Shown here: positions 1 through 42,354 of the stretch, in pieces
Numbering within the stretch: position 1 is the first letter of the stretch
How the letters are laid out: every line of letters begins with the position of its first letter
DNA from: Neoroseomonas soli
Lineage (GTDB): Bacteria > Pseudomonadota > Alphaproteobacteria > Acetobacterales > Acetobacteraceae
Length of the DNA: 42,354 nucleotides
Assembly: GCF_018129065.1 (NCBI RefSeq)
Contig: NZ_JAAEDM010000041.1
Coordinates: forward strand, 1 to 42,354
Direction of reading: 5' to 3'
Made by a program: the position numbers and the translations under genes
Notes under the pieces: generated by a model
Seen by the model: the letters and a program-made list of their open reading frames with translations, nothing else
Database searches by the model: none
What the model was told of the DNA's origin: nothing

Positions 1-345
1 TTCCTCGATGCGCTCTACCGCCCGGCGCCGCAGTTCCGCGCCGCCCCGCCCGACGCCATCGCCTGCCGCTGCGAGGAGGCGACCGGCGCCGCCGTGCGCG
101 AGGCCGCCCGCATGGGCGCGACCGGGCCGAACCAGCTCAAGGCCTTCCTCCGCTGCGGCATGGGGCCGTGCCAGGGGCGGATGTGCGGGCCGACCATCAC
201 CGAGACCATCGCGCAGGAGCGCGGCGTGCATCCGCGCGAGGTGGGCTACATGCGCCTCCGCACGCCGGCCAAACCGATCACGCTCGGCGAGTTCGCCGCG
301 CTGCGGAAGACCGAGGCGGACATGAAGGCCGTCGAACGGCGCTGA
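1..345 (+). CDS. FAD-dependent oxidoreductase, C-terminal part with BFD-like [2Fe-2S] domain (5' end outside window)
   Basis: The reading frame is open from the first base and ends with TGA at 343-345, so about 114 C-terminal residues are visible. They carry a cysteine pattern CxC (ACRCEE, residues 22 and 24) followed about 35 residues later by CGMGPCQGRMCG. This is the four-cysteine arrangement of bacterioferritin-associated-ferredoxin-like [2Fe-2S] domains at the end of NAD(P)/FAD oxidoreductases of the opine oxidase / HcnB type. The flavin domain itself would lie upstream of the window. The substrate cannot be told from this part. The next gene encodes a solute-binding protein 71 bp downstream on the same strand, so uptake and oxidation of an organic acid or amine is a possible joint role (inference). 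Confidence 0.8.
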   Translation, partial: FLDALYRPAPQFRAAPPDAIACRCEEATGAAVREAARMGATGPNQLKAFLRCGMGPCQGRMCGPTITETIAQERGVHPREVGYMRLRTPAKPITLGEFAALRKTEADMKAVERR

Positions 346-416
346 CCCCGGGGCAACCGGGCGGAAGGGATCGCGGCCAAGTCACGGGCGCTGCACGGAC
401 AAGGAGAGAACGCAGG

Positions 417-1403
417 ATGAACCGCATCACGAAGGGGGCGCTCGCCGCCGTCATGGCCCTGGCCGCCGGCATCGGCGCGGCGCCCGGTGCCGCTGCGCAG
501 GGCGCCTGGCCGGACCGGCCGATCCGCATGATCGTGCCTTTCCCGCCGGGCGGCGGCACGGACACCTTGGCGCGCATCGTGGCCGCGCATCTGCAGACGG
601 TGCTCGGGCAACCCGTGGCGGTGGAGAACCGCAGCGGCGGGTCGGGCGTGATCGGCACCGAGGTCGTCGCGCGCGCGGCGCCCGATGGCTACACGCTGGG
701 GATGACCGCGAGCGGGCCGATGACGATCCTGCCGCAGATGATGGCGAGCCCGCCCTATCATCCCGTGCGCTCCTTCGCGCATGTGGCGCTGCCCTATGTC
801 ACGCCGCTCTTCATGGTGGTGCCGCCCGCCTCGCAGGCGCGCAGCCTGCAGGATTTCGTCACCTGGGCGCGGCAGAACCGGGGAGGGGTGAACTACTGCT
901 CGATCGGTGTCGCCTCGCCGTCGCATCTTTCGGCGGAAATCTTCCTGCGCGCCTTCAACATCGAGATGGAGCACATCCCCCATCGCGGCAGCGCGCCGGC
1001 GCTGACCGACACCATCGCGGGGAACTGCCATGTGCTGTTTGACAGCAGCACCTCTTCCTCGCCCCTGGTCCGTCAGGGCGCGCTGCGGGCGCTCGGCGTG
1101 AGTTCGGCGCAGCGGCTGCCGAGCTTCCCGGATGTGGCGACCATCGCCGAGCAGGGGGCCGCGGGCTATGAGACGAGCACCTGGTCCGCCGTCATCGCGC
1201 CGGTCGGCACGCCGGGGCCGGTCGTCGAACGGCTGAACGCGGAGATCCGGCGCCTCGCCGCCACGCCGGCCGAGCGGGAACGCGTCAGCGGCCAGGGCGG
1301 CCTGGCGCTGGACCTGACGCCCGCGCAGTTCACAGCCTTCCTCGATCGCGAGATCGAGGCCTGGGGCCGGGTGATCCGTGCCGGCAACATCCGCATCGAT
1401 TGA
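417..1403 (+). CDS. Tripartite tricarboxylate transporter substrate-binding protein (Bug/TctC family)
   Basis: A 328-residue periplasmic binding protein. The start ATG at 417 follows an AAGGAGA ribosome site and gives a clean Sec signal peptide (MNRITKGALAAVMALAAG ending in AAAQG). The mature part opens with WPDRPIRMIVPFPPGGGTD, the hallmark of Bug-family proteins. It continues with typical family elements: a VENRSGGSG turn, PDGYTLGM, and a C-terminal region ending in a helix with EIEAWGRVIRAG. The length is standard for the family. Bug proteins bind carboxylates or related small anions and usually deliver them to TctAB membrane partners. No TctAB is visible here, which is common for the many orphan Bug proteins. 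The ligand is unknown. An upstream open extension in the same frame exists but has no signal peptide logic and is not part of the gene. Confidence 0.9.
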   Translation: MNRITKGALAAVMALAAGIGAAPGAAAQGAWPDRPIRMIVPFPPGGGTDTLARIVAAHLQTVLGQPVAVENRSGGSGVIGTEVVARAAPDGYTLGMTASGPMTILPQMMASPPYHPVRSFAHVALPYVTPLFMVVPPASQARSLQDFVTWARQNRGGVNYCSIGVASPSHLSAEIFLRAFNIEMEHIPHRGSAPALTDTIAGNCHVLFDSSTSSSPLVRQGALRALGVSSAQRLPSFPDVATIAEQGAAGYETSTWSAVIAPVGTPGPVVERLNAEIRRLAATPAERERVSGQGGLALDLTPAQFTAFLDREIEAWGRVIRAGNIRID

Positions 1404-1409
1404 CGCTTT

Positions 1410-1445
1410 CCGCGCCGAAGGAGTGAGCCGCTTCCTTCGGCGCGG
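1410..1445 (+). terminator. Strong hairpin after the Bug-family gene
   Basis: A perfect 13-bp inverted repeat lies 6 bp after the stop codon: CCGCGCCGAAGGA at 1410-1422 and its complement at 1433-1445, with a 10-nt loop. There is no T-run after it, so it is an intrinsic-like terminator of the kind common in high-GC genomes. It may serve both this gene and the leftward DUF2177 operon ending at 1529. Confidence 0.65.
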
Positions 1446-1528
1446 CGGAAGTGACGGTGGCGGGCCAAGGCCTCGTCGCGTTCTTCGATCGGCATAGCGG
1501 GCCGACCATCATCAGCGGCGCTAATCCT

Positions 1529-1930
1529 TCAGCCGTCGCCGCGCATGCGCCCAATTGCAAAGCCCACAGCCGCGACCGTTGCCGTCAGCATCGTGCCCCA
1601 GGCGAGGTCGACGAGCGTCACCATGACCGGCCAGTCCCGCAGCGTCGCCTGGTTGGTGAGGTCGTAGGTGCCGTAGGCACACAGCCCGAACACCGCGCCG
1701 CGCCATAGAGCGCCCTGCCAGCACCGCGCAGGCCATTGTGCCAGTACCAGGATGCCGAGCAGGTAGAGCAGGTAGAAGGCGATGGCCGGCGCCAGCAGGA
1801 ACCCGTCCTCGCGCATCAGGTGGCCGATCCGAGGCCGGTAGAGCGCCTCGGCCGTCAGCGTCAGCCAGACGGCGTCGATCGCCAGCATGACCAGGCCGCT
1901 CAGCAGGTAGGTGCGCAGCAGCCGCGGCAT
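1529..1930 (-). CDS. DUF2177 family membrane protein
   Basis: A 133-residue protein with about four membrane segments: a start segment LLSGLVMLAIDAVWLTLTA, then FLLAPAIAFYLLYLLGILVLA, a third around GAVFGLCAYGTYDLTNQATL, and a last around VTLVDLAWGTMLTATVAAVG. The charged/aromatic sequence TYDLTNQATL is a family hallmark of DUF2177. It is the last gene of the five-gene leftward arm and its start codon touches the stop of the DUF6134 gene (base 1930 is shared). The molecular function of DUF2177 is not known. Members are repeatedly found beside CFA-like methyltransferases and ChrR-type regulators, so a role in membrane lipid modification is likely but inferred. Confidence 0.85.
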   Translation of the reverse strand: MPRLLRTYLLSGLVMLAIDAVWLTLTAEALYRPRIGHLMREDGFLLAPAIAFYLLYLLGILVLAQWPARCWQGALWRGAVFGLCAYGTYDLTNQATLRDWPVMVTLVDLAWGTMLTATVAAVGFAIGRMRGDG

Positions 1931-2571
1931 CAGGCGACCTCGTAGTGGATGGCCGAGCCGTCGCTGCCGCGGAAGCGCAGCCCGAGCCAGGCGCGGGAAG
2001 CATCGTACCAGGTCTCGAGGTCGACAGCGCCGCTTAGCACGAAGCGATCGCCGAGCCGCTGCGGCGCCCAGGGCAGCGGCTCGGGGCCCTCGCGACGCAC
2101 GGCGGGGCGCAGCACCTCGCCGGTCTGCGTGTTGATGAAGGGGCCGTCGAGCATCTGTCGGTTCCAGTGCGTCGCGGGCAAGGCGCCGGGCGGTGCGACG
2201 TAGCGCCCGGCGCGGCTGCTATCGACCGCCAGAGCATCGCCCTGGCGCCGCATCGTGATGGTGCTGCGGCTGCCGTCGTCGTTGGTTTCGGCCTCGAAGG
2301 AGACGACGCTGCCATCGTCCCACCGTTCGACCGCGCGATGGCGGTAGCGGTAGAGCGTGATCGGCCCGAAGCCGACAGCGAGATCGACAGAGATGCGCAC
2401 CGTCAGGCGCGACCCGTCGGGCTCGAAGGTGAGGACATGCTGGCCGATGCCGCTGCCGTTGCGCACGACGCGGAAGCCGAGCCGGCGGGCGGGCGGGAAA
2501 GGCAGTGCCGCGAGGGCGCCGGACGCGGGCAGCGCCGCCATGCCCGCGAGCAGGAGCCGCCGGCCGATCAT
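1930..2571 (-). CDS. DUF6134-like exported protein
   Basis: A 213-residue protein beginning with a secretion signal (MIGRRLLLAGMAALPASGALA). The ATG at 2571 overlaps the stop of the methyltransferase gene as ATGA, which fixes the start. The mature part reads as a beta-rich domain with alternating strands, for example RLGFRVVRNGSGIGQHVLTF and WDDGSVVSFEAETNDDGS, and ends with a beta pair RGSDGSAIHYEVA. This architecture resembles the DUF6134 (DUF3108-like) group of periplasmic proteins. No catalytic motif is visible. By position it is the fourth gene of the leftward lipid arm. It could be a periplasmic or outer-membrane lipid-binding partner; that is inference. The longer upstream frame runs through the methyltransferase gene and is not used. 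Confidence 0.75.
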   Translation of the reverse strand: MIGRRLLLAGMAALPASGALAALPFPPARRLGFRVVRNGSGIGQHVLTFEPDGSRLTVRISVDLAVGFGPITLYRYRHRAVERWDDGSVVSFEAETNDDGSRSTITMRRQGDALAVDSSRAGRYVAPPGALPATHWNRQMLDGPFINTQTGEVLRPAVRREGPEPLPWAPQRLGDRFVLSGAVDLETWYDASRAWLGLRFRGSDGSAIHYEVA

Positions 2572-3803
2572 CGCCCGTCCTCCTCTCGCCGCAACCGGTA
2601 GAAGCCGACATCGATGGCGCCGGCGCGAAAGCCGCCCTCGCAATAGGCGAGGTAGTAGCGCCATAGGCGCTGGAACCGCTCGTCAAGGCCGCAGCGTGCC
2701 ACCTCGGGCAGCGCCTGGACGAAGCGGCGGTGCCAGTCGGCGAGCGTGCGCGCGTAGCTCGCGCCGAAGGTCTCCTCGTGGTCGAGCCGAAGGCCGGCGG
2801 AGGCCGCCATTTCCCGCACGATGCGCGGCGTCGGCAGCATGCCGCCGGGGAAGATGTGGCGCTGGATGAAGTCCGCGCCCCGGCGATAGGCGGCGTACCG
2901 CTCCTCGGCGATGGTGATGACCTGCAGCACGGCGACGCCGCCGGGCGCGAGACGTTCGCGCAGGGTGCGAAAATAGGTCGGCCAATAGGCCTCGCCCACC
3001 GCTTCCAACATCTCGATGGAGACGATGCGGTCGAAGGTCCCGGCGACGTCGCGGTAGTCCTGCAAGCGGAGTTCCGCGCACGATGCGAGGCCCGCCTGCG
3101 CCATCCGGTCCTGCGCCCAGGCGAGTTGCGAGGGCGAGAGCGTGATGCCGGTCAGCCGCCCGTCATGCGCGGCGAGGATGCGCTGGGCGAGCCCACCCCA
3201 GCCGATGCCGATCTCGAGCACGCTCTCGCCCCCACGCAGGTCGAGCAATTCGATCGCGCGGTCCTGCTTGGCGGCCTGGGCTTCGTCGAGCGTCACGCCG
3301 GCCGTCCGGTAGATGCCGGAGGAGTAGGACATGCCCGGATCGAGCCAGGCGCCGAAGAAGTCGTTGCCCAGGTCGTAATGCGCCACGATGTTGCGCGAGC
3401 TTCCGTACCGCGTGTTGGCGCGGCGCAGATGCGCGATGCGGTTGGCGATGCGCGACAGCATCGTGCCACCGATCCGGCGGTCGAGGGCCGGGCCGTTCAC
3501 GGCGGCGAGCTCGATCACCGAGGCCAGGTCGGGGCTCGACCAGTCGCCGTCGCCATAGGCCTCGGCGAAAGCGATGTCGCCGCCGAAGGCGAGCCGCCGC
3601 AGCGCGCGCCAGCGGTGCAGCACGATGCTCGCCTCCGGGCCAGGCAGCGGAGCGCGATGAAGCACATGCAGCCCGTCCGGCGTCGTCACATCGAGGCCGC
3701 CGCGCGTGAGGCCAGCCATGACGCGCCGGAGCGGCGCTGCGCGCAGTCCGGCGAGGCTCGCGATGGGCAGTGCGGTGCGCGGGAGGCGCAAGGCCTGACT
3801 CAT
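2568..3803 (-). CDS. Cyclopropane-fatty-acyl-phospholipid synthase family methyltransferase (leftward arm)
   Basis: A 411-residue SAM-dependent methyltransferase of the CFA synthase (mycolic acid cyclopropane synthase) family. An N-terminal domain of about 130 residues, of the type that positions the phospholipid, is followed by NIVAHYDLGNDFFGAWLDPGMSYSS and the SAM motif VLEIGIGWGG (about 195-204). The acidic post-motif loop SIEMLEAVGEAYWPTYF, the sequence FIQRHIFPGGMLPTPR and the tail YCEGGFRAGAIDVGFY are all family hallmarks. It transfers a methyl or methylene group to the double bond of an unsaturated acyl chain in phospholipid. The start ATG at 3803 overlaps the DUF1365 stop by 4 bp. Homologues in ChrR/RpoE regulons take part in methylated or furan fatty acid formation, so the product may be a methylated rather than cyclopropane fatty acid (inference). 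Confidence 0.9.
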   Translation of the reverse strand: MSQALRLPRTALPIASLAGLRAAPLRRVMAGLTRGGLDVTTPDGLHVLHRAPLPGPEASIVLHRWRALRRLAFGGDIAFAEAYGDGDWSSPDLASVIELAAVNGPALDRRIGGTMLSRIANRIAHLRRANTRYGSSRNIVAHYDLGNDFFGAWLDPGMSYSSGIYRTAGVTLDEAQAAKQDRAIELLDLRGGESVLEIGIGWGGLAQRILAAHDGRLTGITLSPSQLAWAQDRMAQAGLASCAELRLQDYRDVAGTFDRIVSIEMLEAVGEAYWPTYFRTLRERLAPGGVAVLQVITIAEERYAAYRRGADFIQRHIFPGGMLPTPRIVREMAASAGLRLDHEETFGASYARTLADWHRRFVQALPEVARCGLDERFQRLWRYYLAYCEGGFRAGAIDVGFYRLRREEDGR

Positions 3804-4582
3804 GTGCCGTGTCCCTGGCTGGAAATGGTTACCGCCTCGGCCGGCGGTGCTGGCCGCGGGCGCAGGCACAGGCCCTTCCGCCACAGCTTCAGCGCTTCCC
3901 AGTGGATGCCGCCGAGCACGCGGCCGGCGAGCAGCGGATGGGCGAGGAAGGCGGCGATCAGCCACGCATCGGTCAGCGGCCGGCGACGCCCCGTGAAGGC
4001 GGCAAAGAGCAGCGGGCCCGCAGCGTCATGTGCATCGACGCCGAGGGTGAGCGATTCCTCCGGCAGCGTGACGCGGAAAGCGTAGGTCAGGCCCATGTCC
4101 ATGAAGGGCGAGACATAGAAGCGCTTCTCGCAGCGCTGCCGCAGCACGCCGCGCACCTCGCCGGTTACGGGAATCAGATAGGAATGGCGTTGCCCGAAGG
4201 TGTTGTTCACTTCGTAGAGCATCGCCTGCAGCGCGCCGTCGGCGCGGTGACAGAAGTAGACGGTGAGCGGGTTGAACACCATGCCGAGCACGCGCGGCAT
4301 GCACAGAACGCGGATGCGCCCGCTGGCGGGATCGAGGCCGGCGCGGCGCAACAGGGCCTCGACCTGGCCGCGCAGCGGCGCGCCGCTGCCATCGCCATGG
4401 TCGGCGTCGCGGAAGGAGAACAGAGCCCGCCTGTTGTGCCCGAACAGCGCCAGCCGGCGGCCAAGCTCCGGCAGTTCGTCGAGGTCGAGCAGCATGTTCA
4501 GCATGCGGTAGCGGAGCCGGTGCCGCACCGGCCGCACGCGCGCATGCACCACCGCGCCGAGGTAGAGCGCCGATTCCGTCAT
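3800..4582 (-). CDS. DUF1365 domain-containing protein
   Basis: A 260-residue protein with the full set of DUF1365 hallmarks. These are an N-terminal ALYLGAVVHARVRPVRHRL, FRDADHGDG, RVLCMPRVLGMVFNPLTVYFC, VNNTFGQRHSYL, KRFYVSPFMDMGLTYAFR, and a C-terminal hydrophobic helix region followed by WEALKLWRKGL. The ATG at 4582 overlaps the FAD oxidoreductase stop as ATGA, which sets the start. DUF1365 proteins always travel with an FAD amine-oxidase-like enzyme and a CFA-like methyltransferase, exactly as here. The family is implicated by genetics in the fatty-acid modification pathway controlled by RpoE/ChrR in Rhodobacter, but its chemistry is not firmly known to me. It is likely membrane-associated. 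Confidence 0.9.
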   Translation of the reverse strand: MTESALYLGAVVHARVRPVRHRLRYRMLNMLLDLDELPELGRRLALFGHNRRALFSFRDADHGDGSGAPLRGQVEALLRRAGLDPASGRIRVLCMPRVLGMVFNPLTVYFCHRADGALQAMLYEVNNTFGQRHSYLIPVTGEVRGVLRQRCEKRFYVSPFMDMGLTYAFRVTLPEESLTLGVDAHDAAGPLLFAAFTGRRRPLTDAWLIAAFLAHPLLAGRVLGGIHWEALKLWRKGLCLRPRPAPPAEAVTISSQGHGT

Positions 4583-5898
4583 GCCGGGAGCGCCGCCGCC
4601 ACTGGCGCTGCATGGATCCGGGACGTGCCGGGCGGCACCTGCCAGGGGCGCCGCACACCGCCGAGCTGCTCGGCGACGGCGAGGCCGGCCTGCAACCCGT
4701 CCTCGTGGAAGCCGGCGCCGAACCAAGCGCCGCAATACCAGGTGCGTCGCGTGCCCTGCAGCGTCCACAATGCGCGCTGCGCGCGGATCGCCGTGGCGTC
4801 GAACTGGGGATGGGCGAAGGATTCCTCGTGCAGGATATGCGTGGGCTCCTGCGTCGGGTTGAGGGTGACGAAATGCGGCCCGGCCCGTTCCGGCAGCGAT
4901 TGCAGCCTGTCCATCCAATAGGTGACGCAGAGCGCGCCGTCGGCGCGGCCGATGTAGTTCCAACTCGCCCAGGCCGCACGCCGCCGCGGCATGAAGCGCG
5001 GGTCGCTGTGCAGCACCACGCGGTTCTGCGCCGTGCGCATGGCGCCGAGCAGCGCGCGCTCGCTATCGGATGGGTCCTCCAGCATCGCCAGCGCCTGCGG
5101 GGCGTGGGTGGCGACCACCACCTCGTCGTAACGCTCCGCGCTGCCCCGGGTGTCGCGCAGCAGGACGAAATCGTCCTCCCGCCGGATCGCCGCGACGCCG
5201 CAACCGAGGCGCACGGCATGGGCGAAAGGCTCGGAGATGCGGTTCACATAGGCGCGGCTGCCGCCCGCCACCGTGCGCCAGATCGGGCGATCGCGGAGCT
5301 TCAGCAGCCCGTGGTTCTCGCAGAAGCGGATGAAGGCGGTGGCGGGATAGGCGCCGACCTCGGCCGCCGGCGTGGACCAGATCGCCGCGGCCATCGGCAG
5401 CAGGTGGTCCTGCACGAAGCCCGGCCCATAGCCTTCCCCCTCCAGATAGGCATCGAGGCTGACGAGGTCGCGCTCCAGCGCCGCCGCATCGCGCGGCGCC
5501 TGGCGATAGAAGCGAAACAGATCCCGCATCATGGACCAGAAGCGCGGGCGCAGGACGTTGCCCGGCTGCGCCAGCAGCCCGCGCAGGTCGGTTCCGGCAT
5601 ATTCCAGTCGCCCGTCGTCGATGGAGACGGCGAAGGACATGTCGGAGGCCCGCGTCTCAACGCCGAGATGTCGGAGCAGCGCGACCAGATTGGGATAGGT
5701 GGCCTCGTTGTAGACGATGAAACCCATGTCCACGGGAGTGCGGAAGATGCCGGCCTCCACCGTGCGGCTGTGGCCGCCGAGGCGGCTCGACCGCTCATAG
5801 ACCGTGACGTCGTGGGCACGGGAGAGCAGCCAGGCCGCCGAAAGCCCGGAGATCCCGGTGCCGATCACGGCGACCCGTTTGCGATGATGGCTCGTCAT
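4579..5898 (-). CDS. FAD-dependent oxidoreductase (amine-oxidase/desaturase fold) of the DUF1365-CFA cluster
   Basis: A 439-residue flavoprotein. The N-terminal Rossmann motif VIGTGISGLSAAWLL (about 11-25) is followed by VYERSSRLGGHSRTV, the second dinucleotide-binding signature of the flavin amine oxidase / phytoene desaturase superfamily. Further family features are DMGFIVYNEATYPNL, the loop VVVATHAPQALAML and a C-terminal TWYCGAWFGAGFHEDG that closes the FAD site. It is the first gene of the leftward operon, and its start lies 39 bp from the -10 element of the predicted ECF promoter. Homologues in this gene order act on unsaturated or methylated fatty acyl chains in membrane lipids in the RpoE/ChrR stress response. 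The precise reaction here (desaturation or oxygen insertion) is inferred, not shown. Confidence 0.9.
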   Translation of the reverse strand: MTSHHRKRVAVIGTGISGLSAAWLLSRAHDVTVYERSSRLGGHSRTVEAGIFRTPVDMGFIVYNEATYPNLVALLRHLGVETRASDMSFAVSIDDGRLEYAGTDLRGLLAQPGNVLRPRFWSMMRDLFRFYRQAPRDAAALERDLVSLDAYLEGEGYGPGFVQDHLLPMAAAIWSTPAAEVGAYPATAFIRFCENHGLLKLRDRPIWRTVAGGSRAYVNRISEPFAHAVRLGCGVAAIRREDDFVLLRDTRGSAERYDEVVVATHAPQALAMLEDPSDSERALLGAMRTAQNRVVLHSDPRFMPRRRAAWASWNYIGRADGALCVTYWMDRLQSLPERAGPHFVTLNPTQEPTHILHEESFAHPQFDATAIRAQRALWTLQGTRRTWYCGAWFGAGFHEDGLQAGLAVAEQLGGVRRPWQVPPGTSRIHAAPVAAALPA

Positions 5899-5936
5899 TG
5901 AAAGTCCCGGTTCCCGCGCCTCTGGAATTCGTGCTG

Positions 5937-5964
5937 GAAACGAAGGCGGCGCCCGGCTGGATCA
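5937..5964 (-). promoter_or_regulatory. Predicted ECF (RpoE/ChrR-type) promoter for the leftward arm
   Basis: Read leftward, TGATCC (5964-5959) is followed after exactly 16 nt by CGTTTC (5942-5937). The same -35 hexamer, spacing and CGTT core occur on the opposite strand 15 bp away. This fits my recollection of the ECF11 promoter class, which this sigma factor belongs to by its ChrR partner. The start codon of the FAD oxidoreductase is 39 bp downstream. Confidence 0.6.
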
Positions 5965-5978
5965 CTCGCCGGCGGAAG

Positions 5979-6006
5979 TGATCCGATCCGCGCCACGGTT
6001 CGTTAT
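5979..6006 (+). promoter_or_regulatory. Predicted ECF (RpoE/ChrR-type) promoter for the sigma-factor operon
   Basis: TGATCC at 5979-5984, a 16-nt spacer and CGTTAT at 6001-6006 read toward the sigma gene, 80 bp ahead of its start. The arrangement implies autoregulation of the sigma/anti-sigma pair and co-induction of the genes behind them. The match to the leftward element (same hexamer, same spacer length, same CGTT) is the main support. Confidence 0.6.
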
Positions 6007-6085
6007 GGGGGTGATGTTTGACCTGCTCCTGGATCATGGCCGTCGGCCGCGCGGGGCCCGCCGCGTCACAGCACGCGAGGGGACC

Positions 6086-6643
6086 ATGACCGACGGCCCG
6101 CCACCCGTCGATGGCGGCGCGTTGCTCGCCGCGATTGCCACGCGCGGCGACCGCGAGGCCTTCGCGGCGCTGTTCGGCCATTTCGCGCCGCGCGTGAAAG
6201 GATACCTCCTGCGTCTCGGCCTTCCGAACGCGCAGGCCGAGGAACTCGCGCAGGAGACGATGCTGACCGTCTGGCGCCGGGCCGAGCAGTTCGACCCGGC
6301 GAGCGGCGCGGCCGCCGCATGGATCTTCACGATCGCGCGCAACCTTCGCATTGACGCGGTGCGCCGCGATCGCCTGGCCCCGCGGCTCGAATTGACGGCG
6401 GAGGAGCGCACGCCGCCACCCCCTGCCGACGCAGTGATCCAGTCTGCCCAACACACTGAGCGGGTGCGCGCGGCCCTGGCTCGCCTGCCGGCCGAGCAGG
6501 CGGAGGTGGTCCGCCTCTCCTTCTACGACGACCGTCCCCATGCGGAGATCGAGCGCGCGCTCGGCATCCCTCTCGGGACCGTGAAATCCCGCCTGCGCCT
6601 TGCCATGACGCGCCTGCGGACCCTGCTGGACGACATCCGATGA
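6086..6643 (+). CDS. rpoE: ECF sigma factor, ChrR-associated (RpoE-like)
   Basis: A 185-residue sigma-70 family factor with only regions 2 and 4. Region 2 spans about 20-95 with the -10-reading helices AEELAQETMLTVWRRAEQFD and AAWIFTIARNLRIDAVRR. Region 4 covers about 125-180 with LPAEQAEVVRLSFYDD, then the helix-turn-helix HAEIERALGIPLGTVKSRLRLAMTRL, which reads the -35 box. The ATG at 6086 follows GAGGGGA. Longer in-frame extensions to 5978 would overlap the promoter and are rejected. It is translationally coupled (ATGA) to the ChrR gene. In Rhodobacter, the equivalent factor drives the response to singlet oxygen, and related ones respond to organic peroxides or light. The same signal is inferred here. 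Confidence 0.92.
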   Translation: MTDGPPPVDGGALLAAIATRGDREAFAALFGHFAPRVKGYLLRLGLPNAQAEELAQETMLTVWRRAEQFDPASGAAAAWIFTIARNLRIDAVRRDRLAPRLELTAEERTPPPPADAVIQSAQHTERVRAALARLPAEQAEVVRLSFYDDRPHAEIERALGIPLGTVKSRLRLAMTRLRTLLDDIR

Positions 6644-7257
6644 ACCGCCGCCACCCGTCCGAGGCGACCCTGCTGGCCTATGTCGCCGGCACGCTGCCTG
6701 TGCCGCACAGCATCGTCATTCGAACGCATCTCGCAGTCTGCGGCGAATGCCGCGAGACGATCCGCCTCGCCACCGCCCTCGGCGGTGCGCTGCTCGAGCA
6801 TGCGCCACCTGCGGCCATGGCTGGCGACGCGCTGGAGCGGACCCTCGCGCACCTCGGCGAGCCCGAGCGCAGCCCCGCCCCCGCACGCATCCCCACCACG
6901 GTCCAGGACTTCGCTACCGGCCGCTGGTGGTGCCTCGGCCCCGGCATCCGCCTGATGCCGCTGATCCGGCGCGACCGGGACGATGCGCGGCTCGACCTGA
7001 TCCGCGTCGCGCCCGGCGTCGCCCTCCCTGGCCATGGGCACACGGGATCAGAAATCACCTGCGTGCTGCAGGGCGCCTTCGGCGACGAGACCGGCGAATA
7101 CCATGCCGGCGACGTGGCCGAGGGCGACGAGGATCTCGACCACCAGCCGGTGGCGCTCGACACCGGGCGCGAATGCATCTGCCTGATCGCGACCACGGGC
7201 CGGCTGCGCGGCCATTCCTGGCTGGCGCGGCTGGTGCAGCCCATGTTCGGCATCTGA
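6640..7257 (+). CDS. chrR: ChrR family anti-sigma factor (zinc anti-sigma domain plus cupin)
   Basis: A 205-residue protein. The N-terminal zinc-binding anti-sigma domain shows H5, H30, C34 and C37 (HPSEATLLAY, then HLAVCGEC), the zinc ligands of the well-studied Rhodobacter ChrR shifted by one residue. The C-terminal cupin holds H132, H134, E138 and H168 (HGHTGSE and DLDHQP), with the same mutual spacing as the metal ligands of the Rhodobacter cupin domain. Both metal sites therefore look intact, so the protein should hold the sigma factor inactive and release it on the inducing signal through the cupin. It overlaps the sigma gene by 4 bp, as expected for stoichiometric production. Confidence 0.93.
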   Translation: MNRRHPSEATLLAYVAGTLPVPHSIVIRTHLAVCGECRETIRLATALGGALLEHAPPAAMAGDALERTLAHLGEPERSPAPARIPTTVQDFATGRWWCLGPGIRLMPLIRRDRDDARLDLIRVAPGVALPGHGHTGSEITCVLQGAFGDETGEYHAGDVAEGDEDLDHQPVALDTGRECICLIATTGRLRGHSWLARLVQPMFGI

Positions 7258-7274
7258 GAGTGGAGCGCCGGCCG

Positions 7275-8111
7275 ATGCTTGCCGCACTCGGTGCGCTCGC
7301 TCTCGCGGCATGTTCGCCCGTCGCGTTGCTGAACGCGCTCGCGCCGCGCGAGGGCGTGCGCGAGACCACCGGCCTCCCCTATGCCGACGGTGCCCGGCAC
7401 GGCATTGACGTCTATGCGCCCGAGGGTGCGGAAGGCGCACCGGTGGTACTGTTCCTCTACGGTGGCTCGTGGGAGAGCGGGGAGCGCGGCATGTACCGCT
7501 TCCTCGGTGCCTCGCTCGCCTCGGCCGGCGTGGTCTGCATGGTGCCGGACTACCGGGTCTGGCCGGAGGTGCGCTTCCCTGCCTTCATGCAGGACGCCGC
7601 GCGGGCGCTCGCCTGGGCGCGCCGCAATGCCGCGGCGCATGGCGGCGATGCCGGCCGCGTCGTGCTGATGGGCCATTCGGCCGGTGCTCAGATGGCGACG
7701 CTGCTCGCGCTCGACGGCGAGTATCTGGCCGACGAGGGACTGCGTCCGGTCCGTGCGCTGCGCGGCGTGGTCGGCCTGGCCGGGCCATACGATTTTCTGC
7801 CGCTCCGGGATCCGACGCTGCGCGCGATCTTCGGGGAGGAGAGCGCATGGCCTGCTTCCCAGCCGATCAACCATGTCCGTCCCGGCGCGCCGCCCATGCT
7901 GCTCGCGACGGGCGACCAGGACTCCACGGTGCTGCCGCGCAACACGGCGCGGCTGGCGGCGCGGTTGCGTGCATCCGGCAACGACGTGCGCGCCGTGACC
8001 TATGCCGGCATCGGGCATCGCGAGATCCTCGGCGCCTTCGCCCCTGCGTTGCGCTTCCTCGCGCCCGTGCGGCAGGACGTGCTGCGCTTCGTCGAGGACG
8101 CGACGGCATGA
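7275..8111 (+). CDS. Alpha/beta hydrolase, predicted lipoprotein
   Basis: A 278-residue protein. The ATG at 7275 has GGAG 9 bp upstream and yields a short lipoprotein signal with a lipobox LAAC (cysteine 13), so it is probably anchored in a membrane facing the periplasm. The hydrolase core contains the oxyanion turn LYGGSW (about 61-66), the nucleophile elbow GHSAG (133-137), an acid in GDQDSTV and the histidine in GIGHREI. This is the esterase/BD-FAE-like subgroup. The GTG at 7260 is an alternative start. It lies just behind chrR and overlaps the DUF1295 gene by ATGA. In this operon it could release or remodel an acyl chain in the envelope, but no substrate can be read from the sequence. Confidence 0.82.
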   Translation: MLAALGALALAACSPVALLNALAPREGVRETTGLPYADGARHGIDVYAPEGAEGAPVVLFLYGGSWESGERGMYRFLGASLASAGVVCMVPDYRVWPEVRFPAFMQDAARALAWARRNAAAHGGDAGRVVLMGHSAGAQMATLLALDGEYLADEGLRPVRALRGVVGLAGPYDFLPLRDPTLRAIFGEESAWPASQPINHVRPGAPPMLLATGDQDSTVLPRNTARLAARLRASGNDVRAVTYAGIGHREILGAFAPALRFLAPVRQDVLRFVEDATA

Positions 8112-8875
8112 TCCTGCTCCCCGCGACGCTCTTCCTTTGCGCTGTCATGACCGCCGCCTGGGTGGTGCAGCGCCGGCTGCGCAATGCGGGCTGGGTGGAT
8201 GCATTCTGGACCTTCGGGTTGGGCACGGCCGGCATCGGTGTCGCGCTGCTGGGCGGCGCGGGGCCGCGGCGCTTCCTGGTGGCGGCGCTGATCGCGATCT
8301 GGGCGATCCGTCTCGGCACCCACATCGCCGGGCGCAGCTGCGGCGCACCTGAGGATTCCCGCTACGCCCATTTTCGGCAGGAATGGGGCGACGCCTTCGA
8401 GCGGCGCATGTTCGGCTTCCTGCAGATCCAGTCCGCCGCTGCGGCGCTGCTGCTGGTGCCGGTGCTGATCGCAGCCGCCGCGCCGCGCGCGCTTGGCTGG
8501 ATTGATGCGGTGGCGGTCACCGTCGCGGTCGTTGCCTTCTTCGGCGAAGGCGTCGCAGACCGCCAGTTGCAGGCCTTCCGCTCCGATCCGCGCAACCACG
8601 GCCGCGTCTGCGACAGCGGGCTCTGGGCCGTGTCGCGCCATCCGAACTACGTGTTCGAGTGGCTGCATTGGTGGGCATATCCGATCCTCGCCATCGGCAC
8701 GCCGTGGGCTGCGCTGGCGCTGATCGGTCCCGCCTTCATGTACTGGCTGCTGGTCCATGTCTCCGGCATCCCGCCGCTCGAGGCGCAGATGCTGCGCAGC
8801 CGCGGCGACGCCTATCGCGCCTACCAGCAGCGAGTGGACGCGTTCCTGCCATTGCCGAAGGGATCGACCCGATGA
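8108..8875 (+). CDS. DUF1295 membrane protein (steroid 5-alpha-reductase-like C-terminal fold)
   Basis: A 255-residue multi-pass membrane protein with about six hydrophobic segments. The C-terminal half carries the family signature: FGEGVADRQLQAFRSDP, GLWAVSRHPNYVFEWLHWWAY and SGIPPLEAQMLRSRGDAYRAYQ. This SRHPNYxxE block is shared by DUF1295 proteins, steroid reductases and ICMT-type methyltransferases, where it forms the cofactor site. DUF1295 proteins accompany CFA-like methyltransferases in ChrR-type clusters. Here the gene is coupled at both ends (ATGA overlaps) to the hydrolase and to the next methyltransferase. An NADPH- or SAM-dependent reaction on a membrane lipid is the simplest reading; the exact chemistry is unknown. 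Confidence 0.88.
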   Translation: MILLPATLFLCAVMTAAWVVQRRLRNAGWVDAFWTFGLGTAGIGVALLGGAGPRRFLVAALIAIWAIRLGTHIAGRSCGAPEDSRYAHFRQEWGDAFERRMFGFLQIQSAAAALLLVPVLIAAAAPRALGWIDAVAVTVAVVAFFGEGVADRQLQAFRSDPRNHGRVCDSGLWAVSRHPNYVFEWLHWWAYPILAIGTPWAALALIGPAFMYWLLVHVSGIPPLEAQMLRSRGDAYRAYQQRVDAFLPLPKGSTR

Positions 8876-9897
8876 GCCTCGTCGCCGCCGCCGTCAGCGC
8901 TGCCGAACGCATGCCGCTGCCCGACAGTGTGATGCGCGCGGGCATCGCTGCGCTGGTCGGGCGCACCGCGCGCCGCCTGCGCAGCATGCCCGAGGGCACC
9001 GAGCGCGCCTTTGCCGAGGCCATGCGCAGCCACCCGATCGCGCTGTTCCCGGTCGATGCGAATGCGCAGCACTACGAGGTCCCGCCAGGCTTCTTCGAGA
9101 AGGTGCTGGGGCCCCGCCTCAAGTATTCCTGCGGCCTCTACCCCGAACCGGGCACGACACTGGCGCAGGCGGAGGAGTTCGCGCTCGAAGAGACGGCGGG
9201 TCATGCCGACCTCGCCGACGGGCAGGACATCCTCGAACTCGGTTGCGGCTGGGGGTCGTTCACGCTGTGGATGGCGGAACGTTTCCCGGCGGCGCGCATC
9301 ACCGCCGTCTCCAATTCCCACCCGCAACGCGAGCACATCGAGGTGCAGGCCGCGCGCCGCGGCTTGCTCAACGTCGAGGTCATCACTGCCGACATGAACC
9401 GGTTCGCCACCGGCCGATGCTTCGATCGGATCGTCTCGGTGGAGATGTTCGAGCATATGTCGAACTGGCCGCAGCTTCTGGCCAACATCCAACGCTGGCT
9501 GCGCCCGGACGGGCGGCTCTTCCTGCACGTCTTCAGTCACCAGGCGACGCCGTACCGCTTTGACCATACCGACAAGGCGGACTGGATCGCGCAGCACTTC
9601 TTCACCGGCGGCATCATGCCGAGCCACAATCTGATCCGCCACGTCGCCGGGTCCTTCGCTCTCGAGGCCGACTGGCGCTGGTCCGGCACGCATTACAAGC
9701 GCACCGCACTGCACTGGATCGAGCGCTTCGACGCGCATGCCGAGGCAATCGAACCCTTGCTGCGCGCCACCTACGGCGCCGACTGGCAGTTGTGGCGGCG
9801 TCGCTGGAGGCTCTTCTTCCTCGCCACCGCTGGGCTGTTCGGCGCGAATGGCGGGCGGGAATGGGGCGTCAGTCATTACCGGCTGCGACCGCTGTGA
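8872..9897 (+). CDS. CFA synthase-like SAM-dependent methyltransferase (rightward arm)
   Basis: A 341-residue class I methyltransferase of the CFA/coclaurine-N-methyltransferase-like group. It shows NAQHYEVPPGFFEKVLGPRL, KYSCGLYPEPGTTLAQAEE, SAM motif I LELGCGWGSF (121-130), SVEMFEHMSNW and HFFTGGIMPSHN. It lacks the roughly 130-residue N-terminal lipid domain of the leftward-arm CFA enzyme, so the two are distant paralogues rather than duplicates. The ATG at 8872 overlaps the DUF1295 stop (ATGA). The C-terminal WRLFFLATAGLFGANGGREWGVSHYRL is typical of the subgroup that often sits beside DUF1295 proteins. Likely role: a methylation step on an unsaturated lipid within the stress regulon (inference). 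Confidence 0.88.
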   Translation: MSLVAAAVSAAERMPLPDSVMRAGIAALVGRTARRLRSMPEGTERAFAEAMRSHPIALFPVDANAQHYEVPPGFFEKVLGPRLKYSCGLYPEPGTTLAQAEEFALEETAGHADLADGQDILELGCGWGSFTLWMAERFPAARITAVSNSHPQREHIEVQAARRGLLNVEVITADMNRFATGRCFDRIVSVEMFEHMSNWPQLLANIQRWLRPDGRLFLHVFSHQATPYRFDHTDKADWIAQHFFTGGIMPSHNLIRHVAGSFALEADWRWSGTHYKRTALHWIERFDAHAEAIEPLLRATYGADWQLWRRRWRLFFLATAGLFGANGGREWGVSHYRLRPL

Positions 9898-10433
9898 GGG
9901 CCCTTGCGGCGCTGCGCGCCTATGGCGCGCATGCCGATCCGTCGACGCGCATCGCGAACACAATCGCGCTGCTGGTGGGACTGAATGGTCCCTTCTACCC
10001 GGCCTATGTCTGGTTCCTGGTGCCGGAGGCCGGCCCGTACGCGCTCGCGACCATGGCCATGAGCCCGGCCTTCCTGGCGATCCCGTGGCTGTCGCGGCGC
10101 CGCGTGACAGCGGCGCGCGCGGCACTGCCGATCGCGGGGCTGCTCAACACGGTCTGGGCCGCTGCGCTGCTCGGGCCCGCAACGGGCGTCGGTGCCTTCG
10201 CCTATCCCTGCCTCGCGCTGGCGCTGCTATGCTGGCGGGAACCATGGCTGATGCTTATGCTGCTCGGCGCCGGGTTGGTGGCGCAGCAGGCCGTGCTTCA
10301 CATGCCGGTCGTCCCGCTGGCCGGTCTTGCCGTCACCTCGCAATCGCTGCTCGAATCGCTCAACGTCACAAGTGTCGGCGCGCTGATGGCCTTCGCCGCC
10401 ATCACCATCGCCCGCGAAATGCGGGCCGCTTGA
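9894..10433 (+). CDS. Hypothetical integral membrane protein at the end of the sigma operon
   Basis: About 179 residues with five or six hydrophobic segments (IANTIALLVGLNGPFYPAYV, YALATMAMSPAFLAIPWL, ALPIAGLLNTVWAAALLGP, LALALLCWREPWLMLMLLGAG and others). I chose the GTG at 9894 because it overlaps the methyltransferase stop as GTGA, matching the coupling of every other gene in the operon. An ATG at 9792 in the same frame would add a segment that overlaps the methyltransferase and has no membrane character. I do not recognise the family. As the last gene of the sigma/ChrR operon it may be a membrane partner of the lipid enzymes. Confidence 0.7.
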   Translation: MRALAALRAYGAHADPSTRIANTIALLVGLNGPFYPAYVWFLVPEAGPYALATMAMSPAFLAIPWLSRRRVTAARAALPIAGLLNTVWAAALLGPATGVGAFAYPCLALALLCWREPWLMLMLLGAGLVAQQAVLHMPVVPLAGLAVTSQSLLESLNVTSVGALMAFAAITIAREMRAA

Positions 10434-10479
10434 GTCTCGCACACGCATGATGGCACATGTCGCGCATCGCAGGGCGTGG

Positions 10480-10496
10480 CCGACACCTCATGTCGG
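10480..10496 (+). terminator. Weak hairpin after the sigma-factor operon
   Basis: CCGACA (10480-10485) and TGTCGG (10491-10496) form a 6-bp stem with a 5-nt loop, followed by TTAGG. It lies 47 bp after the last stop of the operon. It is a plausible but weak terminator, with only two T residues after it. Confidence 0.3.
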
Positions 10497-10656
10497 TTAG
10501 GCATAGCTCTGCACCGGACTAAACACCTAGCCCCAGGGACTTCGCTTCCGCATCCCGCTGTCGATCCCGTGCAGGTGCAGCATGGGCACCGGCACGGGCC
10601 CTGCCGGCCTGGCCCCTGCGATCCCGACCCCGAGGCTCAGATTCCTATTACATGAG

Positions 10657-10695
10657 CGCCGGCAAGCGGGTCGGCGCAACACAAGCTTGCCGGCG
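10657..10695 (+). promoter_or_regulatory. 11-bp perfect inverted repeat upstream of the peptide-binding protein
   Basis: CGCCGGCAAGC at 10657-10667 is repeated in inverse orientation at 10685-10695 with a 17-nt spacer, ending 49 bp before the start codon at 10745. It may be an operator for a dimeric regulator or an RNA hairpin in the leader. The rest of the 10434-10744 gap contains no open frame I can support. The ribosome site GGGAGGGGCAGGGA is just before the gene. Confidence 0.5.
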
Positions 10696-10744
10696 GGGCA
10701 TCTCGGTCCCTAGGCTTTCCTCATAACAAGGGAGGGGCAGGGAA

Positions 10745-12292
10745 ATGACCATTGGACGACGCGCACTCGGCCAGGGCGTCGCGGCGGCGGCAGGCGGGCT
10801 GGCAGCCCCTGGGATCTTCGTTCGACCGGCACAGGCCCAACGCAGCGCCAACACGCTCCGCATCGCCTTCCGCGACGCGGTGCCGAATGTCGATCCCTAC
10901 TTCAACAGCCAGCGTACCGGGCTGATCATCGGCCACCAGGCATGGGACGGGCTGGTGCACCGCGACCCGGAGACATTCCGCATCGTCCCCGCGCTCGCCA
11001 CCGAATGGCGCTGGGCGGACAGCAAGACGCTCGACTTCACGCTGCGCCAGGGGGTGAAGTTCCACGACGGCAGCGTCTTCGGGCCGGACGACGTCGTCTA
11101 TACGATCAACACCGTCGCCGACCCGAACACGCGGGTCGCCACGCCGTCGAACTATGCCTGGATCCAGGGCGCGGAAAAGACCGGCGCGAACAGCGTGCGC
11201 CTGCACATGAAGCGGCCGACACCGGCCGCACTCGAGTACCTCGCACTCGTCATGCCGATCTGGCCGAAGGCGTATCGCGAGCGCGTCGGACCCGAGGGCT
11301 TCTCGCGCGCCCCGATCGGCACCGGGCCGTACCGCTTCACCAAGGTCGATGTCGCCACCGGCGTCGAATACGAGCGCTTCGACGACTACTACCAGAGCGG
11401 ACCGAAAGGGCGCCCCGCGATCCAGAAGCTGACCGCACGCTACATCGGCGATGCGGCGACGGAACTGACCGAGTTGCTCGGCCAGCGTGTGGACTGGATC
11501 TGGAACATGAATCCTGACCAGATCGCCAACGTGAACCGCATGCCCTACCTGCAGGCGACACGGCAGGAATCGATGCGGGTCGGGTTCCTCAACCTCGATG
11601 CCGCGGGGCGCAGCGGCGCCGGCAACCCGATGACGAACCTGAAGGTGCGCCAGGCCGTCTGGCACGCGATCGACCGCAAGGCGATCGCCGAGCGCCTGGT
11701 CGGCGGCGGGTCCCGCGTGCCGGATGCGCCGTGCTTCCCCTCCCAGTTCGGCTGCAACACCGAAGCCGCCGTGCGCTACGACTACGACCCGGCCAAGGCG
11801 CGCGCCCTGCTGGCAGAGGCCGGCTTCGCCAACGGCTTCGACATCGAACTCACCTCCTACGTCCAGCCGCGGCAGTGGTCGGAAGCGGTGCAGAACTACC
11901 TGCGCGCCGTCGGCATCCGTGCCAACCTCAACCTCATGCAGGTGGCCGCGCAGATCCAGCGGTCCATGCGCGGGGAACTCGCGATGGAGATGGGGTCCTG
12001 GGGCTCCTATTCGATCAACGACGTCTCGGCGATCATGCCCAACTACTTCGCGGGCGGCGCCAATGACTACGCGCGCGACCCGGAGATGATCCGCCTCATC
12101 GAGGAAGGCGGCAGCACGGCCGACGAGGAGGTGCGCAAGCGCGCCTATGACGCTGCCATCCGCCGGGCGACCGAGCAGGCCTATTGGCTGCCGCTCCACA
12201 CCTATGTCAGCGCCTTCGGCTTTCAGAAGCAGCTCGAATTCCCGACCTTCCCGGACGAGCTGCCGCGCTTCTACCTGGCGAAGTGGAAGTAG
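10745..12292 (+). CDS. ABC transporter substrate-binding protein, peptide/dipeptide family (SBP_bac_5)
   Basis: A 515-residue periplasmic protein. The N-terminus MTIGRRALGQGVAAAAGG has a twin-arginine-like signal, ending near AQAQ. The mature part shows the family pattern: LRIAFRDAVPNVDPYFNSQRT, a WDGLVHRDPETFRIVPALATEWRW block, LRQGVKFHDGSVFGPDDVVYTI (the HDG signature of SBP_bac_5), and a C-terminal TEQAYWLPLHTYVSAFGF. Ligands in this family are peptides, opines, nickel or glutathione; the specific one is not readable. Its partners are presumably OppBCDF, encoded on the opposite strand and ending 4 bp away (12297). This tail-to-tail arrangement is unusual for a binding protein and its permease. 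Confidence 0.92.
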   Translation: MTIGRRALGQGVAAAAGGLAAPGIFVRPAQAQRSANTLRIAFRDAVPNVDPYFNSQRTGLIIGHQAWDGLVHRDPETFRIVPALATEWRWADSKTLDFTLRQGVKFHDGSVFGPDDVVYTINTVADPNTRVATPSNYAWIQGAEKTGANSVRLHMKRPTPAALEYLALVMPIWPKAYRERVGPEGFSRAPIGTGPYRFTKVDVATGVEYERFDDYYQSGPKGRPAIQKLTARYIGDAATELTELLGQRVDWIWNMNPDQIANVNRMPYLQATRQESMRVGFLNLDAAGRSGAGNPMTNLKVRQAVWHAIDRKAIAERLVGGGSRVPDAPCFPSQFGCNTEAAVRYDYDPAKARALLAEAGFANGFDIELTSYVQPRQWSEAVQNYLRAVGIRANLNLMQVAAQIQRSMRGELAMEMGSWGSYSINDVSAIMPNYFAGGANDYARDPEMIRLIEEGGSTADEEVRKRAYDAAIRRATEQAYWLPLHTYVSAFGFQKQLEFPTFPDELPRFYLAKWK

Positions 12293-12296
12293 CGCG

Positions 12297-13250
12297 TCAG
12301 GCCAGGTGGCATTCCACGAGGCCCGCTTCATCCGTCGCGGGCCTCGGCGTCTCGGCGGCACAGCGCGGCACCGCCACCGGGCAACGCGGATGAAAGCGGC
12401 AACCCGGCGGGATGTTCGCCGGGTCCGGCATGGTGTCGCCGAGCCCCACATCGGGAACGCCGAGCCCCGGTTCCGGCGTCAGCACCGAGGCGAGCAGCGC
12501 GCGCGTATAAGGATGCCGCGGCGCAGCGAATAGCCGTGCCGACTCCCCCCGCTCCACGATGCGGCCGAGATACATCACCGCCACCTCGCTGGCGATGTGC
12601 TCGACCACCGCGAGGTTGTGGCTGATGAACAGGTAGGTCAGGCCGAGCTCCCGCCGCAGTTCCGCCAGAAGGTTCAGGATCTGCGCCTGCACGCTGACAT
12701 CGAGCGCCGAGGTCGGCTCGTCGCAGACCACGATGCGCGGGCGCAGCACCAGCGCGCGCGCGATCGCGACCCGCTGCCGCTGCCCGCCCGAAAGCTGCGC
12801 CGGGAAGCGCGCCCCCTGGTCCTGCGACAGGCCGACACGATCGAGCGCCTCGGCGACGCGGCGGCCGATCTCCTCCCGCCCAATCGCGCCCTGCGCGATC
12901 AGCGGCATGGCGACGATGTCGCGGATACGCCGCTTCGGGTTCAACGAGGCGAAGGGATCCTGGAATACCGGCTGGATCAGCCGCGCCCGTGCCCGGCGGT
13001 CCATGCCGCCCAGGCGCCGGCCGTCCACCAGCACCTCGCCGGCCGTAGGCTCCAGCAGCCCGAGAATCAGCCGCGCCAGGGTGGACTTGCCGCAGCCGCT
13101 TTCCCCCACCACGCCGAGTACGCTGCCGGCCGGGACGGAGAAGGACACGTCGTCCACCGCCACGACGTGCCTCGGTGCCGCGAACATGCCCTGCCGCACG
13201 CGGAACTCTCGGCGCAGGCCGCGGACCTCGATGGCGGCCGCCTCGCTCAA
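12297..13250 (-). CDS. Oligopeptide/dipeptide ABC transporter ATP-binding protein (OppF/DppF type)
   Basis: A 317-residue ATPase. Walker A is [12 protein letters not shown] (about 50-61), the signature LSGGQRQRVAIARAL, Walker B IVVCDEPTSALD and the H-loop ISHN. The C-terminal oligopeptide-transporter extension is present (PANIPPGCRFHPRCPVA with its cysteines), as usual in this subfamily, where it may bind an iron-sulfur cluster. The proposed start is TTG at 13250. It overlaps the OppD stop as TTGA and the sequence becomes typical at once (EVRGLRREFRV), while no ATG or GTG lies nearby. The frame is open far upstream, but that stretch belongs to the OppD gene. Last gene of the leftward operon. 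Confidence 0.92.
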   Translation of the reverse strand: MSEAAAIEVRGLRREFRVRQGMFAAPRHVVAVDDVSFSVPAGSVLGVVGESGCGKSTLARLILGLLEPTAGEVLVDGRRLGGMDRRARARLIQPVFQDPFASLNPKRRIRDIVAMPLIAQGAIGREEIGRRVAEALDRVGLSQDQGARFPAQLSGGQRQRVAIARALVLRPRIVVCDEPTSALDVSVQAQILNLLAELRRELGLTYLFISHNLAVVEHIASEVAVMYLGRIVERGESARLFAAPRHPYTRALLASVLTPEPGLGVPDVGLGDTMPDPANIPPGCRFHPRCPVAVPRCAAETPRPATDEAGLVECHLA

Positions 13251-14224
13251 GCCGCCGCCTCCCTGCTCCAGTCCGGCGGCAGCGTGCAGAGGACCTCGTG
13301 CCCCTCGCCGGCGCCGCGCCGCGGGATGCTGCCGGCGCAGGCAGCGTTGGCCCAGGCGCAACGGTCGCGGAAACCGCAGCCGGTGAAGCCCGGCTGGATG
13401 CGCGGCACCACGCCAGGAATGCTGCCGAGCGGTTCGTCCCGCTTCACCTTGCCCGGCACCGGCACGCAGGAGAGCAGGCCGCGGGTATAGGGATGCTTGG
13501 GCGCGGCGAAGAGAGCCGCGGTCGGCGCGCTCTCGACCACCTCCCCCGCATACATCACCGAGACGCGGTCGGCGACGCGCGCGACGACGCCGAGATCGTG
13601 GGTGATCAGCAGGATGCCGAGGCCGAGATCCTTCTGCAGCCCCGCCAGCAGCCGCAGGATCTGCGCCTGCACCGTCACGTCGAGCGCCGTGGTCGGCTCG
13701 TCGGCGATCAGCAGCTCGGGGTCGCACATCAGCGCCATGGCGATCATGACGCGCTGGCGCAGTCCGCCGGACAACTGATGCGGATACTGCCCCAGGCGCA
13801 GCCCCGGTGCGGTGATGCCGACGCGCGCGAGCAGTTCCGCCGCGCGGTCCACCGCCTGCGCGCGCGACGTGCCGCGGTGCCGGCGCAGCACCTCGGTCAT
13901 CTGGGATCCCACGGTGTAGGCGGGGTTCAGGCTCGTCATCGGCTCCTGGAAGATCATCGCCATGCGGTCGCCGCGCAGGCGTTCCATCTCGCGTTCGCCG
14001 TAGCGGCCGATCTCCTCTCCGGCGAAGCGCAGGGCCGTCGTCTCCCGTCGCGCGCCCCGCGGCAGCAGGCCCATGACGGACAGCGCGGTGATGGATTTGC
14101 CGCATCCGCTCTCGCCCACCAGGCAATGCGTCTCGCCCTTGGTCACGGCGAGCGAGGCGCCGCGCACCGCCGCGGTGCTGCCGATGGTGACGCGCAGGTC
14201 TCGGATCTCGAGCAACTCGATCAT
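13247..14224 (-). CDS. Oligopeptide/dipeptide ABC transporter ATP-binding protein (OppD/DppD type)
   Basis: A 325-residue ATPase starting [15 protein letters not shown]. Walker A is [16 protein letters not shown] (about 35-50), the signature [15 protein letters not shown], Walker [13 protein letters not shown], and the H-loop [10 protein letters not shown]. The Q-loop is [11 protein letters not shown]. The C-terminal cysteine-rich extension ([27 protein letters not shown]) is present. Its start overlaps the OppC stop by 4 bp. Together with OppF it forms the heterodimeric motor of the importer. Confidence 0.93.
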
Positions 14225-15087
14225 CGCGACAGGTCCGTGCCCATCATGTCGCGCAGCGCGTCACCCAGCAGGTTCACGCCCATCACCAGCACGAACAGCG
14301 CCGCGCCGGGGACGATGATCACCCAGGGGCTGAAGAACATGTATTCCTTCGCCTCGCTGATCATCAGCCCCCAGGAGGGCAGCGGCGGCGGCACGCCGAG
14401 GCCGAGGAAGGACAGCGCCGCCTCCAGCAGGATCGCGAGCGCCATTTCCAGCGTCGCGACCACGGCGAGATGCGTCGCGATGTTGGGTAACACCTCCCGC
14501 GTCAGCACCCACCATCGGGAGACGCCGGCGCACCAAGCGGCTGCAACGTAATCGAGGTTGCGGATCTGCATGGTGGTGGATCGCGCCACCACCGCGAAAC
14601 GGTCCCACAGCAGCAGGCCGAGCACGAGCACCACCAGCATGAAAGAACTGCCGCGCAGTGCTGCGACCGCCAGCGCCACCAGGACAGCGGGAATGGACAG
14701 GCGCGTGGTGATGGCGAAGACCACTGCGTCATCCACTTTGCCGCCGTAGAAGCCACCGAGGATGCCGAGCGTGATGCCGATCAGCCCCGAGGTGATCACG
14801 GTCAGCACGCCGATCACCATGGAGATCCGCGTTCCGTAGATCAGGCGGGAGAAGTAGTCGCGGCCGAGTTGGTCGGTGCCGAGGAAGTTCCGCGGATCGC
14901 CCCCCTCCATGAAGGAAGGCGGGACGAGGCGCCGGTCGAGGTCGATCGCGAAAGGATCGTAGGGAACGATCCACGGCGCCAGTAGGGCAACAATCGCGGC
15001 GAAGCCGACGATGGCAGCGCCGACCGCGAAGCCGGGGCTGCGCAGCAGCCGGGCACCGCGCCCGGCGGGCATCGCTACGCCGCTCAT
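14221..15087 (-). CDS. Peptide ABC transporter permease (OppC/DppC type)
   Basis: A 288-residue inner-membrane permease. An N-terminal membrane segment (GFAVGAAIVGFAAIVALLAPWIVP) is followed by a periplasmic stretch with GGDPRNFLGTDQLGRDYFSRLIYGTR, a near-perfect DppC/OppC hallmark. The transmembrane core has the ATPase-coupling loop AAWCAGVSRWWVLTREVLPN (EAA-like). It overlaps OppB by 4 bp upstream and OppD by 4 bp downstream. Confidence 0.93.
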   Translation of the reverse strand: MSGVAMPAGRGARLLRSPGFAVGAAIVGFAAIVALLAPWIVPYDPFAIDLDRRLVPPSFMEGGDPRNFLGTDQLGRDYFSRLIYGTRISMVIGVLTVITSGLIGITLGILGGFYGGKVDDAVVFAITTRLSIPAVLVALAVAALRGSSFMLVVLVLGLLLWDRFAVVARSTTMQIRNLDYVAAAWCAGVSRWWVLTREVLPNIATHLAVVATLEMALAILLEAALSFLGLGVPPPLPSWGLMISEAKEYMFFSPWVIIVPGAALFVLVMGVNLLGDALRDMMGTDLSR

Positions 15088-16001
15088 CCGGTGCGCAGCC
15101 GCGGGTCGAGCACGGCGTTCAGCAAGTCCGCCAGCAGCGTCAGCCCGATGTAGATCAGCGCCAGCACCAGCACGACCGCCTGCACCACCGGGAAGTCGTT
15201 CTTGCTGATGCTCTCCCAGGCGAGATAGCCGACGCCATGCAGGGCGAAGACCGTCTCGATGACGATTGAGCCACCGAGCATGAAGCCGAGTTGCACCGCC
15301 GCGATGGAGACCACCGGGATCGCCGCGTTGCGGAAGCCGTGCTTCACCAGGATCGAGAGGCGCGTCAGCCCCTTGGCCCGGGCTGTGCGGATGTAGTCGG
15401 ACGCCAGCGCCTCGATCATGCCGCTGCGCGTCAGCCGCGTCAGGGACGGAATGGCCGAGAACGCCAGCACCACGCCGGGCAGGATGAACCCATCCCAGCT
15501 CTCGACCCCCGAGATCGGCAGCCAGGCAAGCTGCAGCCCGAAGACGATCATCAGCAGCAGGCCGAGCCAGAAGGAGGGCATGGCCTGGCCGATCATGGCG
15601 AAGACGCCGACCAGCCGGTCCACCCAGGTCCCTTCCTTCACCGCGGCGAGGATGCCGAGCGGCAGCGAGACCACCAGCGCAATCGATAGCCCGACCAGGC
15701 CGAGCGTGACCGTCACCGGCATGCGGCCGGCGATCAGCTTCGCCACCCGGTCGCGGAAGAAGTAGGATTCCCCGAAATCGCCCTGCAGCGCGCGGCCGAG
15801 CCAGTCGAGGTACTGTACGTAGAGCGGCCGGTTCAGCCCATAGACCTGCCGGATCTGCTCGACGTCGGCAGCCGTTGCATTGGGACCGGCGATGGAGATC
15901 GCGAGATCCCCTGACAGCCGCGTCAGCATGAAGGCGAGCGTCAGCACCGTCAGCGCGACGAGCACGGCAACCGCGAACCGCCGGACAAAGAAACGAAGCA
16001 T
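15084..16001 (-). CDS. Peptide ABC transporter permease (OppB/DppB type)
   Basis: A 305-residue inner-membrane permease, first intact gene of the leftward operon. Start MLRFFVRRFAVAVLVALTVLT, then RLSGDLA, a QIRQVYGLNRPLYVQYLDWLG segment and GDFGESYFFRDRVA, all typical of DppB/OppB. The coupling loop is IRTARAKGLTRLSILVKHGFRN (EAA motif). The upstream neighbour on the same strand is a decayed gamma-glutamyltransferase whose 3' end is 49 bp away, which suggests the transporter once served gamma-glutamyl peptides or glutathione (inference). Confidence 0.93.
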   Translation of the reverse strand: MLRFFVRRFAVAVLVALTVLTLAFMLTRLSGDLAISIAGPNATAADVEQIRQVYGLNRPLYVQYLDWLGRALQGDFGESYFFRDRVAKLIAGRMPVTVTLGLVGLSIALVVSLPLGILAAVKEGTWVDRLVGVFAMIGQAMPSFWLGLLLMIVFGLQLAWLPISGVESWDGFILPGVVLAFSAIPSLTRLTRSGMIEALASDYIRTARAKGLTRLSILVKHGFRNAAIPVVSIAAVQLGFMLGGSIVIETVFALHGVGYLAWESISKNDFPVVQAVVLVLALIYIGLTLLADLLNAVLDPRLRTG

Positions 16002-16049
16002 CCCGGTTGGAAGCCTAGGCGGGCGGTGCTCGCGTCGGCAAGGGCTGCC

Positions 16050-16440
16050 TTACCAGGCCGCCGCCCAGCCATCCCGCCGCGGGTCGGACCCCGCCATGCG
16101 GGCGCCATTCTCCAGGATGCGGATGGCTTCGACGCTGCAGGCGCCCTCGAGGTCGCCTGCGACCTTCGCCTCGTGCCCGCGGTTCCGCAGGCCGGCGATG
16201 GCGGCCTCGCCCACGCCGCGCTCGATGGTCAGCACGTCGCCGCCGCCATGAGGGTAGTTCGATTCCTGGCCGGGCTGCGAGGAGGTCCAGCGCGGCGCCT
16301 CGAGCGCCTGCTGCGGGTCCATGTCGAAGACGAGTCAGGCCACTAGCACCTGGAAGTTCACCTGGACTTGGTTGTCCGCGCCCGGCGTGCCGAAGACCAG
16401 CAAAGGCCTGCCGTCTTTCATTACCATCGGCGCGTTCATC
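16050..16440 (-). pseudogene. Gamma-glutamyltransferase, C-terminal remnant with in-frame stop
   Basis: Read leftward, the sequence begins around [20 protein letters not shown] and continues through NFQVLVA, a TGA at 16335-16337, then in the same frame [16 protein letters not shown], a GGGDVLTIERGVGEAAIAGL region, GHEAKVAGDLEGACSVEAI and a normal end AGSDPRRDGWAAAW. This is the small-subunit C-terminus of gamma-glutamyltransferase. The catalytic threonine region and everything upstream is missing: at about 16440 the similarity stops and antisense acyl-CoA dehydrogenase coding begins. Truncation plus an in-frame stop make it a pseudogene. It precedes OppBCDF on the same strand. Confidence 0.8.
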
Positions 16441-16869
16441 CGGCACCAGTTCGGGGCCTTCACCGACGAAACGATCGTGCCCTTCGCGCCCCGTTGGCAC
16501 GACGCGGACGAGCTGATTCCGTCGGAGATTATCGCGGAGCTCGCCGAGCTCGGCGTCTTCGGCATGACCACGCCGGCCGAGTTCGGCGGCTCCGCGATGG
16601 GCGCGGAGGCGATGTGCGTCGTCACGGAGGAACTGTCCCGGGGGTACATCGGCGTGGGCTTCCTCGGCACGCGATCGGAGATCGCGAGTGAGCTGATCCG
16701 GCTTGCTGGCACGCCGGAGCAGAAGCAGCGCTGGCTGCCGCGCATCGCCTCCGGCGAGGTACTGCCAACCGCGGTCTTCACGGAACCCAATACGGGAGCC
16801 GATCTCGCGAGCCTGACGACGCGGGCGGAGCGCGCTGGGGATGTCTATCGCCTCAGCGCGGCGCCCTGA
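16441..16869 (+). pseudogene. Acyl-CoA dehydrogenase, N-terminal fragment
   Basis: The + strand frame reads [81 protein letters not shown] and [20 protein letters not shown]. This matches the N-terminal and start of the middle domain of acyl-CoA dehydrogenases. It then breaks off at RLSAAP with TGA at 16867-16869. The rest of the middle domain and the whole C-terminal domain with the catalytic base are absent. The 5' side merges into the GGT remnant on the opposite strand, with no proper start codon. The gap from 16870 to 16996 after it shows no further gene. Confidence 0.78.
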
Positions 16870-16996
16870 CCAAGAGAGACAGGTTGTGAGAGAGAAGAAT
16901 GGAGCAGTGGTGGGAACCGGGGTCCAACCTCCTCTGGGCGCCGTGAGACACTTTTCGCTGGCTGCGTCACCTTCCGCCAAGGCCTAGCCGCCCGTT

Positions 16997-17020
16997 GCAA
17001 TGTTTTGTCATGATCGAGCA
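16997..17020 (+). promoter_or_regulatory. Metal-regulon motif, copy 1 (before the RND operon)
   Basis: GCAATGTTTTGTCATGATCG with trailing AGCA, the most divergent of four related copies. It ends 64 bp before the GTG start of the RND adaptor and points toward it. The shared core TTTGTCATGA is identical to copy 2. Part of it, TTGTCAT, resembles the half-site I recall for the CusR copper box. Confidence 0.6.
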
Positions 17021-17084
17021 ACGCCCAAGACGTGCTGCGCCGTCAGATTGAGATGGTCCTGATCGGGACTCAGGGGGGGCGCGC

Positions 17085-18782
17085 GTGCTGATTCGTATTT
17101 TGCTGCTTGTCATGCTGCTGGCCGCACCCGGCGTCCGCCCTGCCTTTAGCCACGAGGGCCATTCCGATGGTGACGCGCTCGCGCCGCCGGCGGCGGCGGC
17201 ACCGCGCGCCGAGGCGCATTCCGATCTGTTCGAGATCGTGGCGGTCGTGGGACCAGACCGACGGCTTTGGCTCTACCTCGACCGGCACGCAACATCGGAG
17301 CCCATCGACGGCGCCACGGTGCAGGTCACCGTCGATGGTGAGGACATCGGAACGGCCACCCGCGCGAGTGAGGCGGTCTATGTCCTTACCAATCCGGCTC
17401 TGGATCGGTCAGGCCAACGGAACCTGGTCTTCACCATCACTGCCGGCGAGGACATGGACCTGCTGCCAGCGACGCTTGAAATCCCTGCTGCGGCCGCCGC
17501 TCTGACCGCAGCACCAGCTGCGCAGGACCTGCTCTCGACGGCGTTACGTGAGCCCTACATGTGGGCGGCGGGCCTGCTCCTGCTGCTGCTCGGCATGGCG
17601 ATTGGCCGCGCTGCCGCGCCACGACCATTGCCGCCGCTTGTCGTCGTCGAACCGCCAGCAGCCGGCACGCGCCCCCATGCTTTGCCATCCGGCGCGCCGA
17701 TTGCGGAACGTGTGGCTGCTGCGCCGGCGGTGCTGGCGCTAGCGGCGATTCTGCTCGTGCCGGTGATTTCCCGGGCGCAGCCGTTGGACGCACCTCGGCG
17801 ACAACCTGACGGCAGCATCTTCATGCCCAAGCCCTCACAGCGTCTGCTCGGCTTGCGAACCGGCCCGGCCGAGTTGGGCGAGGCCTCGGTCACAATCCGC
17901 CTGACCGGACAGGTTGTGGCGGACCCCAACGCCTCCGGCCGCGTCCAGGCGTCCGAGGCGGGGCGCATCGAGCCAGCCGAAGGCGGTTTCCCGGCGCTTG
18001 GCCAGCGCGTGGCACGCGGCGAGGTGCTCGGCTTCGTCGTGCCGATCATGGCGGCGCAGGATCGCGTCGGCGTACGCGCCAGCATCGCCGAGCTCGATGC
18101 GCTCATCGTCATCGGCGAGGCGCGGGTTCGCCGCCTGACCGCGCTGACCGGAACCGTCGCGGCGCGGGAGATCAGCGATGCCCGTGCGGAGCTCGAAGGC
18201 CTACGCCAGCGGCGCGCGGCGAACCTGCCGGCGGTGACGGGGCGGGAGCCGATCGTGGCGCCCTCCGCCGGGCTGATCAGCGTGATCCGCGTCGCCGCCG
18301 GCCAAGTGATCCAGGCGCAAGAGCCGCTGTTCGACATCGTCGATCCCGGCCGGCTCTGGGTCGAGGCCATCGCCTTTGACCCCGCCGCGGTGGCGGAGGT
18401 TTCGGCGGCCTCCGCCGTCACGGCCAGCGGCCAGGCGCTGCGGCTCGGCTTTGTCGGGCGTGGCATGACCTTGCGCCAACAGGGGCTGCCCCTGCATTTC
18501 CGCATCGATGCCGGCGCCCCCGGACTTGCCGTGGGGCAACCGGTGACGGTCCTGGTGGAGACGCCGCGCCGCACAGCCGGGATCGTGCTGCCGGCCGAAG
18601 CCGTGGTGCGAAACCCCGAGGGCGGCCAGGTGGTCTATGAGATGCCGAGCGCAGAGCGCTTCCTGCCGCGGCCCGTGCGGGTCCAACCCCTCGACGGCCA
18701 GCGTGTCCTGGTAACGGCCGGGTTGGACCGCGGGGCACGGGTGGTGACCAGCGGCGCCGGGCTGATCGCCCAGGTCCGCTAG
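17085..18782 (+). CDS. Efflux RND transporter periplasmic adaptor subunit with an extra N-terminal membrane-linked domain
   Basis: A 565-residue protein, GTG start preceded by a G-rich ribosome site. Residues 1-22 are a signal peptide, then a His/acid patch (SHEGHSDGD) and a beta-type domain to about 145. A membrane helix follows at about 158-176 ([21 protein letters not shown]) and a second hydrophobic, signal-like segment at about 210-231. From about 245 it is a normal HlyD/CusB-type adaptor: [20 protein letters not shown], a lipoyl/hairpin region with [42 protein letters not shown], and a membrane-proximal C-terminus. CusB-like adaptors are usually 380-500 residues, so the front 230 residues look like a fused second protein. 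It joins the CusA-like pump, 2 bp downstream, to an outer-membrane channel not encoded here. Confidence 0.88.
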
Positions 18783-18784
18783 CC

Positions 18785-21700
18785 GTGTTCAACATCCTCG
18801 TTACAGCCAGCCTGCGGAACCGCCTGTTCGTCCTCGTCGCGGCAGCGATCCTGGTGGTCTACGGCGCGCTGGCGCTGCAACGCCTGTCGGTGGACGTCTT
18901 CCCCGACCTCAACAAGCCTGTCATCACCCTGATGACCGAGGCCGAGGGCCTCGCGCCGGAGGAGGTCGAACTTCTCGTCTCCTACCCCATCGAGACGGCG
19001 ATGAACGGCATGCCGGGCGTCACCCGCGTGCGCTCCGTCTCGGGTGTCGGGCTGTCGATTGTGTTCGTGGAGTTCGACTGGGGCACCGACATCTGGGTGA
19101 ACCGCCAGCAGGTCGCGGAGCGCCTCTCGCTGGTGCGGGCACAGCTGCCGGCGAATGCCGCGCCGCAGATGGCGCCGATCTCCTCCATCATGGGCGAGAT
19201 CATGCTGGTGGCGATGTCCACCGATGGCCGCGCCAGCCCGATGGAGCTGCGCGAGTTGGCCGATTGGGTGGTGCGGCCTCGACTGCTCACCATCCCCGGC
19301 ATATCCCAGGTGATCCCCATCGGCGGCGAGGTCCGGCAGTATCGCGTGACACCCGATGTCGCGCGGATGCATGCGCTGGACGTGACCGAGGCGCAGGTGG
19401 TCGCTGCCCTTCGGCATTTCGGCGGGAACACCGGCGGCGGCTACGTGGATCAGGCGGGGCGGGAATACCTGATCCGCAACATCGGCCGCACCACGCGCCT
19501 CGAGGATCTCGCGAATACGCCGGTGGCCGTGCGGGCTGGCCAGCCAATCCCGCTGCGCCAGGTCGCAACGGTCGATTACGCCGCGCGGTTCAAGCGTGGC
19601 GAAGCTGGCAGTATGGGCCAGCCTGCCGTGATTCTCTCGATCCAGAAGCAGCCATTCTCCGACACCGTGACCCTGACGACGCAAGTGGAAGCGGCGCTGG
19701 CGGAGTTGCAGCGCGTCATGCCACCGGGTGTAACCGCGAACAACGTGCAGTTCCGCCAGGCCGATTTCATCGCGGCCTCGATCGGCAATGTCGAGAAGGT
19801 GCTGCTGGAGGCGGTCGCGGTGGTGGCCGTCGTGCTGTTCCTGTTCCTGCTGAACGGGCGCACCACCTTCATCTCACTCACCGCGATCCCGCTGTCCGTG
19901 CTGATCACGGTGGTGGTGTTTCAGCTGCTCGGCCTGTCCATCAACACCATGACGCTGGGCGGTCTCGCCATCGCGATCGGCGAGCTGGTGGATGACGCGG
20001 TGGTGGATGTGGAAAACGTGTTTCGCCGGCTGCGCGAGAACCGCGGGCGGCCGGACCCGCAGCCCGTCATCATCGTGGTCGCCAAGGCAAGCCAGGAGGT
20101 CCGCTCCGGCATCGTCTACGCGACGATGATCGTCATTCTCGTCTTCGTGCCGTTGTTCGCGCTGACCGGCATCGAGAGCCGGTTGTTCGCGCCGCTCGGC
20201 ATCGCCTACATCGTCTCGATCCTGGCGAGCCTCATCGTCTCCATCACCGTTACGCCGGTGCTCTGCTACTACCTGCTGCCCCGCATGAAGCAGATGGAGC
20301 ATGAGGACAGCGCTCTGGTGCGCGTGCTCAAACGCTGGAACGAGCGCGCGCTGTTTTGGGCCTTTCCCCGCGCCCGCTTCGTGTATCTGCTGGCGGGACT
20401 GGGCGTGGCGGGCGCGCTGGCGACCGTGCCCTTCCTGCCGCACTCCTTCTTGCCGCCCTTCAACGAAGGAACGCTGACGATAAGCCTGCAATTCCAGCCC
20501 GGAATCAGCCTGGCCGAAGCCAACCGGCTCGGCCGGCAGGCGGAACTGCTGATCATGCAGGTGCCAGAGGTGCACACCGTCGGGCGCCGCACCGGCCGCG
20601 CCGAGCTGGATGAACATGCGGAAGGCGTGCATTCCTCAGAGATCGACGTCTCCCTCCATGCCTCGGCACGCGGCAAGCAGGAGATCTCGGCCGATATCCG
20701 CGCGCGTCTCGCTGTACTGCCCGGCAGCGCCAACGTCGGCCAGCCTATCGGGCACAGGCTGGACCATATGCTCTCCGGCGTGCGCGCCGAGATCGCGCTC
20801 AAGATCACCGGCGATGACCTGGACACCCTTCGCACCCTGGCCGAGGGCATGCGGCAGCGCCTGGCCACCATCCCCGGCCTGACGGATCTGCAGGTGGAGC
20901 GCCAGATGCGCGTGCCGCAGCTTCAGGTGACGGTAAACCATGAACGCGCCGCGCTGTATGGCGTCTCAGCCGCATCAGTGGCCGAGGCGCTGCAAGCCCT
21001 GTCAGGCGGCCAGGTCGTCAGCCAGGTGGTGGACGGCGCGCGGCGCTTCGACGTGGTGCTGCGCCTCGGCGAGGCCGACCGCACTGGCGCCGGGCTGGCC
21101 GCCGTGATGATCGAAACGCCAGGCGGACGGGTGCCGCTGTCGCTGCTGGCGGAGCTGCGCGACACCGATGGCCCGAACCAGATCCTGCGGGAGAACGGCC
21201 GGCGTCGCATCGTCGTCCTTGCCAACACCGATGGCAGCGACATGGCCGCCATCGTGGCGCGCATCCGTGCCGAGATGGAGGCTGCGGCGCTGCCGCCCGG
21301 CTACTTCTTTGCGCTGGAGGGAACCTTCCAGGCGCAGGAGGAAGCGGCGCAGTTGATCGCCGGGTTGTCCCTGGTGTCCTTGGCGCTGATCTTCATGGTG
21401 CTCTACAGCCGCTACAAATCCGCGGTTCTGGCGCTGATCATCATGGGCAACGTGCCCCTGGCGCTCGTCGGCGCCATCGCGGCGCTGTGGATCGCAGGCC
21501 AGCCACTTTCGGTTGCGTCCATGATCGGCTTCATCACGCTCGCGGGCATCGCCACGCGCAACGGTATCCTCAAGGTCAGTCACTACCTGAATCTGGCGCT
21601 GCTCGAGGGCGAGCCATGGGGCCTCGGTCTCGTCATCCGCGGCAGCCTCGAGCGCCTGACGCCTGTCCTCATGACGGCGCTCTCCGCCGGCTTCGCCCTC

Positions 21701-21898
21701 ATCCCGCTGATGATCGGCGCCGGGGAACCTGGCAAGGAGATCCTCCACCCCGTCGCGGTGACGATCTTCGGCGGGCTGATCACGGCGACCCTGCTCGACA
21801 CCTTCCTGACGCCGCTGCTCTTCCACCGCTTCGGCCGACCGGCCCTCGGCCGGCTGCGCGAACGCCAACAGGAATTGAAAGTCGCGGAGGCCTATTGA
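18785..21898 (+). CDS. Heavy-metal efflux RND pump, CusA/CzcA family
   Basis: A 1037-residue inner-membrane proton antiporter. GTG start at 18785, 2 bp after the adaptor stop. The N-terminus has [14 protein letters not shown] and [20 protein letters not shown], signatures of the heavy-metal (HME) subfamily. Transmembrane helix 4 carries [19 protein letters not shown] (about 398-416) with acidic residues D403, D404 and E410 for proton relay. The second half repeats the fold, with [19 protein letters not shown] and [13 protein letters not shown]. Length is standard. With copper genes around it, Cu(I)/Ag(I) is the expected substrate. I cannot align the Met triad of CusA reliably, so Co/Zn/Cd or Ni cannot be excluded. 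Confidence 0.92.
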
Positions 21899-22308
21899 TG
21901 ACAACGAAAGGATACCGCCACATGAACCGTCGCATGCTCGTGCTCTCTCTCGCCGCCCTGCCGCTCCTGCCGGTGACAGTGCGGGCCAGCAATACGCGCG
22001 GACCGCATGGCGGCCACCGCACCGACATCGCAGGCGGCCATGGCGAGTTGGTCGCCGAGGGCGGCGAGCTGCGCCTCTACCTGTCTGACAACGCTTACCG
22101 TGCCCGCTCGGCCGAGGGCGCCTCCGCCCAGGCGGTCGTGCTGGCAGCCGGGAAGCAGACGACGGTTGCACTGGCGCCGGCCGGCGCCGAGATGCTGCGG
22201 GGACAGGGCGACTTCACTGCGGCACCGGGCATGCGCGTGGTGGTGAGCCTCACCCTGCCCGGACAGCGGCCGGCGCAGGCCCGCTTCACGCCCATGGACC
22301 AGAACTGA
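21898..22308 (+). CDS. Small exported His-containing protein of the metal efflux operon
   Basis: A 136-residue secreted protein. The ATG at 21898 overlaps the pump stop (TGATG) and has GGAGG 7 bp upstream. A second ATG at 21922, behind AAAGGA, would give a 128-residue form with an equally good signal peptide (MNRRMLVLSLAALPLLPVTVRA). The mature N-terminus has histidines in GPHGGHRTDIAGGHGELVAE, followed by a small beta domain (LRLYLSDNAYRARSAEGASA). This domain resembles the N-terminal extension of the adaptor two genes earlier, which also has HSDLFE and a DRRLWLYLD strand. Possible role: periplasmic metal binding or delivery to the efflux complex. No named family is assigned with certainty. 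Confidence 0.75.
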   Translation: MTTKGYRHMNRRMLVLSLAALPLLPVTVRASNTRGPHGGHRTDIAGGHGELVAEGGELRLYLSDNAYRARSAEGASAQAVVLAAGKQTTVALAPAGAEMLRGQGDFTAAPGMRVVVSLTLPGQRPAQARFTPMDQN

Positions 22309-22330
22309 CCCGGAGGCCGCATCCAAGCCG

Positions 22331-23068
22331 ATGATGCCCGACACCCTTCCGCCCGAGGCCCATATCCTCGTCGTCGAGGATGACGGCGAGATGCGAACGC
22401 TGATCGCGAAATTCCTGCGCCAGAACGGCTATCGCGTGACCGGCGCGCGAGACGGGCGTGAGATGTGGGAGACGCTGGGCAATGCCCCGGTGGATCTCAT
22501 CCTGCTCGACGTGATGCTGCCCGGGCAGTCCGGCCTCGACCTGACCCGCGCGCTGCGGGCGAAGACCCGGGTTCCGATCATCATGGTCACCGCCCGCGGC
22601 GACGAGACGGATCGCATTGTCGGCCTCGAACTCGGCGCGGATGACTACATTCCAAAGCCGTTCAGCCGGCCCGAACTCCTGGCCCGCATCCGGGCGGTGC
22701 TGCGGCGTGTGCAGCCGGCCGAGGAGGCGCCGGTCGCCGGGCTGGTCGGCGACCGTATCCTCTTCGCCGGCTGGGCGCTGGACACGCGCCGGCGCGAACT
22801 GGCGGCGCCGGACGGCACCTCCGTGGACCTCTCCGGCGGCGAGTACGACATGCTGCTCGCCTTCTGCGAGCACCCGCAGCGGGTGCTGTCGCGGGACCAG
22901 CTGCTGGACCTCGCGCGCAACCGCGTCTCGGACAGTATCGACCGTTCGGTGGACGTGATGGTGAGCCGGCTGCGGCGAAAGCTCGAGCCGACGGAGCAGA
23001 GCCCGGCGCTCATCAAGACCATTCGCGGCGCCGGCTACATGTTCATCCCCGCCGTGACCCGCGGCTGA
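22331..23068 (+). CDS. OmpR/PhoB-family response regulator of the metal island
   Basis: A 245-residue two-domain regulator. The receiver domain has the acidic pair VVEDD, the phosphoacceptor D60 in DLILLDVMLPG, the T in MVTARGDE and the conserved K in IPKPFSRPEL. The C-terminal winged helix has LSGGEYDMLLAFCEHPQRVLS, RSVDVMVSRLRRKLE and IKTIRGAGYMF. It is immediately followed by its kinase (stop and start overlap as TGATG). Located inside a copper efflux cluster, it is the best candidate for the protein that reads the repeated TTTGTCRTGA motif found before four operons (inference). Confidence 0.93.
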   Translation: MMPDTLPPEAHILVVEDDGEMRTLIAKFLRQNGYRVTGARDGREMWETLGNAPVDLILLDVMLPGQSGLDLTRALRAKTRVPIIMVTARGDETDRIVGLELGADDYIPKPFSRPELLARIRAVLRRVQPAEEAPVAGLVGDRILFAGWALDTRRRELAAPDGTSVDLSGGEYDMLLAFCEHPQRVLSRDQLLDLARNRVSDSIDRSVDVMVSRLRRKLEPTEQSPALIKTIRGAGYMFIPAVTRG

Positions 23069-24426
23069 TGCGCAGGCTGCTGCCCGACACGCTGGGTGGG
23101 CGGATCGTCCTGGTCCTGCTGGTCGGCTTGCTTGCCTTCCACCTGGGCAGCTTGTGGCTGCACCAGAGCGGCACGGAGGCGGTGCTCGGCACGACGCGCG
23201 ATCATCAACTGGCCGAGCGCCTGATCGCCGCGAAGCGGGCAGTGGCCGAGCTCCCAGCAGCCGACCGTGAACGCACCGCGCACGCGCTGTCATCCGTCGG
23301 CCTGGACATGCATTGGACGCCGATTCCCACGGTTCGCCTGACCGAGGAAACCAGCGCCCGCATCGAGACCATCCGCGCGCGCCTCCTCGAACTCGAGCCG
23401 AACCCCGCCGATGCGGGGATGCGGCTTGGCTACCTGGATGAGGCCGGCAGCGGCACGCCGGCGGGCGAACAGGGCCGCCATCTGCTGGTGGGCGCGCTGC
23501 AGCTGCCGGACGGATCCTGGCTGAACTTCGCCGCGGCACTGTTCCGCCCCATGGTGGCCGAGCACGGCGCCTTCTTGCCCACCACCCTGTCCACCACGGC
23601 GATGGCCGCGGGAATCCTGATCCTCGGCTTCCTCGTCGTGCGCCTGATCGGCCGGCCACTGCGTGCGCTCTCGATCGCAGCGGATCGCATCGGCCGGCCA
23701 GGGGAGAGCGCGCCGGTGTCGGAGGACGGACCAAGGGAGGTCCGCCAGGCCGCGCAGGCCTTCAACCGCATGCAGGCGCGGATCGACCGCCTGATCGCGG
23801 ACCGCACCCAGGCACTGGCCGCCGTCAGCCACGACCTGCGCACACCGATCGCCCGGCTCCGGCTGCGCGCCGGCTTCATCGAGGATTCCGAGACGCAGCG
23901 CCAGATCGACCTCGACCTTGACGAGATGGAGGGCATGATTGCCTCCACCCTCGCCTATCTGCGGGGCGAGGCCGAGCAGGAGCAGCTGCGCGTCGCCGAC
24001 CTGGCGGCGATCCTCGAGACCCTGTGCGACGATGCGGCGGATGCTGGGCACCGGGCGTCGTATGAAGGTCCGTCGCAGGCACGCCTGGCGTGCCGGCCGA
24101 TCGCGATGAAGCGCGCTCTCGCCAACCTGATTGACAATGCGTTGAAGTACGGCGGCGTCGCGCGCGTGACCTTGCGAGACAGCGGGACCATGGTGGAGAT
24201 CTCGATCGAGGACGACGGTCCGGGCATTCCGGACCAGGAAATGGAGGCAGCCTTCGAGCCCTTCCGCAGGCTCGATCCCGCCCGGAACCCGGAATCCGGA
24301 GGCTCCGGCCTGGGTTTGACGATCGCGCGACAGGTCGCGGAACGGCATGGCGGGACGGTCTCCCTGGGCAACCGTCCAGGCGGTGGACTGGTCGCGACGC
24401 TGACCATCCCGCGTGCTAGACAGTAG
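23068..24426 (+). CDS. Sensor histidine kinase of the metal island
   Basis: A 452-residue membrane kinase. One membrane helix at about 13-32, a periplasmic sensor of about 140 residues, a second helix at about 175-194 (AMAAGILILGFLVVRLIG), a HAMP linker, then HisKA with the phosphorylated H255 in AAVSHDLRTPIARLRLR. The ATPase domain has NLIDNALKYGG (N box), EDDGPGIP (G1), and GGSGLGLTIARQVAERHGG (G2). It overlaps the response regulator by 1 bp. The periplasmic domain has a few His and Met residues (AHALSSVGLDMHWTP) but no clear Cus-type metal site, so the sensed metal is not readable from it. Confidence 0.93.
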   Translation: MRRLLPDTLGGRIVLVLLVGLLAFHLGSLWLHQSGTEAVLGTTRDHQLAERLIAAKRAVAELPAADRERTAHALSSVGLDMHWTPIPTVRLTEETSARIETIRARLLELEPNPADAGMRLGYLDEAGSGTPAGEQGRHLLVGALQLPDGSWLNFAAALFRPMVAEHGAFLPTTLSTTAMAAGILILGFLVVRLIGRPLRALSIAADRIGRPGESAPVSEDGPREVRQAAQAFNRMQARIDRLIADRTQALAAVSHDLRTPIARLRLRAGFIEDSETQRQIDLDLDEMEGMIASTLAYLRGEAEQEQLRVADLAAILETLCDDAADAGHRASYEGPSQARLACRPIAMKRALANLIDNALKYGGVARVTLRDSGTMVEISIEDDGPGIPDQEMEAAFEPFRRLDPARNPESGGSGLGLTIARQVAERHGGTVSLGNRPGGGLVATLTIPRARQ

Positions 24427-24429
24427 GGA

Positions 24430-24906
24430 ATGACGATGATGACGATCCGACGGCGCAGCCTGCTGGTTGGCTTCGGCATGTTGGCCGCCTCGCCAGCCGC
24501 GGCACAGGGCGGCCCGCTCGTCGAGGTCTGGCGCGACCCGAATTGCGGATGCTGCAGCGGGTGGACTGCTCACATGCGGGATGAGGGCTTCTCCGTCCGG
24601 GAGACTGTGCTTCCCGCGCTCGGACCGGTGCGCCGCATGCTCGGCACCCCGGCGGACCTGCTGTCATGCCATGCGGCCCGCGTACAGGGCGTCGTGCTGG
24701 AGGGCCATGTCCCGGCGCTGGCGGTGCGCCGGGTGCTCGCCGATCGGCCGGCGGGCCTGCTCGGCCTGGCCGTGCCCGCGATGCCCGTAGGGGCGCCGGG
24801 AATGGAGGTCCCGGGCCAGCCGGACGACGTCTACGACGTTATGGCCTTCGACACTGCCGGCCGGCACGCGCCGTTCATGCGCTTCAGGGGCGGGCGGCCG
24901 ATCTGA
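24430..24906 (+). CDS. DUF411 family metal-binding protein
   Basis: A 158-residue exported protein, signal MTIRRRSLLVGFGMLAASPAAA with a twin-arginine-like start. The DUF411 hallmarks are WRDPNCGCCSGW (C39, C41, C42), the loop SCHAARVQGVVLEGHVPA with C80, H81 and H93, and GAPGMEVPGQPDDVYDVMAFD near the end. DUF411 proteins are small periplasmic thioredoxin-like proteins of copper and silver clusters, thought to bind metal through these Cys/His residues. The gene starts 3 bp after the kinase stop, so it is in the same operon, and converges on the beta-propeller gene. Confidence 0.92.
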   Translation: MTMMTIRRRSLLVGFGMLAASPAAAQGGPLVEVWRDPNCGCCSGWTAHMRDEGFSVRETVLPALGPVRRMLGTPADLLSCHAARVQGVVLEGHVPALAVRRVLADRPAGLLGLAVPAMPVGAPGMEVPGQPDDVYDVMAFDTAGRHAPFMRFRGGRPI

Positions 24907-24917
24907 GCCGGCCGCCC
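24892..24917. terminator. Bidirectional hairpin between convergent genes
   Basis: GGGCGGCCG at 24892-24900 and its complement at 24909-24917 form a perfect 9-bp stem with an 8-nt loop that contains the DUF411 stop codon. It lies 12 bp from the end of the leftward beta-propeller gene and can end transcripts from both sides. Confidence 0.5.
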
Positions 24918-24929
24918 TGGGGCGAGCGA

Positions 24930-25961
24930 TCAGGCCTGGGACCAGGTCACGCCATTCGGCGTGCGGCCGACACGGATGCGTAGCAGCACCGCCTGGGTCG
25001 CCACGTCGATCTCGGCTAGCGTGTTGTCATAGAGGTTGGTCACGAAGGCGCGGCTTCCGGTCCCGCAGACCACGACGCCGTGCGCACCGCGGCCGGTCTC
25101 GATCGTGGCGACGACCGCTCCGGCCGCGACATCGATCACCGACGCAGTCGTGCCCGGCGCGCTTCGTGTTCCCTCGTTCGCAACGTAGAGCAGCCGGCCA
25201 TCCGGCGTGGCGTAGACCTGCACGGGTCCGCGCCCGACGGGGATGCGGCGCAGGACCCGCCGGCTGCGTGCGTCGATCTCGGCGACCGCATTGGCGCCAC
25301 GGAGCGAGACGTAGGCCCGCGAACCGTCCGGTAGGAAACCAACCTGCACCGGCGAGGGACCGACCTCGATCCGCGCGACCTGGCGGCCCTCGGCCAGATC
25401 CACCACGGAGACGGTGCCATCCTTCACATTGGCGAGCCAGGCCTCGCGACCATCGGGGCTGAGGCGCAGCCCGTGCGGGTAGTCGCCGACAGGAATGCTT
25501 GCAGCGACGCGGCGCTGCGCGACGTCGACGATGATCAGCGCGTCGGCCTCGGAATCGGTGACGAAGGCGCGTTCGCCGGCTGCGTCCGCCACGACATGAC
25601 CGGGATGCCGGCCGGCCGGCATCTCGGCGATGATGCGCGGGGCTGCTCCCCCCACCGGTTCGAGCACCACGAGGCGACCATTGGCTCCTGCGTGGTCCGA
25701 CCCGTGCGCCCCGGCGGCGGTGCCGACCGCGAAGAGCCGGCGGCCGTCCGCCACGGCCTGGACGTTGTGGGGCGTGATTGGCACGACGACGGTGGAGACA
25801 CGGCCTGAGGCCAGGTCCACCGCGCTGATGCTGGCGCCGCCTTCGTCGGCGGTGAAGATCGTTCCGGCGCAGCCCTCAGCGGCGCGCGCGGCCGGCGCTG
25901 CGAGGAACAGGCTCGCGCCGGCGAGCAGAAGCGGCAAGTCACGGCGATGCAGGACGGACAT
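24930..25961 (-). CDS. YncE-like seven-bladed beta-propeller protein
   Basis: A 343-residue exported protein. ATG at 25961 with GAGGAGAG upstream; signal MSVLHRRDLPLLLAGASLFLAAPAARA with two arginines. The mature part is a string of about 40-residue propeller blades of the YVTN/YncE type: GRRVSTVVVPIT-like strands, LRLSPDGREAWLANVKDGTVSVVD, VGFLPDGSRAYVSLRGANAVAEID, VYATPDGRLLYVANEG and so on. Such proteins bind small ligands or partner proteins in the periplasm. It reads away from the HMA gene, and its promoter region contains copy 2 of the metal motif, so it is probably metal-induced. Its job in metal resistance is not established. Confidence 0.88.
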   Translation of the reverse strand: MSVLHRRDLPLLLAGASLFLAAPAARAAEGCAGTIFTADEGGASISAVDLASGRVSTVVVPITPHNVQAVADGRRLFAVGTAAGAHGSDHAGANGRLVVLEPVGGAAPRIIAEMPAGRHPGHVVADAAGERAFVTDSEADALIIVDVAQRRVAASIPVGDYPHGLRLSPDGREAWLANVKDGTVSVVDLAEGRQVARIEVGPSPVQVGFLPDGSRAYVSLRGANAVAEIDARSRRVLRRIPVGRGPVQVYATPDGRLLYVANEGTRSAPGTTASVIDVAAGAVVATIETGRGAHGVVVCGTGSRAFVTNLYDNTLAEIDVATQAVLLRIRVGRTPNGVTWSQA

Positions 25962-26023
25962 GGATCGGCTCTCCTCTGGTGGCCGATGTGCGGCGTTCCG
26001 CCGCTGCATGTCCCTGCGATGAT

Positions 26024-26043
26024 CGCTTCATGACAAAGCATGT
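26024..26043 (-). promoter_or_regulatory. Metal-regulon motif, copy 2 (before the beta-propeller gene)
   Basis: Read leftward it is ACATGCTTTGTCATGAAGCG, containing TGCTT, a 7-nt centre and AAGC(G), an imperfect palindrome. It ends 62 bp before the start codon of the propeller gene and points toward it. Together with copy 3 it makes a divergent pair in the 196-bp intergenic region. Confidence 0.7.
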
Positions 26044-26064
26044 CCCGAAGGAGTGCGGCGCGCC

Positions 26065-26085
26065 GCAATGCTTTGTCGTGAAACA
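26065..26085 (+). promoter_or_regulatory. Metal-regulon motif, copy 3 (before the HMA chaperone)
   Basis: CAATGCTTTGTCGTGAAACA, preceded by G, reads rightward and ends 72 bp before the GTG start of the HMA protein. It shares AATGCTTTGTC with copy 4 exactly. Confidence 0.7.
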
Positions 26086-26157
26086 GCCTTTGACCTTCCC
26101 ATCATGGGAAGCCGGACGCTTCTGCTCATCGGAACAACGGACCTCAAGGAGGATCAC

Positions 26158-26364
26158 GTGCTTCGCTTCCGGATCGCGAATATGGGCTGTGGCGGGTGCG
26201 CGAAGGGCGTCACGAGGGTTGTCCGGATCGTCGATCCGGACGCCCAGGTGACGTTCGACCTCCAGACGCGTGAGGTCAGCATCCAGGGCTGTGCCGCGGA
26301 CGCCGATCGGTTTGACCGCGAGCTGCGGTCTGCCGGCTGGAAGTCCGAACGCGTGCAGGGCTGA
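26158..26364 (+). CDS. Heavy-metal-associated (HMA) domain copper chaperone-like protein
   Basis: A 68-residue protein with ferredoxin-like HMA fold. GTG start with AAGGAGG 5 bp upstream. Strand [19 protein letters not shown] has the metal-binding CxxC (C11, C14), followed by [22 protein letters not shown] and the second helix and strand [17 protein letters not shown]. Such small HMA proteins carry Cu(I) to P-type ATPases or buffer it in the cytosol. The longer frame upstream (to 26053) has no Shine-Dalgarno and would include the operator; it is rejected. Confidence 0.9.
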
Positions 26365-26376
26365 TCCGGCCCCACA

Positions 26377-26397
26377 GCAATGCTTTGTCACGAAGCA
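26377..26397 (+). promoter_or_regulatory. Metal-regulon motif, copy 4 (before DUF305)
   Basis: CAATGCTTTGTCACGAAGCA, preceded by G, carries the full palindrome TGCTT-N7-AAGCA. It ends 65 bp before the DUF305 start and begins 13 bp after the HMA stop, so DUF305 probably has its own promoter. Confidence 0.7.
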
Positions 26398-26462
26398 ACA
26401 ACACGGACGACGTAGCCTGCCATTACGCAACGCAGGACGATCCGAACAAGGGAAAGCCTTCG

Positions 26463-27020
26463 ATGTCTCGCTTGAAATCCACTCTCGTCCTCGCCGCCGC
26501 ACTGACCGCGGGCCTCGGCGCCGGCGCCCGGGCGCAGGACGCCGATCCGCATGGGCACGGCCAGCAGCCCCAGGCGCCCGCGCAGGCGGCGCCCAGTTCC
26601 GAACGGCAGGCGCAGCTTGGCGCAGGCATGATGATGTCGCCGCAGCAGATGCAAGACTCCCATCGGCAGTTGATGCAAGGCGGTGCGACCATGCCGATGG
26701 GCCGGGGCGGGCCTGGGCAGATGCATGGCAGCCATGGCGTGGCGGCGCCTGGCGCCCAGCGCGCCGCCTCGACCACGGCCTTCATGGAGGCCAACGCGAA
26801 GATGCATCGCGACATGGCCATCACCTACAGCGGCAATGCGGACCGCGACTTCGCTGCCGGCATGATCCCGCACCACCGGGGTGCGATCGACATGGCACGC
26901 ATCGCCCTTGAGTATGGCCAGGACCCGGAAGTGCGGGCGCTGGCGCAGGCCGTCATCACCGCGCAGGAAGCCGAGATCACGCAACTTCGCAGCATCCTCG
27001 CACGCCTGCCGGCGCACTGA
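26463..27020 (+). CDS. DUF305 domain-containing exported protein
   Basis: A 185-residue protein with a signal peptide ([24 protein letters not shown]) and a His/Gln/Met-rich linker ([16 protein letters not shown], then [17 protein letters not shown] and [16 protein letters not shown]). The C-terminal DUF305 four-helix domain has [41 protein letters not shown] and [13 protein letters not shown]. The HH pair and the surrounding Met and Asp are the usual metal-binding candidates of this family. DUF305 proteins are common in copper resistance islands. ATG at 26463 is placed after AAGGGAAA. Confidence 0.9.
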
Positions 27021-27032
27021 CGCTCATGTTCA

Positions 27033-27054
27033 GCGAGCCCGGGATCGGGCTCGC
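27033..27054 (+). terminator. Terminator-like hairpin after DUF305
   Basis: GCGAGCCC (27033-27040) pairs with GGGCTCGC (27047-27054); an extra inner G-C pair leaves a 4-nt loop. It is followed by CTTCTC and sits 13 bp after the DUF305 stop. Confidence 0.55.
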
Positions 27055-27080
27055 CTTCTCGGTACGGCTGAGAGAGGACG

Positions 27081-27554
27081 ATGACGATGAGCAGCACCGA
27101 ACACGGCCCTCTGGCCGATACGATGTGGCGGTTGACTGAACTCATGCCCTGGTTCGCCGCCATTGAGGCGGGCGATCCGGCCAACCGCCAGGCCGTGGGA
27201 GCCATCGCGTTGCGCCGGCTTCAGGACGATCGGCAAGGCGCGATCACAGCCCAACTCGCGATGACGCGCAGCGCAATGGAGCACGCGACGCAGGCGGCCT
27301 CGCGCCTCGCCACTGCGCGCAATCCGATGGATGCCGCGGTTGCCCAGGCCGTCATCGGCCTGGCACTGGCGGAGTTCGCCGCGGCGCCCACGCGAGCCTG
27401 GCTGGAGATGATTTCCAGGCTGCACGCCTGCTGCATGACCATGGCGAGCGAATCTCCCGACAACTCTCCTCCGTCAAGCGAGGCAGAGGCAGAGAGCCCG
27501 GCCACGCGAGCCAGGACCCGGGCTGCCGCTCCGCCCACGTCCGAGGTGACGTAG
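27081..27554 (+). CDS. Hypothetical alpha-helical protein (faintly phasin-like)
   Basis: A 157-residue protein (ATG at 27081; a second in-frame ATG at 27087) behind GAGAGAGGAC. The first 120 residues are predicted helices rich in Ala, Met and Gln (AITAQLAMTRSAMEHATQAASRLA and VGAIALRRLQDD), and the last 40 are disordered and acidic/Ser/Pro-rich. The pattern AAPTRAWLEMISRLHACC is reminiscent of phasin-type helices, but I cannot assign it to a family with confidence. It lies between DUF305 and DUF2933 within the copper island. No signal peptide, so probably cytosolic. Confidence 0.55.
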   Translation: MTMSSTEHGPLADTMWRLTELMPWFAAIEAGDPANRQAVGAIALRRLQDDRQGAITAQLAMTRSAMEHATQAASRLATARNPMDAAVAQAVIGLALAEFAAAPTRAWLEMISRLHACCMTMASESPDNSPPSSEAEAESPATRARTRAAAPPTSEVT

Positions 27555-27613
27555 CGCGCCGGCCACGCCGCCTGGGACCCAAAGAGCCGGTAACCCTCAA
27601 AGGAGCAGACAAC

Positions 27614-27868
27614 ATGTCTGGCCATGCCCATCATCAGGCTGGCCCTTCGCCGGAACAGAGCTTCTGGCGGAGCCGCAGCGGCCTCGTCTTCATCGCCTTT
27701 GCTGTCGTCGCGGCGGTCTACCTGCTGTTCGAGCACACCGCGCACGTCGTCCAATACCTGCCGTTCGGCATCGTGCTGCTCTGTCCGCTGATGCACATGT
27801 TCATGCACGGTGGACACGGCGGGCACGGCGGTGGAAGTGGCGGCGCGCGGATCGGAGGCCAGACATGA
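27614..27868 (+). CDS. DUF2933 domain-containing small membrane protein
   Basis: An 84-residue protein: a His-bearing N-terminus (MSGHAHHQAG), two hydrophobic helices (GLVFIAFAVVAAVYLLFEHTAH and VVQYLPFGIVLLCPLMHMFMH), and a Gly/His-rich tail (HGGHGGHGGGSGG). The HTAHVVQYLPFGIVLLCPLMH core is the DUF2933 signature. ATG follows AAAGGAGCAG. Such proteins are found almost only in heavy-metal islands with an ICMT-like methyltransferase next to them, as here (overlap ATGA). The His/Met-rich tail suggests metal binding; the function is not known. Confidence 0.88.
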   Translation: MSGHAHHQAGPSPEQSFWRSRSGLVFIAFAVVAAVYLLFEHTAHVVQYLPFGIVLLCPLMHMFMHGGHGGHGGGSGGARIGGQT

Positions 27869-28524
27869 GCGGCATGCAGGGCTACGGCTTCTGGGTGTTC
27901 GCCGCAGCGAACGCCGCGCTCTTCATCGCCTTCGCCTACAGCTTCGCGCGCCCCCTGAACGCGCGTGACTGGCGCAGCTTCGGGGCGTTCTCGGCCTTCA
28001 TCGTCGCGCTCTTCGCCGAGATGTACGGCTTCCCGCTGACCATCTATCTGCTCTCCGGCTGGCTGCAGACGCGCTGGCCGGGCGTGAATTGGTTCAGCCA
28101 CGACGCGGGCCACCTGCCGGAGATGATGCTCGGGCTTGGCGTCAACCCGCACTTCGGGCCCTTCCACCTGCTGAGCACGGTCTTCATCATCGGCGGCTTC
28201 TGGCTGGTGGCGGCGGCCTGGCCGGTGCTGTTCCGCGCGGTGCGCGCCGGGCGACTTGCGACGACCGGGCCTTATGCGTGGCTGCGGCACCCGCAATATG
28301 CGGGCTTCATCCTCATCATGACCGGCTTCCTGTTCCAGTGGCCGACCCTGGTGACCCTCGTGATGTATCCGGTGCTGGTCGCGATGTACGTGCGCCTCGC
28401 CCGCCGCGAGGAGCGCGAGGCCGCAGAACGGTTCGGCCCGGAATACGCGGCGTGGCAGGCACGGGTTCCGGGCTGGTTCCCGCACCTCGGCGGAGGGGCC
28501 TCCGGTGCCGCGCGGCCGTCATGA
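27865..28524 (+). CDS. Isoprenylcysteine carboxyl methyltransferase-family (ICMT-like) membrane protein
   Basis: A 219-residue multi-pass protein. Segments around [46 protein letters not shown] and [22 protein letters not shown] precede the ICMT/PEMT core: [21 protein letters not shown], and [19 protein letters not shown]. The RHPQYxxF block binds SAM in this superfamily. The substrate in bacterial metal islands is unknown. It overlaps DUF2933 and the CopB-type ATPase by 4 bp on each side (ATGA). Confidence 0.88.
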
Positions 28525-30713
28525 GCACCGACGGCGACCCGAGAGCCCACAGACAAGGGCATGAACGCATGACCGTCGAGCACCATCATGGCCATCACCA
28601 CCATCCTGACCACGCCCCGGGCGCAACGGCGATGTCCACCCCGTCGGAGGGTGCGCAGGCCGGGCACGGTGATGCAGGCCATGGTCATGCGGGCCATGAC
28701 CACGGCGCCATGGTGGCCGAATTTCGCCGACGCTTCTGGATCTGCCTGCCGCTGACCATTGGGGTCGTGCTGCTGTCGCGGCACATTCAGATGCTGCTTG
28801 GCCTGCCGGAGTGGCTCAACTTCCCGGGCGGCGCGTTCGTCGAGGCCGGTCTCGCCAGCGTCGTGTTCTTCTATGGCGGCTGGCCCTTCATCACCGGCCT
28901 CGCGGACGAAGTGCGCCGCGGCAAGCCGGGGATGATGACACTGGTCAGCCTCGCGATCGTCTCGGCCTATATCTACTCGCTCGCGGTGCTCGCCGGCCTC
29001 GCCGGGGAAGTCTTCTTCTGGGAGACCGCGACGCTCATCCTGGTCATGCTGCTCGGCCACTGGTTGGAAGCGAAGTCCGTGCTGGGCGCCTCCGGCGCGT
29101 TGCAGGCTCTGGTGCGGCTGATGCCGTCAACGGCGACGCGCCTGGGCGCCAATGGCGCGCAGGAGGAAGTGCCCATCGCCGCGCTGAAGGCCGACGACCT
29201 TGTCCTGGTGCGTCCCGGCGCGAAGATCCCGACCGACGGCACCGTCACGGAAGGCAGCTCGTCCGTGGACGAAAGCATGCTCACGGGTGAGTCCCGACCG
29301 GTCGAGAAGGCCGCCGGTGACCGTGTCGTCGGCGGCGCGGTAAATGGTGAAGGCGCGTTGACGGTGCGGATCGACCGCACCGGCGGCGAGACCTACCTGG
29401 CGCAGGTCATCCGCCTTGTCGAGCAGGCGCAGGCGACGCGGTCCCGTACCCAGGATCTCGCCAACCGGGCCGCCGGCATCCTGACCTGGGTGGCGATCGG
29501 CGTGGGCGGCGGCACCTTCGCGGTTTGGCTGCTGCTCGACGCACCGCTCGCCTTTGCGTTGGAGCGGATGGTCACCGTGATGGTCATCTCCTGTCCGCAT
29601 GCGCTGGGGCTTGCCGTGCCGCTGGTCGTTGCCGTCAGCACCGAACTGACTGCGCGGAACGGGCTGCTGATCCGCGATCGCGCTGCCTTCGAGCGCGCGC
29701 GCAGCCTGCAGGCCGTGGTCTTCGATAAGACGGGCACGCTGACCGAAGGCCGCTTCGGCGTCGCCTCGGTCGTGCCGCTCGGCGCCGGGATGGACGAGGT
29801 GGAGGTGCTGCGCCTCGCTGCAGGGCTCGAGGCGTTCTCCGAGCATCCGATCGCCCAGGGCATCCTGCGTGGCGCGGACGAACGCGGCATCGCCCTGCCG
29901 GCGGCCACTGACTTCCGCAATCTCCCCGGCGAGGGCGCCCGCGCCACGATCGATGGGCGCACGGTCGAGGTGGTCAGCCCCGGCACGCTGCGCCGGCGTG
30001 GCATCGATGTCACGGACGGCCGTGTTGCGGCCGAGCACCTGGCCGGGCGCACCGTGGTCTTCGTGGTGGTCGACGGCACTGTCGTCGGTGCCGTGGCGCT
30101 GGCGGACGTGGTGCGGCCGGAGAGCCGCGAGGCGGTTCGCCAGCTCCAGGCGCTCGGCCTGCGCTGCATGATGCTGACCGGCGATGCCAAGCCCGTCGCC
30201 GAGCAGGTCGGCCGAGAACTCGGCCTTGATGAGGTGCGCGCCGAAGTGCTGCCGCACCAGAAGGCTGAGGCGGTGCAGGCCATCCAGGCGAAGGGCCTGA
30301 CGGTCGCCATGGTCGGCGACGGCGTGAACGACGCGCCGGCCCTCGCGCAATCGGACTTGGGCATCGCCATCGGGGCCGGCACGGATGTCGCGGCGGAGGC
30401 GGCCGACATTGTCCTGGTCAGGAATGACCCGCGGGACGTGGTGGCCATCCTGGCGCTCGCCCGGGCGACCTACGCGAAGATGGCGCAGAATCTGGTCTGG
30501 GCGACGGGCTACAACGTCATTGCCATTCCGCTCGCCGCCGGCGTGGGCATCCCCTGGGGTGTGCTGCTAACCCCGGCGGCGGGGGCGGCATTGATGTCGC
30601 TTTCCACTGTGGTCGTCGCGCTGAATGCGCGGCTTCTCGGTCGGCAGGGCGAGCATCAGCTCGCCGCCCTGCGGCAGGATATCGCGCGGCGACACGCCGA
30701 GGCGGCCGCATGA
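28521..30713 (+). CDS. copB: Copper-translocating P1B-type ATPase, CopB group
   Basis: A 730-residue inner-membrane pump. Instead of HMA domains it has a His-rich N-terminus ([12 protein letters not shown], later [15 protein letters not shown]). Helix 6 has the CPH motif ([14 protein letters not shown]358), helices 7-8 have NLVWATGYN and [13 protein letters not shown], which together define the P1B-3 CopB group rather than CopA (CPC). Catalytic features: phosphorylated D402 in [14 protein letters not shown] in the actuator domain, HP in SEHPIAQGI, and [16 protein letters not shown]. CopB pumps export Cu(II)/Cu(I) or Ag. The ATG at 28521 overlaps the methyltransferase stop. A second in-frame ATG at 28569 (MTVEHHHG, after AAGGG) is the alternative. 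Confidence 0.93.
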
Positions 30714-30897
30714 GGCGGGACGCACGAGATAACCGGACGGTGTCACGAGCGCGGTTGCAGGCCATGACCCGCTGCTGCGTGACGCGGTGGCTGCGATCGG
30801 CGGCCGGGATGCTCGACGACTCTGATCATTTGCTTGGCCGGCTCTGCCTGCCCCATGCCGGGGTAAGCCAGCGCGGCCGGATCGAAGGAGGAGTTCC

Positions 30898-31797
30898 ATG
30901 TCCGCACGCATGATCCGAGGTGGTGCCGCGGTGGCGGCACTGCTGCTTGCCTGGCCGGCAATGGCGCAGCAGGCGCCCGCGTCGGACCCGCACCATCCTG
31001 CGGACGCCGCGGCTGCCCCTGGAGCACCGGCGACGCCCGCCCCATCGGCCGCGGCGCCTGCCGCACCGCGCCCCGGTGGCGGCATGGGCATGATGGGCAT
31101 GATGGGTGGCGGCCAGGGCGGCATGCCGATGATGATGATGGGGGGCGGCGAGGGGCGGCCCGGCATGGACATGATGCGCCATCACCGCGGCTACGGCTCG
31201 CCGATGAACGTCATCATCAATGTCGGCCCTGGCATCCAGGTCGACGTCGAGGATGACGACGGCCGCCGTGGCATGGGCCGGCGTGGCATGATGCGCGACG
31301 GAATGCCCGGCATGATGCGCGACGGGATGCCTGGCGTGATGGGCGGCGGCATCCCCATGCGGGAGATGCCCGATGGGCCGGGCGCCGGCATGGGGCCGGG
31401 CGGACCGATGGCCGAGCAACTGCACGACCTGCTCGCCGAGCGCTTCGAGGGCGGGTTGGCCTTCCTGCGCACGGAGCTGCGCATCAGGCCCGACCAGGAG
31501 GCGGCGTGGAATGCCTTCGCCACCCGCATCCGGGAGGCGGCGACCAAGTTCCGCACTGCGCGGGAGCGCATACCGGTCCCCGCCGCCGGTGCCGGGCTCG
31601 ACCAGCGGCTCGCGGTCCAGGAGGCGCGTCTGTCGGCCGAGCTTGAACGCGCCCGCGCCTGTCGCGAAGCGGCCAGTACCCTGCTGCCGGCTCTGGACGA
31701 CGGCCAGCGCCGCACCGTCGAGGCGCTGTCCTGGCTGATCCTGCCCGGTGGTGGCCCCGGGCCCATGGCGCGGGGGATGGGTGGCCCTGCCCGCTGA
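30898..31797 (+). CDS. Met-rich periplasmic protein with Spy/CpxP-like C-terminal domain
   Basis: A 299-residue exported protein after AGGAGG. Signal MSARMIRGGAAVAALLLAWPAMA. A low-complexity middle (Ala/Pro, then Gly/Met with GMGMMGMMGGGQGG, MPMMMMGGGEG, and repeats of GMMRDGMP) contains tens of methionines and several His, a likely soft-metal sponge. From about 160 the C-terminal part is helical and resembles the LTXXQ/CpxP-Spy family (RTELRIRPDQEAAWNAFATRI, RACREAASTLLPALDDGQRRTVEALSW). CpxP/Spy proteins act as periplasmic chaperones or metal-stress sensors. It is the last gene of the copper island, 184 bp after copB; that gap contains no gene I can support. Confidence 0.8.
   Translation: MSARMIRGGAAVAALLLAWPAMAQQAPASDPHHPADAAAAPGAPATPAPSAAAPAAPRPGGGMGMMGMMGGGQGGMPMMMMGGGEGRPGMDMMRHHRGYGSPMNVIINVGPGIQVDVEDDDGRRGMGRRGMMRDGMPGMMRDGMPGVMGGGIPMREMPDGPGAGMGPGGPMAEQLHDLLAERFEGGLAFLRTELRIRPDQEAAWNAFATRIREAATKFRTARERIPVPAAGAGLDQRLAVQEARLSAELERARACREAASTLLPALDDGQRRTVEALSWLILPGGGPGPMARGMGGPAR
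31285..31332 (+). repeat. 24-bp tandem repeat in the Met-rich gene
   Basis: Two adjacent 24-bp units (31285-31308, 31309-31332) differ at only two positions and encode GMMRDGMP twice. A shorter partial copy (GVMGGG) follows. The repeat keeps the reading frame and can expand or contract the Met-rich part. Confidence 0.7.
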
Positions 31798-31805
31798 GAC
31801 GCGCC

Positions 31806-31836
31806 GCTGGCGGCGGGCGCATGCCCCGCCGCCAGC
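31806..31836 (+). terminator. Strong hairpin at the end of the copper island
   Basis: GCTGGCGGCGGG (31806-31817) and its exact complement (31825-31836) make a 12-bp stem with a 7-nt loop, 8 bp after the last stop of the copper genes. C/T-rich sequence (CGCTTCCCTCC) follows but no true T-run. Confidence 0.65.
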
Positions 31837-32128
31837 CGCTTCCCTCCAACAGGGACAATGGTCGATGCATGCTTCGGCAGTGGAGCCGACGCGGCGTGCC
31901 TCGGAGCCGCAAGCGTTCCCAGGGCTTGGCGATGCCAGGGCCTACGGCATGGATGCCTGGAAGCGATGCGCCTGGTCGGCAGGCTGACGGGCGGCATCTG
32001 GCCGGTGCGGGCGACGGAAGCGGGGAGGATCAGGAGTTGATGTCCCAGTGTGAGGGACGGTGGGTCGGTTCGGCGGACGCCATCGTCACAAGAACACATC
32101 GCTTCGAAGCGAGGAGAGGAGGTGGCCC
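31837..32128 (+). other. Gene-free stretch before PPK2
   Basis: I see no convincing gene here; open frames on both strands lack start signals and family features. Close to its end lies a 12-bp palindrome CGCTTCGAAGCG (32100-32111), directly before the AGGAGAGGAGG ribosome site of the PPK2 gene. It could be part of a leader hairpin. Confidence 0.4.
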
Positions 32129-32935
32129 ATGAAACGGCGGGTGCCCGAAAGTAAACTAACGCCGTCTGCAGACCGCATGGCAAAGAAAGAATACGAGATG
32201 CGGCTGCACAAGATGCAGATCGAACTTGTGAAGCTGCAGAGGCACTTCATTACATGCGACGATAAGATACTTGTCCTGATCGAGGGGCGCGATGCGGCGG
32301 GAAAGGACGGTGTCATCAAACGCATAGTGCAGCATCTGAGCCCACGAGAGACGCGCGTAGTCGCCCTTGGCAAACCCTCGGAGCGAGATCAATCGAGTTG
32401 GTACTTCCAGCGCTTCACGGGACATCTTCCAACTGCGAGGGAGTTCGTTCTGTTCAATAGGAGCTGGTACAATCGTGCCGGGGTGGAGAAGGTGATGGGC
32501 TTCGCCACGGAAGAGCAGCACGAAGAATTCATGGATACCGTCATCGAATTTGAGCGTATGCTCGTGAAAGCGGGAATTAAATTGATCAAATACTATCTCG
32601 ATATAAGCCGTGACGAGCAGAAGAGGCGTCTGGCGGATCGGCGACGCGACCCGTTGAAGCAATGGAAGATCAGCCCGATCGACGAAACGGCCCTGAAGCA
32701 TTGGGATGCCTACAGTGACGCCAGAAACGAGATGCTGGCGCGCACCCACAATCCAACAACACCATGGACTATCGTGAAGGCCGATGAGAAGCGGTCTGCT
32801 AGACTGAATTTGATCGCAAATCTTCTTCAGAGACTGCATTATGCCGACAAGGATTCTTCGGCAATTATTTCTAATTCCGATATCGTATTTAATTATCAGA
32901 GTTCAGGTCTCGGAGTCGCAACGCTTGCGCCTTGA
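32129..32935 (+). CDS. ppk2: Polyphosphate kinase 2 (PPK2) family protein
   Basis: A 268-residue cytosolic kinase. Walker A is LIEGRDAAGKDGVIKRI (about 50-66), Walker B-like is FNRSWYNRAGVEKVMGF, and the lid is RLADRRRDPLKQWKISPIDE, all classical PPK2 (class I-type) features. PPK2 enzymes convert polyphosphate and ADP or GDP to ATP/GTP or the reverse. Length is typical. ATG at 32129 follows GAGGAGG. The last 120 bp are distinctly AT-rich (for example GACAAGGATTCTTCGGCAAT and CGTATTTAATTATCAG), unlike the neighbours, and the whole gene uses more A/T-ending codons. This suggests horizontal acquisition separate from the copper genes. Polyphosphate metabolism can contribute to metal tolerance, but the link here is only positional. 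Confidence 0.92.
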   Translation: MKRRVPESKLTPSADRMAKKEYEMRLHKMQIELVKLQRHFITCDDKILVLIEGRDAAGKDGVIKRIVQHLSPRETRVVALGKPSERDQSSWYFQRFTGHLPTAREFVLFNRSWYNRAGVEKVMGFATEEQHEEFMDTVIEFERMLVKAGIKLIKYYLDISRDEQKRRLADRRRDPLKQWKISPIDETALKHWDAYSDARNEMLARTHNPTTPWTIVKADEKRSARLNLIANLLQRLHYADKDSSAIISNSDIVFNYQSSGLGVATLAP

Positions 32936-33048
32936 GCACGCGGATCGTGTTGGTGGCGCTCCGCATCGTCGGGCTTGCTGATAACGCCGACCGAACGGTT
33001 CCGGAGCCGGGCCTCCACGGCAGCCCCTCCAGCCGGATTGCAATAGCC

Positions 33049-33060
33049 TACCCCCCTATA
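33049..33060 (+). promoter_or_regulatory. Putative CsoR/RcnR-family operator
   Basis: TACCCCCCTATA, a C6/G6 tract with TA-rich flanks, lies 13 bp before the repressor start. G/C tracts flanked by AT-rich half-sites are the recognised operators of RcnR, DmeR and CsoR-type repressors, so autoregulation is likely. Confidence 0.55.
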
Positions 33061-33073
33061 CCAAGTGTCGCCC

Positions 33074-33427
33074 ATGACCCACACCATCCGCGAGAAGCAG
33101 AAGCTCCTGGCCCGGGTGCGTCGGATCCGCGGGCAGGGCGAGGCGATCGAGCGCGCGCTCGAGGCTGAGGCTGGCTGCGAGCGGGTGATGCACCTCCTCG
33201 CCGGCACCCGTGCTGCCATGGGCGGGCTGATGGCCGAGGTGGTCGAGGACCACGTCCGCACGCACCTCGTCGACCCCGAGAACCGCTTCCACCGCCGCGG
33301 ATGCCGACGACACGGGATTTCCGTTAGCCGGAGCAAAAGCCTTCCCTCCATTCCAACGGCTGCCGGGTGTGCGGCTCACGAAGAAGGTACTGGCCTCTCC
33401 GTGCTCAGGGATTCAGCGTTGGCGTAG
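33074..33427 (+). CDS. RcnR/DmeR/FrmR (CsoR)-family metal-responsive repressor with altered C-terminus
   Basis: The first about 68 residues are a normal DUF156 helical repressor: MTHTIREKQKLLARVRRIRG, EAGCERVMHLLAGTRAAMGG, LMAEVVEDHVRTHLVDPE. Residues H3, C35, H60 and H64 are all present, the full Ni/Co ligand set known for RcnR. From about residue 69 the expected short final helix is replaced by some 49 unrelated residues (RGCRRHGISVSRSKSLPS and on), ending at 33427, so total length is 117 instead of about 90. Either the tail results from a frameshift or junction, or it is new. The expected metal exporter (RcnA/DmeF) is not next to it. The GTG at 33065 is a less likely start. Confidence 0.7.
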   Translation: MTHTIREKQKLLARVRRIRGQGEAIERALEAEAGCERVMHLLAGTRAAMGGLMAEVVEDHVRTHLVDPENRFHRRGCRRHGISVSRSKSLPSIPTAAGCAAHEEGTGLSVLRDSALA

Positions 33428-33539
33428 GTTCTCGAATCGGGAGGCGCTGGTGAGCAGAGCCACATGCAAGGCGGGCCGAAAGCGGCGATCGCGTCCTCCG
33501 CACGGTGTCGGTAGTCAACGCAAGCTGAAGTCAACGGGC

Positions 33540-33860
33540 ATGTCCGCTGCGCTGACGGAGGCGAAGGACGCCGAGATTGCACGCTTGGCTCGGGACCTGG
33601 CCGAAACGCAAGCGAGGCTGCGGGAGATCGAAGAGAGAGGCACCGAGGTCTACACGGCACGGAAGATTGAATCCCTGCTGGAGGCGGCGCAGATCGCGCG
33701 CGGACAGGCCTTCGACGCGTCGCTCGCCCGAAACCGGGCAGAGGGTCAATTGCGCGCCCTCGAGAGGGCGATCGTGGAGGTGCGCGGGCCTTACGGGTGG
33801 TTCCTGCGTCGTGCTGCGCGACGCGTGCTGGCACAGACCTCTACCCAGCACGAGAACTGA
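33540..33860 (+). CDS. Hypothetical coiled-coil protein
   Basis: About 106 residues from ATG 33540. A heptad-rich helix runs from AEIARLARDLAETQARLREIEE through ARKIESLLEAAQIARG and RNRAEGQLRALERAIVEVRG, then a short basic end (WFLRRAARRVLA). The composition is coding-like with regular charge periodicity, but there is no family I recognise and no strong ribosome site. It could be a real small gene or a fragment of a longer coiled-coil gene disrupted in this scrambled region. The frame is open to 33369, but that part does not look like protein. Confidence 0.45.
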   Translation: MSAALTEAKDAEIARLARDLAETQARLREIEERGTEVYTARKIESLLEAAQIARGQAFDASLARNRAEGQLRALERAIVEVRGPYGWFLRRAARRVLAQTSTQHEN

Positions 33861-33988
33861 CGGACCCGGAGTGTGCGCCGGGCCCGACAGGGCGATGGCG
33901 CATATCGGCTCGTCGAAGACGATCGCGGATGCATCGGAGGCCGCGGCGAGGTCAGTGGCACCGCAGTCTTTGAGGCGGTGCCACGAAT

Positions 33989-34141
33989 GAGTGGGTCACG
34001 GGGATCGGACTTCGCTCGGAGGACTACGGCACCCGCTCGCTGAGGCGAACGAAGGCCTCGATCATCTACAAAGCGGCGGGCAACCTGCGAGCCGTCCAGA
34101 TCCTGCTTGGCCTCACCAAGATCGAAAGTACGATCCGCTAT
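33989..34141 (+). pseudogene. Tyrosine recombinase (phage-type integrase), decayed C-terminal fragment
   Basis: The + frame starting at 33989 reads EWVTGIGLRSEDYGTRSLRR, TKASIIYKAAGNLRAVQILL and GLTKIESTIRYL. This is the C-terminal catalytic part of integrases with consensus YGTHSLRRTK and LLGHTKIESTVRYLG. Both conserved histidines are lost: the H of HxxR is R (RSLRR) and the H of LLGHTK is L. The arginine and the nucleophile tyrosine (RYL) remain. Everything N-terminal, including the first catalytic arginine, is absent, and the C-terminal tail breaks off at 34141. It is inactive and marks a former mobile element. Confidence 0.75.
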
Positions 34142-34399
34142 CTCGTATTCGCAGTCGATGGCCGCGCCGGTGTGTTGCGCCGCGACGGGCGAGCAGGCCT
34201 CCATGCGCATGGCAGGGGCGATGATCGCTGTGCCGCTGGTCTCGTTGACGAAGGGGATCACCACGTTCGGGTCGAGCAGGCGCAACGAGAAATTCGGCCC
34301 GTCGAAGATGTGCCGGTCGTGGTTGTTGTACGCCCCGGCCTGTCGCGAGGCTGAGACCGATCCGGCCAAGCGGATGGCCTGAGCAGGCGACGGCCGGCA
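34142..34399 (-). pseudogene. Unrecognised coding-like remnant abutting the integrase fragment
   Basis: Read leftward from about 34399, one frame gives AQAIRLAGSVSASRQAGAYN, NHDRHIFDGPNFSLRLLDPN, VVIPFVNETSGTAIIAPAMR and MEACSPVAAQHTGAAIDCEY. This has globular-protein character, unlike the shadow frames. Similarity-like quality ends just where the integrase fragment begins on the other strand (about 34141). No start codon with a ribosome site is visible and the frame opens right after a TGA. I do not know the family. It is most likely a fragment of a broken gene. Confidence 0.3.
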
Positions 34400-34412
34400 T
34401 CACTCCGATGGG

Positions 34413-34772
34413 TCACGAGGAGCGCGAGTCGTGTTCGGCGGCGATCTGGGCGGTGGAGGTGATTGGCGACCGGGGCCCGGCGGCCATACAGGCGGGAGCG
34501 GAGGTGGTGGCGGATACCCGTGCCACTTTGTCGTTCAGCGCTTCCTCCGCCGCACACCAACCCCGGCGATAACCGCGCTCCTCTGCCTCGTTCAGCAACT
34601 TCGCCAATGCCGCCCGTTCAGCCTCGCCACGGTCGCTGCCTGAGTTAAACCACCATAACGCGCCCCGCCACATCACGCGCGGCAGTGACCACGCGAGAAG
34701 CACCATCACCAGCGCCCCGCCGGTTTGCAGGGCCTGCGCCAGGACGCTTGGCCAACTAATCCCATCCAACAT
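34413..34772 (-). CDS. Hypothetical small membrane-anchored protein
   Basis: About 119 residues from the ATG at 34772 (GGAG 6 bp upstream): MLDGISWPSVLAQAL, a hydrophobic helix (QTGGALVMVLLAWSLPRVMW), then an amphipathic charged stretch (EAERAALAKLLNEAEERGYRRGWCAAEEAL) and a Ser/Thr/Ala-rich tail. This layout, a single membrane helix plus a cytosolic helix, resembles small phage-associated proteins, but there is no clear family. Located in the scrambled stretch next to integrase remnants. Confidence 0.4.
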   Translation of the reverse strand: MLDGISWPSVLAQALQTGGALVMVLLAWSLPRVMWRGALWWFNSGSDRGEAERAALAKLLNEAEERGYRRGWCAAEEALNDKVARVSATTSAPACMAAGPRSPITSTAQIAAEHDSRSS

Positions 34773-34811
34773 CCCGCGCTCCATCCAAGTCAAACCCAAC
34801 CCGCCGCGCAA

Positions 34812-35159
34812 CAGCTACGGCGTGCTATACGTTCAGCGGACGTTTCGGTCGATTCTGACAAGCCTCTCGCGGGCGTCAATTGCTCACGGCGACTGTCAGA
34901 CCCGGTGAACTCGGCGATCGCCTCCGTGCTGACCGGGTTGGGCACGGATGCTGGGGGCGTTGCGACGCTCCCCTCAGACCGAGAATTCGTGGTGCACAGC
35001 GTGACGAGGCCGACATTCTCACGATCGCCCAAGATCAGGAGTTCGTCGGCTATGTGCGCGAGGCGGGCCGCCTTCGCGCGTAGTTCAGCCTGCGCCCCGC
35101 TCGCCCCCGGACTGCCGGCGGAAACGTTGTCTTGTCACGATCGGTTCGGGTGACTGAGA
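34812..35159. other. Stretch without a confident gene
   Basis: On the - strand one frame has a short plausible helix (AELRAKAARLAHIADELLIL, then GDRENVGLVTLCTTN, about 34990-35095) that could be the core of a small protein. It has only a TTG start (35032) inside the helix and a stop at the 5' side. Nothing else in this stretch can be supported. It separates phage-like remnants from the glutamate synthase fragment. Confidence 0.3.
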
Positions 35160-35990
35160 TCAGGCGGCTTTGCGCTTCGGAAACGGCCCGTGCGGGATCT
35201 CCGGCGGAGCAAAGCTCTCCGCATTGGCGCGGTCCCAGCGGCTGTACCAGTGGGCCAGCTCAGGGATCTCCTCGCCCGAGACGAGGAATCCGTCCGGCAG
35301 ATAGCGGAGACCTCGTTGCCGTCGAAAAACGCGTTGTCCTTCTGCCGGAACATGAAGTGATAGGGCATGAAGTTGCTTGGATGATTGAGACCGGCGGCGC
35401 CGGCAATCTCGGCGAGCGCCTTCATGGCGTTGCGGTGAAAGCGAGCGACGCGGTCGCTCTCGCCGCCGATATCGATTGCGCGCTGGCGCACCGGATCCAG
35501 CGTCGCAATGCCGACCGGGCAGCGGTTGGTGTGACAGGCCTGAGCCTGGATGCAGCCAATGGCGAACATGAAGCCTGGTGCGGCATTGCACCAGTCGGCA
35601 CCCAGCGCGATGGCGCGCGCGATGTCGAATGCGGATACGATCTTGCCGGCGACAGCGATTCTGACCTGATCGCGGAGACCCGCTCCACGCAGCGTGTTGT
35701 GAAGGAACGTAAGGCCCTCCAGCATCGGCATGCCGACGCGGTTGACGAATTCGATGGGAGCAGTCTCGGTTCCTCCTTCCGCGCCGTCCACGACGATGAA
35801 ATCCGGTACGATGCCGGTCTTCAGCATGGCCTTTACCATGCTCATGAATTCGCGGCGGTGGCCGATGCACAGCTTGAAGCCGACCGGCTTCCCGCCGGAG
35901 AGTTCGCGCAGTTCCGCAATGAACCGCATCAGCCCGACAGGGGTTGAGAACGTGCCGTGCGCCGCCGGCGAGACGCAGTCGATCCCCATC
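35160..35990 (-). pseudogene. FMN-binding glutamate synthase-family protein, truncated and frameshifted
   Basis: Read leftward from about 35990, the frame shows GIDCVSPAAHGTFSTPVGL, ELSGGKPVGFKLCIGHRREF, PDFIVVDGAEGGTETAPIEF, GKIVSAFDIARAIALGADWC, NAAPGFMFAIGCIQAQACHT and NRCPVGIATLDPVRQRAIDI. These are the FMN-binding barrel and the 3Fe-4S-type cysteine motif (C-IQAQAC-HTNRC) of the glutamate synthase large-subunit-like family. Around 35303-35318 the frame must shift by one to continue as RYLPDGFLVSGEEIPELAHW and end with PFPKRKAA and TGA at 35160. The N-terminal half is missing; at about 35990 the similarity stops abruptly. The remaining 36000-36179 bases hold no gene I can support. Confidence 0.82.
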
Positions 35991-36179
35991 GCGCTGCTTG
36001 CGCTGTTCGGCCACTGCGAGCGCTGCCAAACGGTCTTTGCATGGCGGCAGGGGCGGCCGGCGCTGTCGGAGTGCTTCGACGCGGCGGAGGCGCGGCCCTC
36101 GGTGGCGCAGACCATGCCGCCCGCGAGGATGAGCAGCGCGGCGCCGCCGGCGCGGTGACCGGGGCGGCGCGTGCCCGCG

Positions 36180-38417
36180 TCAGCCCGCGCCGCGCGTCAC
36201 GCTGAACGGTGCCGAGTCGGCGAAGCGCCGCACGACATTCTCGACCAGCCGCGCCGTGGCATTGGCGTAGCCATCCACCGGCAGCGCACCGATGAAGTTC
36301 ATCGAGCCAACCGAGAAGACCGCGCCGCCGTTCGGCGTCTCGAAGAAGGTGATGTCGGAACGGATCAGGTCCTCCCGCGATCCCGGCCAGGTGTGGTCGC
36401 GGCGCTCCTCGTTGACCGGCTGGTAGCTCGGTTCCTGCACCACGGCGCGCGCGACGACGAGCGCATGGCGCGGCGTGCCGAGAGAGACATCGGCGCGGTC
36501 GAGTTCATGCCCCGCCGCGCCGCCGCCCATCAGCCCGCGATCGCCGAAGATCCCGCCTGGCTGCGCGATGCTATCCAGTCCTTCCCGCAGGAAGGCGACG
36601 CGCGGGTCAAGGATGGCGTCGGTGAAGGTGTAGGGGTGGCCGTTGTAGTCGCCCTGGCTGCTGAAGCCGACGCCGACCAGTGCCTGCGGCGGTCGGCCCA
36701 GGCGCCGCCACAGCCCGCCATAGCCGCCGTCGAAGGCGTGGTAGCCTTCGCCGGGCATCGTCTCCCACAGGCGGATGCCGCCCTCGGCGCGGCGCAGTTC
36801 GAAGGCCCAGAGCCCGTCGTGATGCGGCGCGATGCGCCAGTAGAAACCGTTGCCGCCGAGATAGACGAAGCGTCCGCCACCCTTCAGGTAGCCGTCGATG
36901 GCATCGAGCGTCTCGTAGGTGTGGTATTCGGGGTGCTGGCCCGTCAGCACGACGGCGTAGCGCGACAGCAGTTCTGCGCCTTCGGCATGCACATCGTGGT
37001 CGGTGATGACCTCATAGTCGATGCCGCGGCGTTCGAGCAGGTCCGTCACGTAGGTGTCCGCGGCGATCCAGTAGGTGCCGGAGCCTGCGGGGTCCGGGTC
37101 CATCAGGTGGAACTGGTTCACCCGCTTGTCGATCATCGGCCGCCGCATGGTGGACATCACCACGCCACTGCCGTCGGCATGATGGTTGTAGGGCGACAGG
37201 CCGTATTCCGGATGCCCATCCGGCGCCTGCGGCAACGCGCCCCAGGCGGCGGCGCGATCGGCGATCCGCGCCTGGCGCCCCGGGCGCACGAACTGGCTGT
37301 AGACCGTGTAGGTGAAGGTCGGCGCGAGGAAGGCGACGCGCGCGCGCCTCCCCGGTTCCTTCGCCCGGACGTGGAAGACGATGTTGTCGCGCCCGCCCTC
37401 GGTTTCGAGGTGCAGGGCATAGACGCCGCTCGGCCAGCCCTCCGGCACCGCGAGCGTGAGGGAGGGCGACCAGCCGGCGTCGCCGATGTCGTCCTCGTGG
37501 AAATGGATGGCGTCGTAGTGGTGCGGCGCCTCGGTCCAGCGATGCACGGCGCCCGTCCAGGACGGGCCGGTCATCGCCCGCGTCGGCAGGTTGCGACAAC
37601 GGCCGTGCCAGCGGCCGGGGCCGGTGTCGGCGGCCTCGTCAGTCGGGATGCCGATGGCGAAGTCCCAGTCGGCAACGACATCCGCGGGCGCGGCGCCGCT
37701 CGCCTGGGCGCGGAGCCGGTCGGCCAGCGCGGCCACGCCGCGCAGGATGCGTGGGCGCGCGATCTTGCCGTTGAAGTGCTGGCGCGCAAGGCCGCCCGCC
37801 TCCTCCGCTGCAATGGCCGCGCTGCCGATGCCCTGCGGTGCCGCAGCGCCGGGCGACATTGCGGCGGCGGCGGCCGCCTCCTCCAGGTCCAGCCGCGGTC
37901 GCTGCGGCGCCTGCGCGATCTCAAGCCTGCCCTCCGCCGGATCGAAGCGACAGGCGATGTCGTGCCAGGCGCGCTCGGTCAGCGGCACGCCCGCTTCAGC
38001 CATGACGGTGCCCGCCGGCGCCACCAGGCGCGCGAAGGCGCCCCGTGGACCAAGGCCGAGCGTCAGCTTCGCGTCGCCGCCGCGGCAGGACAGCACCGCC
38101 TGCTCGCCGCGCCCCGGCAGGGTCGGCCAGATCGTCGCCACCAGCGCGAGCGGCGTATCGCCCGCGCCGAGATCCACCGCCGGCACCTCTACCCAGGAGC
38201 CGAGGCGCATCGGTTGCTCGATGCCCGGGTGCTCGCCCTCGATGGCGCAGGGCATCGGAACCTCGCGGTAGCCTGGCCCCGCCGGATTCGGGTCCCCGCA
38301 ATGGATGCGGGCGACGCGTGCGCGGTATGGCCCGCCGCCCTTCACGCCGATCATGAAGCGGAGCGTGCCGCCCTGGCGGACGCTCCAGTGCTCGGCATAG
38401 CCGGTGACGGGCAGCAT
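36180..38417 (-). CDS. N,N-dimethylformamidase large (beta) subunit-like protein
   Basis: A 745-residue protein close in length to the known DMFase large subunit. An N-terminal part with jelly-roll/lectin-like features (AGTVMAEAGVPLTERAWHDI, QHFNGKIARPRILRG) is followed by the conserved core: WTEAPHHYDAIHFHEDDIGD, VAFLAPTFTYTVYSQFVRPG, EYGLSPYNHHADGSG, DYEVITDHDVHAEG, LTGQHPEYHTYETLDAIDGY and FVYLGGNGFYWRIAPH. In DMFase, Fe(III) is bound by a Tyr plus an HxE pair; H495 and E497 in GQHPEYHT fit the HxE. The ATG at 38417 is chosen; TTG at 38426 overlaps the previous stop as TTGA and is possible. The natural substrate is probably some N-substituted amide, inferred. No small (alpha) subunit gene is next to it. 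Confidence 0.85.
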   Translation of the reverse strand: MLPVTGYAEHWSVRQGGTLRFMIGVKGGGPYRARVARIHCGDPNPAGPGYREVPMPCAIEGEHPGIEQPMRLGSWVEVPAVDLGAGDTPLALVATIWPTLPGRGEQAVLSCRGGDAKLTLGLGPRGAFARLVAPAGTVMAEAGVPLTERAWHDIACRFDPAEGRLEIAQAPQRPRLDLEEAAAAAAMSPGAAAPQGIGSAAIAAEEAGGLARQHFNGKIARPRILRGVAALADRLRAQASGAAPADVVADWDFAIGIPTDEAADTGPGRWHGRCRNLPTRAMTGPSWTGAVHRWTEAPHHYDAIHFHEDDIGDAGWSPSLTLAVPEGWPSGVYALHLETEGGRDNIVFHVRAKEPGRRARVAFLAPTFTYTVYSQFVRPGRQARIADRAAAWGALPQAPDGHPEYGLSPYNHHADGSGVVMSTMRRPMIDKRVNQFHLMDPDPAGSGTYWIAADTYVTDLLERRGIDYEVITDHDVHAEGAELLSRYAVVLTGQHPEYHTYETLDAIDGYLKGGGRFVYLGGNGFYWRIAPHHDGLWAFELRRAEGGIRLWETMPGEGYHAFDGGYGGLWRRLGRPPQALVGVGFSSQGDYNGHPYTFTDAILDPRVAFLREGLDSIAQPGGIFGDRGLMGGGAAGHELDRADVSLGTPRHALVVARAVVQEPSYQPVNEERRDHTWPGSREDLIRSDITFFETPNGGAVFSVGSMNFIGALPVDGYANATARLVENVVRRFADSAPFSVTRGAG

Positions 38418-38422
38418 GCCGT

Positions 38423-40012
38423 TCAACCGCGCCGGATGTTCCAGAACAACGGCAGCCCCTTGAGCATGCCGTTGAGGTCGTCGCGATACGCGGTCGGCTG
38501 GTAGAACTGCCCGAGCGGCACATAGGGCACGTCGATGAAGGCCTGGCGCTGCATGTCGCGGCCGATGCGCGCGCGGACCTCGTCGCTGCTCGATTGCAGC
38601 CACTCGTCGCGCAACTCCTCGAGCTTCGGGCTGGTGGACCAGCCGAAGGTCGCGCTCAACCCGCTGCCTCGGATGAAGTTGTGCGCCGCAGGGTTGAACT
38701 GGTTCACGCCGGCCGTGTAGGTGCAGTAGGCGTTGTAGCCGCCGCGATCCTGCACTTCCCGGTTCGCCTGCCGGCGCAGCGCGGAGGCCCAGTCCATCGC
38801 CGCGTAGTCGAGGTTGATGCCGATCTTGCGGAAGGTGTCGGCGACCACCTCGCTCATCGCCGTGATGGCGGGGAAGTCGGTCGGGCCCATCATCAGGACC
38901 TTCTCGCCCTTGTAGCCCGCCTGCTCGAGCGCACGGCGCGCGGCGGCGAGGTCGCGCGGGCCATTCAGCGCCTCCATCCCCACGTCGCTCGCCATGATCG
39001 AACCCGGCGCGAAGAAGCCGACGCCGGCGCGCCACAGCGAACGGTCGGTGCCCGCCACCGCAGTCATCACGTCCTCCTGGTTGATCGCGCCGAGCACCGC
39101 GCGGCGGATCGCCGGATTGTCGAAGGGCGGGTGCAGGTGGTTGAAGCGCAGCATGGCGATGGCGCCGGTGGGGTCGAGCACATCCACCTTCAACCCGCGT
39201 TGACGCCGCAACAGCGGCAGCAGGTCGGAGGTCGGCTGTTCCCACCAGTCCACCTCGTTGCGCTGCAGCGCGGCGGAGGCGGTGCTGGCATCGGGGATAG
39301 TCAGCCACTCGACACGGTCGAAATGCACGACCTTGGGGCCGGCGAGCAGGCTGGTGGTGCCGTTGGGGCGCGGCATGTAGCCGTCGAACTTCGCATAGAC
39401 GGCGCGCGAGCCCGGCACGCGCTCATTCGCGACGAAGCGGAAGGGGCCGCTGCCCACCATCTCGCTGATCGGCAGGGCCGGGTCGGAATTCGCCAGGCGT
39501 TCCGGCATGATGAAGGCGACATTGGCGCCGATCTTGCCGAGCGCGTCGGGCAGCAGCGGGAAGGGTCGCTTCAGGCGCCAGCGCACCACGCGGTCTGACG
39601 GCGCGGCGATCTCATCCACCACCGCCATGGCGGCGATGCCGAACTGGTCGCGCACGCCCCAGCGGCGGATGCTGGCGACGACGTCGCGCGCGCGCACCGG
39701 CTCGCCGTCGTGGAAGCGCAGGCCTTCGCGCAGCGTCATGGTCCAGGTGCGGCCGTCATCCTCGACCGTGTGGCCTTCGACCATCTGCGGATGGGCGCGG
39801 TACTGCTCGTCCCAGCCATAGAGCGTGTCGAAGACGAGGAAGCCGTGGTTGCGCGTGACGAAGCCGGTGGTCGCGATCGGGTCGAGGATGGCGATGTCGG
39901 CCTGTGGCACGAAGCGCAGCACGCGCTGGCCCTGGGCGGAAGCGAGGCGCGGTGCGGCAAGCAGGCCGGCGGTCGTGATCGCGGATGACTGCAGGAAGGC
40001 GCGTCTGTGCAT
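38423..40012 (-). CDS. Peptide-family ABC transporter substrate-binding protein (SBP_bac_5), second copy
   Basis: A 529-residue periplasmic protein. Start MHRRAFLQSSAITTAGLLAAPRLASA is a Tat/Sec-like signal. Family blocks: LRFVPQADIAILDPIATTGF, YGWDEQYRAHPQMVEGHTVE, MTLREGLRFHDGEPVRARDV (HDGEPV signature), PLLPDALGKIGANVAFIMPE and LGQFYQPTAYRDDLNGMLKG near the end. It differs strongly from the SBP at 10745. It is linked to the DMFase-like gene by a 5-bp gap or overlap and lies 118 bp after the serine hydrolase. Permease and ATPase genes for it are not in the window. Confidence 0.92.
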   Translation of the reverse strand: MHRRAFLQSSAITTAGLLAAPRLASAQGQRVLRFVPQADIAILDPIATTGFVTRNHGFLVFDTLYGWDEQYRAHPQMVEGHTVEDDGRTWTMTLREGLRFHDGEPVRARDVVASIRRWGVRDQFGIAAMAVVDEIAAPSDRVVRWRLKRPFPLLPDALGKIGANVAFIMPERLANSDPALPISEMVGSGPFRFVANERVPGSRAVYAKFDGYMPRPNGTTSLLAGPKVVHFDRVEWLTIPDASTASAALQRNEVDWWEQPTSDLLPLLRRQRGLKVDVLDPTGAIAMLRFNHLHPPFDNPAIRRAVLGAINQEDVMTAVAGTDRSLWRAGVGFFAPGSIMASDVGMEALNGPRDLAAARRALEQAGYKGEKVLMMGPTDFPAITAMSEVVADTFRKIGINLDYAAMDWASALRRQANREVQDRGGYNAYCTYTAGVNQFNPAAHNFIRGSGLSATFGWSTSPKLEELRDEWLQSSSDEVRARIGRDMQRQAFIDVPYVPLGQFYQPTAYRDDLNGMLKGLPLFWNIRRG

Positions 40013-40130
40013 CGGAAGTCTCCTTCTCGGTTGTCGTCCCGTGTGCCCGCGCTGGTTGCGTCTCGCGGTTCGCCGTTCCCGACCGGCATCGGGAGCGTGG
40101 CGGCGGTGCGGCAGGCTGGCAAGGGGGCGG

Positions 40131-41669
40131 TCAGTCGCGCAGGAAATCGATGACCCGGCTGCGGTTGGCCGCAACGCGCAAGGTGCCCGGCGCACGCAGC
40201 CAGAGGCAAGCGCGGCCGGGCCAGGGCATGGCGCCGACCGGCATCAGCGCGCGGCCGCCGCCGAGCGGCGCCAGCGGCGCCCAACGGTGCAGCGGCCCGG
40301 CGCCGTGGCAAGCGGTGCCGCTGCCGTCGCAGGCCACCGCGATGGTGATCTCCGCGTGTTGCGCCTGAGCGCGCCAGGTGCCGGACATCTCCGCCGGCAG
40401 CCGCGCATCGGCCGGCACCGGGATGAAGCGGCGCGGCGCATGGCCGACCTCGCCGGCGATGCCGCCGCCGTCAGGCCGCAGGCGCATCGGCAGGTAGGGG
40501 GAGAGCGCGACGGCTTCGTCCTCGGAATCGCCGGCCATCAGCATATCGCGCACCCCCATGAAGGTCGCGGTGCCGGCGCGGACCTCCAGCCAGGCGGGGC
40601 CGTCGGCCTCGGCGAAAAGTCCCTCCGGCAGCACCGGCGCCGCGGCGCGCGGCACGGGCAGATCCAGTAGCCGCGCCATGATGCGCAGCGCGGGAAGGTA
40701 GGGCTCCGTCTCCTCCCGGTTGGACAGCAGCACGACGCCGGTGCCGCTCTCCGCATCGAGCAGGAAGTGGTTCTTGAACCCCGGCAGGTGCCCGCCATGG
40801 CCGACAAGCCGCCGCCCGTTTGTCTCGACGACATGCAGGCCCAGTCCGTAATGCGATCGCCGCCCGTCCTGCAGGATCGCCGGCGTGGCGAGGCGTTCCA
40901 GCACGTCCCCCGCCGGGCCGTCGCCGCGCAGCAGCGCGCGCAGCCAGGTCGCGAGGTCCTGCGCGCTGCCCGCCAGCGCGCCCGATGCCGAGAGCGCCAT
41001 GCCATAGCCGCCGATGCGCCAGTGCGCCTCCGGCGCGTCGCGCCAATGCCCGTCCGCGAGGCCCGCAACCGGCCGGTCCCAAGCTCCGGGAAACCGGAAT
41101 CCGGTGCCGAGCGCGTCGTTCAGCGCGCCTTCCACCCAGGCGCCGAATTGCCCGCCCTGCCGCGCCAGCGCGTGTTCCACCAGGCGATAGCCGGTGTTGC
41201 TGTAGGACATCTCGCTGCCCGGCGTGAAGTCGAGCCCCGGCAGCGTCAGGGTGAAGGCGTCGAGCGCCGCGGCATCCACCGTGGCGGAATGCGGTACGCC
41301 GCAGATCGTGTAGCTGGGCAGCAGGTCCGGTATGCCGCCGGTCATGGACAGGGCACGGAAGCCCGGCACGGCGGCGATCGATGCCGGCAGTTCCGGCAGC
41401 GCGGTCCCGAGCGGCGCCGCCAGGTCGAAGCCGCGATGCAGCGCGAAGGCGCAAAGCAGGTGCTTGGTGATGGAGGCGAAGCGGCTCGGCGTCGTCGAGG
41501 TGAAGGGCGTGCCGTGGACCAGGCTGGCGAGGCCGCCGCAGGCCGCGCCGCGCAGGCCGTCGCGATCGAAGAGGAGAATGGCGCCGCCCGGCTGCGCCCC
41601 CGTCCATTCGCCTACGATGCGTTCGGCCTCGGCGAGGGCGGCGGTCCAGTCGGGCCTGGTCATGGGCAT
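40131..41669 (-). CDS. Serine hydrolase, D-aminopeptidase-like (family S12)
   Basis: A 512-residue protein of the penicillin-binding/beta-lactamase fold. The nucleophile motif is S66-I-T-K69 (RFASITKHLL), the second motif Y156-S-N (SYSNTGYRL) and the third region GHGGHLPGF. After about residue 330, two beta-barrel-like C-terminal domains follow. The total length and layout match the three-domain D-aminopeptidase (DAP) of Ochrobactrum (about 520 residues). DAP removes N-terminal D-amino acids from peptides. No signal peptide, so cytosolic. The alternative start is MTRPDW (ATG 41663). It is the first gene of the leftward set with the peptide SBP and the amidase, so the operon may import and cleave D-amino-acid peptides or N-alkyl amides. 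Confidence 0.85.
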   Translation of the reverse strand: MPMTRPDWTAALAEAERIVGEWTGAQPGGAILLFDRDGLRGAACGGLASLVHGTPFTSTTPSRFASITKHLLCAFALHRGFDLAAPLGTALPELPASIAAVPGFRALSMTGGIPDLLPSYTICGVPHSATVDAAALDAFTLTLPGLDFTPGSEMSYSNTGYRLVEHALARQGGQFGAWVEGALNDALGTGFRFPGAWDRPVAGLADGHWRDAPEAHWRIGGYGMALSASGALAGSAQDLATWLRALLRGDGPAGDVLERLATPAILQDGRRSHYGLGLHVVETNGRRLVGHGGHLPGFKNHFLLDAESGTGVVLLSNREETEPYLPALRIMARLLDLPVPRAAAPVLPEGLFAEADGPAWLEVRAGTATFMGVRDMLMAGDSEDEAVALSPYLPMRLRPDGGGIAGEVGHAPRRFIPVPADARLPAEMSGTWRAQAQHAEITIAVACDGSGTACHGAGPLHRWAPLAPLGGGRALMPVGAMPWPGRACLWLRAPGTLRVAANRSRVIDFLRD

Positions 41670-41781
41670 TGTCCGGTCGCTCCGCGCGACCGGAGCGTCG
41701 GCCGCGACGGTGCAGCCTAGGATGCCTCCGTCGCGCCCTCCAGGGGGCGCGGCGGCAATGCGAAGCAGCCGACGACATCCT

Positions 41782-41982
41782 TCACCGAGCCGCCCGGCAG
41801 GCCCATGACGAAGCCTTCCATGTGGTCAAAGGCCTCGGCGTGCCGCGCAGCAGCGTGGCCGCGATGCAGAAGGGGATGGACATCAGTGTGCCGGACACCG
41901 TGCTGAACGGCCCATTGCTGTCCATGCCGGCGTTGCCGATCTCGCAGGAGTTCATGCGCACCGTGACGGCGGCGATCTTCCG
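41782..41982 (-). pseudogene. MmgE/PrpD-like fragment
   Basis: Read leftward, AAVTVRMNSCEIGNAGMDSN, GPFSTVSGTLMSIPFCIAAT and LLRGTP fit the central part of MmgE/PrpD-family (2-methylcitrate dehydratase-like) proteins, which have GPFxSxxGTLMSxPFC-type sequence. It is short, has no start, and is fused upstream to IS3 transposase sequence at about 41983. After LLRGTPRPLTTWK the similarity is lost. My assignment rests on recalled family pattern only. Confidence 0.5.
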
Positions 41983-42234
41983 GCCGGCGTCCCGCAGCAG
42001 TGCCGTGATCCGCTGGCAGCCGTATCGCCCATACCGCTTCGCCAACTCGGCGATGTCGGCGGTCAGCGCGGCTTCGTCGCCGGATCCTTGAGGCGCCCTC
42101 CGCTGCGTCGATCTGTGCTGCCCCAGCACCGCGCAGGCCTTCCGCTCCGACACGCCAAGTTCGCGCATGGCCTGTCGCATCCATACGCAGATCCTCATCG
42201 CGGGCATCCAGTCCATCCACTGCCAGGCCCTCAA
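41983..42234 (-). mobile_element. IS3-family transposase remnant (OrfB N-terminal part)
   Basis: The frame read leftward from 42234 contains MRQAMRELGVSERKACAVLG, QHRSTQRRAPQGSGDEAALT and ADIAELAKRYGRYGCQRITA, LLRDAG. This is the helix-turn-helix start of IS3-group OrfB (consensus SERRACRxLGQHRSTQR, then GYRRITALL). The catalytic DDE part is missing: right after LLRDAG the sequence switches to MmgE/PrpD-like coding. No terminal inverted repeats were recognised. Confidence 0.8.
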
Positions 42235-42250
42235 GGTCTAGCGTTGTCAC

Positions 42251-42354
42251 TTAGGCGTGGCAGAACAGCGGCTGGCCGGGATGTTCCCAGCGCGTGCGCA
42301 GGACGCTGCCTGACTCGCTCTCGGTGATGAAGAGGTCGCGATTGTCCGGCCCGC
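42251..42354 (-). CDS. SMP-30/gluconolactonase/LRE family protein, C-terminal end (5' part outside window)
   Basis: Read leftward from the window edge, GPDNRDLFITESESGSVLRT followed by RWEHPGQPLFCHA and TAA (42253-42251). GPDNxDLYITES is the characteristic last blade of SMP-30/gluconolactonase propellers. Only 34 residues are visible, so function beyond family is not readable. It ends 17 bp before the start of the IS3 remnant frame. Confidence 0.75.
   Translation of the reverse strand, partial: GPDNRDLFITESESGSVLRTRWEHPGQPLFCHA

Follow-up and report, generated by a model that had tools for sequence, protein, structure and literature searches.

The window, a 42,354-nucleotide stretch of Neoroseomonas soli (contig NZ_JAAEDM010000041.1), holds a copper island. 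Its first gene run, on the forward strand, encodes an RND periplasmic adaptor (CusB/CzcB-like; 17085..18782; Pfam HlyD_D23 and HlyD_3; best NCBIfam model RND_mfp, below cut-off), a CusA/CzcA-family heavy-metal RND permease (18785..21898; TIGR00914, 738 bits; cut-off, 701), a small protein with no Pfam family at E 0.001 (21898..22308), an OmpR-type response regulator (22331..23068; Pfam Response_reg and Trans_reg_C), an EnvZ-type sensor kinase (23068..24426; HAMP, HisKA, and HATPase_c; best NCBIfam model EnvZ, below cut-off), and, at its end, a DUF411 protein (24430..24906; PF04214). A YncE-like beta-propeller protein (24930..25961; PF21783, TIGR02276 repeats) is encoded on the reverse strand; its start was set at ATG 25961, the listed reading frame beginning at 26009. 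Back on the forward strand are an HMA-domain protein, possibly CopZ-like (26158..26364; PF00403; CopZ model, 22.2 bits, far below the cut-off of 85), and a DUF305/CopM-family protein (26463..27020; PF03713; CopM NF049983, 114 bits; cut-off, 90). The latter is followed in the same direction, with short gaps, by a weakly phasin-like gene (model score below cut-off), a small protein, an ICMT-like methyltransferase, and a copper P1B-ATPase (27081..30713).

Four 17-bp sites, each oriented toward a gene and each an exact match to GMMATNNTTTGTCRYGA, the refined motif that they share, precede these units. Site 1 (GCAATGTTTTGTCATGA, 16997..17013, + strand) stands at the head of the run from adaptor, RND permease, and 21898 protein to regulator, kinase, and DUF411 protein, the run that encodes the regulator itself. 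Site 2 (GACATGCTTTGTCATGA, 26028..26044, − strand) precedes the beta-propeller gene, site 3 (GCAATGCTTTGTCGTGA, 26065..26081, + strand) the HMA gene, and site 4 (GCAATGCTTTGTCACGA, 26377..26393, + strand) the DUF305 gene. The end of the 17-mer lies 71 bp (site 1; adaptor GTG 17085), 66 bp (site 2; propeller ATG 25961), 76 bp (site 3; HMA GTG 26158), and 69 bp (site 4; DUF305 ATG 26463) from the start codon. We propose that the genes at 27081..30713 are also read from site 4, presumably as one transcript with the DUF305 gene. A candidate leader hairpin before DUF305 was rejected, since 81 and 46 of 200 shuffles folded at least as well.

An earlier note on this DNA had described four copies of a motif upstream of four transcription units, 62 to 72 bp from the start codons; all four are found where it placed them and directed at genes, and the distances agree with ours, its sites having been drawn slightly longer. 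The imperfect palindrome TGCTT-N7-AAGCA that it had seen in them does not hold: its right arm is missing from the adaptor site, and relatives do not conserve it. The 17-mer used in that note (up to three mismatches) had three matches in the window (shuffle mean, 0.06; 0/100 shuffles reached three) and misses the adaptor site, which differs at its right side. The conserved extension of the motif is instead on the left, GMMAT.

Across the 5.24-Mb genome, GMMATNNTTTGTCRYGA has exactly four exact matches, all of them gene-directed and in the island; a further 2 matches have one mismatch and another 36 have two, and the reversed 17-mer gave 6 matches in total at up to two mismatches. The genome-wide search that the earlier note had called for therefore found no scatter, and a dispersed repeat is ruled out because every exact match falls in the island. 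The 17-mer of that note yielded only three genome matches with one mismatch, all in the island; at up to three mismatches it is uninformative because the genome has 13 matches and the reversed control 10.

Downstream of site 3 and ahead of the HMA start lies a CueR-type promoter box (TTGACCTTCCCATCATGGGAAGC, 26090..26112, + strand), new here and absent from the earlier note, with one mismatch to TTGACCTTCCN7GGAAGG; site 3 ends 8 bp before it. At up to one mismatch this pattern occurs at two places only in the genome, one by the HMA gene and the other by the gene of a CopA-like ATPase, and at up to two mismatches it has six matches versus one in the reversed control. A pattern with a 6-bp gap was discarded as uninformative (364 matches versus 519 in the control). 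The box is conserved in the related locus L091, its left half is weaker in L009, and CueR itself is encoded in the genome (TIGR02044, 156.3 bits; cut-off, 147.4; C54:662-1036). Because site 3 adjoins the box and the genome encodes CueR, the HMA promoter may respond to both copper pools, combining periplasmic copper (through the regulator) with cytoplasmic copper (through CueR). A literature search for CueR and a two-component system on one promoter retrieved nothing, and Salmonella cueP was found separately. PMC13201067 places cueP under both CueR and the Cpx two-component system, the latter responding there to N-chlorotaurine rather than being dedicated to copper. The HMA gene would be like cueP in having CueR and an OmpR-family two-component system at one copper gene (joint control here being predicted from sequence), and unlike it in its product, an HMA protein, and in the partner of CueR, which would be the regulator encoded in the island.

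The fixed orientation of the window's sites and their narrow spacing of 66 to 76 bp from the start codon would also suit a promoter part, the −35 element of an alternative sigma factor, in place of a regulator site. We regard this as very improbable, since the HMA gene has a separate −35-like TTGACC 8 bp downstream of its site, inside the CueR-type box, and motif-to-gene distances in relatives are more variable than those in the window.

Read as a regulator site, the motif has two candidate symmetries, direct (TGNMAT-N4-TGTCAT) or inverted (TGACA-N5-TGTCA). Over 31 sites, five-column cells gave 62% agreement for the best direct pairing (−7 with 3; period, 10) versus 63% for the best inverted one (TGACA-N5-TGTCA), and six columns gave 61% direct versus 52% inverted; column scores, taken separately, were negative at every offset. 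A third half-site at +21 (z 3.3) is suggestive only; an unexplained +45 scores z 4.0 (23 sites, left after thinning 35 at 70% identity).

In the E. coli CusR box, the inverted halves are 4 bp apart; a literature search for this box gave no relevant paper among the records listed. The earlier note had equated TTGTCAT with the CusR half-site; the right half, TGTCAT, is present and fits the TGTMAT of AgrR, but the full CusR/AgrR-type box (inverted TGTMAT, 4-bp spacer) is not found here. The letters ATKACA at the left-half columns occur in 4, 0, 2, 20, 0, and 0 of the 31 sites, three of these columns being fixed by the collecting pattern; matches to TTTGTCRYGA, which do not solicit those columns, agree nonetheless. 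An inverted repeat of the AgrR kind was therefore rejected, its left half being out of register and the inverted reading here needing 5 bp. In PMC7380067, the AgrR box of Cupriavidus metallidurans is ATKACANNNNTGTMAT (inverted TGTMAT halves, 4-bp spacer), and the regulator lies beside its metal-resistance genes and is autoregulated; the island shares the gene placement and, as we propose, the autoregulation, whereas its regulator falls below the cut-off of the CusR/CopR/SilR subfamily. The Pseudomonas aeruginosa boxes for CopR (CTGACAn5GTAAT) and CzcR (GAAACn6GTAAT), as quoted in PMC11195947, likewise pair two unlike half-sites roughly a helical turn apart, with GTnAT as the second, and serve metal-responsive regulators, and CTGACATACTTTGTCACGA in L020 comes close to the CopR form as given there. 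They differ from ours in the second half (GTAAT rather than GTCAT), in exact spacing, and, by TIGR01387, in regulator subfamily. Corynebacterium glutamicum CopR (PMC3140484) uses a direct repeat (TGAAGATTTnnTGAAGATTT) with an 11-bp period at one genome site; its purely local, autoregulated regulon resembles what is proposed here, as does the direct repeat under one candidate reading, but the half-site is unrelated and the island has four sites. A literature search for a copper operator described in Acetobacteraceae found none.

TGTCAY is also the half-site of pho boxes, so the sites might be bound by PhoB. PMC10294691 records a PhoB site at E. coli cusR/cusC and, upstream of phoA, the pho box TGTCATAAAGTTGTCACG; sites such as TGTCATATTTTGTCATGA in L009 resemble boxes of this sort. 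The pho boxes listed there, however, repeat every 11 bp, whereas the halves here are 10 bp apart, and the window's left halves read GCAAT or GACAT, with no GTCAT among them; the pho box was rejected on this period and left half. A genome search for exact TGTCAYN5TGTCAY found nothing, though so strict a pattern would also miss the genome's real pho boxes. Binding by PhoB is, in our judgment, the least probable of the explanations considered.

Among 397 genomes of the family, the narrower motif GMMATRYTTTGTCRYGA has 56 matches in 42 (exact matches only, those with a mismatch excluded; reversed control, 3). A copper-type gene, defined as a tblastn relative of the adaptor, an outer-membrane channel, DUF305, a cupredoxin, or the propeller with its start at most 400 bp downstream, follows 30 of the 56. 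One further match (G329) has an adaptor-type leader by similarity and then the contig end; the other 25 are without such a gene downstream, 14 of them at two conserved places in two other genera. When only letters seen in the window's four sites are allowed (GMMATGYTTTGTCRYGA), 29 of 33 matches lie outside the window genome, and 18 of these 29 precede a copper-type gene. Sites precede adaptor relatives in L091, L012, L034, L127, L130, and L143. L091 has orthologous counterparts of sites 2 and 3 and conserves site 4; in L009 the counterpart of site 2 ends in GTGG and that of site 3 starts with GTCAT. In 22 related loci, all nine exact matches to TTTGTCRYGA also have the upstream G and AT, unsolicited by that search. 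The loose pattern GHMATNNTTTGTCRYGR was set aside as too unspecific alone (matches in 127/397 genomes).

A matrix built from the window alone was scanned over 46 regions, 11 of them chosen for holding a match, against 60 simulated sequences. The sites beat all simulations in 26 regions and were borderline in 6 (1 to 5 of 60 as good); 14 regions were no better than chance, namely, nine regulator regions (L213 to L215, L217, L222 to L225, and L228; 20 to 51 of 60 simulations as good) and five named relatives (L011, L013, L015, L016, and L019). All nine of these regulator regions have a diverged variant, GAAATNNCTTGTCA, upstream of a cupredoxin relative, the pattern having been defined post hoc from them.

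The proposed binder, the OmpR-type regulator, scores 144.6 bits against the CusR/CopR/SilR subfamily model (TIGR01387; cut-off, 279.2), and its best NCBIfam model, OmpR, is also below cut-off (233 versus 331 bits). RSVDVMVSRLRRK, which from family knowledge we take to be its recognition helix, is identical in all eight aligned regulators at ≥78% identity. Relatives at this level number 36 copies in 30/397 genomes, with a gap down to the next at 72%. The motif is present in 17 of these 30 genomes versus 25 of the 367 others (Fisher 4e-11, ignoring kinship), and in 14/27 versus 25/367 when G000, G313, and G097 are excluded (7e-9, ignoring kinship). Twenty-four of the 56 sites lie within 10.5 kb of a copy at ≥78%, and at least five more are near one of the 39 listed copies at 60 to 72% (75 copies compared, the best of a longer listing, down to E 9e-92). 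An exact match is absent from 13 of the 30 regulator genomes, and 20 of the 36 copies have none within 10.5 kb.

These associations bear on whether another regulator, encoded elsewhere in the genome, binds the sites while the island pair acts on something else. The protein-DNA link for the island regulator is one of sequence association, and exact matches also occur in the 25 genomes lacking a close relative; the proximity of the 24 sites, the way in which sites track regulator copies across several gene orders, and the confinement of the window genome's exact matches to the island argue against this alternative, which we consider unlikely. The motif is most likely the binding site of the island's OmpR-type regulator, which would then most likely control its own operon as well. 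The earlier suggestion of an operator for the two-component pair and an internal regulon is supported to the extent that the motif is found together with the regulator clade and near its members, and we favor a single operator that serves the whole island as one regulon, the island regulator being the likely binder.

In the full scheme, to which we give a probability of about 80%, the four sites serve as operator for the two-component system that the island itself encodes. The EnvZ-type kinase (23068-24426) would sense periplasmic copper (or silver) and phosphorylate the regulator (22331-23068), which would bind GMMATNNTTTGTCRYGA by contacting two half-sites spaced by roughly one turn of the helix, directly upstream of the promoter. 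Bound regulator would activate, rather than repress, four units: the adaptor-RND-regulator-kinase run, the beta-propeller gene, the HMA gene, and the run from DUF305 to CopA. It would raise its own level, since the first run is among its targets. At the HMA gene, where the site ends just before the CueR-type promoter, both copper inputs would be combined.

For the Acetobacteraceae more broadly, it is conceivable, though we hold this only tentatively, that periplasmic copper defence is run by an OmpR/EnvZ-type pair outside the CusR/CopR subfamily, with an operator of its own that moves with the pair between gene orders and an HMA promoter shared with CueR as a two-compartment gate. The operator is now defined by sequence, so targets of an Acetobacteraceae copper regulon become predictable from sequence. 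The island further suggests that control of Cus-type efflux may lie with a two-component pair from outside the usual heavy-metal subfamily, and a site directly before a CueR-type promoter raises the question of whether one promoter integrates the copper of two compartments.

All four sites proposed in the earlier note are present in the window, each pointing at a gene: site 1 (16997-17013, + strand) before an adaptor run, site 2 (26044-26028, − strand) before a beta-propeller gene, site 3 (26065-26081, + strand) before an HMA gene, and site 4 (26377-26393, + strand) before DUF305. They share GMMATNNTTTGTCRYGA, a start codon lies 66-76 bp beyond the end of each, and sites 2 and 3 face away from each other in the gap between divergent genes, with 20 bp separating them. 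Searched with up to 3 mismatches, the original 17-mer gave 3 matches in the window (shuffle mean, 0.06) and 13 in the whole genome (5.24 Mb, 216 contigs) versus 10 for a reversed control (the pattern reversed and searched in the same way); only 3 one-mismatch matches stood out, all within the island. With the refined pattern GMMATNNTTTGTCRYGA, the genome-wide search suggested in that note confined exact matches to the island (4/4); 2 further matches had one mismatch and 36 had two, and the reversed control gave 6 altogether.

The run behind site 1 comprises the adaptor, a CusA/CzcA-family permease (738 bits; cut-off, 701), a small protein, an OmpR-type regulator (22331-23068; below the TIGR01387 cut-off), an EnvZ-type kinase, and DUF411. 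Site 2 precedes a YncE-like beta-propeller and site 3 the HMA protein; behind site 4 lie DUF305/CopM (114 bits; cut-off, 90), a weakly phasin-like gene, a small protein, an ICMT-like protein, and a copper P1B-ATPase. Short gaps between genes suggest that the runs are units, and autoregulation of the regulator would be expected because site 1 heads the run containing its gene. Between permease and regulator, a 136-aa protein (21898-22308) matched no Pfam family at E 0.001 and occupies the same place in five loci from relatives (L012, L019, L024, L034, and L091). The phasin-like gene of this copper island (27081-27554; below the Pfam cut-off) is present in L091 too, as is a CCTGC..GCAGG inverted repeat (26416-26436) in the DUF305 leader, which folded no better than shuffles.

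A CueR-type box, TTGACCTTCCCATCATGGGAAGC (26090-26112), starts 8 bp past site 3. Across the genome, TTGACCTTCCN7GGAAGG (≤1 mismatch) occurs at two places, this one and C118:1756-1778 (L242), immediately upstream of a CopA-like ATPase; a CueR gene lies on another contig (C54:662-1036; L250), adjoining what seems to be the end of a P-type ATPase, and a contig break may have divided a single copA-cueR locus between these two contigs. L091 retains the box near site 3, as does L009, where its left half is weaker. Salmonella cueP offers a precedent for CueR and a two-component system acting on one gene (PMC13201067).

In L091 (genome G313; same genus, regulator 98% identical), all four sites are kept at orthologous places. 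In Neoroseomonas alba (L009; regulator, 89%), sites accompany the propeller and HMA genes, and there are others, one of them before a cupredoxin gene. Elsewhere, sites precede relatives of the adaptor (L034, L126, L127, L130, L143, L144, L227, and L270), outer-membrane channel (L122, L141, L142, and L145), DUF305 (L124, L125, L127, L128, L130, L151, L153, and L269), and cupredoxin (L129 and L231). In alignments of the adaptor and propeller-HMA regions, the flanks have diverged and the motif block stands out; the gap from HMA to DUF305 is conserved along its whole length in the window and L091 and is little informative. In L270 (G365) the island is apparently broken: operator and adaptor remain, the permease match covers residues 1-82 only, and the sequence after it matches the kinase C terminus.

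Among 397 Acetobacteraceae genomes, GMMATRYTTTGTCRYGA (R at one position taken from relatives, not window sites) had 56 matches in 42 genomes (control, 3). A copper-type gene lay downstream of 30 by tblastn, with one more, in G329, before an adaptor-type leader; 14 belonged to a pair of conserved locations in two further genera (g61 and g74), and 11 had other downstream contexts. Limited to the letters of the window's own sites, the pattern gave 33 matches, 29 outside the window genome, of which 18 preceded a copper-type gene. In g61 and g74, GAAATACTTTGTCATGA is conserved 412 bp upstream of one gene (L131, L132, L134, L136-L138, L140, and L149) with no copper link, its protein by impression resembling a B12-binding radical-SAM enzyme. 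GACATGTTTTGTCATGA is found repeatedly (L133, L135, L139, and L146-L148) upstream of a small membrane protein that by impression resembles the YaaH/SatP family; a similar site may be used there by a different regulator.

Regulator copies at 78-100% identity numbered 36, in 30/397 genomes, followed by a gap to 72%; RSVDVMVSRLRRK was identical in 8/8 aligned regulators at 78% or more. The motif occurred in 17/30 regulator genomes versus 25/367 others (Fisher, 4e-11, kinship ignored), and in 14/27 versus 25/367 without G000 (the window genome), G313, and G097 (7e-9, kinship ignored). Of the 56 sites, 24 were no further than 10.5 kb from a copy with at least 78% identity, and another 5 were close to one of the 39 listed copies in the 60-72% range; an exact site lay within 10.5 kb of 16/36 copies, leaving 20 without. 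Relatives at 81-82% are carried by four Roseomonas mucosa plasmids; in the one opened (L247; CP099474.1), the regulator adjoins a plastocyanin/azurin-like gene and DUF411.

The palindrome TGCTT-N7-AAGCA read into the motif earlier is not conserved. A search of the window plus 22 related loci with the bare core TTTGTCRYGA gave 13 exact matches; all 9 outside the window, some orthologous to each other, carried G and AT upstream in identical register, which the search had not required. This search is the independent support for the architecture, since TTTGTC, G-7, A-4, T-3, and G+8 were set by the pattern that gathered the 31 distinct sites. Across those sites, the best direct pairing, of GMMAT with GTCRY at a distance of 10 bp, agreed in 62% of cells when 5 columns were compared and 61% with 6, and the best inverted pairing (TGACA-N5-TGTCA) in 63% and 52%, which slightly favours a putative direct arrangement of half-sites. 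A weak third half-site appeared at offset +21 (z 3.3), but offset +45 scored z 4.0 without explanation. The boxes of AgrR (ATKACAN4TGTMAT, inverted; PMC7380067) and of Pseudomonas aeruginosa CopR (CTGACAn5GTAAT) and CzcR (GAAACn6GTAAT) (PMC11195947) resemble the island sites in half-site style but differ in exact arrangement; for Corynebacterium glutamicum CopR, one site is described, a direct repeat (PMC3140484). The literature searched, which included a minority of subscription papers, listed no described operator of this kind in Acetobacteraceae.

A matrix built from the four window sites alone was scored on 46 regions, 11 of them chosen because they held a motif match, each against 60 simulated sequences: 26 beat all 60, 6 were borderline, and 14 scored no better than chance. 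The last group includes five named relatives (L011, L013, L015, L016, and L019) and nine regulator regions (L213-L215, L217, L222-L225, and L228). All nine, which are related to each other, carry a variant, GAAATNNCTTGTCA, written after inspecting them, before a cupredoxin relative (39-47% to the L009 cupredoxin). Since these nine are at chance level and hold only this post hoc variant, either the operator would have diverged there together with the protein, or these regulator copies would act elsewhere.
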